Assembly: GCF_030549525.1 (NCBI RefSeq)
Contig: NZ_CP130831.1
Span: 4,630,001 to 4,686,432 of the forward strand
Reading direction: 5' to 3'
DNA length: 56,432 nucleotides
Source: Stenotrophomonas sp. 704A1
GTDB lineage: Bacteria; Pseudomonadota; Gammaproteobacteria; Xanthomonadales; Xanthomonadaceae
Positions 1 to 56,432 of the stretch are shown here, piece after piece. A program made the position numbers and the translations under genes. The notes below the pieces were generated by a model. That model was not told the origin of the DNA, made no database searches, and was given only the letters and a program-made list of their open reading frames with translations. Position 1 is the stretch's first letter. Each line of letters begins with the position of its first letter.

Positions 1-483
1 GTCGCGGTGATGCGCGCCTCCGGTTACGACGCACCGGTGTCGCCGGTGATCGGCTGGATCGGCGTGGTCAACACCGTACTGGCCCCGTTTGGCGCCTATG
101 CGCTGAACCTGGCGGCAATCACCGCCGCCATCTGCATGGGCCGCGACGCGCATGAGAACCCGGCACGGCGCTATACGGCGGCGATGGCGGCGGGCGCCTT
201 CTACATCGTGATCGGTCTGTTCGGTGCCACGGTGGCAGCCCTGTTCGCCGCCTTTCCCACGGAGCTGGTGGCGTGCGTGGCCGGCATCGCCCTGTTCGGC
301 ACCATCGGCAACAGCCTGGCCAGTGCGCTGGCGGTGGAACGCGACCGCGAGGCCGCGCTGGTCACCTTCCTGGTGACCGCCTCGGGCATGTCGCTGGGCG
401 GGATCGGCTCGGCGTTCTGGGGACTGGTGGCCGGCAGCCTGTGCCTGCTGGTGCTGCGCCCACGCGCGCCGGCTCAGAGATAG
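1..483 (+). CDS. benE: BenE-family benzoate/H+ symporter, C-terminal part (5' truncated by window)
   Basis: The reading frame is open from base 1, so this is the last 160 or so residues of a membrane transporter. The family (benzoate membrane transport protein BenE) is usually near 390-400 residues, so more than half lies outside the window. Visible features are several hydrophobic helices and a conserved-looking stretch around SPVIGWIGVVNTVLAPFGAY that matches the BenE family as I know it, followed by NLAAITAAICMG. The family imports aromatic acids such as benzoate through the inner membrane. The stop overlaps the end of the convergent gene on the other strand by about ten bases. The substrate is a family-level inference. 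Confidence 0.82.
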   Translation, partial: VAVMRASGYDAPVSPVIGWIGVVNTVLAPFGAYALNLAAITAAICMGRDAHENPARRYTAAMAAGAFYIVIGLFGATVAALFAAFPTELVACVAGIALFGTIGNSLASALAVERDREAALVTFLVTASGMSLGGIGSAFWGLVAGSLCLLVLRPRAPAQR

Positions 484-1034
484 GGCTGCATCATGCCCTG
501 GGTAATGAACCGGAACATATAGATCAGGCCGAGGCAGACCACCACCGCCGATGCCTTGGTACCACCACGACGCAGCAGCTCGGCGCGGATCCGGTTCGGT
601 TGCCCCGCATACGTGGCCTGCACCTGGGCCAGCAGGCGGCTGCAATGACGCAGGTACAGGCTGTTGGCGAAGATCGCCAGCGCGATGCGCGGTGGCAGCA
701 GGGCGTAGGCGATCTGCGCCACGCTGGCATCGGCCAGCAGCATCAGGATGGGCAGCAGCGTGGTCACCAGATAGAAGCCCACGGCCGCCAGGTACATCCG
801 CCGGTGGACCATCCACAGGGTGCCGAACAGGAACGCAGGCCAGTTCCAGCGACGCGGTGGCTTCGGCACCGCACTGTCCACATGCCAGAAACGCCGGTAC
901 GTGGCAGCCCTGGGGCCGACGACCAGGGTCAGGTAGTCGGCCTCCTCCGGCGTGGCAGCTTCGTCGGCTTCGGCGCTGGGGGCCAGGTAGGGATTGTCGC
1001 TGCCGGGCGGCGTCTGCGGATCGAGGGCGCTCAT
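474..1034 (-). CDS. DUF2628-like inner membrane protein
   Basis: About 186 residues. The N-terminal 60 residues are soluble and acidic or proline-rich; after a WNWPAFLFGTLWMVHRRMY segment come three hydrophobic stretches. The WNW-AF-FG--W---R--Y pattern is typical of the DUF2628 family, whose function is unknown. I chose the ATG at 1034 because GGATGG lies about five bases before it; ATG at 1043 or TTG at 1052 would add three or six residues. It ends tail-to-tail with the BenE gene, overlapping it by ten bases. No operon partner is evident. Confidence 0.7.
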   Translation of the reverse strand: MSALDPQTPPGSDNPYLAPSAEADEAATPEEADYLTLVVGPRAATYRRFWHVDSAVPKPPRRWNWPAFLFGTLWMVHRRMYLAAVGFYLVTTLLPILMLLADASVAQIAYALLPPRIALAIFANSLYLRHCSRLLAQVQATYAGQPNRIRAELLRRGGTKASAVVVCLGLIYMFRFITQGMMQPYL

Positions 1035-1064
1035 GCTGGCCATCCGTGCCAAGGGGGAAGCCTG

Positions 1065-3239
1065 CTATAGCGGCGCGCTGGAGAGGATCTGAAGCAGTAC
1101 GTGACGCCCACCCGGGGCGATGGTGACCACATCCGGCCCGGCGTTGGCGGCTTCCAGGCAGACGTAGTCGCGCCAGCCCTCACCGACATCGGCCATCTTC
1201 GCGGCCCCTTCGGCACCGGGATTCCATGCCACCAGTGAGCGGCTGCCTTCGGTGCGGATCTCGATACGACGCTTGAGCACCGGATCACGCAGCACATAGC
1301 GACCGCCGGCGTTGGTGTAGATGCGGTCACTGCGGCCTGGGTCGCGCGGATCGCGCAGTGACCACGGGCCCTGCTGGCGGCGCGGCTGGGCGTAGTCCTC
1401 GAACTTGTCGAGGTAGTCCAGGCCGTCAACGCCGTCGACCTCGACCCTGCCTGCATCGCCGACCCGGAAGTAGTTGTGCAGGGCCTGGGTGATGCTGGCC
1501 GGCATCTTGCCGGTGTTTTCGGTGACCAGCTGCTGGCGCAGCTCACGACCGACACGGACGACCATGCTCAGGCGCAGGCCGAGGTTTTCCAGTGCCGGCG
1601 GCGCCATCGTCAGCTCGATGCTGCCGTCGTCGAGGCGGCGTGCCTGCTGCAGTTCCCACGGCAGGGTGCGCACGAAGCCATGGGCCGGTACGTCATTGCC
1701 CTGCCCCTGGCGGCCGAAGTACGGCCAGCACACCGGGCTGCCGCCGCGGATCGGCGTGGGCAGTGCGGCGCGCTTGGGCGACAGCCACATCACATCGGGC
1801 TGGCCCTTGGGCACGAACGAGAGCAGCTGGCCACCAAACACGCTGATGGCAGCGGTGGCGTCGGGGGTTTCCACCAGCCAGGCATCGAGCCCCTGGAACT
1901 GACCGCTGCTGACACCCTGGATCTGTTGCACGTTGGATCGACTCCGGACGGCCGGCGACTGCGCGGCACTGTAAGCGGGGGGAAGGCTGAAACGGGTGGG
2001 GACCGCGGTCGTCGGCGCCTGCGCGCCCGCCTGCAGCGCGCGCAGGATACGCTGGCCGGCGCGACCATCGGCGTTGGCCCAGCCCAGCCGGCGCTGTTCC
2101 TGCTGGATCGCGCGACGGCTGGCCGTACCGATCATGCCATCGGCGCTGCCGATGTCGTGCCCGCGCGCCAGCAGCAGGGTCTGCAGCTGGCGGCGTTCGT
2201 CGCGGCCAAGCCCGGGATCATCGGTCGGCCAGGCCGTGGCCAGCCCGTTGCCGCCACGCAGGCGGTCGGCCAGGGTGGCGATGGCCAGGGCGTAACTCTC
2301 GGCGGCGTTGTAGCTGTAGATCGCATCGTAGTTGCGGAACACCAGCAGCGCCGGACCCTTGCTGCCGGCAGGCAGCAGCAGCGCGGCGCGCGCGTCGGCG
2401 GAAACACCGGCAGGCGCCAGCGTGCTGCCATCGAGCGCGGTAACACCCAGCGCCCGCCAGTCGGCGAGGCCACGGCGCTGGGTCCGCCCGGCCTGGCTGG
2501 CGTTGAAGCCGGCCGGAATACGCACTTCCATGCCCCACGGTTCGCCGGTCCGCCAGCCGGCGCGCTTGAGGTAGTTGGCGGTGGAGGCCAGCGCATCGGG
2601 AATGCTGCCGACCAGATCACGGCGGCCATCGCCATCGCCATCGACGGCGATGCGCGCGTAGGTGCTGGGCATGAACTGGGTGTGGCCGAATGCACCGGCC
2701 CAGGAGCCGGTCAGGCCCTGCGCCTGCAGGTCTCCCTGGTCGATCAGCTTGACCAGCGCCAGCAGCTCGCCACGGAAGAACGGTTGCCGACGACCGGCAC
2801 AGGAAAGCGTGGCCAGCGACTGCAGCAGCGGACGCTTGCCGAATACCCGGCCGTAATCGCTCTCCACGCCCCAGACCGCGACGATGGTGGCCATGTCAAC
2901 GCCGTACTGCGCCGATACGCGCTGCAGCAGCTCACGATGCTGCTGCAGCTGGACGCGGCCGTCTTCCACGCGTTGGCGATCGACCAGTGCGGCCAGGTAA
3001 TCCCAGATCGGGGTGGTGAACTCCGGCTGCGCATCCAGCAGCGGCAACACGCTGGGATCGGGCTGCAGGCCGGCGGTGATCGCACTGAAACGCTCAGCGG
3101 TGATGCCCTGGGTCGCAGCGCTGGACTGCAGCCGGGCCATGCAGCTGGCGAAGGCAGGATCGGCCGGCGCCGACGTCGCGGGCGCGGCCACCGGCACGGC
3201 AAGCGCGGCGGCCAGGCCGAGCGTGGTCAGAATGGGCAT
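1065..3239 (-). CDS. Fusion: MltB-type lytic murein transglycosylase + PG-binding domain + D-hexose-6-phosphate mutarotase-like domain
   Basis: 724 residues in one uninterrupted frame with a good GGAGG ribosome site. Residues 1-23 look like a signal peptide. Residues 27-335 are an MltB-family (SLT_3) transglycosylase: catalytic Glu126 in VWGVESDYG, then GAFGHTQFMPST (182-193) and YSYNAAESYA. Residues 344-405 resemble a peptidoglycan_binding_1 domain. After a low-complexity linker (405-440), residues 445-720 match the YeaD aldose-1-epimerase family: GGSPVCWPYFG (499-509), His520, HNYF with His588, WNPG (672-675) and Glu696. Transglycosylases of this type are normally about 400 residues and YeaD about 290, so each half is roughly full length. 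A GTG at 1931, preceded by GGAG ten bases away, could be an internal start for the second domain alone. The family assignments are firm; the meaning of the fusion is unknown. Confidence 0.88.
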   Translation of the reverse strand: MPILTTLGLAAALAVPVAAPATSAPADPAFASCMARLQSSAATQGITAERFSAITAGLQPDPSVLPLLDAQPEFTTPIWDYLAALVDRQRVEDGRVQLQQHRELLQRVSAQYGVDMATIVAVWGVESDYGRVFGKRPLLQSLATLSCAGRRQPFFRGELLALVKLIDQGDLQAQGLTGSWAGAFGHTQFMPSTYARIAVDGDGDGRRDLVGSIPDALASTANYLKRAGWRTGEPWGMEVRIPAGFNASQAGRTQRRGLADWRALGVTALDGSTLAPAGVSADARAALLLPAGSKGPALLVFRNYDAIYSYNAAESYALAIATLADRLRGGNGLATAWPTDDPGLGRDERRQLQTLLLARGHDIGSADGMIGTASRRAIQQEQRRLGWANADGRAGQRILRALQAGAQAPTTAVPTRFSLPPAYSAAQSPAVRSRSNVQQIQGVSSGQFQGLDAWLVETPDATAAISVFGGQLLSFVPKGQPDVMWLSPKRAALPTPIRGGSPVCWPYFGRQGQGNDVPAHGFVRTLPWELQQARRLDDGSIELTMAPPALENLGLRLSMVVRVGRELRQQLVTENTGKMPASITQALHNYFRVGDAGRVEVDGVDGLDYLDKFEDYAQPRRQQGPWSLRDPRDPGRSDRIYTNAGGRYVLRDPVLKRRIEIRTEGSRSLVAWNPGAEGAAKMADVGEGWRDYVCLEAANAGPDVVTIAPGGRHVLLQILSSAPL

Positions 3240-3323
3240 GGCGTCCTCCGTGTTGCCGGTGCGGGCACCATGGTAACGCGCTGGGGCGGTGCGACAGGCA
3301 CCGCCGCCAGGCCTGGCCCTGCG

Positions 3324-4310
3324 CTACCGTGGCGGGGCGCTGGGGCGCAGCAGGCGCAGGCCATAGGCAGGGTGGGCGGCATTCCACTGCGCGGCGACCT
3401 GCAGCCCCGCCTGCTGCAGCAGGTGGTCGAAGCTGGCGTCGGTGTACTTGTGGCTGTACTCGACACGGATCGGCTCGCCGGCGCTGAAGTGGAAGGTACG
3501 CCCATCCAGATGCACATCCTGTTCGCGTTGACTGACCAGGTCGGTTTCGATGCGCAGCCGCGCCGTGCTGTAGCGTGCCTGGTGGCGGAAGCCTTCGAGG
3601 TCGAAGTCGCTGCCGACCTCGCGGTTGAGGCGGGCCAGCAGGTTCAGGGTGAAGGCAGCGGTGATGCCGTCGGCATCGTTGTAGGCCGCCTCGATCAGGG
3701 CCGGATCCTTGTGCAGATCGATCCCCACCAGGGCCAGGCCGTCGGCGCCCATGGTCTGGCGCATTGCCCGCAGCAGCTCGACCGCCTCAGGCGTGGCGAA
3801 GTTGCCGAGGGTGGAACCGGGAAAGAACAGCAGACGCCGTGCTGCAGTGCGCGCCGGCACCGGGACCTGCACCGGCCGGGTGAAATCGGCACAGACCGGC
3901 AGCATTTCCACCTGCGGCAGCGCCGGTGCCAGGTGGTCGATGCTGGACAGCAGCGCGGCGCGCGAGATCTCGATGGGTGTGTAGGCCACCGGGTCGCGGA
4001 GGGCGGCCAGCAGCCGCGCGGTCTTGCGGCCGCTGCCACTACCCAGTTCGACCACGTGCACGTGCGGCCCCACCGCCTGCGCGATGTCCGGCAGCACCCG
4101 TTCGAGCAACGCCAGTTCGGTGCGCGTGGGGTAGTACTCGCGGGTCTGGGTGATCTGCTCGAACAGGCGTGAGCCGCGCGCGTCGTAGAAGTACTTGGAC
4201 GGCAGCTGGCGCGACGCATGGGAGAGACCGGCCACAGCATCGGCCAGGATCTGCTGGCGGCCCGGGGTGAGGTCGGTCAGCGCCTGCAGCGCGTCCTGTA
4301 CGGTACTCAT
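3324..4310 (-). CDS. egtD: L-histidine N-alpha-methyltransferase (ergothioneine biosynthesis)
   Basis: 328 residues, the usual EgtD length. EgtD uses three S-adenosylmethionine molecules to trimethylate histidine to hercynine, the first step to ergothioneine, in the cytosol. The SAM-binding motif VELGSGSGRKT follows SKYFYDARGSRLFEQIT, and FFPGSTLGNF and VGIDLHKDP are family signatures. The ATG at 4310 shares an ATGA overlap with the stop of egtB, so the two are translationally coupled in the order egtB-egtD. The frame continues upstream of this ATG, but that part lies inside egtB and is not credible as coding. Confidence 0.95.
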   Translation of the reverse strand: MSTVQDALQALTDLTPGRQQILADAVAGLSHASRQLPSKYFYDARGSRLFEQITQTREYYPTRTELALLERVLPDIAQAVGPHVHVVELGSGSGRKTARLLAALRDPVAYTPIEISRAALLSSIDHLAPALPQVEMLPVCADFTRPVQVPVPARTAARRLLFFPGSTLGNFATPEAVELLRAMRQTMGADGLALVGIDLHKDPALIEAAYNDADGITAAFTLNLLARLNREVGSDFDLEGFRHQARYSTARLRIETDLVSQREQDVHLDGRTFHFSAGEPIRVEYSHKYTDASFDHLLQQAGLQVAAQWNAAHPAYGLRLLRPSAPPR

Positions 4311-5578
4311 GGAAGATCCTTTGCCAGACGCAGGCCGGAGAACTGCCAGCGCGCCGGCGGCATGAAGAAGTTGCGATAGCTGGCGCGCACATGACCGCGC
4401 GGTGTGGCACAACTGCCGCCGCGCAGCACCCACTGCCCGCACATGAACTTGCCGTTGTATTCGCCCAGGTTGCCGGCGAACGGCTGGAAGCCGGGATAGG
4501 CGCCATAGGCACTGTGGGTCCATTCCCAGACATCACCGAACAGCTGGCGCAGGCCCGTACCCTGCCCGGCCTGTGGATGCAGCTGGTCGTCATCGGCGAA
4601 ATGGCCGTCGGCGGGCTGCGCGGCAGCGGCGGCTTCCCACTCGAATTCACTGGGCAGGCGCGCGCCATACCAGCGGGCACAGGCGTCGGCCTCGTAGTAG
4701 CTGAGATGACAGACCGGGGCATGCGGATCCAGCTCCCGCCACCCGCCCAGGGTGTACTCGCGCAGCAGCGCATCATCCCAGTACAACGGATGCTGCCAGT
4801 GCCCGGCCTCGCGCAGTGCCCAGCCCTCGCTCAGCCACAGGCGTGGATCGCGGTAGCCACCGGCATCGATGAACGCGCGGTACTCGGCATTGCTCAGCGG
4901 GCGCTCGGCCAGGGCGTGCGCGGGCAACAGGACGCGGTGCACCGGCGATTCGTTGTCATAGGCGAAGGCGGCGTGGTGCGGCCAGGCAGGCGCGCCGATG
5001 CTGACGATGCGTTCGCGCTGTTCAACCCACCCCTGCGCGCTGGCAGCACCCGCACGGGTGGCAAGGTCCTCGCGATACGGCGGCTGCAGCGGATTGCACC
5101 AGAACGCGTGCTTGATGTCGGTAAGCAGCAGCTCCTGATGCTGCTGCTCGTGCTGCAGGCCCAGCTGCAGGTGCTGCAGGGCATCGCTGTCCAGATCACC
5201 CTTGGACAGCCGTGACAGCACCTGTCGATCGACGTGCTGGCGGTAGTCCTGGACCTGCTGCAGCGATGGCCGTGACAGCAGCCCGCGCTGTGGCCGCGCG
5301 TGGGCGGGCCCCAGGCTCTTGTAGTAGCTGTTGAACAGGTAGTCCCAGGCCGGATCCCACGGCGTGTAGCCGCGCTGGCTGGCCAGCACGAAGCGCTCGA
5401 AGAACCACGTGGTGTGTGCCAGATGCCACTTGGCCGGGCTGGCATCGGCCATGCTCTGCAGCAGGGCATCTTCGGGGCTGAGCGGTGCCGCCAGCTGCAC
5501 GCTGCGGGTGCGCACGCGGGTGAAGTGGCGGGCGAGATCACGCTGCGGGGCAGCGACGGCGGTGGTTGCGCTGTCCAT
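4307..5578 (-). CDS. egtB: Ergothioneine biosynthesis sulfoxide synthase
   Basis: 423 residues. EgtB is a non-haem iron oxygenase that joins hercynine to a thiol (gamma-glutamylcysteine or cysteine) to give a sulfoxide. The N-terminal DinB_2 domain carries WHLAH (residues 51-55) and the iron-binding HX3HXE motif at His143, His147 and Glu149. The C-terminal formylglycine-generating-enzyme-like domain has FGDVWEW (347-353) and GGSC (387-390). An in-frame ATG at 5617 would add 13 residues; neither start has a convincing ribosome site. It is first in the egtB-egtD pair. No egtA or egtC lies beside them, so the thiol donor cannot be told from context. Confidence 0.94.
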   Translation of the reverse strand: MDSATTAVAAPQRDLARHFTRVRTRSVQLAAPLSPEDALLQSMADASPAKWHLAHTTWFFERFVLASQRGYTPWDPAWDYLFNSYYKSLGPAHARPQRGLLSRPSLQQVQDYRQHVDRQVLSRLSKGDLDSDALQHLQLGLQHEQQHQELLLTDIKHAFWCNPLQPPYREDLATRAGAASAQGWVEQRERIVSIGAPAWPHHAAFAYDNESPVHRVLLPAHALAERPLSNAEYRAFIDAGGYRDPRLWLSEGWALREAGHWQHPLYWDDALLREYTLGGWRELDPHAPVCHLSYYEADACARWYGARLPSEFEWEAAAAAQPADGHFADDDQLHPQAGQGTGLRQLFGDVWEWTHSAYGAYPGFQPFAGNLGEYNGKFMCGQWVLRGGSCATPRGHVRASYRNFFMPPARWQFSGLRLAKDLP

Positions 5579-5703
5579 GCGCCCAGCTTGGGTCGGGAGC
5601 GGTGAGCGCGATGTCATGGCCCGGTGCCGTTCTTTTCACATCCATGGCTGCGCGTTCAAGATGCCGGTGCGCGCGCCGCTAACGGCAATGCTGCGGCCGC
5701 TGC

Positions 5704-7026
5704 GTGACCGCGCTGGAATTCCGCGTGCCCCCTCATCCGCTCCGCCAGCCTGCGCATTACCTGTTCGTGCTGCCAGCCGTGCTGGTCGCGCTGGTGCTGT
5801 GGGCGAGCCTGGAGGGGGATGACGTCGCCCGCGCCGGGCAGCGCATCCTGCCCTGGCTGCTGGCCTGCCTGGGCGCGGGACTGGCGCTGCTGTACAACCA
5901 GGTGCGCACGTTGTGCCTGCTGTTGCTGGTGGCGGTGGCCTTTGCGGTACTGCACCAGGACCTGGGTCACTACCTGCGCACGGGCCGTGTCACCGCACTG
6001 ACGCCGCTGCGCTTCCACGCGATCTCCGCCTGGTTGCCGCTGCTGTTCGCGGTGCATGCCCTGTGGCCCGAACGTGGCCGGCGCCGCCAGGACCTGTTGC
6101 TGCGGGCGATCCTGACCGGGGTGGTGGTCGCGGCCTTCATCCTGCTGGCTGCACAGCAGCCGCAGGGCATGCACGACCTGCTGTCGAACCGGCACTTCGG
6201 CTGGATTCCGAGTGACTGGAACGCGCTGGCGCAGGTGCCGGGGCTGCTGTTCCTGCTGGCCACCGCTGCGCTGGGGTGGCAGGCATGGCGCCGGCCACGG
6301 CCGCTGCATACCGCGATGCTGCTGGCGCTGCTGTGCCTGTGGTGGATGCTGCCGCGGATCTTCCTGCAGCCGGCGCTGCTGCCCGCACTGAGCGTGGCGG
6401 CGCTGCTGCTGATGCTGGCCGCGACGGTGCAGGAATCCTTCCACATGGCCTTCGGTGACGAGCTGACCGGGCTGCCCGGCCGCCGCGCGTTCAACGAGAC
6501 CCTGAAGCGGGCCGTCGGCACCTACAGCATCGCGATGGTCGACGTGGACCATTTCAAGAAGTTCAACGATACCCATGGTCATGACACCGGCGATGACGTG
6601 CTGAAGCTGGTGGCGTCGCGGTTGTCACGGGTGGGCGATGGCGGCCGTGCGTTCCGCTATGGCGGCGAGGAATTCGCGGTGGTGTTCCTGGACCGCCCGG
6701 CAGCGGCCTGCGTGGATGCGCTGGAGGCGTTGCGAAGGACCATCGAGGACAGCCGGATGCAGCTGCGCGACCGGGCCACGCGCAGCCGTGACGATGCACT
6801 GGGCCAGCAGCAGCGCGGCCGTGGCGGTGGTGGTGTGGTGGTGCAGGTGACGGTGAGCATCGGCCTGGCCGACAGCCGCATCGATCCGCGCCCGGCGGCG
6901 GTGGTCAAGGCCGCCGACCAGGCCCTGTATGCGGCCAAGGAAGAAGGCCGCAACCGGCTGTGCGCACACGGCGGCCAGCGCGTGCTGGCCGTCCGCGGCG
7001 GCACCGCTCAGACCGCGTCCAGGTAG
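5704..7026 (+). CDS. Membrane-anchored diguanylate cyclase (GGDEF)
   Basis: 440 residues starting at GTG. Residues 17-240 form about six to seven hydrophobic segments with no recognised sensor fold. Residues 246-430 are a GGDEF domain: [12 protein letters not shown] at the start, [19 protein letters not shown] for nucleotide and metal, and the active GGEEF at 320-324. It should make cyclic di-GMP from GTP. The inhibitory RxxD motif is not at the usual spacing: RVGD lies two residues too far upstream. A Gly/Gln/Arg-rich insertion (about 355-380) interrupts the domain before VTVSIGLAD. The gene is divergent from egtB, and its 3' end overlaps the convergent ychJ-like gene by 19 bases. The start codon is uncertain. 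Confidence 0.88.
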
Positions 7027-7400
7027 AACCAGCGGCCGTCGATGCGCAGGAAACGGCTGTGCTCGGCCATCTTCACCGCGCTGCCGCCACCGATGCGATA
7101 GCGCGCGATGAAGCGGACGTCGGCGCTGTCCTCGCCGGTAAGCCGGTGCTCCTGCACGGTCAGCCCCAGCCAGTGGGTCCGCTGGCCCGGCGCGTCCTGC
7201 AGCGACAGCTCGGCCGGGCGGGTGTCCGGATGCCAGGTGGCACGCAGGTAGTCCGGCAGCTGGCGCACGTAGGCGCTGTAGCGCGAGCGCATCAGGCGCT
7301 CGGCGTCGGGCGCGGCCTCACCGGCGTGGAAGCGGCCGCAGCAGGCTGCGTAGTCCGCAGCCAGGCCGCAGGGACAGGGATCGGCAGGCATTCGTTTCAT
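7008..7400 (-). CDS. YchJ family protein (SEC-C motif, UPF0225)
   Basis: 130 residues. The N-terminus holds a SEC-C type zinc-binding motif, [17 protein letters not shown], followed by the YchJ-type region with [10 protein letters not shown] and a C-terminal NTF2-like part ending [14 protein letters not shown]. The function of YchJ is not established; a SEC-C motif normally binds zinc. A second ATG three codons later (7391) is an equally possible start. The 3' end overlaps the diguanylate cyclase gene on the other strand. Confidence 0.85.
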
Positions 7401-7471
7401 GCCGCCATTGTCGCGCGGGCGGGAGCCCGGCGACAGGCGTATGCTGTCGCGCCCCCCTGTGCTGGATCGTC

Positions 7472-8251
7472 GTGCTGGAACTGGTTCCCCCTGAGTTGTG
7501 GTGGCTGGTGCTGATCGCGTTCATCGCCGGCCTGGTCGATGCGGCCGTCGGTGGCGGCGGACTGGTGCAGCTGCCGGGCCTGTTTACGGTCTTGCCACAG
7601 CAGACCCCGGCGATGCTGTTCGGCACCAACAAGTTCAGTTCGATGTTCGGCACCGGCGCGGCGGCGTGGCGCTATGCGCGCAACGTGCGCTTCCCGTGGA
7701 AGCCCGTGCTGTTCGCGGCCGCGACCGCTTTCGTGTTCTCGTTCCTGGGCGCCACTGCGGTCAGCCTGCTGCCCAAGGACGCGGTGCGCCCCCTGGTGCT
7801 GGTACTGCTGCTGGCAATGCTGGCCTACACGCTGTGGAAGAAGGACTTCGGCGCGCTGCACCGGCCGCGTGAGATCGGCCGCAGGGAACTGCTCACGGCG
7901 CTGGCCATCGGTGCGGCGATCGGCTTCTACGATGGCTTCTTCGGACCAGGCACCGGCAGCTTCCTGATCTTCCTGTTCGTGCGCTTCTTCGGGCTGGACT
8001 TCCTGCGCGCGTCGGCGGCATCGAAGGTGGTGAACCTGGCCACCAACGTGGCGGCGATCTCGTTCTTCGTGCCGACCGGCAACATCCTGTGGCTGTTCGC
8101 ACTGCCGATGGCGGCGGCCAACATCTTCGGCTCGGTGGTGGGAACGCGGCTGGCGCTGAAGGGCGGCACGCCCTTCATCCGCAAGCTGTTCGTGGGGCTG
8201 GTGGTGGTGCTGATCGCGCGGATGGCGTGGGATACGTTCCGCGGTACGTGA
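7472..8251 (+). CDS. TSUP (TauE/SafE) family membrane transporter
   Basis: 259 residues from a GTG start. The protein is almost entirely hydrophobic, with seven or eight helices. It has the family repeat signatures: [19 protein letters not shown] near the N-terminus and its counterpart [17 protein letters not shown] in the second half. TSUP proteins move sulfur-containing or organic anions such as sulfite or sulfoacetate across the inner membrane; the substrate cannot be read here. It is convergent with jetC, with a SMAG-like palindrome in the 69-bp gap between them. Confidence 0.87.
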
Positions 8252-8284
8252 AGGCAGGTCTTGGCCGGCGCGACCCTTCGGGGC

Positions 8285-8311
8285 TACGCCGGGCATGGCC
8301 CGGCGCTGCCC
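8285..8311 (-). repeat. SMAG-type REP palindrome
   Basis: A GCCGGGC/GCCCGGC hairpin with a GCAG head (variant of GTAG) when read on the minus strand. It sits between two convergent genes (TSUP transporter and jetC), the usual place for such elements, and may help end both transcripts. Confidence 0.75.
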
Positions 8312-8320
8312 GGTCGGGCC

Positions 8321-11300
8321 TCAGGCTTCGGCTTCTTCCGGTTCCGTGGCCTGCTGACGGCTGCGCTCGGGCAGCTTCAGACGCTTGCCTTCTTCGTCGT
8401 ACTCGATCAGCAGCACGCCCGAGTCGTGGCGGCCGCTGATCTCGACGAAACAGGCACCGCCAATGAACGGCTCCAGCGTCATCACCGACTTCAGCGGCGT
8501 CGCGACCACCATCTGGAAGCCGAAGTTGTCGAAGATGTTCATTGCCAGCGCGGTGAACTCGTTGTCGGCCTTGTCGAAGGCCTCGTCGAGCACGACTGCG
8601 GCATAGCTGGGCAGCTGGCTGTCGGCGCCGCCAAGCTGGTAGCGCAATGCGGCGGCCAGGCAGGTGGTGGCCAGCTTCTGCCGCTGGCCACCGGATTTGC
8701 CGGCGCCGCTGCGGTAGATCTCGACCTGCTGGCGCGTCTCCGCATCCAGCTCCACGCCGATGAACTCAACGTGCAGGCGCACGTCCATCACCAGCTCGCG
8801 CCAGCGCTTGTCCTCGCCTTCCTGGGAACCCAGCCGGTTGACCAGCTGGCGCAGCACGGTGAACTGGGTCTCGGCCAGATCACGCTGCTCGGTCTGCTGC
8901 TGCGACAACACCTCGCGCAGCTGCTGGTGGAACTCCAGCACTTCGGGCAGGCGGCGGTCGCTGAGTTCGATCGTCAGCAGCGTGCCGCGGTTGAACGGCA
9001 CCTGCTCCAGGCTGGCATTGACCTCGTCCAGGCGCTGGCCGATCGACTTGCGGGCTTCGGCACTGTGCCGCTGCAGCGCGAGCAGATTGTTCTTGCTCTG
9101 GTTCTGCAGCAGATCGAAGAAGCGTTCCTCATGCTGCGGCAGGCCGTCGCGCTCCAGGCGCTCGAGGCGGGCGAGGAAATCCTCGGCCGAGGCCACCGAA
9201 ACGGTGAAGTCGCCCGATTCCTCCGGCCATTGCTGGATGAAGCGGCGGAAGCAGCCGAGCAGCAGGTTCTCGATGCGGTTGACGTCCTGCTGTGACGAGG
9301 AGAGCTGTTCGTTCAGCGCATTGCTGACCTGGCGCATGTGCGCTTCCAGCGTTTCCAGGCTGAGCGGTCCCTGTTCCTGCAGGCGTTCGGCGAGGCCGGC
9401 TTCCTGCGCTTCGGCCAGGTCGGGAAGCACCAGCGCCCGGCTCTGCTGGCGCGCGCGGTCCAGACGGTCGCGTTCACGCACCAGCTGGCCGCGTTCGACG
9501 CGGGTGTCCTCGTAGGTGCGGCGGGCCTGTTCGATGTCGGCGCGGGTGGCGTCGATCTGCTGCGCCAGGCGGGCCAGGTCGGCGTTGCCCTCGCGCAGGT
9601 CGTGCAGGCTGGCTTCGATGTCGGCCAGGCGCTGCTGCGGGGCGGCCACATCGATCTCGTTCCAGTCGATGCCCACCAGCTGGTGGCAGGCCAGGCGGCG
9701 CTCGTTGTCGAGGTCGCGCTGGCTGCGCAGGCGCGCGATGTCGCTGTCGCAGTCGGCGATGCGCTTGGCCAGTTCCTGCGCCTCGCGTTCGAAGGCGCCG
9801 AGCTTGTCGCGGTTGTTGAAGCCGAGGATCCAGCGCCGGCGGTCACCCACCGCGCTGCGGTCATCCTTCTCGAAACGGTCGCCCGGATGCTTGACCTGGC
9901 CTTCGCGGGTGATGCCGCGGTCGACACTGCGCAGCTGCCTGGCGTCGACGCATTCGTAGTCGAAGCGCTTGCCGAGCTCGCGCCGCAGCCAGCCCTCGAA
10001 CACGTGGTCGCGCAGTTCCAGCTTGTGCAGCAGCGACTTGGCCGACGGCTCGCGGGCAAATGCTTCCTCGTTGCGACGTACACGGTAGTAGGTGAACCGC
10101 ATGCCCAGGTGGGTGCGGTTCACCCATTCGGCAACTTCGTTGTAGTGCCTGTCGTCGACCAGCAGGGACTGCGCGAAGCCGAACAGCACGCGCTCGATCG
10201 CGCCCTGCCAGCCCTGCTCTTCCGAGCGGACCTGGATCAGTTCGCCTACGAACGGCAAGGCGGCTTCGGGGATGCCGGTCTCTTCGGCCAGGCGCGCGCG
10301 CAGCTTCTGCATCGGCGCGGGAATGCTGGAGGGCGTGCGCTGCATCGCCTCCAGTTCACCGCGTACCTCGGTGAAGCGGCGCTCATCATCACGCTTGCCG
10401 CCCAGACGCTCACTGATGGCATCGTCCAGGGCGCTGGAGGCGCGCTGGCGGTCTTCCAGTTCGGACTGCGCGCGTGCGACCAGTTCGGCAAAGCCGTGGG
10501 CGTCGTCGGGCAGTGCCGCCTGCAGTTTCAGCGCGGCATCACGGACCTGCGCCTGCTTGGCCACGCGGCGGTCGCGCTCGGCTTCGGCGCGGCCCTGTTC
10601 GCGTTCCAGTTCCTCGATGCGTTCACCGCCCTGCTGGCGGCGCTGCAGTTCCAGCTCGGCCAGGCGCTCGGTATGGTTGTCCAGCGCGGCGCGGCGCTGT
10701 GCTTCCTCGCCCAGCAGGCCGCGGTCGCGGGTATCCATCTCGCGCAGGCGCGCCTCGATCAGCAGCTGGCGGCGGCTTTCACGGAAGCTGTCGATACCGA
10801 GCTTCAGCGCTTCGTCGTCGCCGCGGCGGCGGCTCATCGCCTGCAGCTCGCGGTAGTGCTCGCGCGCCGGCTGCAGGGTTTCGACCTGGCGCCGCGCGGT
10901 CACCACCGCCTGGTGCGCGCCATCGAGCTCGGCGAAATCGCTGACCAGCCGCTCGGCCGCATCGAAGGTCTTCGGCGTATCGAGCATGAAGTCGCGCAGG
11001 AAGACGTTGAGGTCGCCCAGGTTCTTCGCCGACTGCGTCTTGTGCAGCAGCCGCAGCGCCATCTCGTTGTCGATGCCGAGCAGGTGGCGGAAGCGTTCCG
11101 CATAGCCGGAGAACGTGTCGAAGTGATGCACTTCGGCCAGCTTCTGCTTGAGCTTGCGCAGGTCCAGATCGAAGCCGCCCAGGTCCTTGGCGATGTCGAA
11201 CGGACGCTCGGCGATCATGTAGTGCTTGCGCACGTCGGCGGCGGCGGTACCGCTGCCGGAGATCCACAGCAGGCGTACCAGACTGACCACGCGGCCGTCG

Positions 11301-11701
11301 CCGGCACGGTACTCCAGCACCAGTGCGGTCCAGGTTGCGCCCTTGCGCAGGTACTGGGTGGCGATCTCGCCGGTGCCGCTATCCTGCTGGTCGGCCCACG
11401 CGCCCCGCACGTAGGACACCAGGTTGCGGTCGCGGCCACTGCGCTCGGCTTCACGCGCGGCGGCATTGAAGTCGACGATCGCCGGCGGCGTCAGCAGCGC
11501 GGACATCGCATCGAGCAGGGTGGACTTGCCCGAGCCGGAACGGCCGACGAACAGGAAGCCGCGCTCGGCGATCGGCACTTCGGTCAGGCCGTTGAAGGTG
11601 CCCCAGTTGTGCACCTGCAGGCGACGCATGCGGAACTGCTGCAGGCGCGGGTCCGGCAAGCCGTCGTTGAACAGGGCGGGGGTGTGCTTGGAAATGGCCA
11701 T
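8321..11701 (-). CDS. jetC: SMC-like ATPase of a Wadjet/MksBEF-type condensin (JetC/MksB)
   Basis: 1126 residues. Walker A is GRSGSGKST (53-61) after a typical HNWGTFNG N-terminus. The middle 300-900 is Arg/Glu/Gln-rich, heptad-like coiled coil with a hinge-like globular part around 480-640. The ABC signature KSGGQRQ starts near 1002 and Walker B is YAAVVLDEAFDKAD near 1032-1045. This matches the SbcC-like ATPase of Wadjet type I and MksB. In Wadjet the complex extrudes loops on small circular DNA, and JetD then cuts it. It is the last gene of a jetA-jetB-jetC operon on the minus strand; no jetD follows. The ATG at 11701 lies 16 bases after the jetB stop. Confidence 0.9.
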   Translation of the reverse strand: MAISKHTPALFNDGLPDPRLQQFRMRRLQVHNWGTFNGLTEVPIAERGFLFVGRSGSGKSTLLDAMSALLTPPAIVDFNAAAREAERSGRDRNLVSYVRGAWADQQDSGTGEIATQYLRKGATWTALVLEYRAGDGRVVSLVRLLWISGSGTAAADVRKHYMIAERPFDIAKDLGGFDLDLRKLKQKLAEVHHFDTFSGYAERFRHLLGIDNEMALRLLHKTQSAKNLGDLNVFLRDFMLDTPKTFDAAERLVSDFAELDGAHQAVVTARRQVETLQPAREHYRELQAMSRRRGDDEALKLGIDSFRESRRQLLIEARLREMDTRDRGLLGEEAQRRAALDNHTERLAELELQRRQQGGERIEELEREQGRAEAERDRRVAKQAQVRDAALKLQAALPDDAHGFAELVARAQSELEDRQRASSALDDAISERLGGKRDDERRFTEVRGELEAMQRTPSSIPAPMQKLRARLAEETGIPEAALPFVGELIQVRSEEQGWQGAIERVLFGFAQSLLVDDRHYNEVAEWVNRTHLGMRFTYYRVRRNEEAFAREPSAKSLLHKLELRDHVFEGWLRRELGKRFDYECVDARQLRSVDRGITREGQVKHPGDRFEKDDRSAVGDRRRWILGFNNRDKLGAFEREAQELAKRIADCDSDIARLRSQRDLDNERRLACHQLVGIDWNEIDVAAPQQRLADIEASLHDLREGNADLARLAQQIDATRADIEQARRTYEDTRVERGQLVRERDRLDRARQQSRALVLPDLAEAQEAGLAERLQEQGPLSLETLEAHMRQVSNALNEQLSSSQQDVNRIENLLLGCFRRFIQQWPEESGDFTVSVASAEDFLARLERLERDGLPQHEERFFDLLQNQSKNNLLALQRHSAEARKSIGQRLDEVNASLEQVPFNRGTLLTIELSDRRLPEVLEFHQQLREVLSQQQTEQRDLAETQFTVLRQLVNRLGSQEGEDKRWRELVMDVRLHVEFIGVELDAETRQQVEIYRSGAGKSGGQRQKLATTCLAAALRYQLGGADSQLPSYAAVVLDEAFDKADNEFTALAMNIFDNFGFQMVVATPLKSVMTLEPFIGGACFVEISGRHDSGVLLIEYDEEGKRLKLPERSRQQATEPEEAEA

Positions 11702-11717
11702 GCGGTGCTCGGGTCTC

Positions 11718-14596
<2,879 letters not shown>

Positions 14597-14818
14597 TGCA
14601 TACAGCGCCCGAACGGGGGGCGAGCATCGTACCCGACCGGGGGGTGGGTCGTCCTGTGGGGACGGTTCATCGGGGTCGTTTCGGCGCGTTGCTGCTATCG
14701 GTCTGGAGTGGGAGAGGGGGCTGCGCAGGACCGTCCGGCCCTGCGTCACCCCGACCACCAGCACACAGGCGCAACGCCTTCCTCAGTGCACTGCACCCAT
14801 CCCATTCAGCAAACGCTA

Positions 14819-14849
14819 TTGATAGGAATGAAATTAGTAGTATCCTATC
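14819..14849 (+). promoter_or_regulatory. Probable MarR operator overlapping the efflux-operon promoter
   Basis: GATAGGA at 14821-14827 and TCCTATC at 14843-14849 form a perfect 7-bp inverted repeat with a 15-base centre. A TTGATA (14819-14824) and TATCCT (14841-14846), 16 bases apart, could be -35 and -10 boxes, so a dimer bound here would block transcription. This is the arrangement expected for autorepression by the MarR protein just downstream. The region is much richer in A+T than its surroundings. Binding itself is inferred. Confidence 0.65.
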
Positions 14850-14857
14850 TATCTCTT

Positions 14858-15313
14858 ATGGACCGACCCCTCGACGAGCGCACCGTGCTGCAGATGCAGC
14901 TCAGCTCCGGCCTGCTGTACGCAGGGCGGCAATGGCAGCGCCTGGCCGACAGCCGGCTGGGCAGCTATGGCATCTCCACGGCCTGCACCATGCCGCTGCT
15001 GATGATCGGCCGTTCCGGCGGCGGTATCCGCCAGGTCGCCCTGGCCCAGCAGCTGGGCATGGAAGGTCCCTCGCTGGTGCGCCTGCTCGACAAACTCTGC
15101 GCCAGCCAGCTGGTACGCCGCGAAAGCGATGCCAGCGACCGCCGCGCCAACCTGTTGTGGCTGACCGACGAGGGCCACGCGCTGGTCAGTGAACTGGAGG
15201 ACCAGTTGATCGGCCTGCGCCAGGACGTGTTCGGTGAGCTGTCCATGGATGAACTGCACGCCGTGCTGAAGGCATGGCGCCTGCTGGCCGAGGCCGCCGA
15301 CCGCATCACGTAA
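14858..15313 (+). CDS. MarR-family transcriptional regulator of the downstream efflux operon
   Basis: 151 residues. The winged-helix core is present: VALAQQLGMEGPSLVRLLDKL (recognition helix region) and SDASDRRANLLWLTDEG (the wing with the conserved DRR). MarR proteins repress efflux genes until a phenolic or aromatic ligand releases them. No Shine-Dalgarno precedes the ATG, and the predicted transcript would start only about five bases upstream, so translation may be near-leaderless. An in-frame ATG at 14828 lies inside the operator and is less likely. It heads a five-gene unit (marR, DUF1656, adaptor, outer-membrane factor, FUSC). From memory, Xanthomonas has a similar MarR-led operon for hydroxybenzoate/salicylate efflux (hepRABCD); I could not verify orthology. 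Confidence 0.88.
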   Translation: MDRPLDERTVLQMQLSSGLLYAGRQWQRLADSRLGSYGISTACTMPLLMIGRSGGGIRQVALAQQLGMEGPSLVRLLDKLCASQLVRRESDASDRRANLLWLTDEGHALVSELEDQLIGLRQDVFGELSMDELHAVLKAWRLLAEAADRIT

Positions 15314-15415
15314 GGCCGTTGCCGCTGGAATCCGCCGCTGCCGTGTACGCGCCAGCGGCTGTTGCCCGTTGCTGTTGTTTCGTTTTCCCTCCCCCACTCG
15401 CCCCCGCCCCTTCCA

Positions 15416-15625
15416 ATGCCCGGTGAATTCAGTCTCCACGGAGTGTTCGTTCCAACCCTGCTGGGGTTGATGGTGTTGGCCTATCTGGTCAACAGCGGCC
15501 TGCACGCGCTGCTGCAGCGTGCCGGCGCCTATCGCCATGTATGGCATCCGGCGCTGTTCAACCTGGCCCTGTACGGGATCGTGCTGGGCCTGCTGTTCCA
15601 CCTCCTGCGTTGGATGCAATCGTGA
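15416..15625 (+). CDS. DUF1656 small membrane protein (AaeX-like)
   Basis: 69 residues with two hydrophobic helices and a PGEFSLHGVFVPTLLG N-terminus typical of DUF1656. The family is found with HlyD adaptors and FUSC pumps, as AaeX with AaeA and AaeB in E. coli; its role is unclear. The ATG at 15416 fits the family length. The stop overlaps the next gene's GTG start as GTGA, so translation is coupled. Confidence 0.85.
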   Translation: MPGEFSLHGVFVPTLLGLMVLAYLVNSGLHALLQRAGAYRHVWHPALFNLALYGIVLGLLFHLLRWMQS

Positions 15626-16539
15626 ACAAGATCGTGAAGAAGACCCTGCCGGTGCTGCTGACCGGCGCCGCCGTGATTGTTGCCCTGCTGGTGCTGCGCC
15701 AGCTGTGGGTCTACTACATGGATGAGCCGTGGACCCGCGACGCCCATGTCGGCGCCGATGTCGTGCAGGTGGCGCCGGACGTGTCCGGGCTGGTGGAAAC
15801 CGTGCAGGTGGCCGACAACCAGGCGGTCAGGAAGGGCGACCTGCTGTTCGTGATCGACCGGGCGCGCTACCGCATCGCGCTGGAACAGAGCCGCGCCAGC
15901 CTGGCCGAGCGCCAGGCCTCGGTGGCGCAGTTGCGGCGCGAGATCGGCCGTGACCGCAGCCTGCAGGATCTGGTTGCCGCCGAGGATGCGGAAGTGCGCC
16001 GGGCCAAGCTGCAGGCCGCGCAGGCCGCGCTGGCTACCGCCCAGGCGGCGGTCGATCTGGCCGAACTCAACCTGGCCCGCACCGAAGTGCGTGCGCCGGC
16101 GGATGGCCGGGTCAACGACCGCACCATGCGTGTGGGCGACTACGTGGTCGCCGGCAAGCCGGTGCTGGCGCTGCTGGATACCGGTTCCTTCCGCATCGAC
16201 GGCTACTTCGAGGAAACCCGCCTGCGTGGCGTGGCCCCGGGCCAGGCAGTGGACATCCGCCTGATGGGCGAGGACATCGCCCTGCGCGGCCATGTGCAGA
16301 GCATCGCCGCCGGTATCGAAGACCGCTACCGCAGCAACGGCAGCACCCTGCTGCCGAACGTGACCCCGGCCTTCGACTGGGTGCGGCTGGCGCAGCGCAT
16401 CCCGGTGCGCATCGCCATCGACGAGGTGCCCAAGGGCGTGGAACTGATCGCTGGCCGCACCGCCACGGTGACCGTGGACACCAGCCGTCATCCGCACGAT
16501 GGCAAGGCCGGCACCACGCCGGCACAGGCGGGCCTGTGA
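15622..16539 (+). CDS. HlyD/AaeA-type periplasmic adaptor of an efflux pump
   Basis: 305 residues from a GTG start overlapping the previous stop. A single membrane helix (about 9-28) is followed by a biotinyl-lipoyl-like half (VQVAPDVSGLVETVQVADNQ), a coiled-coil hairpin (90-160, Gln/Ala/Arg rich), and the second lipoyl half (LNLARTEVRAPADGRV). It should bridge the inner-membrane FUSC protein and the outer-membrane factor. The 3' end again overlaps the next gene's GTG by four bases. Confidence 0.9.
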   Translation: MNKIVKKTLPVLLTGAAVIVALLVLRQLWVYYMDEPWTRDAHVGADVVQVAPDVSGLVETVQVADNQAVRKGDLLFVIDRARYRIALEQSRASLAERQASVAQLRREIGRDRSLQDLVAAEDAEVRRAKLQAAQAALATAQAAVDLAELNLARTEVRAPADGRVNDRTMRVGDYVVAGKPVLALLDTGSFRIDGYFEETRLRGVAPGQAVDIRLMGEDIALRGHVQSIAAGIEDRYRSNGSTLLPNVTPAFDWVRLAQRIPVRIAIDEVPKGVELIAGRTATVTVDTSRHPHDGKAGTTPAQAGL

Positions 16540-17996
16540 ACGCGACCCTGCCCCGCCTGGGCCTGCTCCTCGCACTGGCCAGCCTGGCCGCGTGCAGGAC
16601 GGTCGGCCCGGACTACGCCCTGCCGGAAGGGTCGGCCTTCAAGCGCCCGGAGGCCAACGCGGCGTTCATCGATACGCAGAACCCGCAGGTCGCCGCCAAC
16701 CAGCCCCTGCCGGCCCGCTGGTGGTCGCTGTACAACGATCCGGTGCTGGACGGGCTGATCAGCCAGGCGCTGCGTGACAACGTGGAGCTGAAGGCCGCCG
16801 ATGCGCATCTGCGGCGCGCCGCCGCCGTGTACGAACAGGCGCTCGATGCCGGTGGCTTCGAGTACGAGGCCGAGGCGGGGATCAGCCGCGCCCAGCTGTC
16901 GGCCGAATCGTTCCTGCAGGAGCACGAGCTGCCGGTGATCAACCTGGCCGACGGCAAGTTCGCGGTCAGCTACCAGTTCGACCTGTTCGGCAAGCTCAAG
17001 CGCGGCGCCGAAGCGGCGCGTGCCGATGAGCAGTCGGTGGCGGCGGCGCGCGATCTGGCCCAGGTCAGTGTGGTGGCCGAGGTCGCCGACAGCTACCTGG
17101 AGATCTGCCACGCCAATCACGAGCTGCACGTGGCCGAGCATTCGCTGCAGCTGCAGCAGCGCAGCCGCGCGGTCACCCAGCGCCTGATCGCCGCAGGCCG
17201 CGGCACGCCGCCGGAACTGGCCCGCGCCAATGCCCAGGTGGCCCTGCTGGAAGCTGCACTGCCGCCGCTGCGCGCGCAGCGTTCGGCTGCGGCCTATTCG
17301 CTGGCGGCGCTGCTCGGTCAGACCCCGGGGCAACTGCCGGCCGGCGTGATCGACTGCGCCCATGCCCCCAGCCTGGCCCAGCCCTTGCCGGTCGGGGATG
17401 GTCGCGCACTGCTGCAGCGCCGCCCGGACGTGCGCCAGGCCGAACGCAGGCTGGCATCGGCCACCGCGCGGATCGGTGTCGCCACCGCCGAGCTGTACCC
17501 GGATATCCGCCTGGGTGCTTCGGCCGGTGCCGCCGGCCTGCTGGAAGACTTCGGCACGCCGATGACCCAGCAGTGGTCGATCGGCCCGTTGATCTCGTGG
17601 ACGCTGCCGTCCTCGGGCACGCATGCGCGCATCCACGCCGCCGAGGCGGGTGCCGATGCAGCCCTGGCCGAGTTCGACCACACGGTGCTGCAGGCGCTGC
17701 GCGAGACCCAGACCGCGCTGGATCGCTATGCGCAGGACCTGCGCCGGCTGCAGTCGCTGCGCGTGGCGCAGGAGCAGGCCGCGCTGGCCGCCGAGCAGAA
17801 CCGTCGGCTGTACCAGGGCGGACGCACGCCGTACCTGTCCAGCCTGGACGCCGACCGCAGCCTGGCCAGCAGCGACGCCACCCTGGCCGCCGCCGAAGCG
17901 CAGGTCTCGCGCGACCAGATCCATCTTTTCCTGGTGCTGGGTGGCGGCTGGCAGGACGGCGCCGCACCCGCCGCGGCACCGACGGCAGCGAGGTAA
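16536..17996 (+). CDS. NodT-family outer-membrane efflux lipoprotein
   Basis: 486 residues starting at GTG. A short signal sequence ends in the lipobox LAAC. Two repeated TolC-type (OEP) domains follow: WWSLYNDPVLDGLISQAL and RRPDVRQAERRLASATARIGVATAELYPDI are the usual NodT signatures. It forms the outer-membrane channel of the tripartite pump. It is coupled upstream by GTGA overlap and is followed after three bases by the FUSC gene. Confidence 0.92.
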   Translation: MNATLPRLGLLLALASLAACRTVGPDYALPEGSAFKRPEANAAFIDTQNPQVAANQPLPARWWSLYNDPVLDGLISQALRDNVELKAADAHLRRAAAVYEQALDAGGFEYEAEAGISRAQLSAESFLQEHELPVINLADGKFAVSYQFDLFGKLKRGAEAARADEQSVAAARDLAQVSVVAEVADSYLEICHANHELHVAEHSLQLQQRSRAVTQRLIAAGRGTPPELARANAQVALLEAALPPLRAQRSAAAYSLAALLGQTPGQLPAGVIDCAHAPSLAQPLPVGDGRALLQRRPDVRQAERRLASATARIGVATAELYPDIRLGASAGAAGLLEDFGTPMTQQWSIGPLISWTLPSSGTHARIHAAEAGADAALAEFDHTVLQALRETQTALDRYAQDLRRLQSLRVAQEQAALAAEQNRRLYQGGRTPYLSSLDADRSLASSDATLAAAEAQVSRDQIHLFLVLGGGWQDGAAPAAAPTAAR

Positions 17997-17999
17997 GCG

Positions 18000-20039
18000 A
18001 TGAACGCGCTGACCGACCGCCAGGCCTGGCTGTTCTCGATCAAGACCTACCTGGCCTCGATCGTCGCGCTGTACATCGCCATGGCCGGCAACCTGTCGCG
18101 CCCCTACTGGGCGATGGGCACGGTGTACATCGTCAGCCAGCCGCTGCTGGGGCCGACCCGGGCCAAGGGCGTGTATCGCATCCTCGGCACCCTCGCCGCC
18201 GGCCTGGCCACCCTGCTGATGCTGCCGGCACTGGTGGAAACCCCGCTGGTGCTGAGCGCGGCGATGTCGATCTGGCTGGCCGGCTGCCTGTTCCTGGCGC
18301 TGCTCAACCGTGGCCCGCGCGGCTACGCGTTCCTGCTGGCCGGCTACACCACCGCGTTCATCGGCTTCCCTGCGGTGACCTCGCCGGAGACGATCTTCGA
18401 CACCGTGGTGGCGCGCAGCGAGGAGATCATCCTGGGTACGGTGGTGGCGGTGCTGTTTGCTTCACTGCTGTTCCCGGCCTCGGTACGGCCGATGCTGGGC
18501 GCTCGCATCGGCACCTGGATGGAGGACGCCGCGCACTGGTGCCGGCAGATCCTCGAGCGCGGCCGCGCACACGCACCGCGCAACCGCCTGGCCGCCGACC
18601 TGGTGCAGTTCGAAGCGCTGATCGAGTTCCTGCGCCGCGATGATCCACGCCACGCCGGTGCGGCGGTGTCGATGGAACGGCTGCGCGAACGCATGCTGCT
18701 GTTGCTGCCGGTGCTCTCTTCGATTGCCGACCGGCTGGGTGCGCTGCGCAGCGATGGGCAGGCCTTGCCTGAGGGCCTGCCGGCCCTGGTCGACGAGATC
18801 CATGACTGGATCGAAACACCGGCCAGTGCCAGCGACTACGCACGCCTGCGCGCACGCATCAGCGCACTGAAGCCGCAGGTGGACCGCGACCTGCAGCACC
18901 TGCAGCTGGCCAGCCTGCTGCTGCGCCTGGAAGAGCTGGTGGACCTGTGGCAGGACTGCCGCACCCTGCAGCACGCCATCGACCACGGCACCGCACCGCT
19001 GGACCGCGCGCACTACCGCATCCGCACCGAGCGCACCGCCACCGACAAGCACGTCGACTACGGGATGGCGCTGTTCTCTGCGCTCAGCGCCGGCGTGGCG
19101 CTGATGAGCTACTGCGTGCTGTGGATCGGCCTGGGCTGGGAAGGCGGCGGCAACGGCGCGATGATGGCCGCGGTGACCGCTGCGTTCTTCGCCGCGCAGG
19201 ACGATCCGGCACCGAGCATGGTCTCGTTCCTGGTCTGGGCGATGGTCGCCTCGCTGGTTGCCGGCGTGTACCTGTTCGGTGTGTTCCCGGCGGTGCATGA
19301 TTTCGGCCTGCTGGCGCTGGTGCTGGCGGTCGTCTTCCTGCCGCTGGGGCTGCTGCTGCACCATCCCAAGAGCGCGCTGTTCGCACTGCCGCTGACGGTC
19401 AACCTGGCCGCGCTGCTGAGCCTGCAGAATACCTACAGCGCCAACGTGCAGACCTTCGTCAACTCGTCGGTGGCGATGTTCATCGGCATTGGCTTTGCGG
19501 TGGTGATGACCCGCCTGTTCCGTTCGGTGGGTGCCGAGTGGACCGCACGCCGGCTGGTACGCCAGGGCTGGGCCACGCTGGCCGAAGCCGCCGAAGGCCG
19601 CGGCCAGCAGGACCGCCAGCGCTTCGCCGCGCGCATGCTGGACCTGCTCGGCCTGCTGGCACCGCGCCTGGCGGCGACGCCGGAAGGCAGCGACATCGCC
19701 TCGGTGGACATGCTCAACGAAGCACGCATCGGGCTGAACATCCTGCAGCTGCGTCGCGCACGACTGGAGCTGCCCGAGCGCAGCCGCGAAGCGGTCGAGC
19801 ACATCCTGGAAGAGATCGCCGCGCACTACCGGCGGCAGGTCGCTGCGCGCAAACCGATTGTGGCGGCCGAGGCGCTGCGCGAGCGGCTGGATACCTCGCT
19901 GGGCCGGGTCGGCAGCGTGGCCGCCTGCAAGGCCCGCGATGAAGCCCTGATGGGCCTGATCGGCCTGCGCTTCGCGCTGTTCCCCGAAGCAAAGGCGCTG
20001 GCGCCGGGGCTGGCCGACGCCGCAGCGCTCTCCGGGTAA
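18000..20039 (+). CDS. FUSC-family (AaeB/fusaric acid resistance type) inner-membrane efflux protein
   Basis: 679 residues with two blocks of hydrophobic helices, roughly 10-165 and 355-500, each followed by a soluble helical region; this is the AaeB/FUSC layout. The family exports aromatic carboxylic acids or fusaric acid. It starts three bases after the outer-membrane gene and ends the operon. The adaptor, outer-membrane factor and DUF1656 partner encoded just upstream complete a tripartite system. The exact substrate is not determined by sequence. Confidence 0.9.
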   Translation: MNALTDRQAWLFSIKTYLASIVALYIAMAGNLSRPYWAMGTVYIVSQPLLGPTRAKGVYRILGTLAAGLATLLMLPALVETPLVLSAAMSIWLAGCLFLALLNRGPRGYAFLLAGYTTAFIGFPAVTSPETIFDTVVARSEEIILGTVVAVLFASLLFPASVRPMLGARIGTWMEDAAHWCRQILERGRAHAPRNRLAADLVQFEALIEFLRRDDPRHAGAAVSMERLRERMLLLLPVLSSIADRLGALRSDGQALPEGLPALVDEIHDWIETPASASDYARLRARISALKPQVDRDLQHLQLASLLLRLEELVDLWQDCRTLQHAIDHGTAPLDRAHYRIRTERTATDKHVDYGMALFSALSAGVALMSYCVLWIGLGWEGGGNGAMMAAVTAAFFAAQDDPAPSMVSFLVWAMVASLVAGVYLFGVFPAVHDFGLLALVLAVVFLPLGLLLHHPKSALFALPLTVNLAALLSLQNTYSANVQTFVNSSVAMFIGIGFAVVMTRLFRSVGAEWTARRLVRQGWATLAEAAEGRGQQDRQRFAARMLDLLGLLAPRLAATPEGSDIASVDMLNEARIGLNILQLRRARLELPERSREAVEHILEEIAAHYRRQVAARKPIVAAEALRERLDTSLGRVGSVAACKARDEALMGLIGLRFALFPEAKALAPGLADAAALSG

Positions 20040-20046
20040 TGCGATC

Positions 20047-20070
20047 CGCCGGGCATGGCCCGGCGCTACC
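20047..20070 (-). repeat. SMAG repeat, minus orientation
   Basis: On the minus strand it reads GGTAGCGCCGGGCC followed by ATGCCCGGCG: a GTAG head and a GC-rich hairpin. With the next element it forms an inverted pair behind the efflux operon. Confidence 0.88.
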
Positions 20071-20108
20071 ATGCACCGCGACCGAAGCGCCGGGCGCCGC
20101 GCAACAAT

Positions 20109-20134
20109 CGGTAGCGCCGGGCCATGCCCGGCGG
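20109..20134 (+). repeat. SMAG repeat, plus orientation
   Basis: GGTAGCGCCGGGCC then ATGCCCGGCGG, the same sequence as the element at 20047-20070 in opposite orientation, about 40 bases away. The pair could fold into one long stem in RNA between the FUSC gene and the following small gene. Confidence 0.88.
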
Positions 20135-20162
20135 CTTTTCGCTCCGACAACAGGACGGTTCA

Positions 20163-20558
20163 ATGAGTTACGACATGATGGTGTTCGAGACCAGCGCCGC
20201 CCCACGCGAGACCGCGGCTTTCATCGCCTGGTTCGAAAAGCAGACGCAGTGGAACGAGCGCCACGAGTACGACGACCCGGCGGTCAGCAGCCCGGCGCTG
20301 CAGGCATGGTTCGCGGAGATGGCGCAGGACTTCCCGCCGATGAACGGGCCGCTGAGCAACGACGATGACGACCGTGCCGAGGTGACCGAGTACAGCATCG
20401 GTAGTCAGGTGATCTACGGCGCGTTCGCCTACTCGGTGGCCGAGCGCGCGCATGGCCGCGTGCAGGACCTGGCCGAGAAACATGGCGTGGGCTTCTTCGA
20501 CGTGAGTGCCGATGAAGCGGCGATCGTGTTCCCCGATGGCCTGGTACTGATCGCGTAG
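20163..20558 (+). CDS. Conserved-looking small protein of unknown function
   Basis: 131 residues, start supported by AGGACGG shortly upstream. I do not recognise the family. The protein is acidic and soluble, has no signal or membrane segment, and contains LSNDDDDRAEVTEYSIG in the middle and an alternating alpha/beta look, e.g. VIYGAFAYSVAERAHGRVQDLAEKHG and VGFFDVSADEAAIVFPDGLVLIA. It stands alone, with SMAG repeats on both sides; its TAG stop lies in the GTAG head of the downstream repeat. Codon use resembles its neighbours. Confidence 0.72.
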   Translation: MSYDMMVFETSAAPRETAAFIAWFEKQTQWNERHEYDDPAVSSPALQAWFAEMAQDFPPMNGPLSNDDDDRAEVTEYSIGSQVIYGAFAYSVAERAHGRVQDLAEKHGVGFFDVSADEAAIVFPDGLVLIA

Positions 20559-20666
20559 ATCCACGCCATGCGTGGATGAGCAGCAGAACGTTCGGAACGC
20601 GCTCTTGTAGAGTCGAGCCTTGCTCGACTCCGTGGCCGATCAGCCGAGCACGGCTCGGCTCTACCG
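20555..20666 (+). repeat. Compound SMAG array of three hairpins
   Basis: Three palindromes in a row: GTAG + ATCCACGCC/GTGGAT (20555-20579), GTAG + AGTCGAGC/GCTCGACT (20607-20630), and an inverted copy AGCCGAGC/GCTCGGCT ending CTACC (20642-20666). The 26-base linker between the first two contains AGAACGTTCGGAACGCGCT, nearly identical to the linker in the array at 37327-37405. It lies between two convergent genes. Confidence 0.85.
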
Positions 20667-20685
20667 GAAGCGCATCGCCCCCCCG

Positions 20686-22566
20686 TCAGAACAACGTGCC
20701 CTGCACCGCAGGTTGTTCGATGCGTGCCGGTAGTTCGACCACCGCTTCCGCACCCAGCCGCCAGGCCAGGCCACCCAATCGGCTGGCGTGGCGTTTCAAC
20801 GCAGCCTGCAGCACCTCTGCGCTGCCGGCCACGTGCAGGACCTGGCGGGCGCGGGTCAGGCCGGTGTAGACCAGTTCGCGCGACAGCACGCGGCTGTCCT
20901 GGCGCGGCAGCTGCAACCACACCTCATCGAACTCCGAGCCCTGTGCCTTGTGCACGGTCATCGCGAAGGCGCTTTCGTGCGCGGGCAGTGCGGCCGGGTG
21001 GAAGGCGCGCGGCTGGTCGACGCTGTCGCCGGGGAACCAGGCCACCATCGCGCCGCTGCCATCGCGCAGGCAGATGCCGATATCGCCGTTGAACAGGCGG
21101 TGCCGGTAGCTGTTCTCGGTGACCAGCAGCAGGCGGCCCTGGAAGTAGCCAGGGGCGTTACCGGCCAGCGACTGTTCGATGCGGCTGTTGAGCCCGCGCG
21201 CGCCCTGCGGGCCTTCGCGCAGCGCGGTCAGCACGCGCAGACGGCCGGCCTGCTGCAGGGCAAGTACCGGATCGGTCGCCTCGGCCAGGGCACGCCAGTG
21301 GCCGAGCAGGTGCTCGCGCTGGCCGCGCAGCGGATCGGCTTCGCCTTCGTGGAAGTGCACGCCGGCCAGTGAACCACCGCGCAGCAGCTGCAGCGCGGTG
21401 CTGCTGTCGCCGTCGCGCACGGCGTGTGCCAGCGGTGCCAGGTCCAGCGCATCACTCTGCCGGTAACCGCGCTGCAGCTGCACGCGGCGGCCGGCGAAGG
21501 CGCGTGGTGCCGCCTGCGGCTGCAAGGTGGCCGGCGCCAGCAGGCCGTGCAGCGCTTGGGCGTCGTCGGCGCGGGTGCCGATGCCATCACCGCTGGCGCG
21601 CAGGATCGCGCCGAGCACGTCGCCGGCCTCGACCGAGGGCAACTGATCGGGGTCGCCGAGCAGGATCAGGCGGGTGCCGCTGGCGATCGCGTCGACCAGC
21701 TTGGCCATCATCGGCAGGTCGATCATCGAGGCCTCGTCGACCACCACCACGTCCACCGGCAGCGGGTTGTCGGCATGGTGGCGGAAGCGCGGTGAATCGG
21801 GAATCACCCCGAGCAGGCGATGCAGGGTGGTGCCGGTACTGGGCAGCGCCGCGCACAGCGCCGTATCCAGTCCTTGTTCCTGCAGGCGTTGCACGGCGAC
21901 GCGCAGGCTCTCGGCCATGCGCTCGGCGGCGCGCCCGGTAGGCGCGGCCAGCGCCACCTCGGGCAGCGGCTGGCCGGCGTGCCGGGCCTGCGCGGCCAGC
22001 AGCAGCAACAGCCGCGCGATGGTGGTGGTCTTGCCGGTGCCCGGGCCACCGGTGACCAGCGCCAGCGGGTGGCGCAGGGTCACGCCGGCGGCGCGTGCCT
22101 GGTGGTCCTCGCTGCCCGATGCCTGCGGGAACAGCTGCGCGAACAACGGCGCCAACGCGGCCATGTCCGGGGCCGGCAGCGGATGCCGGCCGATGCGCTG
22201 CAGCCCAGCCGCCAGCTGACGCTCGTACTCGCGGTAACGGCGCAGGTAGAGCAGGCCGTTTTCCAGCACCAGCGGTGCATCCGCGGCGATGGCATCGGCC
22301 TGCTCCGGCGTTGCGACCCACGGCGATGCGCGCAGCTGTGCCAGCCAGTCCTGTGCTGCGGGCCACTCGGGCACACCCTCCAGCAACCGCTGCGGTTGTG
22401 CCGGATCGAACGCGGCATGGCCCTGCGACACCGCCAGCGACGCAAGCGCCGCCGCCAGCGCCACACTCTCAGGCGTGTCGTCGCGCAGCCGCTGCAGGCT
22501 GGTCGCCAACGCGTGGTCGAGGGTGCGTAGCTGGCCTTTTCCGTGCAGTTCCTTCAGCAGGCTCAT
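20686..22566 (-). CDS. recD: Exodeoxyribonuclease V alpha subunit RecD
   Basis: 626 residues. RecD is the 5'-3' helicase subunit of RecBCD, which processes double-strand ends for recombination and degrades linear foreign DNA. Walker A is GGPGTGKT (173-180) and Walker B lies in VDVVVVDEASMIDLPMM; the C-terminal helicase motif is FAMTVHKAQGSEFDEVWL. The start overlaps the recB stop as ATGA, and it is the last gene of recC-recB-recD. Confidence 0.96.
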   Translation of the reverse strand: MSLLKELHGKGQLRTLDHALATSLQRLRDDTPESVALAAALASLAVSQGHAAFDPAQPQRLLEGVPEWPAAQDWLAQLRASPWVATPEQADAIAADAPLVLENGLLYLRRYREYERQLAAGLQRIGRHPLPAPDMAALAPLFAQLFPQASGSEDHQARAAGVTLRHPLALVTGGPGTGKTTTIARLLLLLAAQARHAGQPLPEVALAAPTGRAAERMAESLRVAVQRLQEQGLDTALCAALPSTGTTLHRLLGVIPDSPRFRHHADNPLPVDVVVVDEASMIDLPMMAKLVDAIASGTRLILLGDPDQLPSVEAGDVLGAILRASGDGIGTRADDAQALHGLLAPATLQPQAAPRAFAGRRVQLQRGYRQSDALDLAPLAHAVRDGDSSTALQLLRGGSLAGVHFHEGEADPLRGQREHLLGHWRALAEATDPVLALQQAGRLRVLTALREGPQGARGLNSRIEQSLAGNAPGYFQGRLLLVTENSYRHRLFNGDIGICLRDGSGAMVAWFPGDSVDQPRAFHPAALPAHESAFAMTVHKAQGSEFDEVWLQLPRQDSRVLSRELVYTGLTRARQVLHVAGSAEVLQAALKRHASRLGGLAWRLGAEAVVELPARIEQPAVQGTLF

Positions 22567-25500
22567 GCGCTGGCTCCACGCGCACGCGCGGCCAGTTCGG
22601 CCTGGGCCTGTTCGCCACCGGCGAACAGCGCGTCGAGCGCATCCACCAGCGCCAGCGGGAAACGGTCCACATGCACGCCATTGCCGGCCCGGTCCAGGCC
22701 GCGGCAGAACAGGTAGCGGATGCCTCCCATGTCACGCTCGTAGTCGTAGGCCGCGCCCAGCCGGAAGCGCAGCCAGCGGTGCAGGGCCACGGTATAGATC
22801 AACGCCTGCAGGTCGTACTCGCTGTGGCGCATGGCAATGGCCAGCAGGTCCGGGCTGTAGCCGGGCAACCGGTTGGACTTGTAGTCGAGCACGTACCAGC
22901 GCCCGTCACGCACGTAGGTCAGGTCGATCATGCCGGTCATCAGCCCTTCCAGACGACGGCGCTGGCCGAATCCCCGGCGGGCGCCGGAGACGCCATGCGC
23001 GTGCAGTACCTGCAGCAACGCCTGCACCGTGGTCGCTTCGATGGCGAAATGGAAGTCGATTTCCGCACGCCGCTCGCCTTCGCCGAGGCTGTGCAGCGCG
23101 CCGCCTTCGGGCAGCGGCACGGTGAGCGTATGGCCGACCAGCGGCACCAGCACGGCCACGCCATCGTCCAGATCGACATCGGCATAGCCTTCGTCGTGCA
23201 GCGCCTTGCGCAGCACCTCGGCCTGGCCCGCCGGCGCCTGCTGGCCGGGCTGCCAATCGCCCCAGGCCGCGAAGTCGACGTTCTCCATCGCTTCGTGCAG
23301 CACGTTGCCGAAGCGGCTGCCCATGAAGCGTGGATCGATCGGTGGGCTGTCCTCGGCCGCCGCTGCGGGTTCTGGCAGCGCCGGCTCCAGCGGCAGCTCC
23401 GGGCCCGCGGGTTCGTCGGCGGCGGGCGCCGGCAGCTCGGTGGCGGCCGCTTCGATATCACTGCCAGCGCCCGCATCGGCATGCGCCAGCTGGGTGAAGC
23501 TGTACACCCACCAGTCGTGCGGTACGCGCCGGGTCAGGGCACGCACCGCCGGAAGCTCACCGTCTACGTCGGCCGCCAGTTGCGGCAGCGTGGCCGGTGT
23601 CTCGCTGTCATCGATGTGCACGTCGGCCTGGGCGCGCAGCGCCTGCAGGTCGCCCAGCAACGGTGCCAGCCGTGTCCTGCCCAGCCCGGCCAGATCGCCC
23701 ACGGCGATCCACAGCGCGTGTTCGGCACGGGTCAGACCGACATACAGCAGGCGCGCATCCTCGGCGCGCTGCTCACGCTCGCGCTGGGCACTGGCCGCTT
23801 CCCAGGCCGCGTCCCTGTCCAGCTTCCAGTGCAGCTGGCGCTGGCCGTCCACGTGCACCGTGCAGTGCGAGGCGGTGTTCGGTGCGCCACCGTCGATGCC
23901 GACGAACGGCAGGAACACCAGCGGGTATTCCAGGCCCTTGCTCTTGTGCAGGGTGATGATCTGTACACGCCGTGCGTCCGATTCCAGGCGCAGCAGCTGC
24001 TGCTCGTCATCCTGGTCAGCGCTGGCCATCTGCCCCTGCAGCCAGTCCAGCAGGCCATGCATGCCCAGCGCCTGTGCCGATGCCTCCTGCAGCAGTTCGC
24101 CCAGCTGCAGGTAATTGGTCAGGCGGCGCTCGCCATCAATCAGGGCCAGCAGGCGCTCGCCCTGTGCGGCACAGACATCGGCGATCACCGCGAACGGTCC
24201 GCCGCGCTGCCAGCGCTCGCGCCAGTGCAGCAGCTGCGCCTGGAACCCGCGTTGCAGGTCGCCCTCGCGCTCCATCGCCGCGATCGCACTGGCCCGCTGG
24301 CCCAGCAACACCGTGGCCAGCGCTGCCCGCAGGCGGCCTTCGTCGGCCGGTTGCAGCAGCGCCAGCAGCAGCGCGCGCAGATCACGTGCCTCACTGGTGG
24401 CGAACAGGCTCTGCTTTCCGGCTGCCACCGCGGGAATACCGACCGCTGCCAGCGCACGCTGCACCAGCGTCGCCTCGCGATGCGAGCGCACCAGCACCGC
24501 GATGTCCCCGGGCTGCACCGGGCGCCCACGCAACACCGCATTGCCCGCACGCGCCTCGACCAGGATCTGGTGGATCGCCGCCACACAGGCCCGGGTTGCC
24601 GCATCGCGCGAGGCGTCGGCACTCATCGCCTTGTCGCCGCCACTGCGCAGCACGCGTAGGGTCAGCGCCACGGCGGCGTGGCCATCGCGCAGGTAGTCCT
24701 CATCGCTGCGCACGCCACCGGGACGCACCGGCTCGAACTGGATGTCGCGCTCGAGGAAGGCGTCTTCGCCACCGTTGTCGTACAGCGCCTGCAGCGCGCG
24801 CAGCACCGCCGGTCGCGAGCGGAAGTTCTGGTCCAGCGCCGGCGCCTGCTGCGCCTCCTGCTTGGCTTTCAGGTAAGTGTGGATGTCGCCACCGCGGAAT
24901 CCGTAGATCGCCTGCTTGGGATCACCGATCAGGAACAGCGCCGGCGCCAGGCCGAGCTCGCGCACCTCCGGCGAATCGCCGAACACGCTGTGGAAGATGC
25001 CCCACTGGCGGTCGTCGGTGTCCTGGAACTCATCGACCAGCGCGATGCGGTACTGCGCGCGCAGCTGCTTCACCAGCGCCGGCCGCTGCGGGCCTTCCAG
25101 GGCCACCGCCACGCCATCGATCAGATCGTCGTAGGTCTGTACCCGGCGTGTGCGCTTCAACGCCTGCAGGCGCTGCGCGGCGTCGGCGCGAAGCGCGTGC
25201 AGGAAATCCAGCGCGGTGGCACGCAACCAGGCATCGCGTTCGGCCAGCAGCGCGACATAGCGCGCCAACGGCGCCTGCAATGGCGACGATGGCGTGCGAT
25301 CAGAGAATTTCCTGTTGGTCTTGTCGGCCAGCACCTCCGGCAGCAGTGCCGGCAGGCGCTCGCTGGCCAGCAGCTCGCGAGGGTCGGCGCGCTCGGCCCA
25401 GGCCAGCAGCTGCCGGCCCAGCGGGTGCAGCCAGCCCAGCTTGTAGGACACCCCGTTGATCCACTTGTTGTCGACAGCATCGCAGAGGTCGATGAAGAAC

Positions 25501-26243
25501 TGCTCGCCATGCTCGCGCAGCGCCTGCTGCAGTTCGGCGGCGGTGGCCTGCAATGCCGGGTGCGGATCGGCCAGTGCCAGCGGCTGTGGCAACGGGTGCA
25601 GTGGCGGCGCAGCCAGCAGCGCGCGCAGATCGGCAGCCAGCGCATCGGGGTTGGACCACAGCCAGGTCAGGGGCTCCAGTGTGGCCGCGTCGTTGGCATG
25701 CACCCGCCACAGGTCAGCGGCCAGCTCCTCCAGCAACTCGCGGTCGCTGGCCAGCAGCTCCGGCGGGTCGAAGGTGTGGCCGCTCTCCAGCGCATGCTCG
25801 CGCAGCACGCGGGTACAGAAGCCGTGGATGGTGAAGATGGACGCCAGGTCGATTTCGTCGGCAGCCACCTGCAGGCGGCGCTTCAGGGCGGCGGCGCTCT
25901 CGGAACCGCCCTGCAGGTGGCGCTGCAGCACTTCCCGGGTCAGGCTCACATCCGGTGCTTCGCCCTCGGCCGGTTCCAGATCGACCAGGCGCGCGGCCAG
26001 CGCCAGGCGCTCGCGGATGCGCTTGCGCAGTTCCTGGGTGGCGGCGTCGGTGAAGGTCACCGCCAGGATCTGGCCGATGCGCAGGCCCTGCTCCACCACC
26101 AGGCGGGTGAACAGCGTGGCCAGGGTGAAGGTCTTGCCGGTACCGGCGCTGGCTTCGATCAGGCGGGTGCCGTGCAGCGGCAGGGCCAGGTAGGGGTCGC
26201 GGCTGGGCAATCCGATGCCGTCTTCGGCGATGGCGGTGTTCAT
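22563..26243 (-). CDS. recB: Exodeoxyribonuclease V beta subunit RecB
   Basis: 1226 residues, a full-length RecB. The N-terminal helicase has Walker A ASAGTGKT (31-38), DEFQDTD (Walker B) and LYVGLTRAEHALWIAVG (motif VI region). The C-terminal nuclease domain carries LDYKSN with Asp1120, the catalytic motif. RecB is the 3'-5' helicase and nuclease of the complex. It overlaps recC by four bases upstream and recD by four downstream, so all three subunits are translationally coupled. The ATG at 26243 gives the family N-terminus; in-frame sequence upstream lies within recC. Confidence 0.96.
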   Translation of the reverse strand: MNTAIAEDGIGLPSRDPYLALPLHGTRLIEASAGTGKTFTLATLFTRLVVEQGLRIGQILAVTFTDAATQELRKRIRERLALAARLVDLEPAEGEAPDVSLTREVLQRHLQGGSESAAALKRRLQVAADEIDLASIFTIHGFCTRVLREHALESGHTFDPPELLASDRELLEELAADLWRVHANDAATLEPLTWLWSNPDALAADLRALLAAPPLHPLPQPLALADPHPALQATAAELQQALREHGEQFFIDLCDAVDNKWINGVSYKLGWLHPLGRQLLAWAERADPRELLASERLPALLPEVLADKTNRKFSDRTPSSPLQAPLARYVALLAERDAWLRATALDFLHALRADAAQRLQALKRTRRVQTYDDLIDGVAVALEGPQRPALVKQLRAQYRIALVDEFQDTDDRQWGIFHSVFGDSPEVRELGLAPALFLIGDPKQAIYGFRGGDIHTYLKAKQEAQQAPALDQNFRSRPAVLRALQALYDNGGEDAFLERDIQFEPVRPGGVRSDEDYLRDGHAAVALTLRVLRSGGDKAMSADASRDAATRACVAAIHQILVEARAGNAVLRGRPVQPGDIAVLVRSHREATLVQRALAAVGIPAVAAGKQSLFATSEARDLRALLLALLQPADEGRLRAALATVLLGQRASAIAAMEREGDLQRGFQAQLLHWRERWQRGGPFAVIADVCAAQGERLLALIDGERRLTNYLQLGELLQEASAQALGMHGLLDWLQGQMASADQDDEQQLLRLESDARRVQIITLHKSKGLEYPLVFLPFVGIDGGAPNTASHCTVHVDGQRQLHWKLDRDAAWEAASAQREREQRAEDARLLYVGLTRAEHALWIAVGDLAGLGRTRLAPLLGDLQALRAQADVHIDDSETPATLPQLAADVDGELPAVRALTRRVPHDWWVYSFTQLAHADAGAGSDIEAAATELPAPAADEPAGPELPLEPALPEPAAAAEDSPPIDPRFMGSRFGNVLHEAMENVDFAAWGDWQPGQQAPAGQAEVLRKALHDEGYADVDLDDGVAVLVPLVGHTLTVPLPEGGALHSLGEGERRAEIDFHFAIEATTVQALLQVLHAHGVSGARRGFGQRRRLEGLMTGMIDLTYVRDGRWYVLDYKSNRLPGYSPDLLAIAMRHSEYDLQALIYTVALHRWLRFRLGAAYDYERDMGGIRYLFCRGLDRAGNGVHVDRFPLALVDALDALFAGGEQAQAELAARARGASA

Positions 26244-29200
26244 GCGCTGCCCTCCTGGCGTGCTTCGGCGCCGAGGGTGCGGCCTTCGCGCACTGCGCTG
26301 AAGACCACCTGGCTGTTGCGCAGCAGGTCGGCATAGCTGGCGTCGGTGGCGAACGGGTCGGCACCGCGCAGCAGCAGCTGCCAGGCGTCGCTGCTGGATT
26401 CGCCCCAGCTGCGGTCGCTGCCATGCCACTGCTTCCAGCCTTCGCTGCGCTGCTTCTCGCCGGCCGTGGTGTACAGCACCCAGCCCGTGTACGGAGCGAA
26501 GCGAAGCGGTTCACGCAGGCCACGCTGGCGCAGCTGCAGCAGTGCGCGCAGCGCAGCGCGTGCGGCCGGAACGCTCAGTGCCGGCAGCACATGCGGGCCG
26601 GGACCGGCGTCGCCGCCATCGTGGAATTGCACCAGCGGCAGGGCATCGCCGGCCGCGTTGGCCAGCAGCCAGTCCAGCCCCTGGCGGATCACCGCAGTGC
26701 CATTGAGGGTGCCGACGCGCAGACGCACCAGCCCGCCGGGGTGCCGGTCCGCCACCCGGCCATGCAGGCGCACGCCATCGATCTCCACGTCGTAGCGGCG
26801 GCTTTCCAGCGGTTCGCCCTGCATCCAGCCCAGCAATGCACTGGCATACGGGCGCGTCTTCACCTGCTCCACCTCGAACTGGCGCTCGCCCAATGGGCCG
26901 GACGGCAGCAGGCCGCGCGCGCGCAGCCGCGGGTACAACGGCTCGGTATCGCCGCTGAGCGTGGCACGCACCACCGCCGCCTGCACGCTGCGCTTTTCCG
27001 GGCCGCGCGAGGACAGCACCAGCGGTTCCAGGTCATCGACCTCCTCGACATCGTCGGCCAGGCGCAGGCCCAGCGACTGCGCGAGGAACTGCCCGGCCGG
27101 GTCGCACAGGAAGCGGCGCAGGGTATCGAGCGCAACCTCGTCTTCCACCGCCTCGTCGAGCGGCGGCAAGGGCGCATCGAACCACGGCTGCAGGCCCCCA
27201 CGCTGGCCGGTGAGACGGCCCGCCGCCGGGTGCCACTGCCGGCGATAGCTGAAGCGGCGTGGATCGCCATCACCGAACGCCGCCGGTGAGAACGGCTGCA
27301 GTGCGTGGCGCACGGTGAAGTCGCTGGTGGCCGCAGGCGGATCGAGGTGATACGCGGCGGCGGCATCGATCAGTTCGCTGACCAGTACCGAAGGCTCGCG
27401 CACGCTGCCGTCGCGCGGATCGGCGCCGAGATAGCTGAGATAGAACACGTCCTGCGCGGCCGCGAACAGCTGCAGGAACAGGAAGCGGTCATCCTCGCGG
27501 GTGGAGCGGTCGCCCGGACGGCGGCGCGGCGTATCCAGCTCGGCGGTGAGCTGGTTGAGGCCGGCCGCCGGGTCACGGCGCGGGAAATCGCCGTCGTTGA
27601 GACCCAGCACGCAGATCACCCGGAACGGCAGCAGGCGCATCGGCACCATGCGGCCGAAGCTGATGCCACCGGTCAGCAGCGGCGCGCGCGTATCGGCCTC
27701 GCCCAGCGCGCCGGCGAAGTGCGCGCGCACCACCTCCGGTGGCACTCCGTCCGCGAAGCCGGCCTTGGCGGCATCGTCGGCGAACTGGTTGAGCAGCTTG
27801 CGCAGCCGCTCCAGCGCGCGCTGGCTGTTGGGCGAGCTCGGTGCGGTCGGCAGCAGCGCGTCCAGCAGCGACAGCAGGCGCTGCCGCCACTGTGCCGGCG
27901 TCAGCAGCTCGCCGAGGCGACGCTGGTAGACCGCCAACACGCGCAACAGGCGCAGCAGCCGGTCCAGCGCCTCCAGCGCGCCGCCCTCCAGCTCGATCCA
28001 CGGTGCGACACCGGCCAGGTCGGCCTCGCTGCCGGTTGCATGACCGAGCACCAGGCGATCCAGCGCGAACTGCCAGGTGTAGGCATCGTCGGCCGGTGCC
28101 TGGTGCTGGTTGCGGTGCTTCGCATCCAGGCCCCAGCGTGCACCGGCCTGCTGCAACCAGCCATGCAGGCGGTCGAAGTCCACCGCGTCCAGACCGGCCG
28201 CTTCAGCCAGCGGCGCACTGGCCAGCAGGTCCAGCACTTCGTTCAGGCCGAAGCGCGAGACCGGCAGGCCGAGCAGGTGGACGAACACATCGGCCAGCGG
28301 TTCACCGGCCAGCGGGCTGCTGTCGGCCAGCGCATAGGGAATGTGCTCCTCCTCGCCGCCACGGCCGCCGAACACCGCTTCCAGGTACGGCACGTAGGGG
28401 TCGATGTCCGGCGCCAGCACCGCGATCTCGCGCGCCTGCAGCGGCGGATCGAAGCGCGGGTCCTGCAGCAGGCTGCGCAGCTGGTCGTGCAGCACCTGCA
28501 GCTCGCGCAGGCGGGTATGGCAGGCATGCACCTGCAGGCTCGGGTCATCACGGCGCAGCCCGTCGCGCAGCGGCCCCGAAGGCAGCGCGCGACGGTGGAA
28601 CAGATCGCGCTGCAGGCGGTGCAGCAGGCTGTCGGACAGGCCACCTTCGTCCAGGGTCGGGCGTGTGTCCTCTTCCGGATCGGAATAGGCGGCGATCTCG
28701 CCAGCCGGGTGCACCACCTCGTAACTGCCCAGCACCGCCATGAAGTCGCGGCCTGCCGCACCCCAGGCTTCCAGCAGGCGGTTCTCACCGGCCGCTTCAC
28801 CGAAGGGATCGGGCGCGCCGCTGCGCAGGCGCTCGGCCAGGGTCTGCAGGTCGCCCCAGTACGACTGCACCGGGGTGGGCATGTAGAAGTGCAGCTCGCC
28901 GACCCGCGCCTGGGTGGCCATCACCCGCAGCACGTCGGGCGAGATGTTGAGCGTTGCGAATGCGGACATGCGCGGTGGCAGGCCCTTCGGCAAGGGCTGT
29001 CCGGCGCCTTCGAAACGGTCCAGGTACTCCTGGATGCGGCGCGCGCGATAGTCGTGGCCGTGGGTGATGGTGCGCCACAGGATCGCCTGCGGGTCGGCCG
29101 GATCGGCACCGGCGGCCCAGCGCAGCAGCCAGTCACGGCGCCAGGCCTGGTACTTCTCGAAGACCGAGGCCAGCTCCCCGGCCAGCGCCCACGGCTTCAG

Positions 29201-29584
29201 TGCGTCATCGCCGGCAAGATAGGACTGCAGCGCGCGCATCGGTGGCTGCGCCAGCAGCGCCGGATCACGCAGCGCCTGGTACAGCTTCCAATGCAGGCCG
29301 GCCGCGTCCAGGTCATCCTGCTCGCCGCTGATGTTGGCCTTCAGTGCGCGGGCCACGAACTCACCGGGGGTCAGGAATTCGAGATTGGCGGCAACGCCGA
29401 ATTCTGCGGCCAGTGTCGCTTGCAGCCAGCGCCGCATCGCCACCTGCGGGATCAGCACCACTTCCGGCGCCAGCAACGGCTGGCCCGCAACCGGCGCACG
29501 CACGTTGCGCGCCAGCAGCGCGGCCAGCACGTCCAGGGAGTTGGAATGGTAGAGGCGGAAATCGCTGCCCGGGTCACTCATCAT
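26240..29584 (-). CDS. recC: Exodeoxyribonuclease V gamma subunit RecC
   Basis: About 1114 residues. RecC holds the complex together and recognises Chi. The N-terminus FRLYHSNSLDVLAALL, then LVPQVAMRRWL-like VLIPQVAMRRWLQATLA, and the central ICVLGLNDGDFPRRDP are RecC signatures. Two adjacent ATGs (29584 and 29581) are possible starts. It is the first gene of recCBD and is divergent from mlaF across a 189-base gap. Confidence 0.95.
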   Translation of the reverse strand: MMSDPGSDFRLYHSNSLDVLAALLARNVRAPVAGQPLLAPEVVLIPQVAMRRWLQATLAAEFGVAANLEFLTPGEFVARALKANISGEQDDLDAAGLHWKLYQALRDPALLAQPPMRALQSYLAGDDALKPWALAGELASVFEKYQAWRRDWLLRWAAGADPADPQAILWRTITHGHDYRARRIQEYLDRFEGAGQPLPKGLPPRMSAFATLNISPDVLRVMATQARVGELHFYMPTPVQSYWGDLQTLAERLRSGAPDPFGEAAGENRLLEAWGAAGRDFMAVLGSYEVVHPAGEIAAYSDPEEDTRPTLDEGGLSDSLLHRLQRDLFHRRALPSGPLRDGLRRDDPSLQVHACHTRLRELQVLHDQLRSLLQDPRFDPPLQAREIAVLAPDIDPYVPYLEAVFGGRGGEEEHIPYALADSSPLAGEPLADVFVHLLGLPVSRFGLNEVLDLLASAPLAEAAGLDAVDFDRLHGWLQQAGARWGLDAKHRNQHQAPADDAYTWQFALDRLVLGHATGSEADLAGVAPWIELEGGALEALDRLLRLLRVLAVYQRRLGELLTPAQWRQRLLSLLDALLPTAPSSPNSQRALERLRKLLNQFADDAAKAGFADGVPPEVVRAHFAGALGEADTRAPLLTGGISFGRMVPMRLLPFRVICVLGLNDGDFPRRDPAAGLNQLTAELDTPRRRPGDRSTREDDRFLFLQLFAAAQDVFYLSYLGADPRDGSVREPSVLVSELIDAAAAYHLDPPAATSDFTVRHALQPFSPAAFGDGDPRRFSYRRQWHPAAGRLTGQRGGLQPWFDAPLPPLDEAVEDEVALDTLRRFLCDPAGQFLAQSLGLRLADDVEEVDDLEPLVLSSRGPEKRSVQAAVVRATLSGDTEPLYPRLRARGLLPSGPLGERQFEVEQVKTRPYASALLGWMQGEPLESRRYDVEIDGVRLHGRVADRHPGGLVRLRVGTLNGTAVIRQGLDWLLANAAGDALPLVQFHDGGDAGPGPHVLPALSVPAARAALRALLQLRQRGLREPLRFAPYTGWVLYTTAGEKQRSEGWKQWHGSDRSWGESSSDAWQLLLRGADPFATDASYADLLRNSQVVFSAVREGRTLGAEARQEGSA

Positions 29585-29773
29585 GCACAGTGTGCAGCAC
29601 GGCAGGCAGTATTCAATGGTCAGCCCATCGCCGGTACGGATTGTTCCGGGCTGCCGGCCGATTGTCCCGGTCTGGCAGGGGCCGTGCCGTGCCACAATAC
29701 TGGACCGTCCAGTCTGCTTATGTTCAGCCGGCTGACCCGATCCTTCAATGTCGAAAAAACGTTAAGGGTGCCC

Positions 29774-30562
29774 ATGTCGGCTTCCATCTCCAGTCTGGTG
29801 CAGTTGTCCAACGTCCGCATCGACCGGAGCGGACGCACGATCCTGCGCGACGTATCGCTGCAGGTGCCGAAGGGCAGCATCACCGCTGTGCTCGGCCCGT
29901 CCGGCAGCGGCAAGTCGACCCTGCTGGCGGCGCTGACCGGCGAACTGCGCCCGGTCGCCGGCGAGGTCACCCTGTTCGGCAAGCCGATTCCGCGTGACAG
30001 CGGCGCGCTGCTGGAAATGCGCAAGAGCGTGGGTGTGCTGCTGCAGGGCAATGGCCTGCTGACCGACCTCACCGTGGCCGAGAACGTCGCGCTGCCGCTG
30101 CGCACCCACACCCGCCTGCCGGCTGCGGTACTGCGCCGGCTGGTGCAGATGAAGCTGCATGCGGTCGGCCTGCTGGCCGCTGCCGATGCCTGGCCGCGCG
30201 AACTGTCCGGCGGCATGGCCCGGCGCGTGGCGCTGGCCCGCGCGCTGGCGCTGGACCCGCCGCTGATGATCTACGACGAGCCGCTGACCGGGCTGGATCC
30301 GATCGCCTCTGGGGTGATCATGAGCCTGATCCAGCGCCTCAACCACAGCCTGGGCCTGACCAGCATCATCGTCAGCCACCACGTGCATGAGACCCTGCCG
30401 ATCTGCGACCAGGTGATCGCGATCGCGAATGGCGGCATCGTGTTCCAGGGTACGCCGGAGGCGTTGCAGGCCAGCCAGGATCCGCTGCTGCGGCAGTTCC
30501 TGCACGGCCAGCCCGATGGCCCCATTCCCTTCGACGCCGCACCGCGCGCGAGGGTTGCCTGA
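29774..30562 (+). CDS. mlaF: Phospholipid transport ATPase MlaF
   Basis: 262 residues. Walker A GPSGSGKST (41-49), signature LSGGMAR (144-150), Walker B LMIYDEP (164-170) and the H-loop SHHVHE identify an ABC ATPase, and the gene order identifies MlaF. It powers lipid transport between the outer and inner membranes to keep outer-leaflet asymmetry. AAGGGTG precedes the ATG at 29774; an in-frame ATG at 29720 would add 18 residues of little family character. Its stop and the mlaE start share TGATG. Confidence 0.93.
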   Translation: MSASISSLVQLSNVRIDRSGRTILRDVSLQVPKGSITAVLGPSGSGKSTLLAALTGELRPVAGEVTLFGKPIPRDSGALLEMRKSVGVLLQGNGLLTDLTVAENVALPLRTHTRLPAAVLRRLVQMKLHAVGLLAAADAWPRELSGGMARRVALARALALDPPLMIYDEPLTGLDPIASGVIMSLIQRLNHSLGLTSIIVSHHVHETLPICDQVIAIANGGIVFQGTPEALQASQDPLLRQFLHGQPDGPIPFDAAPRARVA

Positions 30563-31311
30563 TGCCGTTCGTGCAAGCCACCCGCTCACTGGGCCGCGCC
30601 GGCCTGTTCTCGCTCACCGTGCTGCGCGGTTCTCTGCCCACGCGTGATTTCCTGGCCGAGCTGACCCGCGAGATCTACAAGATCGGCGCGCGCTCGCTGC
30701 CGATCATTGCCGTCGGTGGCGCCTTCGTCGGCCTGGTCCTGACCCTGCAGGGCTACCGCACGTTGACCACCTTCGGCGCGGCCGACGCGCTGTCGACCCT
30801 GCTGGGCCTGTCGCTGTACCGCGAACTGGCACCGGTGCTGACCGCGCTGCTGTTCATCGGCCGCGCCGGCAGCTCGATCGCCGCCGAACTGGGCCTGATG
30901 CGCGCCACCGACCAGATCAAGGCGCTGGAACTGATGGCCATCGACCCGGTGGCCAAGGCGGTGGCCCCGCGCTTCTGGGCGGCGGTGCTGACCGTGCCGC
31001 TGCTGACCGGCATCTTCTGTTCGCTGGCGATCAGCGCCAGCTATTTCGAAGCAGTGCATGTGCTGGGCCTGGACAACGGCGTGTTCTGGTCGGCGCTGCG
31101 CGGCAGCGTGGACTTCTGGGACGACTTCGGCGTGGCGATGCTGAAGTCGGCCATCTTCGGTGGCACCGCGGCCCTGGTGGCAGCCTACGTCGGCTTCCAC
31201 GCCGAGCCGACCATCGAAGGCACCTCGGTGGCCACCACGCGTGCGGTGGTCAACGCCTCGCTGCTGGTGCTGATGTTCAACTTCGTACTGTCGGCAATGT
31301 TGTTCACCTAA
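30562..31311 (+). CDS. mlaE: Phospholipid transport permease MlaE
   Basis: 249 residues, with five or so hydrophobic helices and the MlaE/YrbE signatures GGAFVGLVLTLQGYRTLTTFGA, LYRELAPVLTALLFIGRAGSSIAAELG and TDQIKALELMAIDP. It is the membrane part of MlaFEDB. It overlaps mlaF by one base. Confidence 0.95.
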   Translation: MPFVQATRSLGRAGLFSLTVLRGSLPTRDFLAELTREIYKIGARSLPIIAVGGAFVGLVLTLQGYRTLTTFGAADALSTLLGLSLYRELAPVLTALLFIGRAGSSIAAELGLMRATDQIKALELMAIDPVAKAVAPRFWAAVLTVPLLTGIFCSLAISASYFEAVHVLGLDNGVFWSALRGSVDFWDDFGVAMLKSAIFGGTAALVAAYVGFHAEPTIEGTSVATTRAVVNASLLVLMFNFVLSAMLFT

Positions 31312-31369
31312 CCCTTCCCCGGCGGCGCGCATCGGCGCGCGGCCACCACGACTCGATCAGGTAATCCAC

Positions 31370-31894
31370 ATGGCCATCCGCGGTCCCAGACTCGAATTCT
31401 CCGTCGGCGCCTTCCTGCTGCTGGCCCTGGCCTCGCTGCTGGTGCTGGCCGTGGCCTCGACCAACCAGCGCTGGAGCTGGGGCGGCGAGGGCTACGAACT
31501 GAAGGCCCGCTTCTCGCAGGTCGGCCAGCTGCGCAAGCAGGCACCGGTGAAGATCGGCGGCGTCACCGTCGGCCAGGTCGCAGCCATCGACCTGGACCCG
31601 GTCAAGTTCGAATCGATCGTGACCCTGCGCATGGACAGCAAGGTCAAGGATCTGCCGGCCGATACCTCCGCCGGCATCTTCACCAGTGGTTTGCTCGGCG
31701 AGAGCTATATCGGTCTTCAGCCCGGTGGCGACCCCGACGTGCTCAAGCCCGGCGAGGAGATCGTCTTCACCCAGCCCGCCGTGGACCTGATCCAGCTCGT
31801 CGGCAAGTACATGTTCAGTGGCGGCGCCGGTGGCGGCGCTGCTCAGAAGCCCAACGATGGCGCGCAGGCGCCTGCAACGGAACCGCAACCATGA
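31370..31894 (+). CDS. mlaD: MCE-domain protein MlaD
   Basis: 174 residues: one N-terminal membrane helix (about 11-28), then a single MCE domain with YELKARFSQVGQLRKQAPVKIGGVTVG and the loop LLGESYIGLQPGG. MlaD hexamers form the periplasmic lipid channel of the complex. A Gly/Ala/Pro-rich tail follows. Its end overlaps mlaC by ATGA. Confidence 0.94.
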   Translation: MAIRGPRLEFSVGAFLLLALASLLVLAVASTNQRWSWGGEGYELKARFSQVGQLRKQAPVKIGGVTVGQVAAIDLDPVKFESIVTLRMDSKVKDLPADTSAGIFTSGLLGESYIGLQPGGDPDVLKPGEEIVFTQPAVDLIQLVGKYMFSGGAGGGAAQKPNDGAQAPATEPQP

Positions 31895-32553
31895 AGATGA
31901 AACTGATCCCGGCCCTGCTCGCCTCGTCGCTGCTGCTGGCCACCCCGTTCCTGGCCCAGGCACAGGCCGCCGCCCCCGCTGCCGCCGCCCCGCAGGGCCA
32001 GGCCGGCAAGGTGGTGATCGACGCCAGCACCCGCATCCTGGCCACCCTGCAGCAGCGCCGCGCCGAGTTCAGCAGCAACCCGGCCAGCCTGCGCAGCTAC
32101 ATCGACAGCGAACTCAACCGCACCTTCGACCGCGACTATGCCGCACGTCTGGTGCTGGGCACCCATGCCCGTGGCGCCGCCGATGCCGATATCAAGCTGT
32201 TCGCCAGCGCCATGGCCGACAACCTGATGCAGCGCTACGGTTCGACCCTGCTCAACATCCAGGGCAAGCCGAGCTTCCGCCTGAAGAGCGAGAGCCCGCT
32301 GCCGGGCAACCGCGGCGTCCGCGTGCTGACCGAACTGGTGCGCGCCGGCAGCGAGCCGACCCCGGTCGAGTACTGGATGCGCAATGAAGGTGGCCAGTGG
32401 AAGATCTTCGATGTGAACATCGAGGGCATCTCCTACGTGCAGACCTTCCGCAACCAGTTCGATGCGCCGCTGCGCCAGAAGGGCATCAAGCAGGTGGCCA
32501 CCGAACTGCGCAGCGGCAGCATGCAGGCCGGGCCGGCTGGCAATGGCAAGTAA
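31891..32553 (+). CDS. mlaC: Periplasmic phospholipid-binding protein MlaC
   Basis: 220 residues with a cleavable signal peptide (about 1-26, ending AQA) and the MlaC/Ttg2 fold signatures FDRDYAARLVLG and WKIFDVNIEGISYVQTFRNQF. It ferries phospholipid between MlaA at the outer membrane and MlaFEDB. Its last ten bases overlap mlaB. Confidence 0.94.
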   Translation: MKMKLIPALLASSLLLATPFLAQAQAAAPAAAAPQGQAGKVVIDASTRILATLQQRRAEFSSNPASLRSYIDSELNRTFDRDYAARLVLGTHARGAADADIKLFASAMADNLMQRYGSTLLNIQGKPSFRLKSESPLPGNRGVRVLTELVRAGSEPTPVEYWMRNEGGQWKIFDVNIEGISYVQTFRNQFDAPLRQKGIKQVATELRSGSMQAGPAGNGK

Positions 32554-32854
32554 GACGCTGGCACTGCTGGAAGGCGACACCCTGCGCCTGCGCGGGGTGC
32601 TCGACCGTGCCGCGGTGATCGCGCTGTGGCCGCAGCTGCAGGCACTGCCGGCACAGTTGACGCGGCTGGAACTGGGGGAAGTCGAACGCGTGGACAGCGC
32701 CGGCCTTGCCCTGCTGGCCGAGCTGGCCGCGCGCGCCCGCAACGGTGGCCATCCGCTGGCGATTTCCGGCGCGCCGGCCGGCTACAACGAACTGAGCGCG
32801 GCCTATCGGCTGTCGCCCGACCTGGACTTCAACGCTACTTCTGCTGCGAGCTGA
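32543..32854 (+). CDS. mlaB: STAS-domain protein MlaB
   Basis: 103 residues: a STAS domain with LRLRGVLDRAAVIALW and the conserved VERVDSAGLALLAELAARAR. In E. coli MlaB binds MlaF and supports the complex. The start at 32543 lies within mlaC, in another frame; it ends one base before the mlaA ATG. Confidence 0.9.
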   Translation: MASKTLALLEGDTLRLRGVLDRAAVIALWPQLQALPAQLTRLELGEVERVDSAGLALLAELAARARNGGHPLAISGAPAGYNELSAAYRLSPDLDFNATSAAS

Positions 32855-32855
32855 C

Positions 32856-33842
32856 ATGAACGTCGTGCGCATTTTCCCCCTGATCCTCCTGGCCGCCGCA
32901 GTCAGTGCGTGTGCCGGCAAGCCGGCGCGCAGCGACGCACCGGTGGCCGATACCGTGGTGCCGGCCGACACCGCTGCACCGGCAACCGACGCTGACGCCA
33001 CCCCCGTCGACAGCGGGACGCCGGCAGCCGCCGCTGTGGAACCGGCACCGGCAGCAGCCGGCGCCCCCCAGGCAGGCGCCAGCGCCCCGGCGTCGGCCAG
33101 CGGCGACGACGATGACTTCGACGCGTTGTACGGCGCCAGCGGCAGCACCACCAGCACCACCGCCTACGATCCGTGGGAACCGTTCAACCGCAAGGTGCAC
33201 GCGTTCAACAACGCGGTCGACCGTGGCGTCGCACGGCCGCTGGCCACCGCCTACACCCATGTGGTGCCGCGCTTCGCACGCACCGGCGTGAGCAATTTCT
33301 TCAGCAACCTGCGCGCGCCGCTCACCATCACCAACCAGCTGCTGCAGGGCCGCCCGGCCGATGCCTGGGACAGCCTGGGGCGCTTCCTGATGAACACCAC
33401 GCTGGGCATCGGCGGCCTGTTCGATCCGGCCAGCAAGGCGATGGTGCCGCGCCGCAACGAGGACTTCGGTCAGACCCTGGGTGCCTGGGGCTGGCGCCGC
33501 TCCCGTTATGTGGAACTGCCGTTCTTCGGTCCGCGTACCGTGCGCGATGTGTTCGGCCTGGCCGGCGACATCCCGCTGTCGCCGATCCGCCGCATCGAGA
33601 CCGACAAGTACCGCATCGGCCTGCAGGGCCTGCAGCTGGTCGATACCCGTGCACAGCTGCTGGCGATCGACGATCTGCGCGACACCGCCGTGGACGAGTA
33701 CGCCCTGGTCCGCGACGCGTGGATGCAGCGCCGCAACTACCAGATCGAGAACGATCTGCGCGGCAAGCGCGAGCGCGGCAGCGATGATGCCAATTCGCCG
33801 ATTCCGGTGGATGCGATGCCGATGCCGCAGTGGACCAACTGA
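32856..33842 (+). CDS. mlaA: Outer-membrane lipoprotein MlaA (VacJ)
   Basis: 328 residues. The signal sequence ends at the lipobox SACAG (Cys19). Residues 25-95 are an Ala/Pro/Asp-rich low-complexity linker not found in E. coli MlaA. The VacJ domain follows, from YDPWEPFNRKVHAFNNAVDR through FFSNLRAPLTITNQLLQG and YVELPFFGPRTVRD. MlaA removes misplaced phospholipid from the outer leaflet. Having mlaA in the same operon as mlaFEDCB differs from E. coli, where it is elsewhere. A strong terminator follows. Confidence 0.95.
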   Translation: MNVVRIFPLILLAAAVSACAGKPARSDAPVADTVVPADTAAPATDADATPVDSGTPAAAAVEPAPAAAGAPQAGASAPASASGDDDDFDALYGASGSTTSTTAYDPWEPFNRKVHAFNNAVDRGVARPLATAYTHVVPRFARTGVSNFFSNLRAPLTITNQLLQGRPADAWDSLGRFLMNTTLGIGGLFDPASKAMVPRRNEDFGQTLGAWGWRRSRYVELPFFGPRTVRDVFGLAGDIPLSPIRRIETDKYRIGLQGLQLVDTRAQLLAIDDLRDTAVDEYALVRDAWMQRRNYQIENDLRGKRERGSDDANSPIPVDAMPMPQWTN

Positions 33843-33861
33843 GCACGGCCGGCAGCCCATG

Positions 33862-33889
33862 AAAAACCCCGCCTTCCGGCGGGGTTTTT
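33862..33889. terminator. Bidirectional rho-independent terminator
   Basis: A perfect 12-bp stem, AAAAACCCCGCC / GGCGGGGTTTTT, with a TTCC loop. The A run on one side and the T run on the other let it work for both the mla operon (+) and the glutathione peroxidase gene (-). Confidence 0.93.
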
Positions 33890-33926
33890 CGTTGCGGCAG
33901 GCACCATGCGCCGCGTGGCTGCTGCC

Positions 33927-34472
33927 TCAGGCGGCCAGCGCGGCCTCGATGGCCTCGCGCAGGCGCGCGTCATCGGCCGCCACGTCCGGGGCGAAACGGG
34001 CAATGACCTTGCCATCGCGGCCGACCAGGAACTTCTCGAAGTTCCACAGCACCGCCGGTGCCGCGTGGATCGGAATGTCCTTGCTGGCCAGGCGCTCGCG
34101 CAGCGGGCCCTCGCCGATCGCCTGCGGCTGTGCGGCGGTCAGCTGCTGGTAGAGCGGATGGGTGTCCTCACCGGCCACGCTGATCTTGGCGAACATCGGG
34201 AAGCCGACGTTGTAGGTCAGCTGGCAGAACTGCTGGATCTCCGCCTCGCTGCCCGGTTCCTGGCCCAGGAAGTTGTTGGCCGGGAATCCCAGCACTTCCA
34301 GGCCCTGTGCCTGCTTTTCCGCATACAGCGCCTGCAGGCCTTCGTACTGCGGGGTCAGGCCGCACTTGGATGCCACGTTGACCAGCAGCAGCACCTTGCC
34401 CTGGTAGTCGGCAAGCGAGGACGGCTGGCCGTCGATGGTGGTGAGGGAAATGTCCTGGATCGAGGTACTCAC
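33927..34472 (-). CDS. Glutathione peroxidase family protein
   Basis: 181 residues from a GTG start. The peroxidatic cysteine is in NVASKCGLTPQY, and GFPANNFLGQEPG and WNFEKFLVGRDG complete the family signature (Gln and Trp of the catalytic site). Bacterial homologues such as BtuE reduce peroxides using thioredoxin or glutathione. An upstream in-frame ATG at 34553 would add 27 Arg-rich residues with no family match, so GTG is preferred. Single gene, convergent with mlaA. Confidence 0.93.
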   Translation of the reverse strand: MSTSIQDISLTTIDGQPSSLADYQGKVLLLVNVASKCGLTPQYEGLQALYAEKQAQGLEVLGFPANNFLGQEPGSEAEIQQFCQLTYNVGFPMFAKISVAGEDTHPLYQQLTAAQPQAIGEGPLRERLASKDIPIHAAPAVLWNFEKFLVGRDGKVIARFAPDVAADDARLREAIEAALAA

Positions 34473-34531
34473 GCGGGGGCTCCGGCTACGGCGGGAAAGG
34501 CCCACCAGCATAGCGCTGCGCGATGCCCGAC

Positions 34532-34552
34532 GTGCCGGCCGAAGGCCGGCCA
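34532..34552. repeat. GC-rich hairpin between genes
   Basis: GCCGGCC (34534-34540) and GGCCGGC (34544-34550) with a GAA loop, lying between two minus-strand genes. It lacks a GTAG head and a T run, so it is either a decayed REP or a weak terminator for the upstream lipoprotein gene. Confidence 0.45.
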
Positions 34553-34608
34553 CCGTGCGGTTGTTTCGCGGTGTTCATGCCGCTGCCGGCCCGCGCCCGG
34601 CACGACGG

Positions 34609-34998
34609 TCAATCCACGCAGATCGTGCCCTGCGCCTTGCCGTCATCGATGCGTTGGCGGCAACCGAAGTTCTGGCTGGCGTCACGCTGGCAGGTGCCGG
34701 ACGCCACAGCACCGGCCACCACCTCGCCCGCGGCCAGGCACTGGCCCGTGCAGTCGCTCTTGCGGCTGCAGGCCTTGCCGGCGTCGGCATAGGGGATCAC
34801 GCACTGCTCGCGCTGCAGCCGGCCGAGCCGCTGCAGGGTGCCACCGGCCGCCTGGCAGTCGACGTCACGTGCTTCGCGGTAGGCCGCGGTGGCTTCGGGG
34901 GACGGAGCGGCCCCGGTCGTGTCAGCAACCGGGGCGGTGCTGCTGCACGCGGCCAGCAATGCAGCCAGGACAACAACGGCACAGGAGCGCAAGCGCAT
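34609..34998 (-). CDS. Cysteine-rich lipoprotein of unknown function
   Basis: 129 residues. The signal sequence ends in LLAACSS, so Cys19 should be lipidated. The mature part has eight further cysteines in roughly the spacing of four disulfides (VDCQ, EQCV, KACS, SDCTGQCL, GTCQ, FGCR, TICVD). I do not recognise a named family. The ATG at 34998 is chosen because it gives a normal lipoprotein signal; the frame is open further upstream. No operon partner is evident. Confidence 0.78.
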   Translation of the reverse strand: MRLRSCAVVVLAALLAACSSTAPVADTTGAAPSPEATAAYREARDVDCQAAGGTLQRLGRLQREQCVIPYADAGKACSRKSDCTGQCLAAGEVVAGAVASGTCQRDASQNFGCRQRIDDGKAQGTICVD

Positions 34999-35059
34999 GT
35001 CGATACCCGCCACGGACACAGGGCGCCCAGCATAACCAGACGCAGGTGCACAGGGCGTG

Positions 35060-36628
35060 TCAGCCCACATTGCCGCCCTCGTCGTCCTCCGATGCACCCA
35101 GCTGCTGCATCGGATCGGGCGTCAGTTCCGGCGGCAGCGCGCGCTTGGCCTTGCTGCCCAGTTCGGCAAGCCGGCGGGCGCGGCTGATGGCCGACTGCGG
35201 CGAATCGATCAGGCGATTGCGCGCATCGGCGTACGCCTTGGCGGCATCGTCCAGCTTGCCGCCCATGGCGTTGAAGTCCTTCAGGAACCCGGTCAACGCA
35301 TCCAGCACCAGGCCGCCGGCCTCGCTGATCTTCAGCGCCTGCTTCTGCACCTTGTCGCGCGTCCACAGGCGCTCGGCCACGCGCAGCAGCGCCATCAGGG
35401 TGTTGGGCGAGGCGAACACCACGCGGTTGTCGAAGGCGAACGCCTGCAGGCTGCCATCGGCGCCCAGTGCGGCCGACAAGGCACCCTCGATGGGAACGAA
35501 GGCAATGGTGATGTCCAGCGTCTCGCTGCCCAGTGCCTTGGGGTAATTCTTCTCGCCCAGATCCTTCACGTGCTGGCGCAACGCAACCGCGTGCCGGCGC
35601 AGCGCATCCTCGGACTGCTCCGGGGTGGCGGCATTCATCGCTTCCTGCCAGGCGATCAGGTTCACCTTGCTGTCGATCACCACGCTGCGTTCGTCGGGGA
35701 ACTGCACCACCACGTCCGGTCGCAGGCGCGCACCCTCGTCATCCACGGCGTGCTTCTGCCGCTGGTAGTGCACGCCCTCCTCCAGCCCCGAGCCGCGCAG
35801 TACGTTGTCGAGCATCAACTCGCCCCAATCGCCGCGGACCTTGGCGTTGCCCTTCAGTGCATTGGTCAGCGCCGATGCCTGCGCCGCCATGTCCTGGTTG
35901 AGCGTCTTCAGTTCGCCCACCGCGCCGAGCAGGCTGGCGCGCTGGCGCGCTTCCTCGCCATACAGGGTATCGACGCGGGTGCGGAAGTCGCCCAGCTTGT
36001 CGGCGAACGGCTTGAGCAGCCCCTCGATGTCCGCGCGCGACTGCACCGTCGCCTGCCGCACGTTCTTCTCGAACTGCTGTCCACGTTCGTCGAACACCTT
36101 GCCCGCCAGTTCGGCGAAGGCGCCGGACAGCTTTTCCTTGGCGGTATCGAGATAGCCGCGCAGTTCGGCACTGGCCCGTTCGGAGTGCTGCAGGTTGGCC
36201 ACCGCGCGCGCATGTTCTCCATGCAGCTGCTGGTAGCGCTGCTGCGCCTGCTGCAGTTCGCTGCTGGTGGCAGCAGCGGCCGCGCGCACCTGCGCCAGCG
36301 CCTCTTCACGTTCGGCCAGCTGCGCTTCGCGACTGGCCGACAGTGCCGCTTCGCGTTCCACCCGCGCGGTCAGCGTGGTCACCGCCTGTGCGTGCTGCTG
36401 GCTGCGACCCCGTTCGCTTTCCAGTTCCGCACTCAGCGCATCGAGGCGACCACGCAGCTGGCCGGCATCGACCAGGGCGAGACGATGCTGTTCGCGTTCG
36501 CGGTCCAGCTGCCGCTGCAGATCGTCTGATCCGGCAGTGCCAGGGGTGCGACGCCACAGCAGCAGCAACGCCGCCAGGGTCGCCAGCAGCAGGACCACCG
36601 CCAGGATCATGAGGACTTCGATATTCAT
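35060..36628 (-). CDS. rmuC: DNA recombination protein RmuC
   Basis: 522 residues: a membrane helix at 5-24, a long coiled coil (about 35-190, Gln/Glu/Arg rich), then the RmuC nuclease-like domain with RGDWGELMLDNVLRGSGLEEGVHY, VIDSKVNLIAWQ and PIEGALSAAL. RmuC limits rearrangements at inverted repeats in E. coli. The length is normal. It is divergent from the following glutathione transferase gene. Confidence 0.94.
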   Translation of the reverse strand: MNIEVLMILAVVLLLATLAALLLLWRRTPGTAGSDDLQRQLDREREQHRLALVDAGQLRGRLDALSAELESERGRSQQHAQAVTTLTARVEREAALSASREAQLAEREEALAQVRAAAAATSSELQQAQQRYQQLHGEHARAVANLQHSERASAELRGYLDTAKEKLSGAFAELAGKVFDERGQQFEKNVRQATVQSRADIEGLLKPFADKLGDFRTRVDTLYGEEARQRASLLGAVGELKTLNQDMAAQASALTNALKGNAKVRGDWGELMLDNVLRGSGLEEGVHYQRQKHAVDDEGARLRPDVVVQFPDERSVVIDSKVNLIAWQEAMNAATPEQSEDALRRHAVALRQHVKDLGEKNYPKALGSETLDITIAFVPIEGALSAALGADGSLQAFAFDNRVVFASPNTLMALLRVAERLWTRDKVQKQALKISEAGGLVLDALTGFLKDFNAMGGKLDDAAKAYADARNRLIDSPQSAISRARRLAELGSKAKRALPPELTPDPMQQLGASEDDEGGNVG

Positions 36629-36683
36629 GCGGTCAGTTTAGCCCCGCTGCGCTAGGCTGGGTCGGCCCGTCCCGGAAATACCC

Positions 36684-37289
36684 ATGATCGCTCTGTACGG
36701 AAAGCCCACCTCCATCAATGTGCGCAAGGTGCTGTGGTTGTGCGCGGGACTTGATCTGCCCCTGCAGCATGAGCCTGCGCCGCCGGCGGAGCTGCTGGCC
36801 ACACTGAACCCGAACCGGCAGGTACCGGTCCTGCGCGATGGCGACTTCGTGCTGTGGGAATCCAACAGCATCTGCCGCTACCTGGCATCCCGCGCGGGCC
36901 GTGACGACCTGCTGCCCAGCGCGGCGCAGGGGCGCGCCCGCGTCGAGCAGTGGATGGACTGGCAGGCCAGCGACCTCAACAGCGCGTGGCGGCACGTGTT
37001 CATGGCGCGCGTGCGCCAGCATCCGGACTATCCGGACGATGCCCGTGCCGAGGCCAGCCTGGTGCAGTGGAACCGCTTGATGGGGGTGCTCGACACGCAG
37101 TTGGCCGGTGGCCATGCGCACGTGGCGGGCGACACCTTCACGCTCGCCGACATCGTGCTCGGGCTGTCGACCCAACGCTGGCGCAGCACGCCGGGCAGCA
37201 AGCCCGCGTTGCCCCACCTCGCAGCATGGTTCGAACGCCTGCGACAGCAGCCGGGTTTCACCACCCACGTCGACAACGGCGTGGCGTGA
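36684..37289 (+). CDS. Glutathione S-transferase family protein
   Basis: 201 residues. The thioredoxin-like N-terminal domain has LYGKPTSINVRKVLWLC, NRQVPVLRDGDFVLWESNSICRYL (cis-Pro and the Glu-Ser that bind glutathione); the helical C-terminal domain has FTLADIVLGLSTQRW with the capping Asp. The substrate is unknown. A single gene, followed by a SMAG array. Confidence 0.92.
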   Translation: MIALYGKPTSINVRKVLWLCAGLDLPLQHEPAPPAELLATLNPNRQVPVLRDGDFVLWESNSICRYLASRAGRDDLLPSAAQGRARVEQWMDWQASDLNSAWRHVFMARVRQHPDYPDDARAEASLVQWNRLMGVLDTQLAGGHAHVAGDTFTLADIVLGLSTQRWRSTPGSKPALPHLAAWFERLRQQPGFTTHVDNGVA

Positions 37290-37326
37290 GCGCAGGCTCC
37301 GGCAGCGGTTGGCGGGGGTCGGCACG

Positions 37327-37405
37327 GTAGACCCCCTCCATGCATGGAGGGGACGGCGGAACGTTCGGAAAGCGCTGTCGTGGAGCCTGGCCCATGCCCG
37401 GCCGC
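37327..37405 (+). repeat. Compound SMAG array
   Basis: GTAG + ACCCCCTCC/GGAGGGG hairpin (37327-37352), a linker GGAACGTTCGGAAAGCGCT (37358-37376), then GTGG + AGCCTGGCCC/CCCGGCC (37380-37402). Order, spacing and linker sequence match the array at 20555-20630. It lies between two convergent genes. Confidence 0.78.
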
Positions 37406-37462
37406 GCGGCATGCGCCCCCCGCAGCCGAACGCGGGCCAGGCCCTTCGGGAACGACCGGGCG

Positions 37463-38470
37463 TTACCAGCCTTCCAGCACGATCTTGCCCTTGGCGCGGT
37501 GGCTCTCCAGCAGCGCATGGGCACGCCGCAGGTTGGCTGCATCGATGCGCCCGAAGTGCTCGCCCAGCGTGGTCTGCAGCACACCCGCGTCGATCAGTCC
37601 GGCCACACGGTTCAACAGGTCGTGCTGGCGCTGCATGTCGGCGGTGCGGTACAGCGGCCGGGTGAACATCGATTCCCAGTGCAGTGACAGCGCCTTGCGC
37701 TTGAGCGCCATCACATCCAGCTGGCCGGGATCGTCGATCAGCCCCAGCTGCCCCTGTGGCGCCAGCAGTTCCACGATCTGCGCGTAGTGCTGGTCGGTGT
37801 GGGTCAGGCTGGCCACGTGCTGCACTTCGCTGATGCCGAGCCGCGCCAGGCCATCGGCCAGCGGCAGTCGGTGGTCGATCACGTGGTGTGCACCCATCGC
37901 GTAGGCCCATTCCTGGGTATCTGGCCGCGACGCGGTACCGATCACCGTCAGTTTCGTCAGCTTGCGCGCCAGCTGCACCAGGATCGAGCCAACGCCACCG
38001 GCAGCGCCGATCACCAGCAGGGTCTGGCCTTCGCCACCGCCCTCGGCGATGCGCAGGCGGTCGAACAGCAGTTCCCATGCGGTGATCGCGGTCAACGGCA
38101 GTGCCGCGGCGGCGGCATCGTCGAGACGGGCCGGCTTGCGGCCGACACTGCGCTCGTCCACCAGCTGGTACTCGGCATTGCTGCCCGCGCGATCAATGAC
38201 GCCTGCGTAGTAGACCGCATCGCCCGGCTGGAACAGGGTCACCTCACTGCCCACCGCATCGACGATGCCCACCGCGTCCCAGCCCAGCACGCGCGGGCCG
38301 TCGGTGGCCACGTTGCGGCGGACCTTGGTGTCGACCGGGTTCACCGCCACCGCGCGCACCGCCACCCGCAGGTCGCGCGGGCCGGGCTGCGGCAGGTCCA
38401 GTTCGATGTCGATCAGGGCCTGCGCATCGTCGATCGGCAGGCCGGCATGGGTATAGGCAATGGCGCGCAT
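37463..38470 (-). CDS. Zinc-type alcohol dehydrogenase / quinone oxidoreductase family protein
   Basis: 335 residues, MDR superfamily: GroES-like N-terminal half with VNPVDTKVRRN and LGWDAVGIVDAVG, then the Rossmann motif VIGAAGGVGSILVQLARKL and GIGTASRP-like VIGTASRPDTQEW. No structural-zinc cysteine cluster is visible, which fits the zinc-independent NADPH:quinone reductase branch despite the usual name. It is divergent from a LysR gene across 92 bases and is the likely target of that regulator. Confidence 0.9.
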   Translation of the reverse strand: MRAIAYTHAGLPIDDAQALIDIELDLPQPGPRDLRVAVRAVAVNPVDTKVRRNVATDGPRVLGWDAVGIVDAVGSEVTLFQPGDAVYYAGVIDRAGSNAEYQLVDERSVGRKPARLDDAAAAALPLTAITAWELLFDRLRIAEGGGEGQTLLVIGAAGGVGSILVQLARKLTKLTVIGTASRPDTQEWAYAMGAHHVIDHRLPLADGLARLGISEVQHVASLTHTDQHYAQIVELLAPQGQLGLIDDPGQLDVMALKRKALSLHWESMFTRPLYRTADMQRQHDLLNRVAGLIDAGVLQTTLGEHFGRIDAANLRRAHALLESHRAKGKIVLEGW

Positions 38471-38549
38471 GGCAGCGGTCCAATGGGGGAAGGAGGCGAC
38501 AGGGTGCGCCGCGCAGGCTGCCGCAGAAAGGCGCAGAATCGGGCAGCAC

Positions 38550-38568
38550 TTTCACTCTGGCAATGAAA
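38550..38568. promoter_or_regulatory. Candidate LysR operator TTTCA-N9-TGAAA
   Basis: A 5-bp inverted repeat, TTTCA (38550-38554) and TGAAA (38564-38568), has the size of a LysR T-N11-A type site. It overlaps the first codons of the LysR gene if that starts at 38563; starting at 38569 would leave it fully upstream. Function inferred from position between divergent genes. Confidence 0.4.
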
Positions 38569-39534
38569 ATGATCCGCTTCGACGATCTGCAGCTGTTCGT
38601 CCGTACCGCCGCGCTGGGCAGCTTCTCGCAGGCGGCCCGCGAGGCCGATCTGCTGCCCGGCCAGGTTGCCGCTGCGGTGGCGCGGCTGGAGCGCGAGCTG
38701 GACCTGCGCCTGTTCGTCCGCACCACCCGCAGCCTGCGCCTGACCGGCGAGGGCGCGCTGTACCTGCCGTATGCGCAGGAGGTGCTGGCGACCCTGCGCG
38801 AAGGCCAGGCCCGCGTGCAGGGCGAGGACACCGAGCTGCACGGTACCCTGCAGCTGTCGGCGCCGTCGGACTTCGGCCGCAACCTGCTGCTGCCCTGGCT
38901 GAGCGCGTTCCGCGCGGCCCACCCGCGGCTGCGGCTGCACCTGCGCCTGTCCGACGAGGTCGCCGACGTGTTCCGCGATCCGGTCGACGTGGCCATCCGC
39001 ATCGGCCACTTCGACGACGCCAACTACGTGGCCCTGCCCCTGCTGGAGGGCAACCGGCGCGTGCTGGCGGCCTCGCCGGGCTACCTGCAGCGGCGCGGCA
39101 TCCCCACGCGCCTGGACGATCTGCGCGAACACGACTGCCTGGTCTATCAGCTCAATGGCCGCGCCTATGATCGCTGGTCGTTCGAGGTCGAAGGGCGTCG
39201 CAGCGTGATTCCCGTGCGCGGCCCGCTGGTCTGCGACGATGCCGACGTGGTGCGGCGCTGGGCGGTGGCCGGCGAAGGCATCACCTACAAGTCCTGGCTG
39301 GACCTGCGCGAGGACGTGCAGGCCGGGCGCCTGCAGCTGCTGCTGGACGGTGTTGGCAGCAGCATCCCGCTGCAGCTGGTATGCCCGCACCGCAAGCAGT
39401 TCTCGCCGGCGGTGCGGCAACTGCACGGGCAGCTGCGCCAGCACCTGCAACCGCTGCTGTCCGGCATGCCCAATGGCCTCACCCGCCCCCTGTCGCCAAT
39501 CCCGGCGCTGGCCGACAATGACGGCCCCCCGTAG
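38563..39534 (+). CDS. LysR-family transcriptional regulator
   Basis: 323 residues. The N-terminal winged helix is FDDLQLFVRTAALGSFSQAAREADLLPGQVAAAVARLERELDLRLFVRTTR, abbreviated here as the usual LysR pattern from residue 6 to 57; the substrate domain has LQLSAPSDFGRNLLLPWL. A second ATG six bases on (38569) is an equal candidate start. Divergent from the dehydrogenase gene, with LysE transporter 15 bases downstream, so it may regulate either. Confidence 0.92.
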   Translation: MKMIRFDDLQLFVRTAALGSFSQAAREADLLPGQVAAAVARLERELDLRLFVRTTRSLRLTGEGALYLPYAQEVLATLREGQARVQGEDTELHGTLQLSAPSDFGRNLLLPWLSAFRAAHPRLRLHLRLSDEVADVFRDPVDVAIRIGHFDDANYVALPLLEGNRRVLAASPGYLQRRGIPTRLDDLREHDCLVYQLNGRAYDRWSFEVEGRRSVIPVRGPLVCDDADVVRRWAVAGEGITYKSWLDLREDVQAGRLQLLLDGVGSSIPLQLVCPHRKQFSPAVRQLHGQLRQHLQPLLSGMPNGLTRPLSPIPALADNDGPP

Positions 39535-39549
39535 CAAGAGAACGCCGCC

Positions 39550-40185
39550 ATGCCGTGGATGGGCATCCAGGACCTGTGGACATTTCTGGTCGCCGTGCTG
39601 GTGTTCCTCGCCCTGCCCGGTCCCGGCACCTTCACCCTGCTGACCGCCACCGGCCGGGGTGGCGTGCGCGGCGGCTACACCGCGCTGGCCGGCCTGCTGG
39701 TCGGCGACCAGATCCTGATGTGGCTGGCGCTGGCCGGCGTGGCCGCATTGCTCAAGGCCAACCCGCTGGTGTTCCTCGCCGTGCAGTACCTGGGTGCGGC
39801 CTACCTGGTGTGGGTGGGCATCGGCCTGCTGCGCACGCCGAAGCACGAGGGCGGTGACGCCGGGGTCGGCCCGATCCGCATGCAGCCGGGCCGCTACTTC
39901 CACCAGGCGATCCTGGTCAGCCTGCTCAACCCGAAGGCGATCCTGTTCTACATGGCCTTCCTGCCGTTGTTCATCGACCCGAAGGCGCACCAGGGCATTG
40001 CCACCTTCGCAGCACTGGCGGGCATCATCTTCGTGGTCAGCATCGCCTACTGCTCGCTGCTGATCTGGGTCGGCAACCTGGCCCGCCGCCGGTTGATCCA
40101 GCATCCACGGGTCAGCGACGCGCTGCGCCGGGTGGCCGGCCTGTTCCTGGTCGGCTTCGGCATCCGCCTGGGGCTGAACGGGTGA
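39550..40185 (+). CDS. LysE/RhtB family translocator
   Basis: 211 residues with about six helices. The family motif FLALPGPGTFTLLTATGRGG is followed by GDQILMWLALAGVAALL and LVSLLNPKAILFYMAFLPLFID. These proteins export amino acids or related small molecules. AAGAG precedes the ATG and the gap to the LysR gene is 15 bases, so the two are probably co-transcribed. Substrate unknown. Confidence 0.93.
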   Translation: MPWMGIQDLWTFLVAVLVFLALPGPGTFTLLTATGRGGVRGGYTALAGLLVGDQILMWLALAGVAALLKANPLVFLAVQYLGAAYLVWVGIGLLRTPKHEGGDAGVGPIRMQPGRYFHQAILVSLLNPKAILFYMAFLPLFIDPKAHQGIATFAALAGIIFVVSIAYCSLLIWVGNLARRRLIQHPRVSDALRRVAGLFLVGFGIRLGLNG

Positions 40186-40436
40186 GCGCATCGACGGACG
40201 GCGCAATGGCCGCTGCCGGCTGAGCACGCAGGGCGCGCGGGTGCTGGATCCGAGCGACCGGCGTGCGGCCCGGCGCGGCGGCGCCTCACTTTATGCCGAT
40301 TCCGGCAGCGGGCTCGGAGTACAGCGGCGATGGCGACGCATCTGAGCCGTGCATGACCCCCGTCAGTGGTAATGCTGCGCTGCGTTCGGTCACACTCGGG
40401 GACTTGTCGTTATCAGTCACCCCTTCCGAGGCCTGC

Positions 40437-41864
40437 ATGTCCCTGCTCCGGCGCAAGTCCCTAGATTCCGTCACTGTCCATGAAGCCGGCAGGCGCCTGG
40501 TCCCGACCCTCAGCTGGCCGCACCTGATCGCGCTGGGCATCGGCGCCATCGTCGGTACCGGCATCTACACCCTGATCGGCGTGGGCGCCAACCTGGCCGG
40601 GCCGGCCGTGCTGATCTCCTTTGCCATCGCCGGCGCGGTCTGCGCCTGTGCGGCGCTGTCCTACGCCGAACTGTCGACGATGATGCCGGCCGCCGGTAGT
40701 GCCTATACCTACAGCTACAGTGCGCTCGGCGAAGTGTTCGCCTGGGTGGTGGGCTGGAGCCTGATCCTGGAGTACTCGCTGGTGGTGAGTACGGTCGCGG
40801 TCGGCTGGTCGGGCTACTTCGTCGGCTTCCTCGACTGGGTCCACACCCAGTTCGGCTGGAACGTGCAGCTGCCGGCCTGGCTGGCTGCCGGCCCGCACGT
40901 GGAAGGCGGCATGATCAACCTGCCGGCGATCGTCATCACCTGGCTGGTGGCACTGATGCTGATGGCCGGCACCAAAGAAAGCGCCACCCTCAACGCCATC
41001 CTGGTGGTGTTCAAGCTGATCGCGCTGGCCATCTTCGTGGCCGTGGCCCTGCCCGCCTTCGACAGCGCCAACCTGCAGCCGTTCATGCCGTATGGCTTTG
41101 CCAAGTCGATGGGCCCTGACGGCGTCGAGCACGGCGTGATGGCGGCAGCGGCGATCATCTTCTTCGCCTTCTACGGCTTCGACGCGATCTCCACCGCGGC
41201 CGAGGAAACCAAGAACCCGGGCCGCGACCTGTCGATCGGCATCATCGGTTCGATGATCGGCTGCACCATCGTCTACGTACTGGTGGCGCTGGCCGCCGTG
41301 GGCGCGATGAGCTACGCGGTGTTCGGCCACAGCGCCGAGCCGCTGGCCCTGATCATGCGCCAGCTCGGCCATCCGACCGCCGCGATGCTGATCGGCGTGA
41401 TCGCCATCATCGCCCTGCCGACGGTGCTGCTGGCCTTCCTGTACGGCCAGAGCCGCATCTTCTTCGTGATGAGCCGCGACGGTCTGCTGCCGCGCGGCCT
41501 GTCCAAGGTCAACGCACGCACCGGTACGCCGGTGGCGACCACGCTGTTCACTGCGGTGGTGGTGTCGGCACTGGCCGGCGTGGCGCGCCTGGACGAGATC
41601 GCGGCGTTGGCCAATGCCGGTACCCTGGCCGCCTTCACTGCGGTCGGCATCTGCCTGGTGGTGCTGCGCGTGCGCGAGCCGGACCGCGCGCGCACGTTCC
41701 GCACGCCGTTTGCCTTCATCGTGGGCCCGCTGGCGGCGCTGGGCTGCATCTACCTGTTCCTCAGCCTGCCCCACACCACCCAGCTGTACTTCCTGCTGTG
41801 GAACCTGGTCGGCCTGGTGCTGTATTTCCTGTACAGCCGCCGCCATGCGCTGATCGCGAAGTAA
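40437..41864 (+). CDS. APC-superfamily amino acid permease (CAT/YfnA type)
   Basis: 475 residues, twelve or so helices. The first helix motif IALGIGAIVGTGIYTLIGVGA and the later FFAFYGFDAISTAAEETKNPGRDL are diagnostic of cationic-amino-acid-transporter-like permeases. It imports an amino acid that cannot be named from sequence. The frame is open further upstream, but the ATG at 40437 puts the short cytosolic tail at family length. The 251 bases before it show no gene or clear promoter to me. Confidence 0.93.
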   Translation: MSLLRRKSLDSVTVHEAGRRLVPTLSWPHLIALGIGAIVGTGIYTLIGVGANLAGPAVLISFAIAGAVCACAALSYAELSTMMPAAGSAYTYSYSALGEVFAWVVGWSLILEYSLVVSTVAVGWSGYFVGFLDWVHTQFGWNVQLPAWLAAGPHVEGGMINLPAIVITWLVALMLMAGTKESATLNAILVVFKLIALAIFVAVALPAFDSANLQPFMPYGFAKSMGPDGVEHGVMAAAAIIFFAFYGFDAISTAAEETKNPGRDLSIGIIGSMIGCTIVYVLVALAAVGAMSYAVFGHSAEPLALIMRQLGHPTAAMLIGVIAIIALPTVLLAFLYGQSRIFFVMSRDGLLPRGLSKVNARTGTPVATTLFTAVVVSALAGVARLDEIAALANAGTLAAFTAVGICLVVLRVREPDRARTFRTPFAFIVGPLAALGCIYLFLSLPHTTQLYFLLWNLVGLVLYFLYSRRHALIAK

Positions 41865-41874
41865 ACGGATCACC

Positions 41875-41899
41875 GGTAGCGCCGGGCCATGCCCGGCGG
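41875..41899 (+). repeat. SMAG repeat
   Basis: GGTAGCGCCGGGCC then ATGCCCGGCGG, identical in its core to the element at 20109-20134. Between the permease and the convergent dipeptidase gene. Confidence 0.88.
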
Positions 41900-41922
41900 A
41901 ATCCCGGATGCACGCAGGGCGG

Positions 41923-43164
41923 TCAGCCGCCCTGCTTTGCGGCGTAATCCTGCGCCTGGCGCATCACCCGCAGCAGGTTGCCGCCCCAGATCGCAGCAAT
42001 CTGCTGCTCGGTATAGCCCTTGCGCAGCAGCCAGGCAGTGATCTTCGGCAGCTGGCTGACATCGGCCAGGTCGCTCAGGCCGCCGCCGCCATCCCAGTCC
42101 AGGCCGATGCCCACGTGCTCGGGACCGACCACCTTGAGGATGTGCTCGAAGTGGGCGAAGAAGTCGTCCAGGCTGGCGTGGCGCACCGGGTGCTCGTGGT
42201 CCAGCGCCTGCTCGGCCTTCAGCAGCGCTACGCCCTGTTCGATGCCCATGCCTTCCCATCCACCCAGCTGCCTGCTCAGCGCCTCCTCGGCCTGCGTGCG
42301 CTCGGGGGTCTTTGCGGTGTCGATCAGGTAGCCGCCATAGGCGTTCACCTGGATCACGCCACCGGCCCTGGCCAGCTTGCGCAGGCGTGCATCATCGAGG
42401 TTGCGCGGATGGTCGTAGACCGCCTTGGCCGAGCTGTGCGACAGCACGAACGGCACCGGCATCATTGCCAGCAGGTCATCGAACACCGCGTCGGAAGCGT
42501 GCGACTGGTCGATCACGATGCCCAGCTTGACCGCCGCGCGGACCAGGTCCTTGCCGGCCGGGCTCAGCCCTTTCCACTCGGGGCCCTTGGGGTCGGTGGC
42601 CGAATCGGCGAACTCGTTGTTGGCGAAGTGCACGGTGCTGAGCAGGCGCAGGCCGGCGCGATGGTAGAACGAGAGCAGGCTGGGGTCGGCCACCAGCGGG
42701 CTGGCGTTCTCCATGCTGATGTAGACCACGCGCTTGCCGGCCGCCTTGATCCGCGCGGCATCATCGGCCGTCAGCGCCAGCGCGAAGCGCTCGGGGTTGG
42801 CCGCCAGCATCGTGCGGATGTCCAGCAGCCGTTGCAGGCCATGGTCGCGCTCGGCCAGGTGCGCGGCGGCGCTGCGGTCGCCCTGTCCGGTGTAGATCGC
42901 CCAGAAACCACCATCGAGCGCACCTTCGACCATGCGTGGGTAATCCACCTGCGACAGCGCGTTGCGGTCGTGGCGCTGTTCGATGTCGAAGCCCTGGCGG
43001 CCGAAGTTGGCCGGTGTGTCCAGGTGGCTGTCCAGGGTGACCAGGCGCTGCTGCAGCGCCTTGGCACGCGCCAGTTCCTGCGTGCTGAACTCGATGGCGT
43101 GGGCGGACAGCGGCGCGCACAGCGCCAGGGCAAGCACGACGGACAGGCGACGCAACGAGGGCAT
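41923..43164 (-). CDS. Membrane dipeptidase (peptidase family M19), exported
   Basis: 413 residues with a signal peptide (1-23, ending AHA). M19 metal ligands are visible: DSHLDTP near the N-terminus, the glutamate in VYISMENASP, and the histidines in IDQSHASD and LSHSSAKAV; GIGLDWDGGGG is the late family motif. It should hydrolyse dipeptides in the periplasm using zinc. The ATG at 43164 is chosen because it starts the signal peptide; upstream sequence in frame does not fit. Confidence 0.93.
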   Translation of the reverse strand: MPSLRRLSVVLALALCAPLSAHAIEFSTQELARAKALQQRLVTLDSHLDTPANFGRQGFDIEQRHDRNALSQVDYPRMVEGALDGGFWAIYTGQGDRSAAAHLAERDHGLQRLLDIRTMLAANPERFALALTADDAARIKAAGKRVVYISMENASPLVADPSLLSFYHRAGLRLLSTVHFANNEFADSATDPKGPEWKGLSPAGKDLVRAAVKLGIVIDQSHASDAVFDDLLAMMPVPFVLSHSSAKAVYDHPRNLDDARLRKLARAGGVIQVNAYGGYLIDTAKTPERTQAEEALSRQLGGWEGMGIEQGVALLKAEQALDHEHPVRHASLDDFFAHFEHILKVVGPEHVGIGLDWDGGGGLSDLADVSQLPKITAWLLRKGYTEQQIAAIWGGNLLRVMRQAQDYAAKQGG

Positions 43165-43369
43165 GGTGATCCACCGGCAATGGGAAGGACACGACCATAG
43201 CGCCCGGATGACCCCACACGGTAGTGCCGCCCCGGCCAGCCTGCCCGGTTGCACGCCTGCTCCATGACCGGCCTGCGCCATGACAGGCGCGCTCCATTAC
43301 ACTCGCCGGCAACCGCTCTTCGCCGCACGCATCGCTGCGTGTCGCCTCGACCATGGAATGGAAACATCG

Positions 43370-44191
43370 ATGTCGAAGTCCCAGCCACCGCCGCTCCCGC
43401 TGAAGGAAGCAACGTCGGTGCCCGCCGGCGCGCTCAGCGTCGAACAGCTCAAGCGCGAGGTCCTGCCGGCGCTGTTTGCGGGTCGCACCGACATCGGTCG
43501 TTACGGCCCTCCGGATCTGGCCCGCGCCAGCGCCGAACCGGCCTGGCAGGATGGCAGCGCCAACGCGCTGGCCCGCGTGCTGGCCGAGCTGGTCACCCGG
43601 CTGTCCGAGCACGATCCCAATGCCCTGCTGCAGCGCGCGCACTGGTGGGACCGGTTGACCGGTGCCGACATCGAACAGCGGCTGCGCCGGCGCATCGCCA
43701 TGGGCAGCAACGTCGAGCTGCTGGCCGAGATCGAGCGCCAGGCCAGCGCCGTGCGCGCCAGCGTGGATCGACTGGATGCGCAGCTGATCGAGCATGACGT
43801 GCAGGGCGTGCGCCTGCAGACCTACATCGATGCCGGCGTGCAGTTCCTGCAGGAACTGCCAGCGGGTGCTGCAACCGGCGTGGATGACGCGCCCTTGCCG
43901 GATCGCCCGGTCGAGCGTCTGCAACGCCGCCTGGCCAACCTGACCGCGCTGCTGGCCAGTCACTCCATGAGCCGGGTGCAGGTGCAGCTTGCACGCAGTG
44001 CGGCCATCGATCTGCTCGACCGCTACAGCGAGACGGTGCAGATCCTGTTGCCGATCTGGCGGCAGACCATCCAGGCGCTGCACAACAGCGACAACGCCAG
44101 CGCGCAGATGGTCGCCAGCGCCGCACAGGCGCAGGACCAGCTGAAGCGGGCACTGCAGGCAGTGCTGCAGGCACCGGCGGTGCGGGCGTGA
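43370..44191 (+). CDS. TelA-like (toxic anion resistance family) protein, short form
   Basis: 273 residues, soluble and largely helical. The segment LDAQLIEHDVQGVRLQTYIDAG resembles the TelA heptads, and SRVQVQLARSAAIDLLDRYSETVQILLPIWRQTIQAL strongly resembles TelA's C-terminal helices (given here as 627 bases or so into the gene). TelA proteins are usually 330-390 residues, so this one lacks part of the end. Their biochemical role is unknown despite the tellurite name. GGAA lies near the chosen ATG at 43370; ATG 43358 is the alternative. It overlaps the next gene by GTGA. Confidence 0.68.
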   Translation: MSKSQPPPLPLKEATSVPAGALSVEQLKREVLPALFAGRTDIGRYGPPDLARASAEPAWQDGSANALARVLAELVTRLSEHDPNALLQRAHWWDRLTGADIEQRLRRRIAMGSNVELLAEIERQASAVRASVDRLDAQLIEHDVQGVRLQTYIDAGVQFLQELPAGAATGVDDAPLPDRPVERLQRRLANLTALLASHSMSRVQVQLARSAAIDLLDRYSETVQILLPIWRQTIQALHNSDNASAQMVASAAQAQDQLKRALQAVLQAPAVRA

Positions 44192-45057
44192 GCACGCGCG
44201 CCACCGACCCGTTGCAGATTCCGCCGGCGTTGCGGGACCGCGTGGAGGGTGTCGCGGGGCTGCGCGCGCTGTACCGGCGTGGGTCGCTGCTGCGCTCGCT
44301 GGGGCTGGCCTGCCTGCCGCTGTGCGCGCCGTTGCTGGCCCTGCTCCTGCTCAGCGCCGACGCACACCGCGGCGTGCCGGCCTGGGCGCATGTGCCTGCC
44401 GGCTTCAGCGACGGCGGCGCAGGCAGTGGTGTCGTGCTGTATCTGCTGGCCGTGCCGGTGCTGGCGTGGATGGGCATGGGTCTGCGCCGGGTACTGCGCA
44501 ACCAGGGCGTGCGGCAGTTCACCTACGCCATGGTGTTCGGCACGGCGGTGCTGTGGATGACCGCCTCGGGCACCGATTTCGCGCGGCGTGGGTTCACCGC
44601 GCACGAGGCCGGACAGGGCGGCCCGCTGGTGTACGGGAAACTGCACACCGTGATTGAAAGCGCCGCCTTCACCGGGTTCAGCCCGGCATGGCAGCGTTAC
44701 CTGCGCGCGCAGGATGCGATGGTGGCCGGCCGCGATGGCAGTGACCGGGATGCACTGGCACAGGCGCTGGCCAACGGCCAGGACATCGGCGTGCCGGTGC
44801 CCGCGCTGTGGCAGGCGGCGCTGGAGAAAGCAGCCGGGTTGCCGACCTCGGCGCGCAGTGCGCAATGGCATCGGCAGCAACCGCTGCGCATGGCCCTGTT
44901 TGAGTACGGCTGGATCATCAGCCTGCTCGGGATTCCAGCGCTGCTGCTGGCCGGCAGCGGGCTGGCGGCGCTGGGGTGGCACCTGCGCAGGCGGGTGGCG
45001 GTCATCAACGGTCTGCTGCTGCAGCTGCAGGCAACGGACGCGTCGGCGCGGCCCTAG
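44188..45057 (+). CDS. Unknown membrane protein coupled to the TelA-like gene
   Basis: 289 residues from a GTG that overlaps the previous stop. I recognise no family. Hydrophobic helices lie near residues 35-57, 85-102, 115-130 and 235-265; between the third and fourth is a soluble region of about 100 residues containing GKLHTVIESAAFTGFSPAWQ. The layout suggests a periplasmic domain between membrane helices. The tight coupling implies joint action with the TelA-like protein. Confidence 0.72.
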   Translation: MSTRATDPLQIPPALRDRVEGVAGLRALYRRGSLLRSLGLACLPLCAPLLALLLLSADAHRGVPAWAHVPAGFSDGGAGSGVVLYLLAVPVLAWMGMGLRRVLRNQGVRQFTYAMVFGTAVLWMTASGTDFARRGFTAHEAGQGGPLVYGKLHTVIESAAFTGFSPAWQRYLRAQDAMVAGRDGSDRDALAQALANGQDIGVPVPALWQAALEKAAGLPTSARSAQWHRQQPLRMALFEYGWIISLLGIPALLLAGSGLAALGWHLRRRVAVINGLLLQLQATDASARP

Positions 45058-45070
45058 CGCCGCGCCGGAC

Positions 45071-45094
45071 GGTGCCGACCGTGGGTCGGCACCC
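45071..45094. repeat. REP-like hairpin GGTGCCGACC/GGTCGGCACC
   Basis: A 10-bp inverted repeat around GTG, between two convergent genes. It resembles a SMAG stem without a clear GTAG head; it may also act as a weak terminator. Confidence 0.6.
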
Positions 45095-45103
45095 CGTGCA
45101 TCG

Positions 45104-46273
45104 TCAATCCACCACGCGGCAGAAGACCGCCTTCAGGTAACGCGATTCCTGCACGTGGGCCATGAACGGGTGGTCCGCGCCGGCGCCGGCGACCTTCAGG
45201 ATCTGGATGGTGCGGCCGGAGAAGTACGCGGCGCGACGCAGCATGTCCAGGAACTGGTCCTCGGCCACCAGGCCGGTGCACGAGAACGTAGCGAACAGGC
45301 CACCGGGCTTGACCACGCCCAGCGCCAGCTTGTTCATGTCCAGGTACTTCTTCAGTGCGGTGATGACCTGGTCGCGGTCGCGGGTCATCTTCGCCGGGTC
45401 CAGGATCACCACGTCGTACTGTTCGCCGCGGTTGGCGGCGTCGCGCAGCCACGGGAAGATGTCGGACTGGACGAACTTCGGACGCACGTTGTTCAGGCGC
45501 GAATTGCCCTTGGCGATCTGGATCACGTCCTCATCGATGTCGATGCCGACCACTTCCGAAGCACCGCGCGCGGCGGCATACACGGCGAAACCGCCGGTGT
45601 TGCAGCACAGGTCGAGCACGCTCTTGCCTTCCACCTGCTGGCTCAGCCACTCACGGTTCTCGCGCTGGTCGGCGAAGAAACCGGTCTTGTGCGCACCGGC
45701 CGGGTCGGCACGGAACTTGATGCCGTACTCGGTGATCACCGACGCTTCGGTGGTGGTGTTGCCGTGGAAATCGAAGCTTTCCTGCTTCTGCACGTGCTCG
45801 TCGGCGAAGCTGTGGAAGCGGCAACCCGGGAACTGCTCGCGCAGCGCTTCATAGATCCACTCACGGTGGCGGAACATGCCGGCGGCGAAGAATTCGACCA
45901 CCACCAGGTCGTTGTAACGGTCCACCACCAGGCCGGACAGGCCATCCCCCTCGCTGTGCACGACGCGCCAGGCGTCGGACACCGCATCGAGCTTCAGCAC
46001 CTCACGGCGCAGCGACACCGCCTGGGCGATCTTGCGCGAGAACCAGCCGGCATCGACCGGCACGTTCGGGTCGGTTTCGAGGATGCGCACGGCAATGCGC
46101 GAATGCCCGTTGTAGAAGCCGCGGCCGATGAACTCGCCGTCCACGCCGACCACGTCGACGATGGCGCCGGGCTTGGGCCGGACGGTCGGCTTTTCGACCA
46201 GTTTCTGGAAGATCCACGGGTGGCTGGAGCGCCACGCGTTCTTGAGGCGGACAACGGGGAGGGCGGTATTCAT
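45104..46273 (-). CDS. rlmI: Class I SAM-dependent rRNA methyltransferase, RlmI-like
   Basis: 389 residues. An N-terminal PUA-like domain (VRLKNAWRSSHPWIFQKLVEKP) is followed by the EEHEE-like linker and a Rossmann methyltransferase with SVLDLCCNTGGFAVYAAARGASEVVGIDID (SAM motif I) and the catalytic VVILDPAKMTRD, then FSCTGLV with a cysteine. RlmI makes m5C1962 in 23S rRNA; several paralogous families share this layout, so the exact target is inferred. Confidence 0.85.
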   Translation of the reverse strand: MNTALPVVRLKNAWRSSHPWIFQKLVEKPTVRPKPGAIVDVVGVDGEFIGRGFYNGHSRIAVRILETDPNVPVDAGWFSRKIAQAVSLRREVLKLDAVSDAWRVVHSEGDGLSGLVVDRYNDLVVVEFFAAGMFRHREWIYEALREQFPGCRFHSFADEHVQKQESFDFHGNTTTEASVITEYGIKFRADPAGAHKTGFFADQRENREWLSQQVEGKSVLDLCCNTGGFAVYAAARGASEVVGIDIDEDVIQIAKGNSRLNNVRPKFVQSDIFPWLRDAANRGEQYDVVILDPAKMTRDRDQVITALKKYLDMNKLALGVVKPGGLFATFSCTGLVAEDQFLDMLRRAAYFSGRTIQILKVAGAGADHPFMAHVQESRYLKAVFCRVVD

Positions 46274-46377
46274 CCACCTATTGTAAACCGGGCGCCGGGC
46301 TCAGATTTCCGCGGCGGGCGGTCCGCGCGGGCGCCGGCCCATTTGACGGCAGCCCGGCCAGGCCGCAGAATCGGCGC

Positions 46378-46498
46378 CAGAAGGGGAGTAGCTCCCAGAC
46401 GTTGTCGCCGTCATTTCGAGCCCGCAGGCTCCGGTGCAACGGCAGTTCCAGCCCACCGGAACTGCGAGCGAGACCTTCGCCGTACCGGCGAAGCTCTG
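46378..46498 (+). ncRNA. Manganese riboswitch (yybP-ykoY type)
   Basis: The conserved 5' element AAGGGGAGTAGC is at 46381-46392, the middle element GTCATTTCGAGC at 46410-46421, and the 3' element GCGAGACCTT at 46468-46477. GAAGG (46380-46384) pairs with CCTTC (46474-46478) to close the aptamer. The same CCTTC can instead pair in a 12-bp hairpin, AGACCTTCGCCG / CGGCGAAGCTCT (46471-46497, one mismatch), so the two folds are mutually exclusive, as in an ON switch. It lies 80 bases before a TerC/Alx-type gene, the known partner of this class. The rest of the 304-base intergenic gap (46274-46577) shows no gene. Confidence 0.88.
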
Positions 46499-46577
46499 TC
46501 CCTGGATCCCCCTCCGATCCTCCGTTGCAGATCCTCGCCGTCCGGCCTGGCATTCATCTTTCCAACGGACATTCCCA

Positions 46578-47540
46578 ATGCAGACGATCGGTAACGTGTG
46601 GTTGTGGGGCGGCTTCGCAGCGGTGGTGGTCATCGCCCTGCTGGTCGACCTCGTGTTGATGCGCCATGGTGGCCCGCACAAGGTCACCTTCAAGGAAGCC
46701 CTGTGGTGGTCCATCGGCTGGGTCGCGCTGGCCCTGCTGTTCAATGGCGGCCTTTGGTACTACCTGAACGAGACCGCCGGCCAGGTGGTGGCCAACAAGG
46801 TCGGCCTGGAGTTCCTGACCGGCTATCTGGTCGAGAAGGCGCTGGCGGTGGACAACATCTTTGTCTTCCTGATGATCATGAGCTACTTCGCGGTGCCGGA
46901 GGAGCAGCGCCAGAAGGTGCTGATCATCGGCATCCTGGGCGCGATCGTGCTGCGTACGATCATGATCTTCGCCGGCAGCGTGCTGATCACCCAGTTCCAC
47001 TGGCTGCTCTACGTATTCGGCGCCTTCCTGCTGTTCACCGGCTGGAAGATGTGGTTCGCCGCCGGCCAGGAACCGGATCTGGAAGCCAACCCCGCCCTGC
47101 GCTGGATGCGCAGGCACCTGCGCCTGCTGCCGGGTTACGAAGGCAACGCGATGAGCGTCAAGCGCGATGGCGTGCGCTGGTTCACCCCGTTGTTCGCCGT
47201 GCTGATCCTGATCGCGGTCACCGACGTCATCTTCGCGGTGGACAGCATCCCGGCGATCTTCGCCATCACCACCGACCCGTTCATCGTGCTGACCTCCAAC
47301 GTGTTCGCGGTGCTGGGCCTGCGCGCGATGTTCTTCCTGCTGGCCGGCATGGCGGACCGCTTCCACCTGCTGCCGTATGGCCTGGCGCTGGTGCTGGCCT
47401 TCATCGGCATCAAGATGATGATCATCGACCTGTTCAAGATTCCGACCCCGGTGTCGCTGGGCGTGGTGGCGGTGATCATCGCCACCACCGTGGTGCTCAG
47501 CCTGAAGAACCCGCCGAAGCAGGGCGAAGGCCAGGCCTGA
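46578..47540 (+). CDS. TerC/Alx family membrane protein (likely Mn2+ exporter)
   Basis: 320 residues with eight or nine helices. TerC signatures are GYLVEKALAVDNIFVFLMIMSYF with the acidic metal site and ITDVIFAVDSIPAIFAIT-like VTDVIFAVDSIPAIFAITTDPFIV, given in two parts. The family is tied to manganese export (Alx in E. coli), and the manganese riboswitch upstream supports that here. The ATG at 46578 gives the usual N-terminus; the frame is open upstream but runs through the riboswitch. A strong hairpin terminator follows. Confidence 0.92.
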   Translation: MQTIGNVWLWGGFAAVVVIALLVDLVLMRHGGPHKVTFKEALWWSIGWVALALLFNGGLWYYLNETAGQVVANKVGLEFLTGYLVEKALAVDNIFVFLMIMSYFAVPEEQRQKVLIIGILGAIVLRTIMIFAGSVLITQFHWLLYVFGAFLLFTGWKMWFAAGQEPDLEANPALRWMRRHLRLLPGYEGNAMSVKRDGVRWFTPLFAVLILIAVTDVIFAVDSIPAIFAITTDPFIVLTSNVFAVLGLRAMFFLLAGMADRFHLLPYGLALVLAFIGIKMMIIDLFKIPTPVSLGVVAVIIATTVVLSLKNPPKQGEGQA

Positions 47541-47559
47541 GCCTGGGCAGTTGAACGGC

Positions 47560-47590
47560 ACGGCCGGCGGGATTGTCCCGCCGGCCGTTT
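47560..47590 (+). terminator. Terminator of the TerC gene
   Basis: A perfect 13-bp stem, ACGGCCGGCGGGA / TCCCGCCGGCCGT, with a TTG loop, ends in TTT. The T run is short, so efficiency is uncertain. Confidence 0.8.
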
Positions 47591-47647
47591 CCACTCTCCC
47601 GCAGCGGTGGCCTTGGTTTCACGCCCGCCACCGCCATTGCTGAAGGT

Positions 47648-48418
47648 ATGAACACCAACGCGCCCCTGCCCGCCGGCGACGTGCCGGTCGAACGCAACGA
47701 CCGCACGCGCATCCTGCGCGCCTTCAATGTCAGCCTGGCCGCGGTGCTGGTGCTGGTCGCCGTGTTCGCCCTGCAGGGCACGTTCGACTGGCGACCGTGG
47801 GCGGTCGCACCACTTGAAGCCAAGGGCCTGCTGGGCCTGATCGGCGGCCCGATGCTGCATGCCTCGGTCGAGCACATCGCCGCCAACAGCATCGCGATCC
47901 TGATCCTCGGCACGCTGGCCGGCAGCGTCTACCCGAAAGCCACCGTACGCGCCCTGCCCCTGCTGTGGCTGGGCTCGGGCATCGGTGCGTGGATGCTCGG
48001 CAATCCGGGCAGCGTGCACCTGGGCGCCAGCGGCGTCACCCATGGCCTGATGTTCCTGCTGGCCGGCCTGGGCCTGCTGCGCCGCGACCGTGCGGCGATC
48101 GCCACCGGCCTGATCGGCATGCTGTTCTACGGCGGCATGCTGATGACCATCCTGCCGCACGCCGATGGTGTGTCCTGGCAATCGCACATGGGCGGAGCCT
48201 TCGCCGGCATCATCGCCGCGCTGCTGTTCCGCACGGCCGACCCGCTGCCGCCGCGCCCGCGCTACAGCTGGGAAGACGAGGAAGACGAGGCCGAAGCGTT
48301 GGCCGACGAGGAGCTGGAGCCGCCGCCGCCGCAACGCGTGCCGGTGCTGTGGCAGCCGCGCGAAGGGCAGGACTATGTGGTCGTTCCGTTCCGGCGCCCG
48401 GAAGATCCGCGCGGCTGA
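47648..48418 (+). CDS. Rhomboid family intramembrane serine protease
   Basis: 256 residues, about six helices. The catalytic serine is in HLGASGVTHG and the histidine in SWQSHMGGAFAGI; an upstream HIAANS matches the conserved His/Asn on helix 2. The C-terminal 60 residues are cytosolic and acidic or proline-rich (EDEEDEAEALADEELEPPPP). It cleaves membrane-spanning substrates; none is known here. The ATG at 47648 follows GAAGGT. Confidence 0.91.
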   Translation: MNTNAPLPAGDVPVERNDRTRILRAFNVSLAAVLVLVAVFALQGTFDWRPWAVAPLEAKGLLGLIGGPMLHASVEHIAANSIAILILGTLAGSVYPKATVRALPLLWLGSGIGAWMLGNPGSVHLGASGVTHGLMFLLAGLGLLRRDRAAIATGLIGMLFYGGMLMTILPHADGVSWQSHMGGAFAGIIAALLFRTADPLPPRPRYSWEDEEDEAEALADEELEPPPPQRVPVLWQPREGQDYVVVPFRRPEDPRG

Positions 48419-48424
48419 GCCGGA

Positions 48425-48446
48425 TGCGCCGGGCCATGCCCGGCGA
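48425..48446. repeat. SMAG-like palindrome
   Basis: CGCCGGGC/GCCCGGCG around CAT, with GGAT in place of the GTAG head. Between convergent rhomboid and glycerophosphodiesterase genes. Confidence 0.75.
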
Positions 48447-48458
48447 CGCGTTGCGACT

Positions 48459-49565
48459 TCAGTTCCCCGCCGCGCCCATCCCATCCACCGCCTGCCGGCC
48501 CAGCGCCGGATCATCGGTGAAGAACGCATCGATGCCGGTGGCCAGGTAGGCCCGCATCTCGGCGATCGATCCCTCGGCATTGCGCGCGTTGTCGGCGCCC
48601 TTGCGCAGGTTGCTGGGCTGGAAGTGGTTTTCCGGGCGGAAGGTGTACGGGATCACCATCAGGCCCACGGCATGCGCGTCCTGCACCAGCGTGGTCGCTG
48701 TCCCCAGGGCGCCCTTGGCATCGAGCGGAATGATCGAGCGCAGCTCCGGGCCGATGCCATCGGCGTAGCCGGCGATGTCCTTCAATCCGGCGGGGGTCAT
48801 CATCTGTGCGTAGGTCAGCGCGCCACCGGCCTTGGCGATGTCGGCCGGCTGGGTGTCGCCCTTCCACAGCAGCTGCAGCAGGCGGATGTTGCTGCCCCGC
48901 GGAATCCTGCCGCGCAGATAGCGCAGGTTGGCGGTCTCGAACGACTGGATGGTGACCGGGCCGACGTTGGTATAGGCGTTGCCGCGCAGCGCGGACAGCA
49001 GTTTGTCTTCCATCGGCAGGCCGATCGACTGGAAGTAGGTCGGGTGCTTGATCTCCGGTACCAGGCCGATGCCGCGGTTGGCGCGGCCGGCCTGCTGCAC
49101 CAGGAAGGCCAGGATCTCGTCCAGGCTGGCGATGCGGAACTGGCCGTCGTAGGCGGTGCTGCGCAGCGCCGGCAGGCGCTCGCGCGCGTACAGGGTCTTC
49201 AGCTCGGCCAGGGTGAAGTCTTCGGTGAACCAGCCTTCCACGGTCTGCCCATCGATGACCTTGCGGGTCTTCCGCTTGGCGAACTCCTCGTGTTCGGCCA
49301 CGTCGGTGGTGCCGCCGATCTCGTTCTCGTGGCGGGCCACCATCACCCCGTCCTTGGTCATCACCAGGTCCGGCTCGATGTAGTCGGCGCCATCGGCGAT
49401 GGCCTGCGCGTAGGCGGCCAGGGTGTGCTCGGGCAGCAGCGCGCTTGCGCCGCGATGACCGTAGACCGATGCCTTGGGTGCAGCCGGGGTGGAAGATTCA
49501 GCACTCATGGCCACCGATGGTGCCACGGCCAGCGACAACAGCAACGCACAACCCCACGACTTCAC
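48459..49565 (-). CDS. glpQ: Periplasmic glycerophosphodiester phosphodiesterase
   Basis: 368 residues from a GTG start with GGGGAAG at good spacing. Signal peptide 1-20 or so, then YGHRGASALLPEHTLAAYAQAI and YIEPDLVMTKDGVMVARHE, the catalytic His-Arg and metal-binding Glu-Asp of GlpQ. It releases glycerol-3-phosphate from lipid head-group diesters in the periplasm using calcium. ATGs further upstream would put the signal peptide inside the protein, so GTG is preferred. Confidence 0.92.
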   Translation of the reverse strand: MKSWGCALLLSLAVAPSVAMSAESSTPAAPKASVYGHRGASALLPEHTLAAYAQAIADGADYIEPDLVMTKDGVMVARHENEIGGTTDVAEHEEFAKRKTRKVIDGQTVEGWFTEDFTLAELKTLYARERLPALRSTAYDGQFRIASLDEILAFLVQQAGRANRGIGLVPEIKHPTYFQSIGLPMEDKLLSALRGNAYTNVGPVTIQSFETANLRYLRGRIPRGSNIRLLQLLWKGDTQPADIAKAGGALTYAQMMTPAGLKDIAGYADGIGPELRSIIPLDAKGALGTATTLVQDAHAVGLMVIPYTFRPENHFQPSNLRKGADNARNAEGSIAEMRAYLATGIDAFFTDDPALGRQAVDGMGAAGN

Positions 49566-49642
49566 TGCGACTTCCCCAAAGCGGTATGTGATGGGCGTCA
49601 GTATGCGGCGGCAATATGACAGGCGGGGGAAGCGCGCAGCTG

Positions 49643-49675
49643 CAGGGCCGGGCACATGCTCGGCGATGCCCCTAC
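49643..49675 (-). repeat. Degenerate SMAG element overlapping the mnmE stop
   Basis: On the minus strand a GTAG (49672-49675) includes the TAG stop of mnmE and is followed by GGGCATCGCCGAGCATGTG and CCCGGC, an imperfect hairpin. Similarity to intact copies is partial. Confidence 0.45.
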
Positions 49676-51021
49676 TTGCCGATGCAGAAACTGGAAAAGA
49701 TCCGGCCCAGCAGGTCATCGGCACTCATCTGCCCGGTGATCTCACCCAGCGCGTCGTGCGCCAGCCGCAGCTCCTCGGCGGCCAGTTCCAGGTGTTCGTG
49801 CGCCAGCTCGGCATCGGCGCGCTGCGCATGTTGCTGCGCGCGTTCGATGGCATCCACATGGCGGGTACGCGCGGAGAATTCGCCCTCCACCTGCTCGCCT
49901 GCCCCGGCCGACGCGATCGAGCGCAGGCGCGCATGCAGGTCCTCCAGACCGGCGCCGGTGGCGGCCGAGACCAGCACCCGATCCGGATCGTCCAGCGCCG
50001 GCGCGGTCACCAGCAGGTCCGACTTGTTGTGGATGTAGACCTTGTGCGGCACCGCCGCCACCGCCTCGCCCAGCGCGGCTTCGCCGGCGGCGGGGTCACG
50101 CGCATCCAGCACGATCAACGCCAGGTCGGTGCGCTCGATCTCCACATGGGCGCGGCGCATGCCTTCGCGTTCGATCACATCCCCGCCCTCACGCAGGCCG
50201 GCGGTATCGACCAGGGTCAGCTCCAGCCCATCCAGGCGGATGGTCTCGCGCAGGGTGTCACGGGTGGTACCGGCAATGTCGGTGACGATGGCGCGTTCGC
50301 TGCCGGCCAGCGCATTGAGCAATGAACTCTTGCCGGCGTTGGGCGGGCCGACCAGCACGGCATGCAGGCCATCGCGCAGACGGCGCCCGCGTTCGGCATC
50401 ACGGCGCAGCAGCGCCAGGTCACCACGCGCCTGTTCCAGGCCGCGCCGCACCTGTGCACCACCGAGCGTATCCAGCGGTTCGTCGGCGAAGTCGATGGCG
50501 GCTTCCACGTGGATGCGCAGCAGCACCAGCTGCTCGACCACGACGTCGATGCGGCGCGAGAACACGCCGTCCAGCGAACGGCGCGCGGCGCGGGCAGCGC
50601 GGCTGTCACCCGCGGCGATCAGGTCGGCAATGGCCTCGGCCTGGGCCAGATCGAGCTTGCCGTTGAGGAAGGCACGTTCACTGAACTCCCCCGGCCGCGC
50701 CTGGCGGGCGCCCAGCGCGATGCAGCGCGCGACCAGCTGCTGCAGCAGTACCGGGCTGCCATGGCCCTGCAGCTCCACCACCTCTTCACCGGTGAAGCTG
50801 TTCGGTGCCGGGAACCACAGCACGATACCGTCGTCGATCACCTCGCCCTCGGCATCGCGCAGGCGCGCGTAGTGCGCGTGGCGCGGGCGCAGCGTGGGCG
50901 CGCCCAGCGCCATGGCGATGGCCGCGGCGCGCGGGCCGGACAGTCGCAGCAGGCCGACACCGCCGGCGCCGGGGGCGCTGGCGATGGCCACGATGGTGTC
51001 GGTACGGGTCGCGTCATTCAT
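49672..51021 (-). CDS. mnmE: tRNA modification GTPase MnmE (TrmE)
   Basis: 449 residues. The N-terminal THF-binding domain has [22 protein letters not shown]; the G domain has [22 protein letters not shown] and NKSDL; the C-terminus ends in the catalytic CIGK. With MnmG it makes the cmnm5 modification at U34 of certain tRNAs. It begins three bases after the stop of the deacetylase-caspase gene, so it is translated from the same transcript. Confidence 0.96.
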
Positions 51022-51024
51022 GGC

Positions 51025-53694
51025 TCAGAGTTTCTCCAGCTGCGCGCGCGCCTGGGCAGCACCGCTGCCCTGCGGCTGCAGGGCCAGGTAGGTGGTATAG
51101 GCCTGCCTGGCCCTGGCCCTGTCGCCGGCGTGGAAGTACGCATCGCCCAGATTGAGGTGGGCCACCGCACGCGAGGGATCGATCTTCAGGGTGTTTTCCA
51201 GCCAGCGCGCGGCTTCGGCATAGCGCTGCTGGCGGTAGTAGACGAAGCCGAGGTTGTTGGCCGCCTGGGCGAAGTCCGGGCGCAGTTTCAGTGCTTCGGC
51301 GAACTGCGCGGCGGCGGCCTCGTACTGCTTCTCGCGGTACAGCTGCAGGCCACGGTCGTTGGCCTGCTGCGCGCGCTGGCGGTCCGAGGCCGGGCCGGCA
51401 CTGGGCACCACCAGCGTCGCCCTGCCCCCCTGCAGGTCGGCCACGGTGACCGGTGCTTCGCTGGGCTTCGCGTCCTGCGCGGCATCGACCTTGTTGTTGA
51501 GGGCAATCGCATCGGGGGTCAGCTGGCGGGTGTCGGCGTTGAGGTATTCCTGGCTGTCCGGCAGCTGGAACACGAACTCGCCGCCCTGCGAACCGGGCAG
51601 GCTGCCGAAGGCCGGGGTCTGCTGCGAGACCGCCGATACCGCCGGCGCCACGTAGGCCGCCAGCTCGGTGCCGGTGATCAGGCCATCACCGTTGAGGTCG
51701 CCCTTGCCGGCCAATGCCTGCAGCAGCACCCAGGTGAACACCGAATGGCCATTCGGGCCGGCATCGGCCACCTGCTGGTCGGCGCCGCCGGCGGTGAGCA
51801 TCTGACGCGCGCTGCGCCGGGCGTTCTCGCGCAGGAATGCGGACGACGAGGGACCGCCGCGGGTCAGGCCGAGGCCGCTGTAGCAGGCGTCCATCACGAA
51901 CATCACGTGCTTGGCCTGCAGGCTTTCGGCGATGTTCTGGATGTCGGTCATCGCGATCGCGTCGGTGGCGAACTCCTTCGGGTCCGAATCAACCGGGATG
52001 ATGTAGCCGAGGTCGCGCCCGGAGGCGAGCTGGCGGGTAGCACCGTGGCCGGCGAAGAACACGAACACGCGGTCGTTGCGGCCGGTGCGGTCATCGGCCA
52101 GCCGGTCGTGGAAGGCGGCGAGGATGTTGTTGCGGGTGGCCTGCTCGTTCTTCAGCACGATCACCTGCGAAGCCGGAAAACCGAACTGCCCGGTCAGCGT
52201 GTCGGCCACCGCCTGTGCATCGTGGCTGGCGTACTCAAGCTTCGGCCACTTGGCGTAGTTGTCGATGCCGACCACGATCGCCCACGATTTCTCGTACCCG
52301 GTGGTGACCGTGGCGTCGCGGTCACTGCCCTTGCGGGGGCGGGCGACGCTGAAGTCGCGGCCGTTCCAGCCGGCGAACTGGTAGCCGTCGGCGATCAGGC
52401 GATCGAGGATCTGCGGCAGCGCCTTCACCGCGCGGTCGTGGATGTCGTGGAACAGGATGATGCCGCGCTGTTCCTTGCTGACCTGGTCGAGCACCCGCTG
52501 CACGATCGATTCCGGCACCGGGTCGGCCCAGTCCATTGAATCGATGTTCCACATGATCGACTTCAGGCCGGCCTCGTTGAGCAGCTGCAGGCCTTCGGCA
52601 TTGCGCGCGCCGTAGGGGAAGCGGAACAGCGGCGCACGTTTGCCGTCGACATCCTTCAGCAGCGCATCGGTGTCCAGCACCTGCTGGCGCAGCGCGTCGC
52701 CGGAGGTGCGCGACAACTGCGCGTGGGTCAGGCTGTGGTTGCCGACCGCATAGCCTTCTTCCATCAGGCTGCGGCTGATCTTCGCCATCGGCCCGAGGCT
52801 GACCGTGCCATCGGCGTCGACCTTGCCAAGATTGCGGCCGACCTCGAAGAACACGCCGGGCACGTCATAGCGCTTGAGGATGGCCACCACTTCATCGGTA
52901 TAGGCCTTGTGCGGGCCATCGTCGAAGGTCAGCACCACGGTCTTGGCCGGCAGGTCGCGGCCGAAGATCTCGCGGTCGTTGTCCTTCATCGACATCGGGT
53001 AGGGCTCGATCACGCCGTAATCGCGCAGGATCGCCTCGCGGCTGTAGTCCTTGTGCAGGTGGGCGATGTAGTCGTCCCACTTCTCCCGCTTCAGCTCGAT
53101 GGCGCGGGTGCGCTCGAAGCGGCTGAAGATGCGGGTCAGTTCCTGGTTGTAGTTTCGCTCGATCTCGTCGAGCGCCTCCAGGTCCTCGCCGATGCGCTGA
53201 TGCAGTTTCACCGCCGGCAGCGAGGAATCGGCACCGACCCGCTCGTGCAGGTCGCGCAGCACTTCGCGGAAGGCGAGGCGATCGGCATCGAACAGCTCCG
53301 GTGCCGATTCGATGTAGTCCAGCACGCTGCCAAGGGTGGCGAAGCGCCGCGGGCTGCCACCGCGCAGCAGGCTGTCGAACTGCGCGGCGATGGCCGTGCG
53401 CTGTTCCAGCCCGTCGTGGAACAGCTGCTGGCCGATGCGGGTGGAGGTGCCACGGTCGGTGGGCGACTGCGCGTGTTCGTCGGCCAGCAGCACGATGATG
53501 CGGCGGTAGCCGTCCAGCTGCTTCTGCAAAGCATCCAGCAGCGGCGCGGCGGCGGGGTCGGCAGCGGCCGCGGCCCGCGCGCTCGCCTGGGTCGGGGTGG
53601 CCGGCGCCTGCGTGTCGTTGTTGGTACACCCGGCGACGAGCAGGGTCAGCAGCAGCGAGGCCAGCAACAGGTGGAACGACGGCACACGCGGCAT
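51025..53694 (-). CDS. Lipoprotein with polysaccharide deacetylase, caspase-like, EF-hand and TPR parts
   Basis: 889 residues. The lipobox LVAGC places Cys23 as the lipid anchor. Residues 45-245 are helical with no family recognised. The NodB deacetylase (250-450) has TFDDGP (256-261), metal His320 and His324 in HSLTHAQLS, FRFPYG (357-362) and LFHDIHD (414-420), so it looks active. A caspase/C14 domain (468-660) has the dyad His550 (AGHG) and Cys604 (DACYSG). DLNGDGLITGTE (666-677) is a canonical 12-residue EF-hand loop. Three TPR-like repeats fill 774-873. It should sit in the cell envelope and act on glycan and protein. Substrates are unknown. The gene lies between yidC and mnmE, three bases before mnmE. 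The ATG at 53694 is fixed by the lipoprotein signal. Confidence 0.9.
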   Translation of the reverse strand: MPRVPSFHLLLASLLLTLLVAGCTNNDTQAPATPTQASARAAAAADPAAAPLLDALQKQLDGYRRIIVLLADEHAQSPTDRGTSTRIGQQLFHDGLEQRTAIAAQFDSLLRGGSPRRFATLGSVLDYIESAPELFDADRLAFREVLRDLHERVGADSSLPAVKLHQRIGEDLEALDEIERNYNQELTRIFSRFERTRAIELKREKWDDYIAHLHKDYSREAILRDYGVIEPYPMSMKDNDREIFGRDLPAKTVVLTFDDGPHKAYTDEVVAILKRYDVPGVFFEVGRNLGKVDADGTVSLGPMAKISRSLMEEGYAVGNHSLTHAQLSRTSGDALRQQVLDTDALLKDVDGKRAPLFRFPYGARNAEGLQLLNEAGLKSIMWNIDSMDWADPVPESIVQRVLDQVSKEQRGIILFHDIHDRAVKALPQILDRLIADGYQFAGWNGRDFSVARPRKGSDRDATVTTGYEKSWAIVVGIDNYAKWPKLEYASHDAQAVADTLTGQFGFPASQVIVLKNEQATRNNILAAFHDRLADDRTGRNDRVFVFFAGHGATRQLASGRDLGYIIPVDSDPKEFATDAIAMTDIQNIAESLQAKHVMFVMDACYSGLGLTRGGPSSSAFLRENARRSARQMLTAGGADQQVADAGPNGHSVFTWVLLQALAGKGDLNGDGLITGTELAAYVAPAVSAVSQQTPAFGSLPGSQGGEFVFQLPDSQEYLNADTRQLTPDAIALNNKVDAAQDAKPSEAPVTVADLQGGRATLVVPSAGPASDRQRAQQANDRGLQLYREKQYEAAAAQFAEALKLRPDFAQAANNLGFVYYRQQRYAEAARWLENTLKIDPSRAVAHLNLGDAYFHAGDRARARQAYTTYLALQPQGSGAAQARAQLEKL

Positions 53695-53746
53695 GGCGGA
53701 CTCAGGCTGGGGGGAACAGTGTGCGGGCGATTCTAACGCCACATGC

Positions 53747-53774
53747 GCAAAGCCCGCCTTGCGGCGGGCTTTGC
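53747..53774 (-). terminator. Hairpin after yidC, possible terminator
   Basis: A perfect 12-bp stem, GCAAAGCCCGCC / GGCGGGCTTTGC, with a four-base loop between yidC and the deacetylase-caspase gene. There is only a TTT in the stem and no T run after it, so it may attenuate rather than stop the operon. Confidence 0.5.
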
Positions 53775-53780
53775 AGGGCC

Positions 53781-53803
53781 AGCCGGCCAGCGGCCGGCTC
53801 CAC
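53781..53803 (-). repeat. SMAG-like repeat
   Basis: On the minus strand GTGG followed by AGCCGGCC/GGCCGGCT; the head is GTGG rather than GTAG. Next to the yidC stop. Confidence 0.65.
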
Positions 53804-53822
53804 CCGTCGGCGCAGACGCGCC

Positions 53823-55538
53823 TTACTTTTTCTTGGCCGGTGCGGTGGTGGCGGTGGCCGGAACCGGGTCGCTGCCGTGGCGCTTGGTCATCCACCACTG
53901 CTGCAGCAGGCCCAGGCCGCCGTTGACCACCCAGTACAGCACCAGACCGGACGGCATGAAGGCCATCATGACGCCGAACACCAGCGGCATGAACTGCATC
54001 ATCTTCTGCTGCATCGGGTCCATGCCCGGTGCCGGGGTCAGCTTCTGGGTGAACCACATCACCGCCACGTTGATCACCGGCAGGATGAAGTACGGGTCAC
54101 GCGCGGTCAGGTCCTGGATCCAGCCGAACCAGGGCGCCTGGCGCAGTTCAACCGATTCCACCAGCACCCAGTACAGCGCGAAGAAGATCGGCATCTGGAT
54201 GAGGATCGGCAGACAGCCGCCCATCGGATTGATCTTCTCCTTCTTGTACAGCTCCATCATCGCGGTCTGGAACTTCTGGCGGTCGTCGCCGTAGCGTTCC
54301 TTCAGCTGCGCGATGCGCGGCTGGAACCGGCGCATCTTGGCGCCGCTCTTGTACTGGGTCGCCGACAGCGGGTACAGCACGATCTTCAGCAGCACCACCA
54401 GGCCGACAATGGCCCAGCCCCAGTTGCCCACCAGCTTGTGCACCTGGTTGAGCACCCAGAACAGGCCCTGGCCGATCACCGCCATCATCGAGAAGCGGCT
54501 GTAGTCGACCACGCGGTCCAGGCCCGGCACGTCTTCCTTGGCGATCAGGTTGACCAGCTTCGGGCCGACCCACAGGCGGGCCTCGGTGCTGGTCGACTGG
54601 CCCGGGGCCACGGTGAAGGCCGGGCCACGCGCCTCGATCAGGTCACGGCCGGCGACCTGCGACAGCACGTAGTGCGCGGTCTGGTCCTTTTGCGGGATCC
54701 AGGCGGTGAAGAAGTGGTGCTGCAGCATCGCCAGCCAGCCGCCGGTGATGTTCTGGTTCAGCGCGCCATCGTCCAGGTAATCCTTGAACGCACGACGCTG
54801 GTACTTCTTGTCGTTGTCGTACCAGGTGGCACCGTTGAAGCTGAACGAATCCGGATTGGTCATGCTCCGCGACAGGATCGTCGGGGTGCGGTCCAGGGTG
54901 CGGTACACGTAGCCGTTCCACGGCGCGGCACCGGCATTGCTGACTTCGTCCTTGAAGCGGATCGCATACTCGTTGCGGCCCACGGTCAGGGTGCGCTTGA
55001 TGGTCACACCGTTGTCGCCGGTCCACACGAAGGGGATCTGCAGTTCGTTCTGGCCCTTGGCCAGCACGAAGTCGCGGGTATCACCGACCAGCTTGAAACC
55101 GTCGGCACCCGGCACCGGGGTGTTCTTGTCTTCGCTGGCCCAACCGCTGATCGCGCTGTAGGGATGCGCGGGGTCTTCGGTCAGCAGGCGCACCGGCGGA
55201 CTGCCCTCGTCCTTGCTCTGCGGGAACTGCAGCAGCTCGGCATCCAGCACACGGCCGCCATCGAGCTGCAGGCGCAGCACGTCGGTGGTCACGGTCACGC
55301 GCTGTGCGGACGGCGTGGCGGCGGCCTGGGCCTGTGCCGCCGGCTGGCCCGGGGCACCGGGAACCGTTGCGCTGGGGATGCTGCCCGGGGTCGCGCCCGG
55401 AACGCTCTGTGCGGCGGCCGGTGCCGAGCTGGTGGTCGGTGCCGGGGCCGGAACGGCCTTTTCACGGCTCCACTCCATCCACAGCAGCACGGCCACCATC
55501 AGCCAGGCAAAGATCAGGAATACACGGGTCTGGTTCAT
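53823..55538 (-). CDS. yidC: Membrane protein insertase YidC
   Basis: 571 residues. The N-terminal helix (6-22), a large periplasmic domain (about 60-340) and the five-helix insertase core are present: [35 protein letters not shown] and a C-terminal [12 protein letters not shown] tail. It inserts and folds inner-membrane proteins with or without Sec. Start and the rnpA stop share one base (TGATG). Confidence 0.96.
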
Positions 55539-55996
55539 CAGCAGGCAGGCTCAGCGGGGCCGGGACGCGGTGCCGGCTCGGTGATGGAAGAAATGGCGAT
55601 GCCATCAGGCGGCGGCATTGTGCCGTCCACGCCCGGCGCGGGCAATGCGCGCAGGCGCCGCAACAGGCGCAGAAAGGCCTGGCGGATGTCGTCGTTGCTG
55701 GCGTTACGCGCAGCACTACGGGCCACGACGACGAAGTCGCCTGGCTGGATGTCGGTTCGTGTCTGACGCAGGGCGTCGCGCAGCACGCGCTTGATCCGGT
55801 TGCGCCCGACGGCATGCGGATCGACCTTGCGGGACACCGCCAGACCCAGCCTGGCCGGCCGGTCTGCCGGCAGCCAGTGCAGGGTCATCAGCGGATCGGA
55901 CACACGGCGGGCGCCGTTGAAGACCGTTGAATATTCGGCACGCGTGCGAACCCGCGCAGAGCGAGGGAATCGCTTGCGCGGGTCTGCAGTATTCAC
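55538..55996 (-). CDS. rnpA: Ribonuclease P protein component
   Basis: About 152 residues from a GTG at 55996, or 164 from an ATG at 56032 that lies five bases after the rpmH stop; sequence alone does not decide. The RnpA core is [18 protein letters not shown] and [24 protein letters not shown], the RNA-binding helix. A Pro/Ala-rich tail of about 30 residues follows the conserved fold. It supports the catalytic RNA in tRNA 5' processing. It runs straight into yidC by a one-base overlap, without the small yidD gene often found between them. Confidence 0.93.
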
Positions 55997-56037
55997 TGTC
56001 GAATGGATTGCGTCTGCCGCTGGATGCGGCATGGCAA

Positions 56038-56178
56038 TCAGGCGCTCAGGACTTTGCGGCCCTTGGCGCGGCGACGCGACAGGATCTTGCGGCCGTCAGC
56101 GGTCTTCATACGGGCACGGAAGCCGTGGTCGCGCTTACGCTTGAGGTTGCTGGGCTGGAAGGTGCGCTTGGTGGCCAT
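56038..56178 (-). CDS. rpmH: Ribosomal protein L34
   Basis: 46 residues, too short for most ORF cut-offs. Translation reads [20 protein letters not shown] and continues [20 protein letters not shown], ending KVLSA, a complete L34. It is the first gene of the rpmH-rnpA-yidC cluster. An upstream GAGAGG serves as ribosome site. Confidence 0.96.
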
Positions 56179-56216
56179 GTGGGCCTCTCGTATGAATGGG
56201 ACGGAAAGAACCGGAA

Positions 56217-56246
56217 ATTTTAGAGAGGTGTACCCCCTCGCGTCAA
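56217..56246 (-). promoter_or_regulatory. Sigma70-type promoter of the rpmH operon
   Basis: On the minus strand TTGACG (56246-56241) and TAAAAT (56222-56217) are separated by 18 bases, about 40 bases before the rpmH ATG. Both boxes are close to consensus, fitting strong expression of a ribosomal protein gene. Confidence 0.72.
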
Positions 56247-56249
56247 GCC

Positions 56250-56432
56250 CTGACAGCTACGCCAATTCACCGGCCTGTGCAATAGCTGTGGATGTTTTTG
56301 TGAATAAGTGGGGGACAAGCATTCCGAAGCCCGGCCTGCGGTGGTAGTCTGAGCCATCCATTTCCCCCCTTTCAGGCCTGTGTTTGGGCGTCTTTGCGCG
56401 CCTATCCGCCGGCCACCGGACAATTATTGCTG
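56250..56432. other. Origin-proximal region with DnaA-box-like sites
   Basis: TGTGGATGT (56287-56295) and TGTGAATAA (56300-56308) are each one or two bases from the DnaA box TGTGGATAA, in the same orientation. The rpmH-rnpA side and the direction of transcription place dnaA just beyond the right edge, on the plus strand. No coding region is seen here. I cannot tell whether this is oriC itself or only the dnaA promoter region. Confidence 0.5.

Follow-up and report, generated by a model that had tools for sequence, protein, structure and literature searches.

The window, that is, the whole stretch of 56,432 nucleotides analysed here, forms the end of a contig of 4,686,432 bases, which fits an origin-proximal place, and carries on its minus strand a gene for a predicted lipoprotein of 889 aa (51025..53694), lying between yidC (53823..55538, minus strand; NCBIfam NF002352) upstream and mnmE, also called trmE (49672..51021, minus strand; NCBIfam NF003661), downstream. 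The frame runs without internal stops from an ATG at 53694 to a TGA at 51027-51025, and a spacer of three bases (GCC) separates it from the mnmE ATG at 51021. The original prediction had described a single frame that splits the yidC-mnmE cluster and stops three bases before mnmE, and in these respects it was borne out. It had also named a frame error joining two genes as a possible refutation; this was ruled out and the explanation dropped, since full-length homologues are common: a protein search scored 7,995 candidates, of which 2,140 reached E<=0.001, and the 120 listed matches, mostly named Stenotrophomonas by their sources, are full-length, 857-893 aa long and 85-100% identical.

Domain searches placed in this single chain, in order, a polysaccharide deacetylase (NodB/CE4) domain, a caspase-like peptidase C14 domain and a TPR array, behind a signal peptide with the lipobox VAGC (residues 1-23, Cys23; 53626..53694, minus strand) and an N-terminal domain (residues 39-240; 52975..53580, minus strand) that is helical in the AlphaFold2 model and for which a Pfam match at E<=1 was not found. 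The NodB domain (residues 247-445; 52360..52956, minus strand) matches PF01522 (Polysacc_deac_1) at 247-378 with 93.6 bits against a cut-off of 23.1, the C14 domain (residues 467-711; 51562..52296, minus strand) matches PF00656 (Peptidase_C14) at 470-666 with 79.9 bits against a cut-off of 21.4, and they hold, where these had been predicted, His320 and His324 and the His550/Cys604 dyad, respectively. TPR models match above their cut-offs from about 780 to 886 (the repeats had been placed at 774-873), within an array of residues 771-889 (51028..51384, minus strand). One C14 protein, the 889-aa protein itself, and five NodB proteins including it were found in the host genome. AlphaFold2 predicts for this protein both a CE4 fold and the caspase fold on which the original prediction had made itself depend; the pTM of 0.46 makes the domain arrangement in this model unreliable, and an earlier model from six close sequences (pLDDT 51) was set aside.

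When 84,980 species were scanned, each represented by one genome, 262 confirmed relatives came to light; the best 80 of these entered the locus analysis, comprising 59 Xanthomonad-type loci and 21 labelled Betaproteobacteria or its genera. Seventeen of these 21 copies are 58-64% identical to the window protein (Massilia, Janthinobacterium, Undibacterium, Polaromonas, Rhodoferax, Thiobacillus, Hydrogenophilales and others) and four, from MAGs, are 78-84% identical; a second protein search, started from an Undibacterium member, returned at least 120 further matches. The four MAG copies (L070, L073, L074 and L076, labelled Betaproteobacteria or Azonexus) have a lipobox, with no yidC or mnmE found nearby, and may reflect either recent transfer or misbinning. 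One of the 59 Xanthomonad-type loci, on a contig labelled Bacillus subtilis (L086), has a Stenotrophomonas-like yidC-gene-mnmE order and is presumably contamination. In an even draw of the family, 44 of 297 genomes, from 8 of 54 genera, had a match at E<=1e-60 (four of the 44 broken or partial), and in a draw of the class (369 genomes, E<=1e-35) full-length matches came only from the source genome and two genomes of the same genus, with one further match to C14 alone; both draws list only part of the genomes without a match. Interrupted or partial frames were observed in four genomes (L182-L185, L118 being the L182 contig) of a genus that holds named Xanthomonas, and sequencing error in draft assemblies may be behind the interrupted frames.

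The order yidC-gene-mnmE is kept in 55 of the 59 Xanthomonad-type loci, and in three of the 59 yidC was not found and the contig stops just before the gene, while Stenotrophomonas koreensis (L093) has the order yidC-mnmE-gene. Spacing between the gene and mnmE extends to roughly 290 bases in some Xanthomonas. The flanks examined at the 21 non-Xanthomonad-type loci showed neither yidC nor mnmE, and any given neighbour family occurs there at 3 loci at most. Eleven same-genus genomes lack the gene (8 of a set of 37 and three from the family draw), and in all 11 yidC adjoins mnmE. The claim that loss of the gene would affect mnmE was not supported, given these 11 genomes and the 21 outside loci in which mnmE is not beside the gene, with polar effects of a mutation on mnmE being possible in the source strain; the Betaproteobacterial copies lie away from mnmE, so the link to mnmE is a local one, and a functional link was dropped on the same counts. 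That the gene product is a partner of MnmE or YidC is extremely improbable, as MnmE is a cytoplasmic protein, the 21 loci have neither gene nearby, the gap to mnmE can widen to some 290 bases and 11 genomes keep yidC-mnmE alone. Such a partnership would draw on the three-base gap in the window and on the two-gene operon described in passages of PMC3501461 as conserved in Xanthomonas and Stenotrophomonas.

Regarding transcription, a terminator-like hairpin lies 3' of yidC (53747..53774, minus strand; fold z -5.3 for a 98-nt intergenic stretch) and was recognised by eye in all nine empty sites that were read (9 of 11) and in most filled sites; no T-run follows it, and a terminator scan of the junction flagged nothing on this strand. 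Read by eye as well, a -10-like TAGAAT box precedes the gene (53730..53735, minus strand), the exact box being present in 9 of the 14 filled sites and in 4 of the 9 empty ones; a promoter scan of the yidC-gene junction gave no site on this strand, so that the box is a putative one. Hairpin, box and empty sites taken together indicate that the gene is most likely transcribed separately from yidC, and mnmE can do without the gene.

Among the 37 same-genus genomes the gene is present in 29 (one copy cut by a contig end) and absent from 8. At least six changes are required to explain absence on an mnmE tree (92 rows), and well-supported branches force at least five of them; since mnmE lies beside the insertion, exchange of the whole region could bring further changes. 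In one genome (G033, locus L180) a lipoprotein-like remnant of 76 residues lies between yidC and mnmE; its 3' part resembles the end of the gene (scores of 68-95 against nine relatives, shuffled maxima of 33-43) and its 5' part gives a weak match that is not always above shuffles. We read this remnant as a deletion scar, which establishes loss for that one case. The gene is accessory, in our reading useful but dispensable, and its patchy presence argues against a core cell-wall function. Searches of 72,556 plasmids (E<=1e-30) and 50,697 phage records (E<=1e-15) gave no record covering 80% of the protein, and the idea of a mobile gene was dropped on this result. A defence role, in abortive infection or against competitors, would explain patchy presence, and both the absence from 8 of 37 genomes and the changes forced on the mnmE tree agree with it, as does a match to the PADLOC caspase model; that match, however, spans positions 2-130 of 453, short of the whole model, and a chromosomal site unchanged in 55 of 59 Xanthomonad-type loci, the plasmid and phage results, the predicted export and the want of a recurring partner gene make such a role quite improbable.

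Regarding the active sites, conservation was examined in an alignment (A2) of 90 representatives with 56-88% identity to the window protein, each at least 820 aa long and below 88% mutual identity, drawn from 240 listed proteins and 99 distinct frames, the source of the latter being 118 loci, 117 of which have one frame holding both the NodB and C14 motifs. The NodB residues D258, D259, H320, H324, R358, D388, W389 and H416, the C14 residues D492, H550, D602 and C604 and the EF-hand positions 666, 668, 670, 674 and 677 are the same in 90 of 90 rows; 28 of these rows come from loci kept for their NodB and C14 motifs, so that the other 62 are the fair sample for catalytic residues, and the EF loop played no part in the picking. 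All catalytic and metal residues of the five CE4 motifs are present in the NodB domain, and Asp492 and Asp602 of the C14 domain align with aspartates of Yca1 and would form an acidic pocket for Arg or Lys at P1. Column entropy in A2 is lowest for C14 (0.59 bits), followed by TPR (0.81), NodB (0.87) and the N-terminal domain (1.31). Median dN/dS, over 78 pairs from 13 Stenotrophomonas-type coding sequences, rises from TPR (0.066) through C14 (0.083), NodB (0.136) and the N-terminal domain (0.185) to the linkers (0.279). The protease is under selection no weaker than that on the deacetylase, and, to judge from the alignments, the catalytic residues of both predicted enzymes are intact and under strong constraint. 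The PDB includes CE4 pseudoenzymes (7bkf), so that the fold is no proof of activity. A structural TPR lipoprotein scaffold with vestigial enzymatic domains would suit the TPR array having the lowest dN/dS among the domains, but is very improbable beside catalytic residues that do not vary in any of the 90 rows and a C14 dN/dS of 0.083.

The signal peptide and its lipobox cysteine mark the product as a putative lipoprotein, and a lipobox-type cysteine occurs in nearly all Xanthomonad-type copies of the 118-locus set; all 17 Betaproteobacterial loci at 58-64% identity have a hydrophobic N-terminal stretch without a lipobox. Past residue 31 the catalytic cysteine is the sole cysteine in 85 of the 90 A2 rows, a pattern in keeping with a free thiol located in an oxidising compartment. 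Lipobox or hydrophobic N-terminus and lone catalytic cysteine together point to the periplasmic side, and the envelope location and Cys23 lipobox of the original prediction thus find support at the level of sequence. Lipoproteins are sorted by their +2 residue, those with Asp at +2 not being sent to the outer membrane; the residue here is Thr, so that the mature lipoprotein would be sorted to the outer membrane.

This location and the acidic pocket bear on the reading of the protein as an executioner of programmed cell death, in which stress would activate the caspase, envelope or imported targets would be cleaved and the cell lysed. Caspase-3-like activity has been described in dying Xanthomonas in casein-digest medium (in passages of PMC4006831), and a homologue of X. 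campestris pv. glycines was linked to that work by antibody cross-reaction, according to part of PMC3501461. The activity was, however, assayed with DEVD substrates, going by the same passages of PMC4006831, and DEVD cleavage is a poor fit to the acidic pocket of Asp492 and Asp602, present in 90 of 90 rows; characterised C14 enzymes other than caspases are described in PMC5756287, in part, as cutting after Arg or Lys. The words metacaspase and deacetylase are absent from the main text of PMC4006831, the protein looks exported, and no functional test or knock-out of the gene was found in the part of the open-access literature that was searched, so that we regard the executioner as distinctly unlikely.

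The EF-hand loop DLNGDGLITGTE (residues 666-677; 51664..51699, minus strand) has 12 residues, of which the ligands at 1, 3, 5, 9 and 12 are acidic or polar, and a helix on either side (alignment and AlphaFold2 model); in shuffled sequences (60 proteins, each shuffled 20 times) its regular expression turned up 0.0025 times per protein. The canonical loop that had been predicted therefore stands, but not as a separate module: both flanking helices (652-664 and 675-689) are part of the caspase domain itself in the AlphaFold2 model, and the loop recurs in other caspases, which argues against an added module. Among 29 C14 rows of the DACRxNP type and similar ones from other classes of the phylum (30 loci, 28 with a row and two without), none had the loop at the same place, nor did any of the 16 nearest non-family C14 rows (17 loci, 16 with a row). 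It was found there in 3 of 10 scored plasmid-borne C14 stretches (Rhizobium, Deinococcus and Azospirillum; 12 fetched), with a degenerate loop in a fourth, from Runella, and in 99 of 120 relatives of the Deinococcus caspase among the matches listed. On these counts, that the loop is unique to the NodB-C14-TPR family was rejected; to judge by sequence comparison, it is a feature that recurs inside the fold of some bacterial caspases and does not vary among the aligned members of this family. The 120 listed relatives of the Deinococcus caspase (P0241-P0360) include named Nostoc, Microcoleus, Leptolyngbya and Chloroflexi, and on the Deinococcus aetherius plasmid (L189/L199) the EF-loop caspase gene lies directly next to one with the annotation I42-family protease inhibitor.

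Regarding calcium, the premise that C14 peptidases are often calcium-activated was not upheld, as the relevant passages of PMC5756287 describe eukaryotic metacaspases as calcium-dependent and prokaryotic orthocaspases as calcium-independent, which is explained there by a missing p10; EF-hand motifs were counted in 7 archaeal orthocaspases, according to part of PMC6426788. Our confidence that calcium may control the caspase-like domain is low. The periplasm is not a low-calcium compartment, so the EF loop may simply stay loaded.

Regarding the substrate of the deacetylase, the first four Foldseek matches are peptidoglycan deacetylases and the nearest NCBIfam models are PdaB, PgdA and NodB, all under cut-off; no neighbour genes pointing to peptidoglycan were found in the 21 non-Xanthomonad-type loci. 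A peptidoglycan role is held with moderate confidence. An alternative in which the deacetylase processes or modifies an exported polysaccharide, such as a capsule, biofilm matrix or chitin-like polymer, while the protease trims the machinery of its export, would agree with those sub-threshold models and with the chitin and poly-GlcNAc deacetylases among CE4 enzymes (PMC5855634), but the Foldseek ranking goes against it, though one fold covers all these enzymes, as does the absence of a recurring neighbour, and hence of a glycan operon, in the loci examined; we consider it unlikely.

The reading we favour, to which we give a probability of about one half, is that of an exported, membrane-anchored enzyme on the periplasmic side in which both active sites work, one being that of a glycan deacetylase and the other that of a protease of Arg/Lys type, as sequence and structural model suggest; that the protein is exported with two active enzymes is predicted with fair confidence. 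The 889-aa protein would be exported and lipidated at Cys23, its NodB domain would deacetylate peptidoglycan or another envelope glycan, its caspase domain would cut partner proteins after Arg or Lys, and the TPRs may dock partners, by analogy with lipoprotein adaptors of envelope proteases. The EF loop would bind calcium and order the end of the caspase fold and, the cytoplasm being calcium-poor and the periplasm not, would most plausibly keep the protease inactive until export rather than serve as a signal sensor. A further proposal, put forward as doubtful, is that the EF-hand at the end of the caspase fold is an export switch, giving an Arg/Lys-specific envelope protease only after translocation, which together with the deacetylase would jointly control cell-wall enzymes and their substrate. 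If true, this would give prokaryotes a caspase that depends on calcium, acts outside the cytoplasm and serves envelope housekeeping. What roles caspase relatives have in bacteria is open, and the arguments come largely by analogy with cell death. Members of this family are frequent in Stenotrophomonas and Xanthomonas and extend to the Betaproteobacteria; they offer a target for a caspase role outside the cytoplasm, which can be tested without mnmE polarity, and in organisms other than pathogens, in the environmental genera Massilia, Janthinobacterium, Undibacterium and Duganella, whose copies lie away from mnmE in the loci examined.

Regarding known systems, the architecture, the dyad and the operon with trmE/mnmE have been in print since 2012 under the name 'Xanthomonas-type metacaspase' (Asplund-Samuelsson et al., PMC3501461), so that the domain combination and locus are not new. 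As described in passages of that paper, a polysaccharide deacetylase, C14 and TPRs are joined in one chain with a Cys-His dyad (here His550/Cys604) and followed by trmE/mnmE, the dyads are conserved in all 17 proteins, from Xanthomonas, Xylella, Stenotrophomonas and two Acidobacteria, and functional work is called for. The term EF-hand is absent from its main text, whereas the window protein has an EF loop, and the same passages mention neither a lipobox nor Betaproteobacterial copies. The bacterial orthocaspases, e.g., MaOC1 (PMC5756287, PMC7935541), share the C14 domain, the His-Cys dyad and the acidic specificity pocket; unlike these enzymes, described in PMC5756287 as calcium-independent, the window protein is by its sequence exported, fused to NodB and TPR domains and provided with an EF loop. 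The CE4 peptidoglycan deacetylases PgdA (2c1g), Bd3279 (5jp6) and BC1960 (4l1g) match residues 231-451 only, and they are not known to have a caspase domain. Analogous pairs of an outer-membrane lipoprotein and an envelope protease, LbcA-CtpA and NlpI-Prc, are described in part of PMC12569750 as degrading cell-wall endopeptidases; they differ in being two proteins with a protease of another family, and the TPR likeness is generic (32 bits for the NlpI model, whose cut-off is 250). Recent work in E. coli (PMC12440217) connects a deacetylase with septal amidases. Thus, the core finding was already known, and what is added here to the Xanthomonas-type metacaspase is its spread, the invariance of its sites, the EF loop, the lone cysteine, the accessory status and the hairpin.
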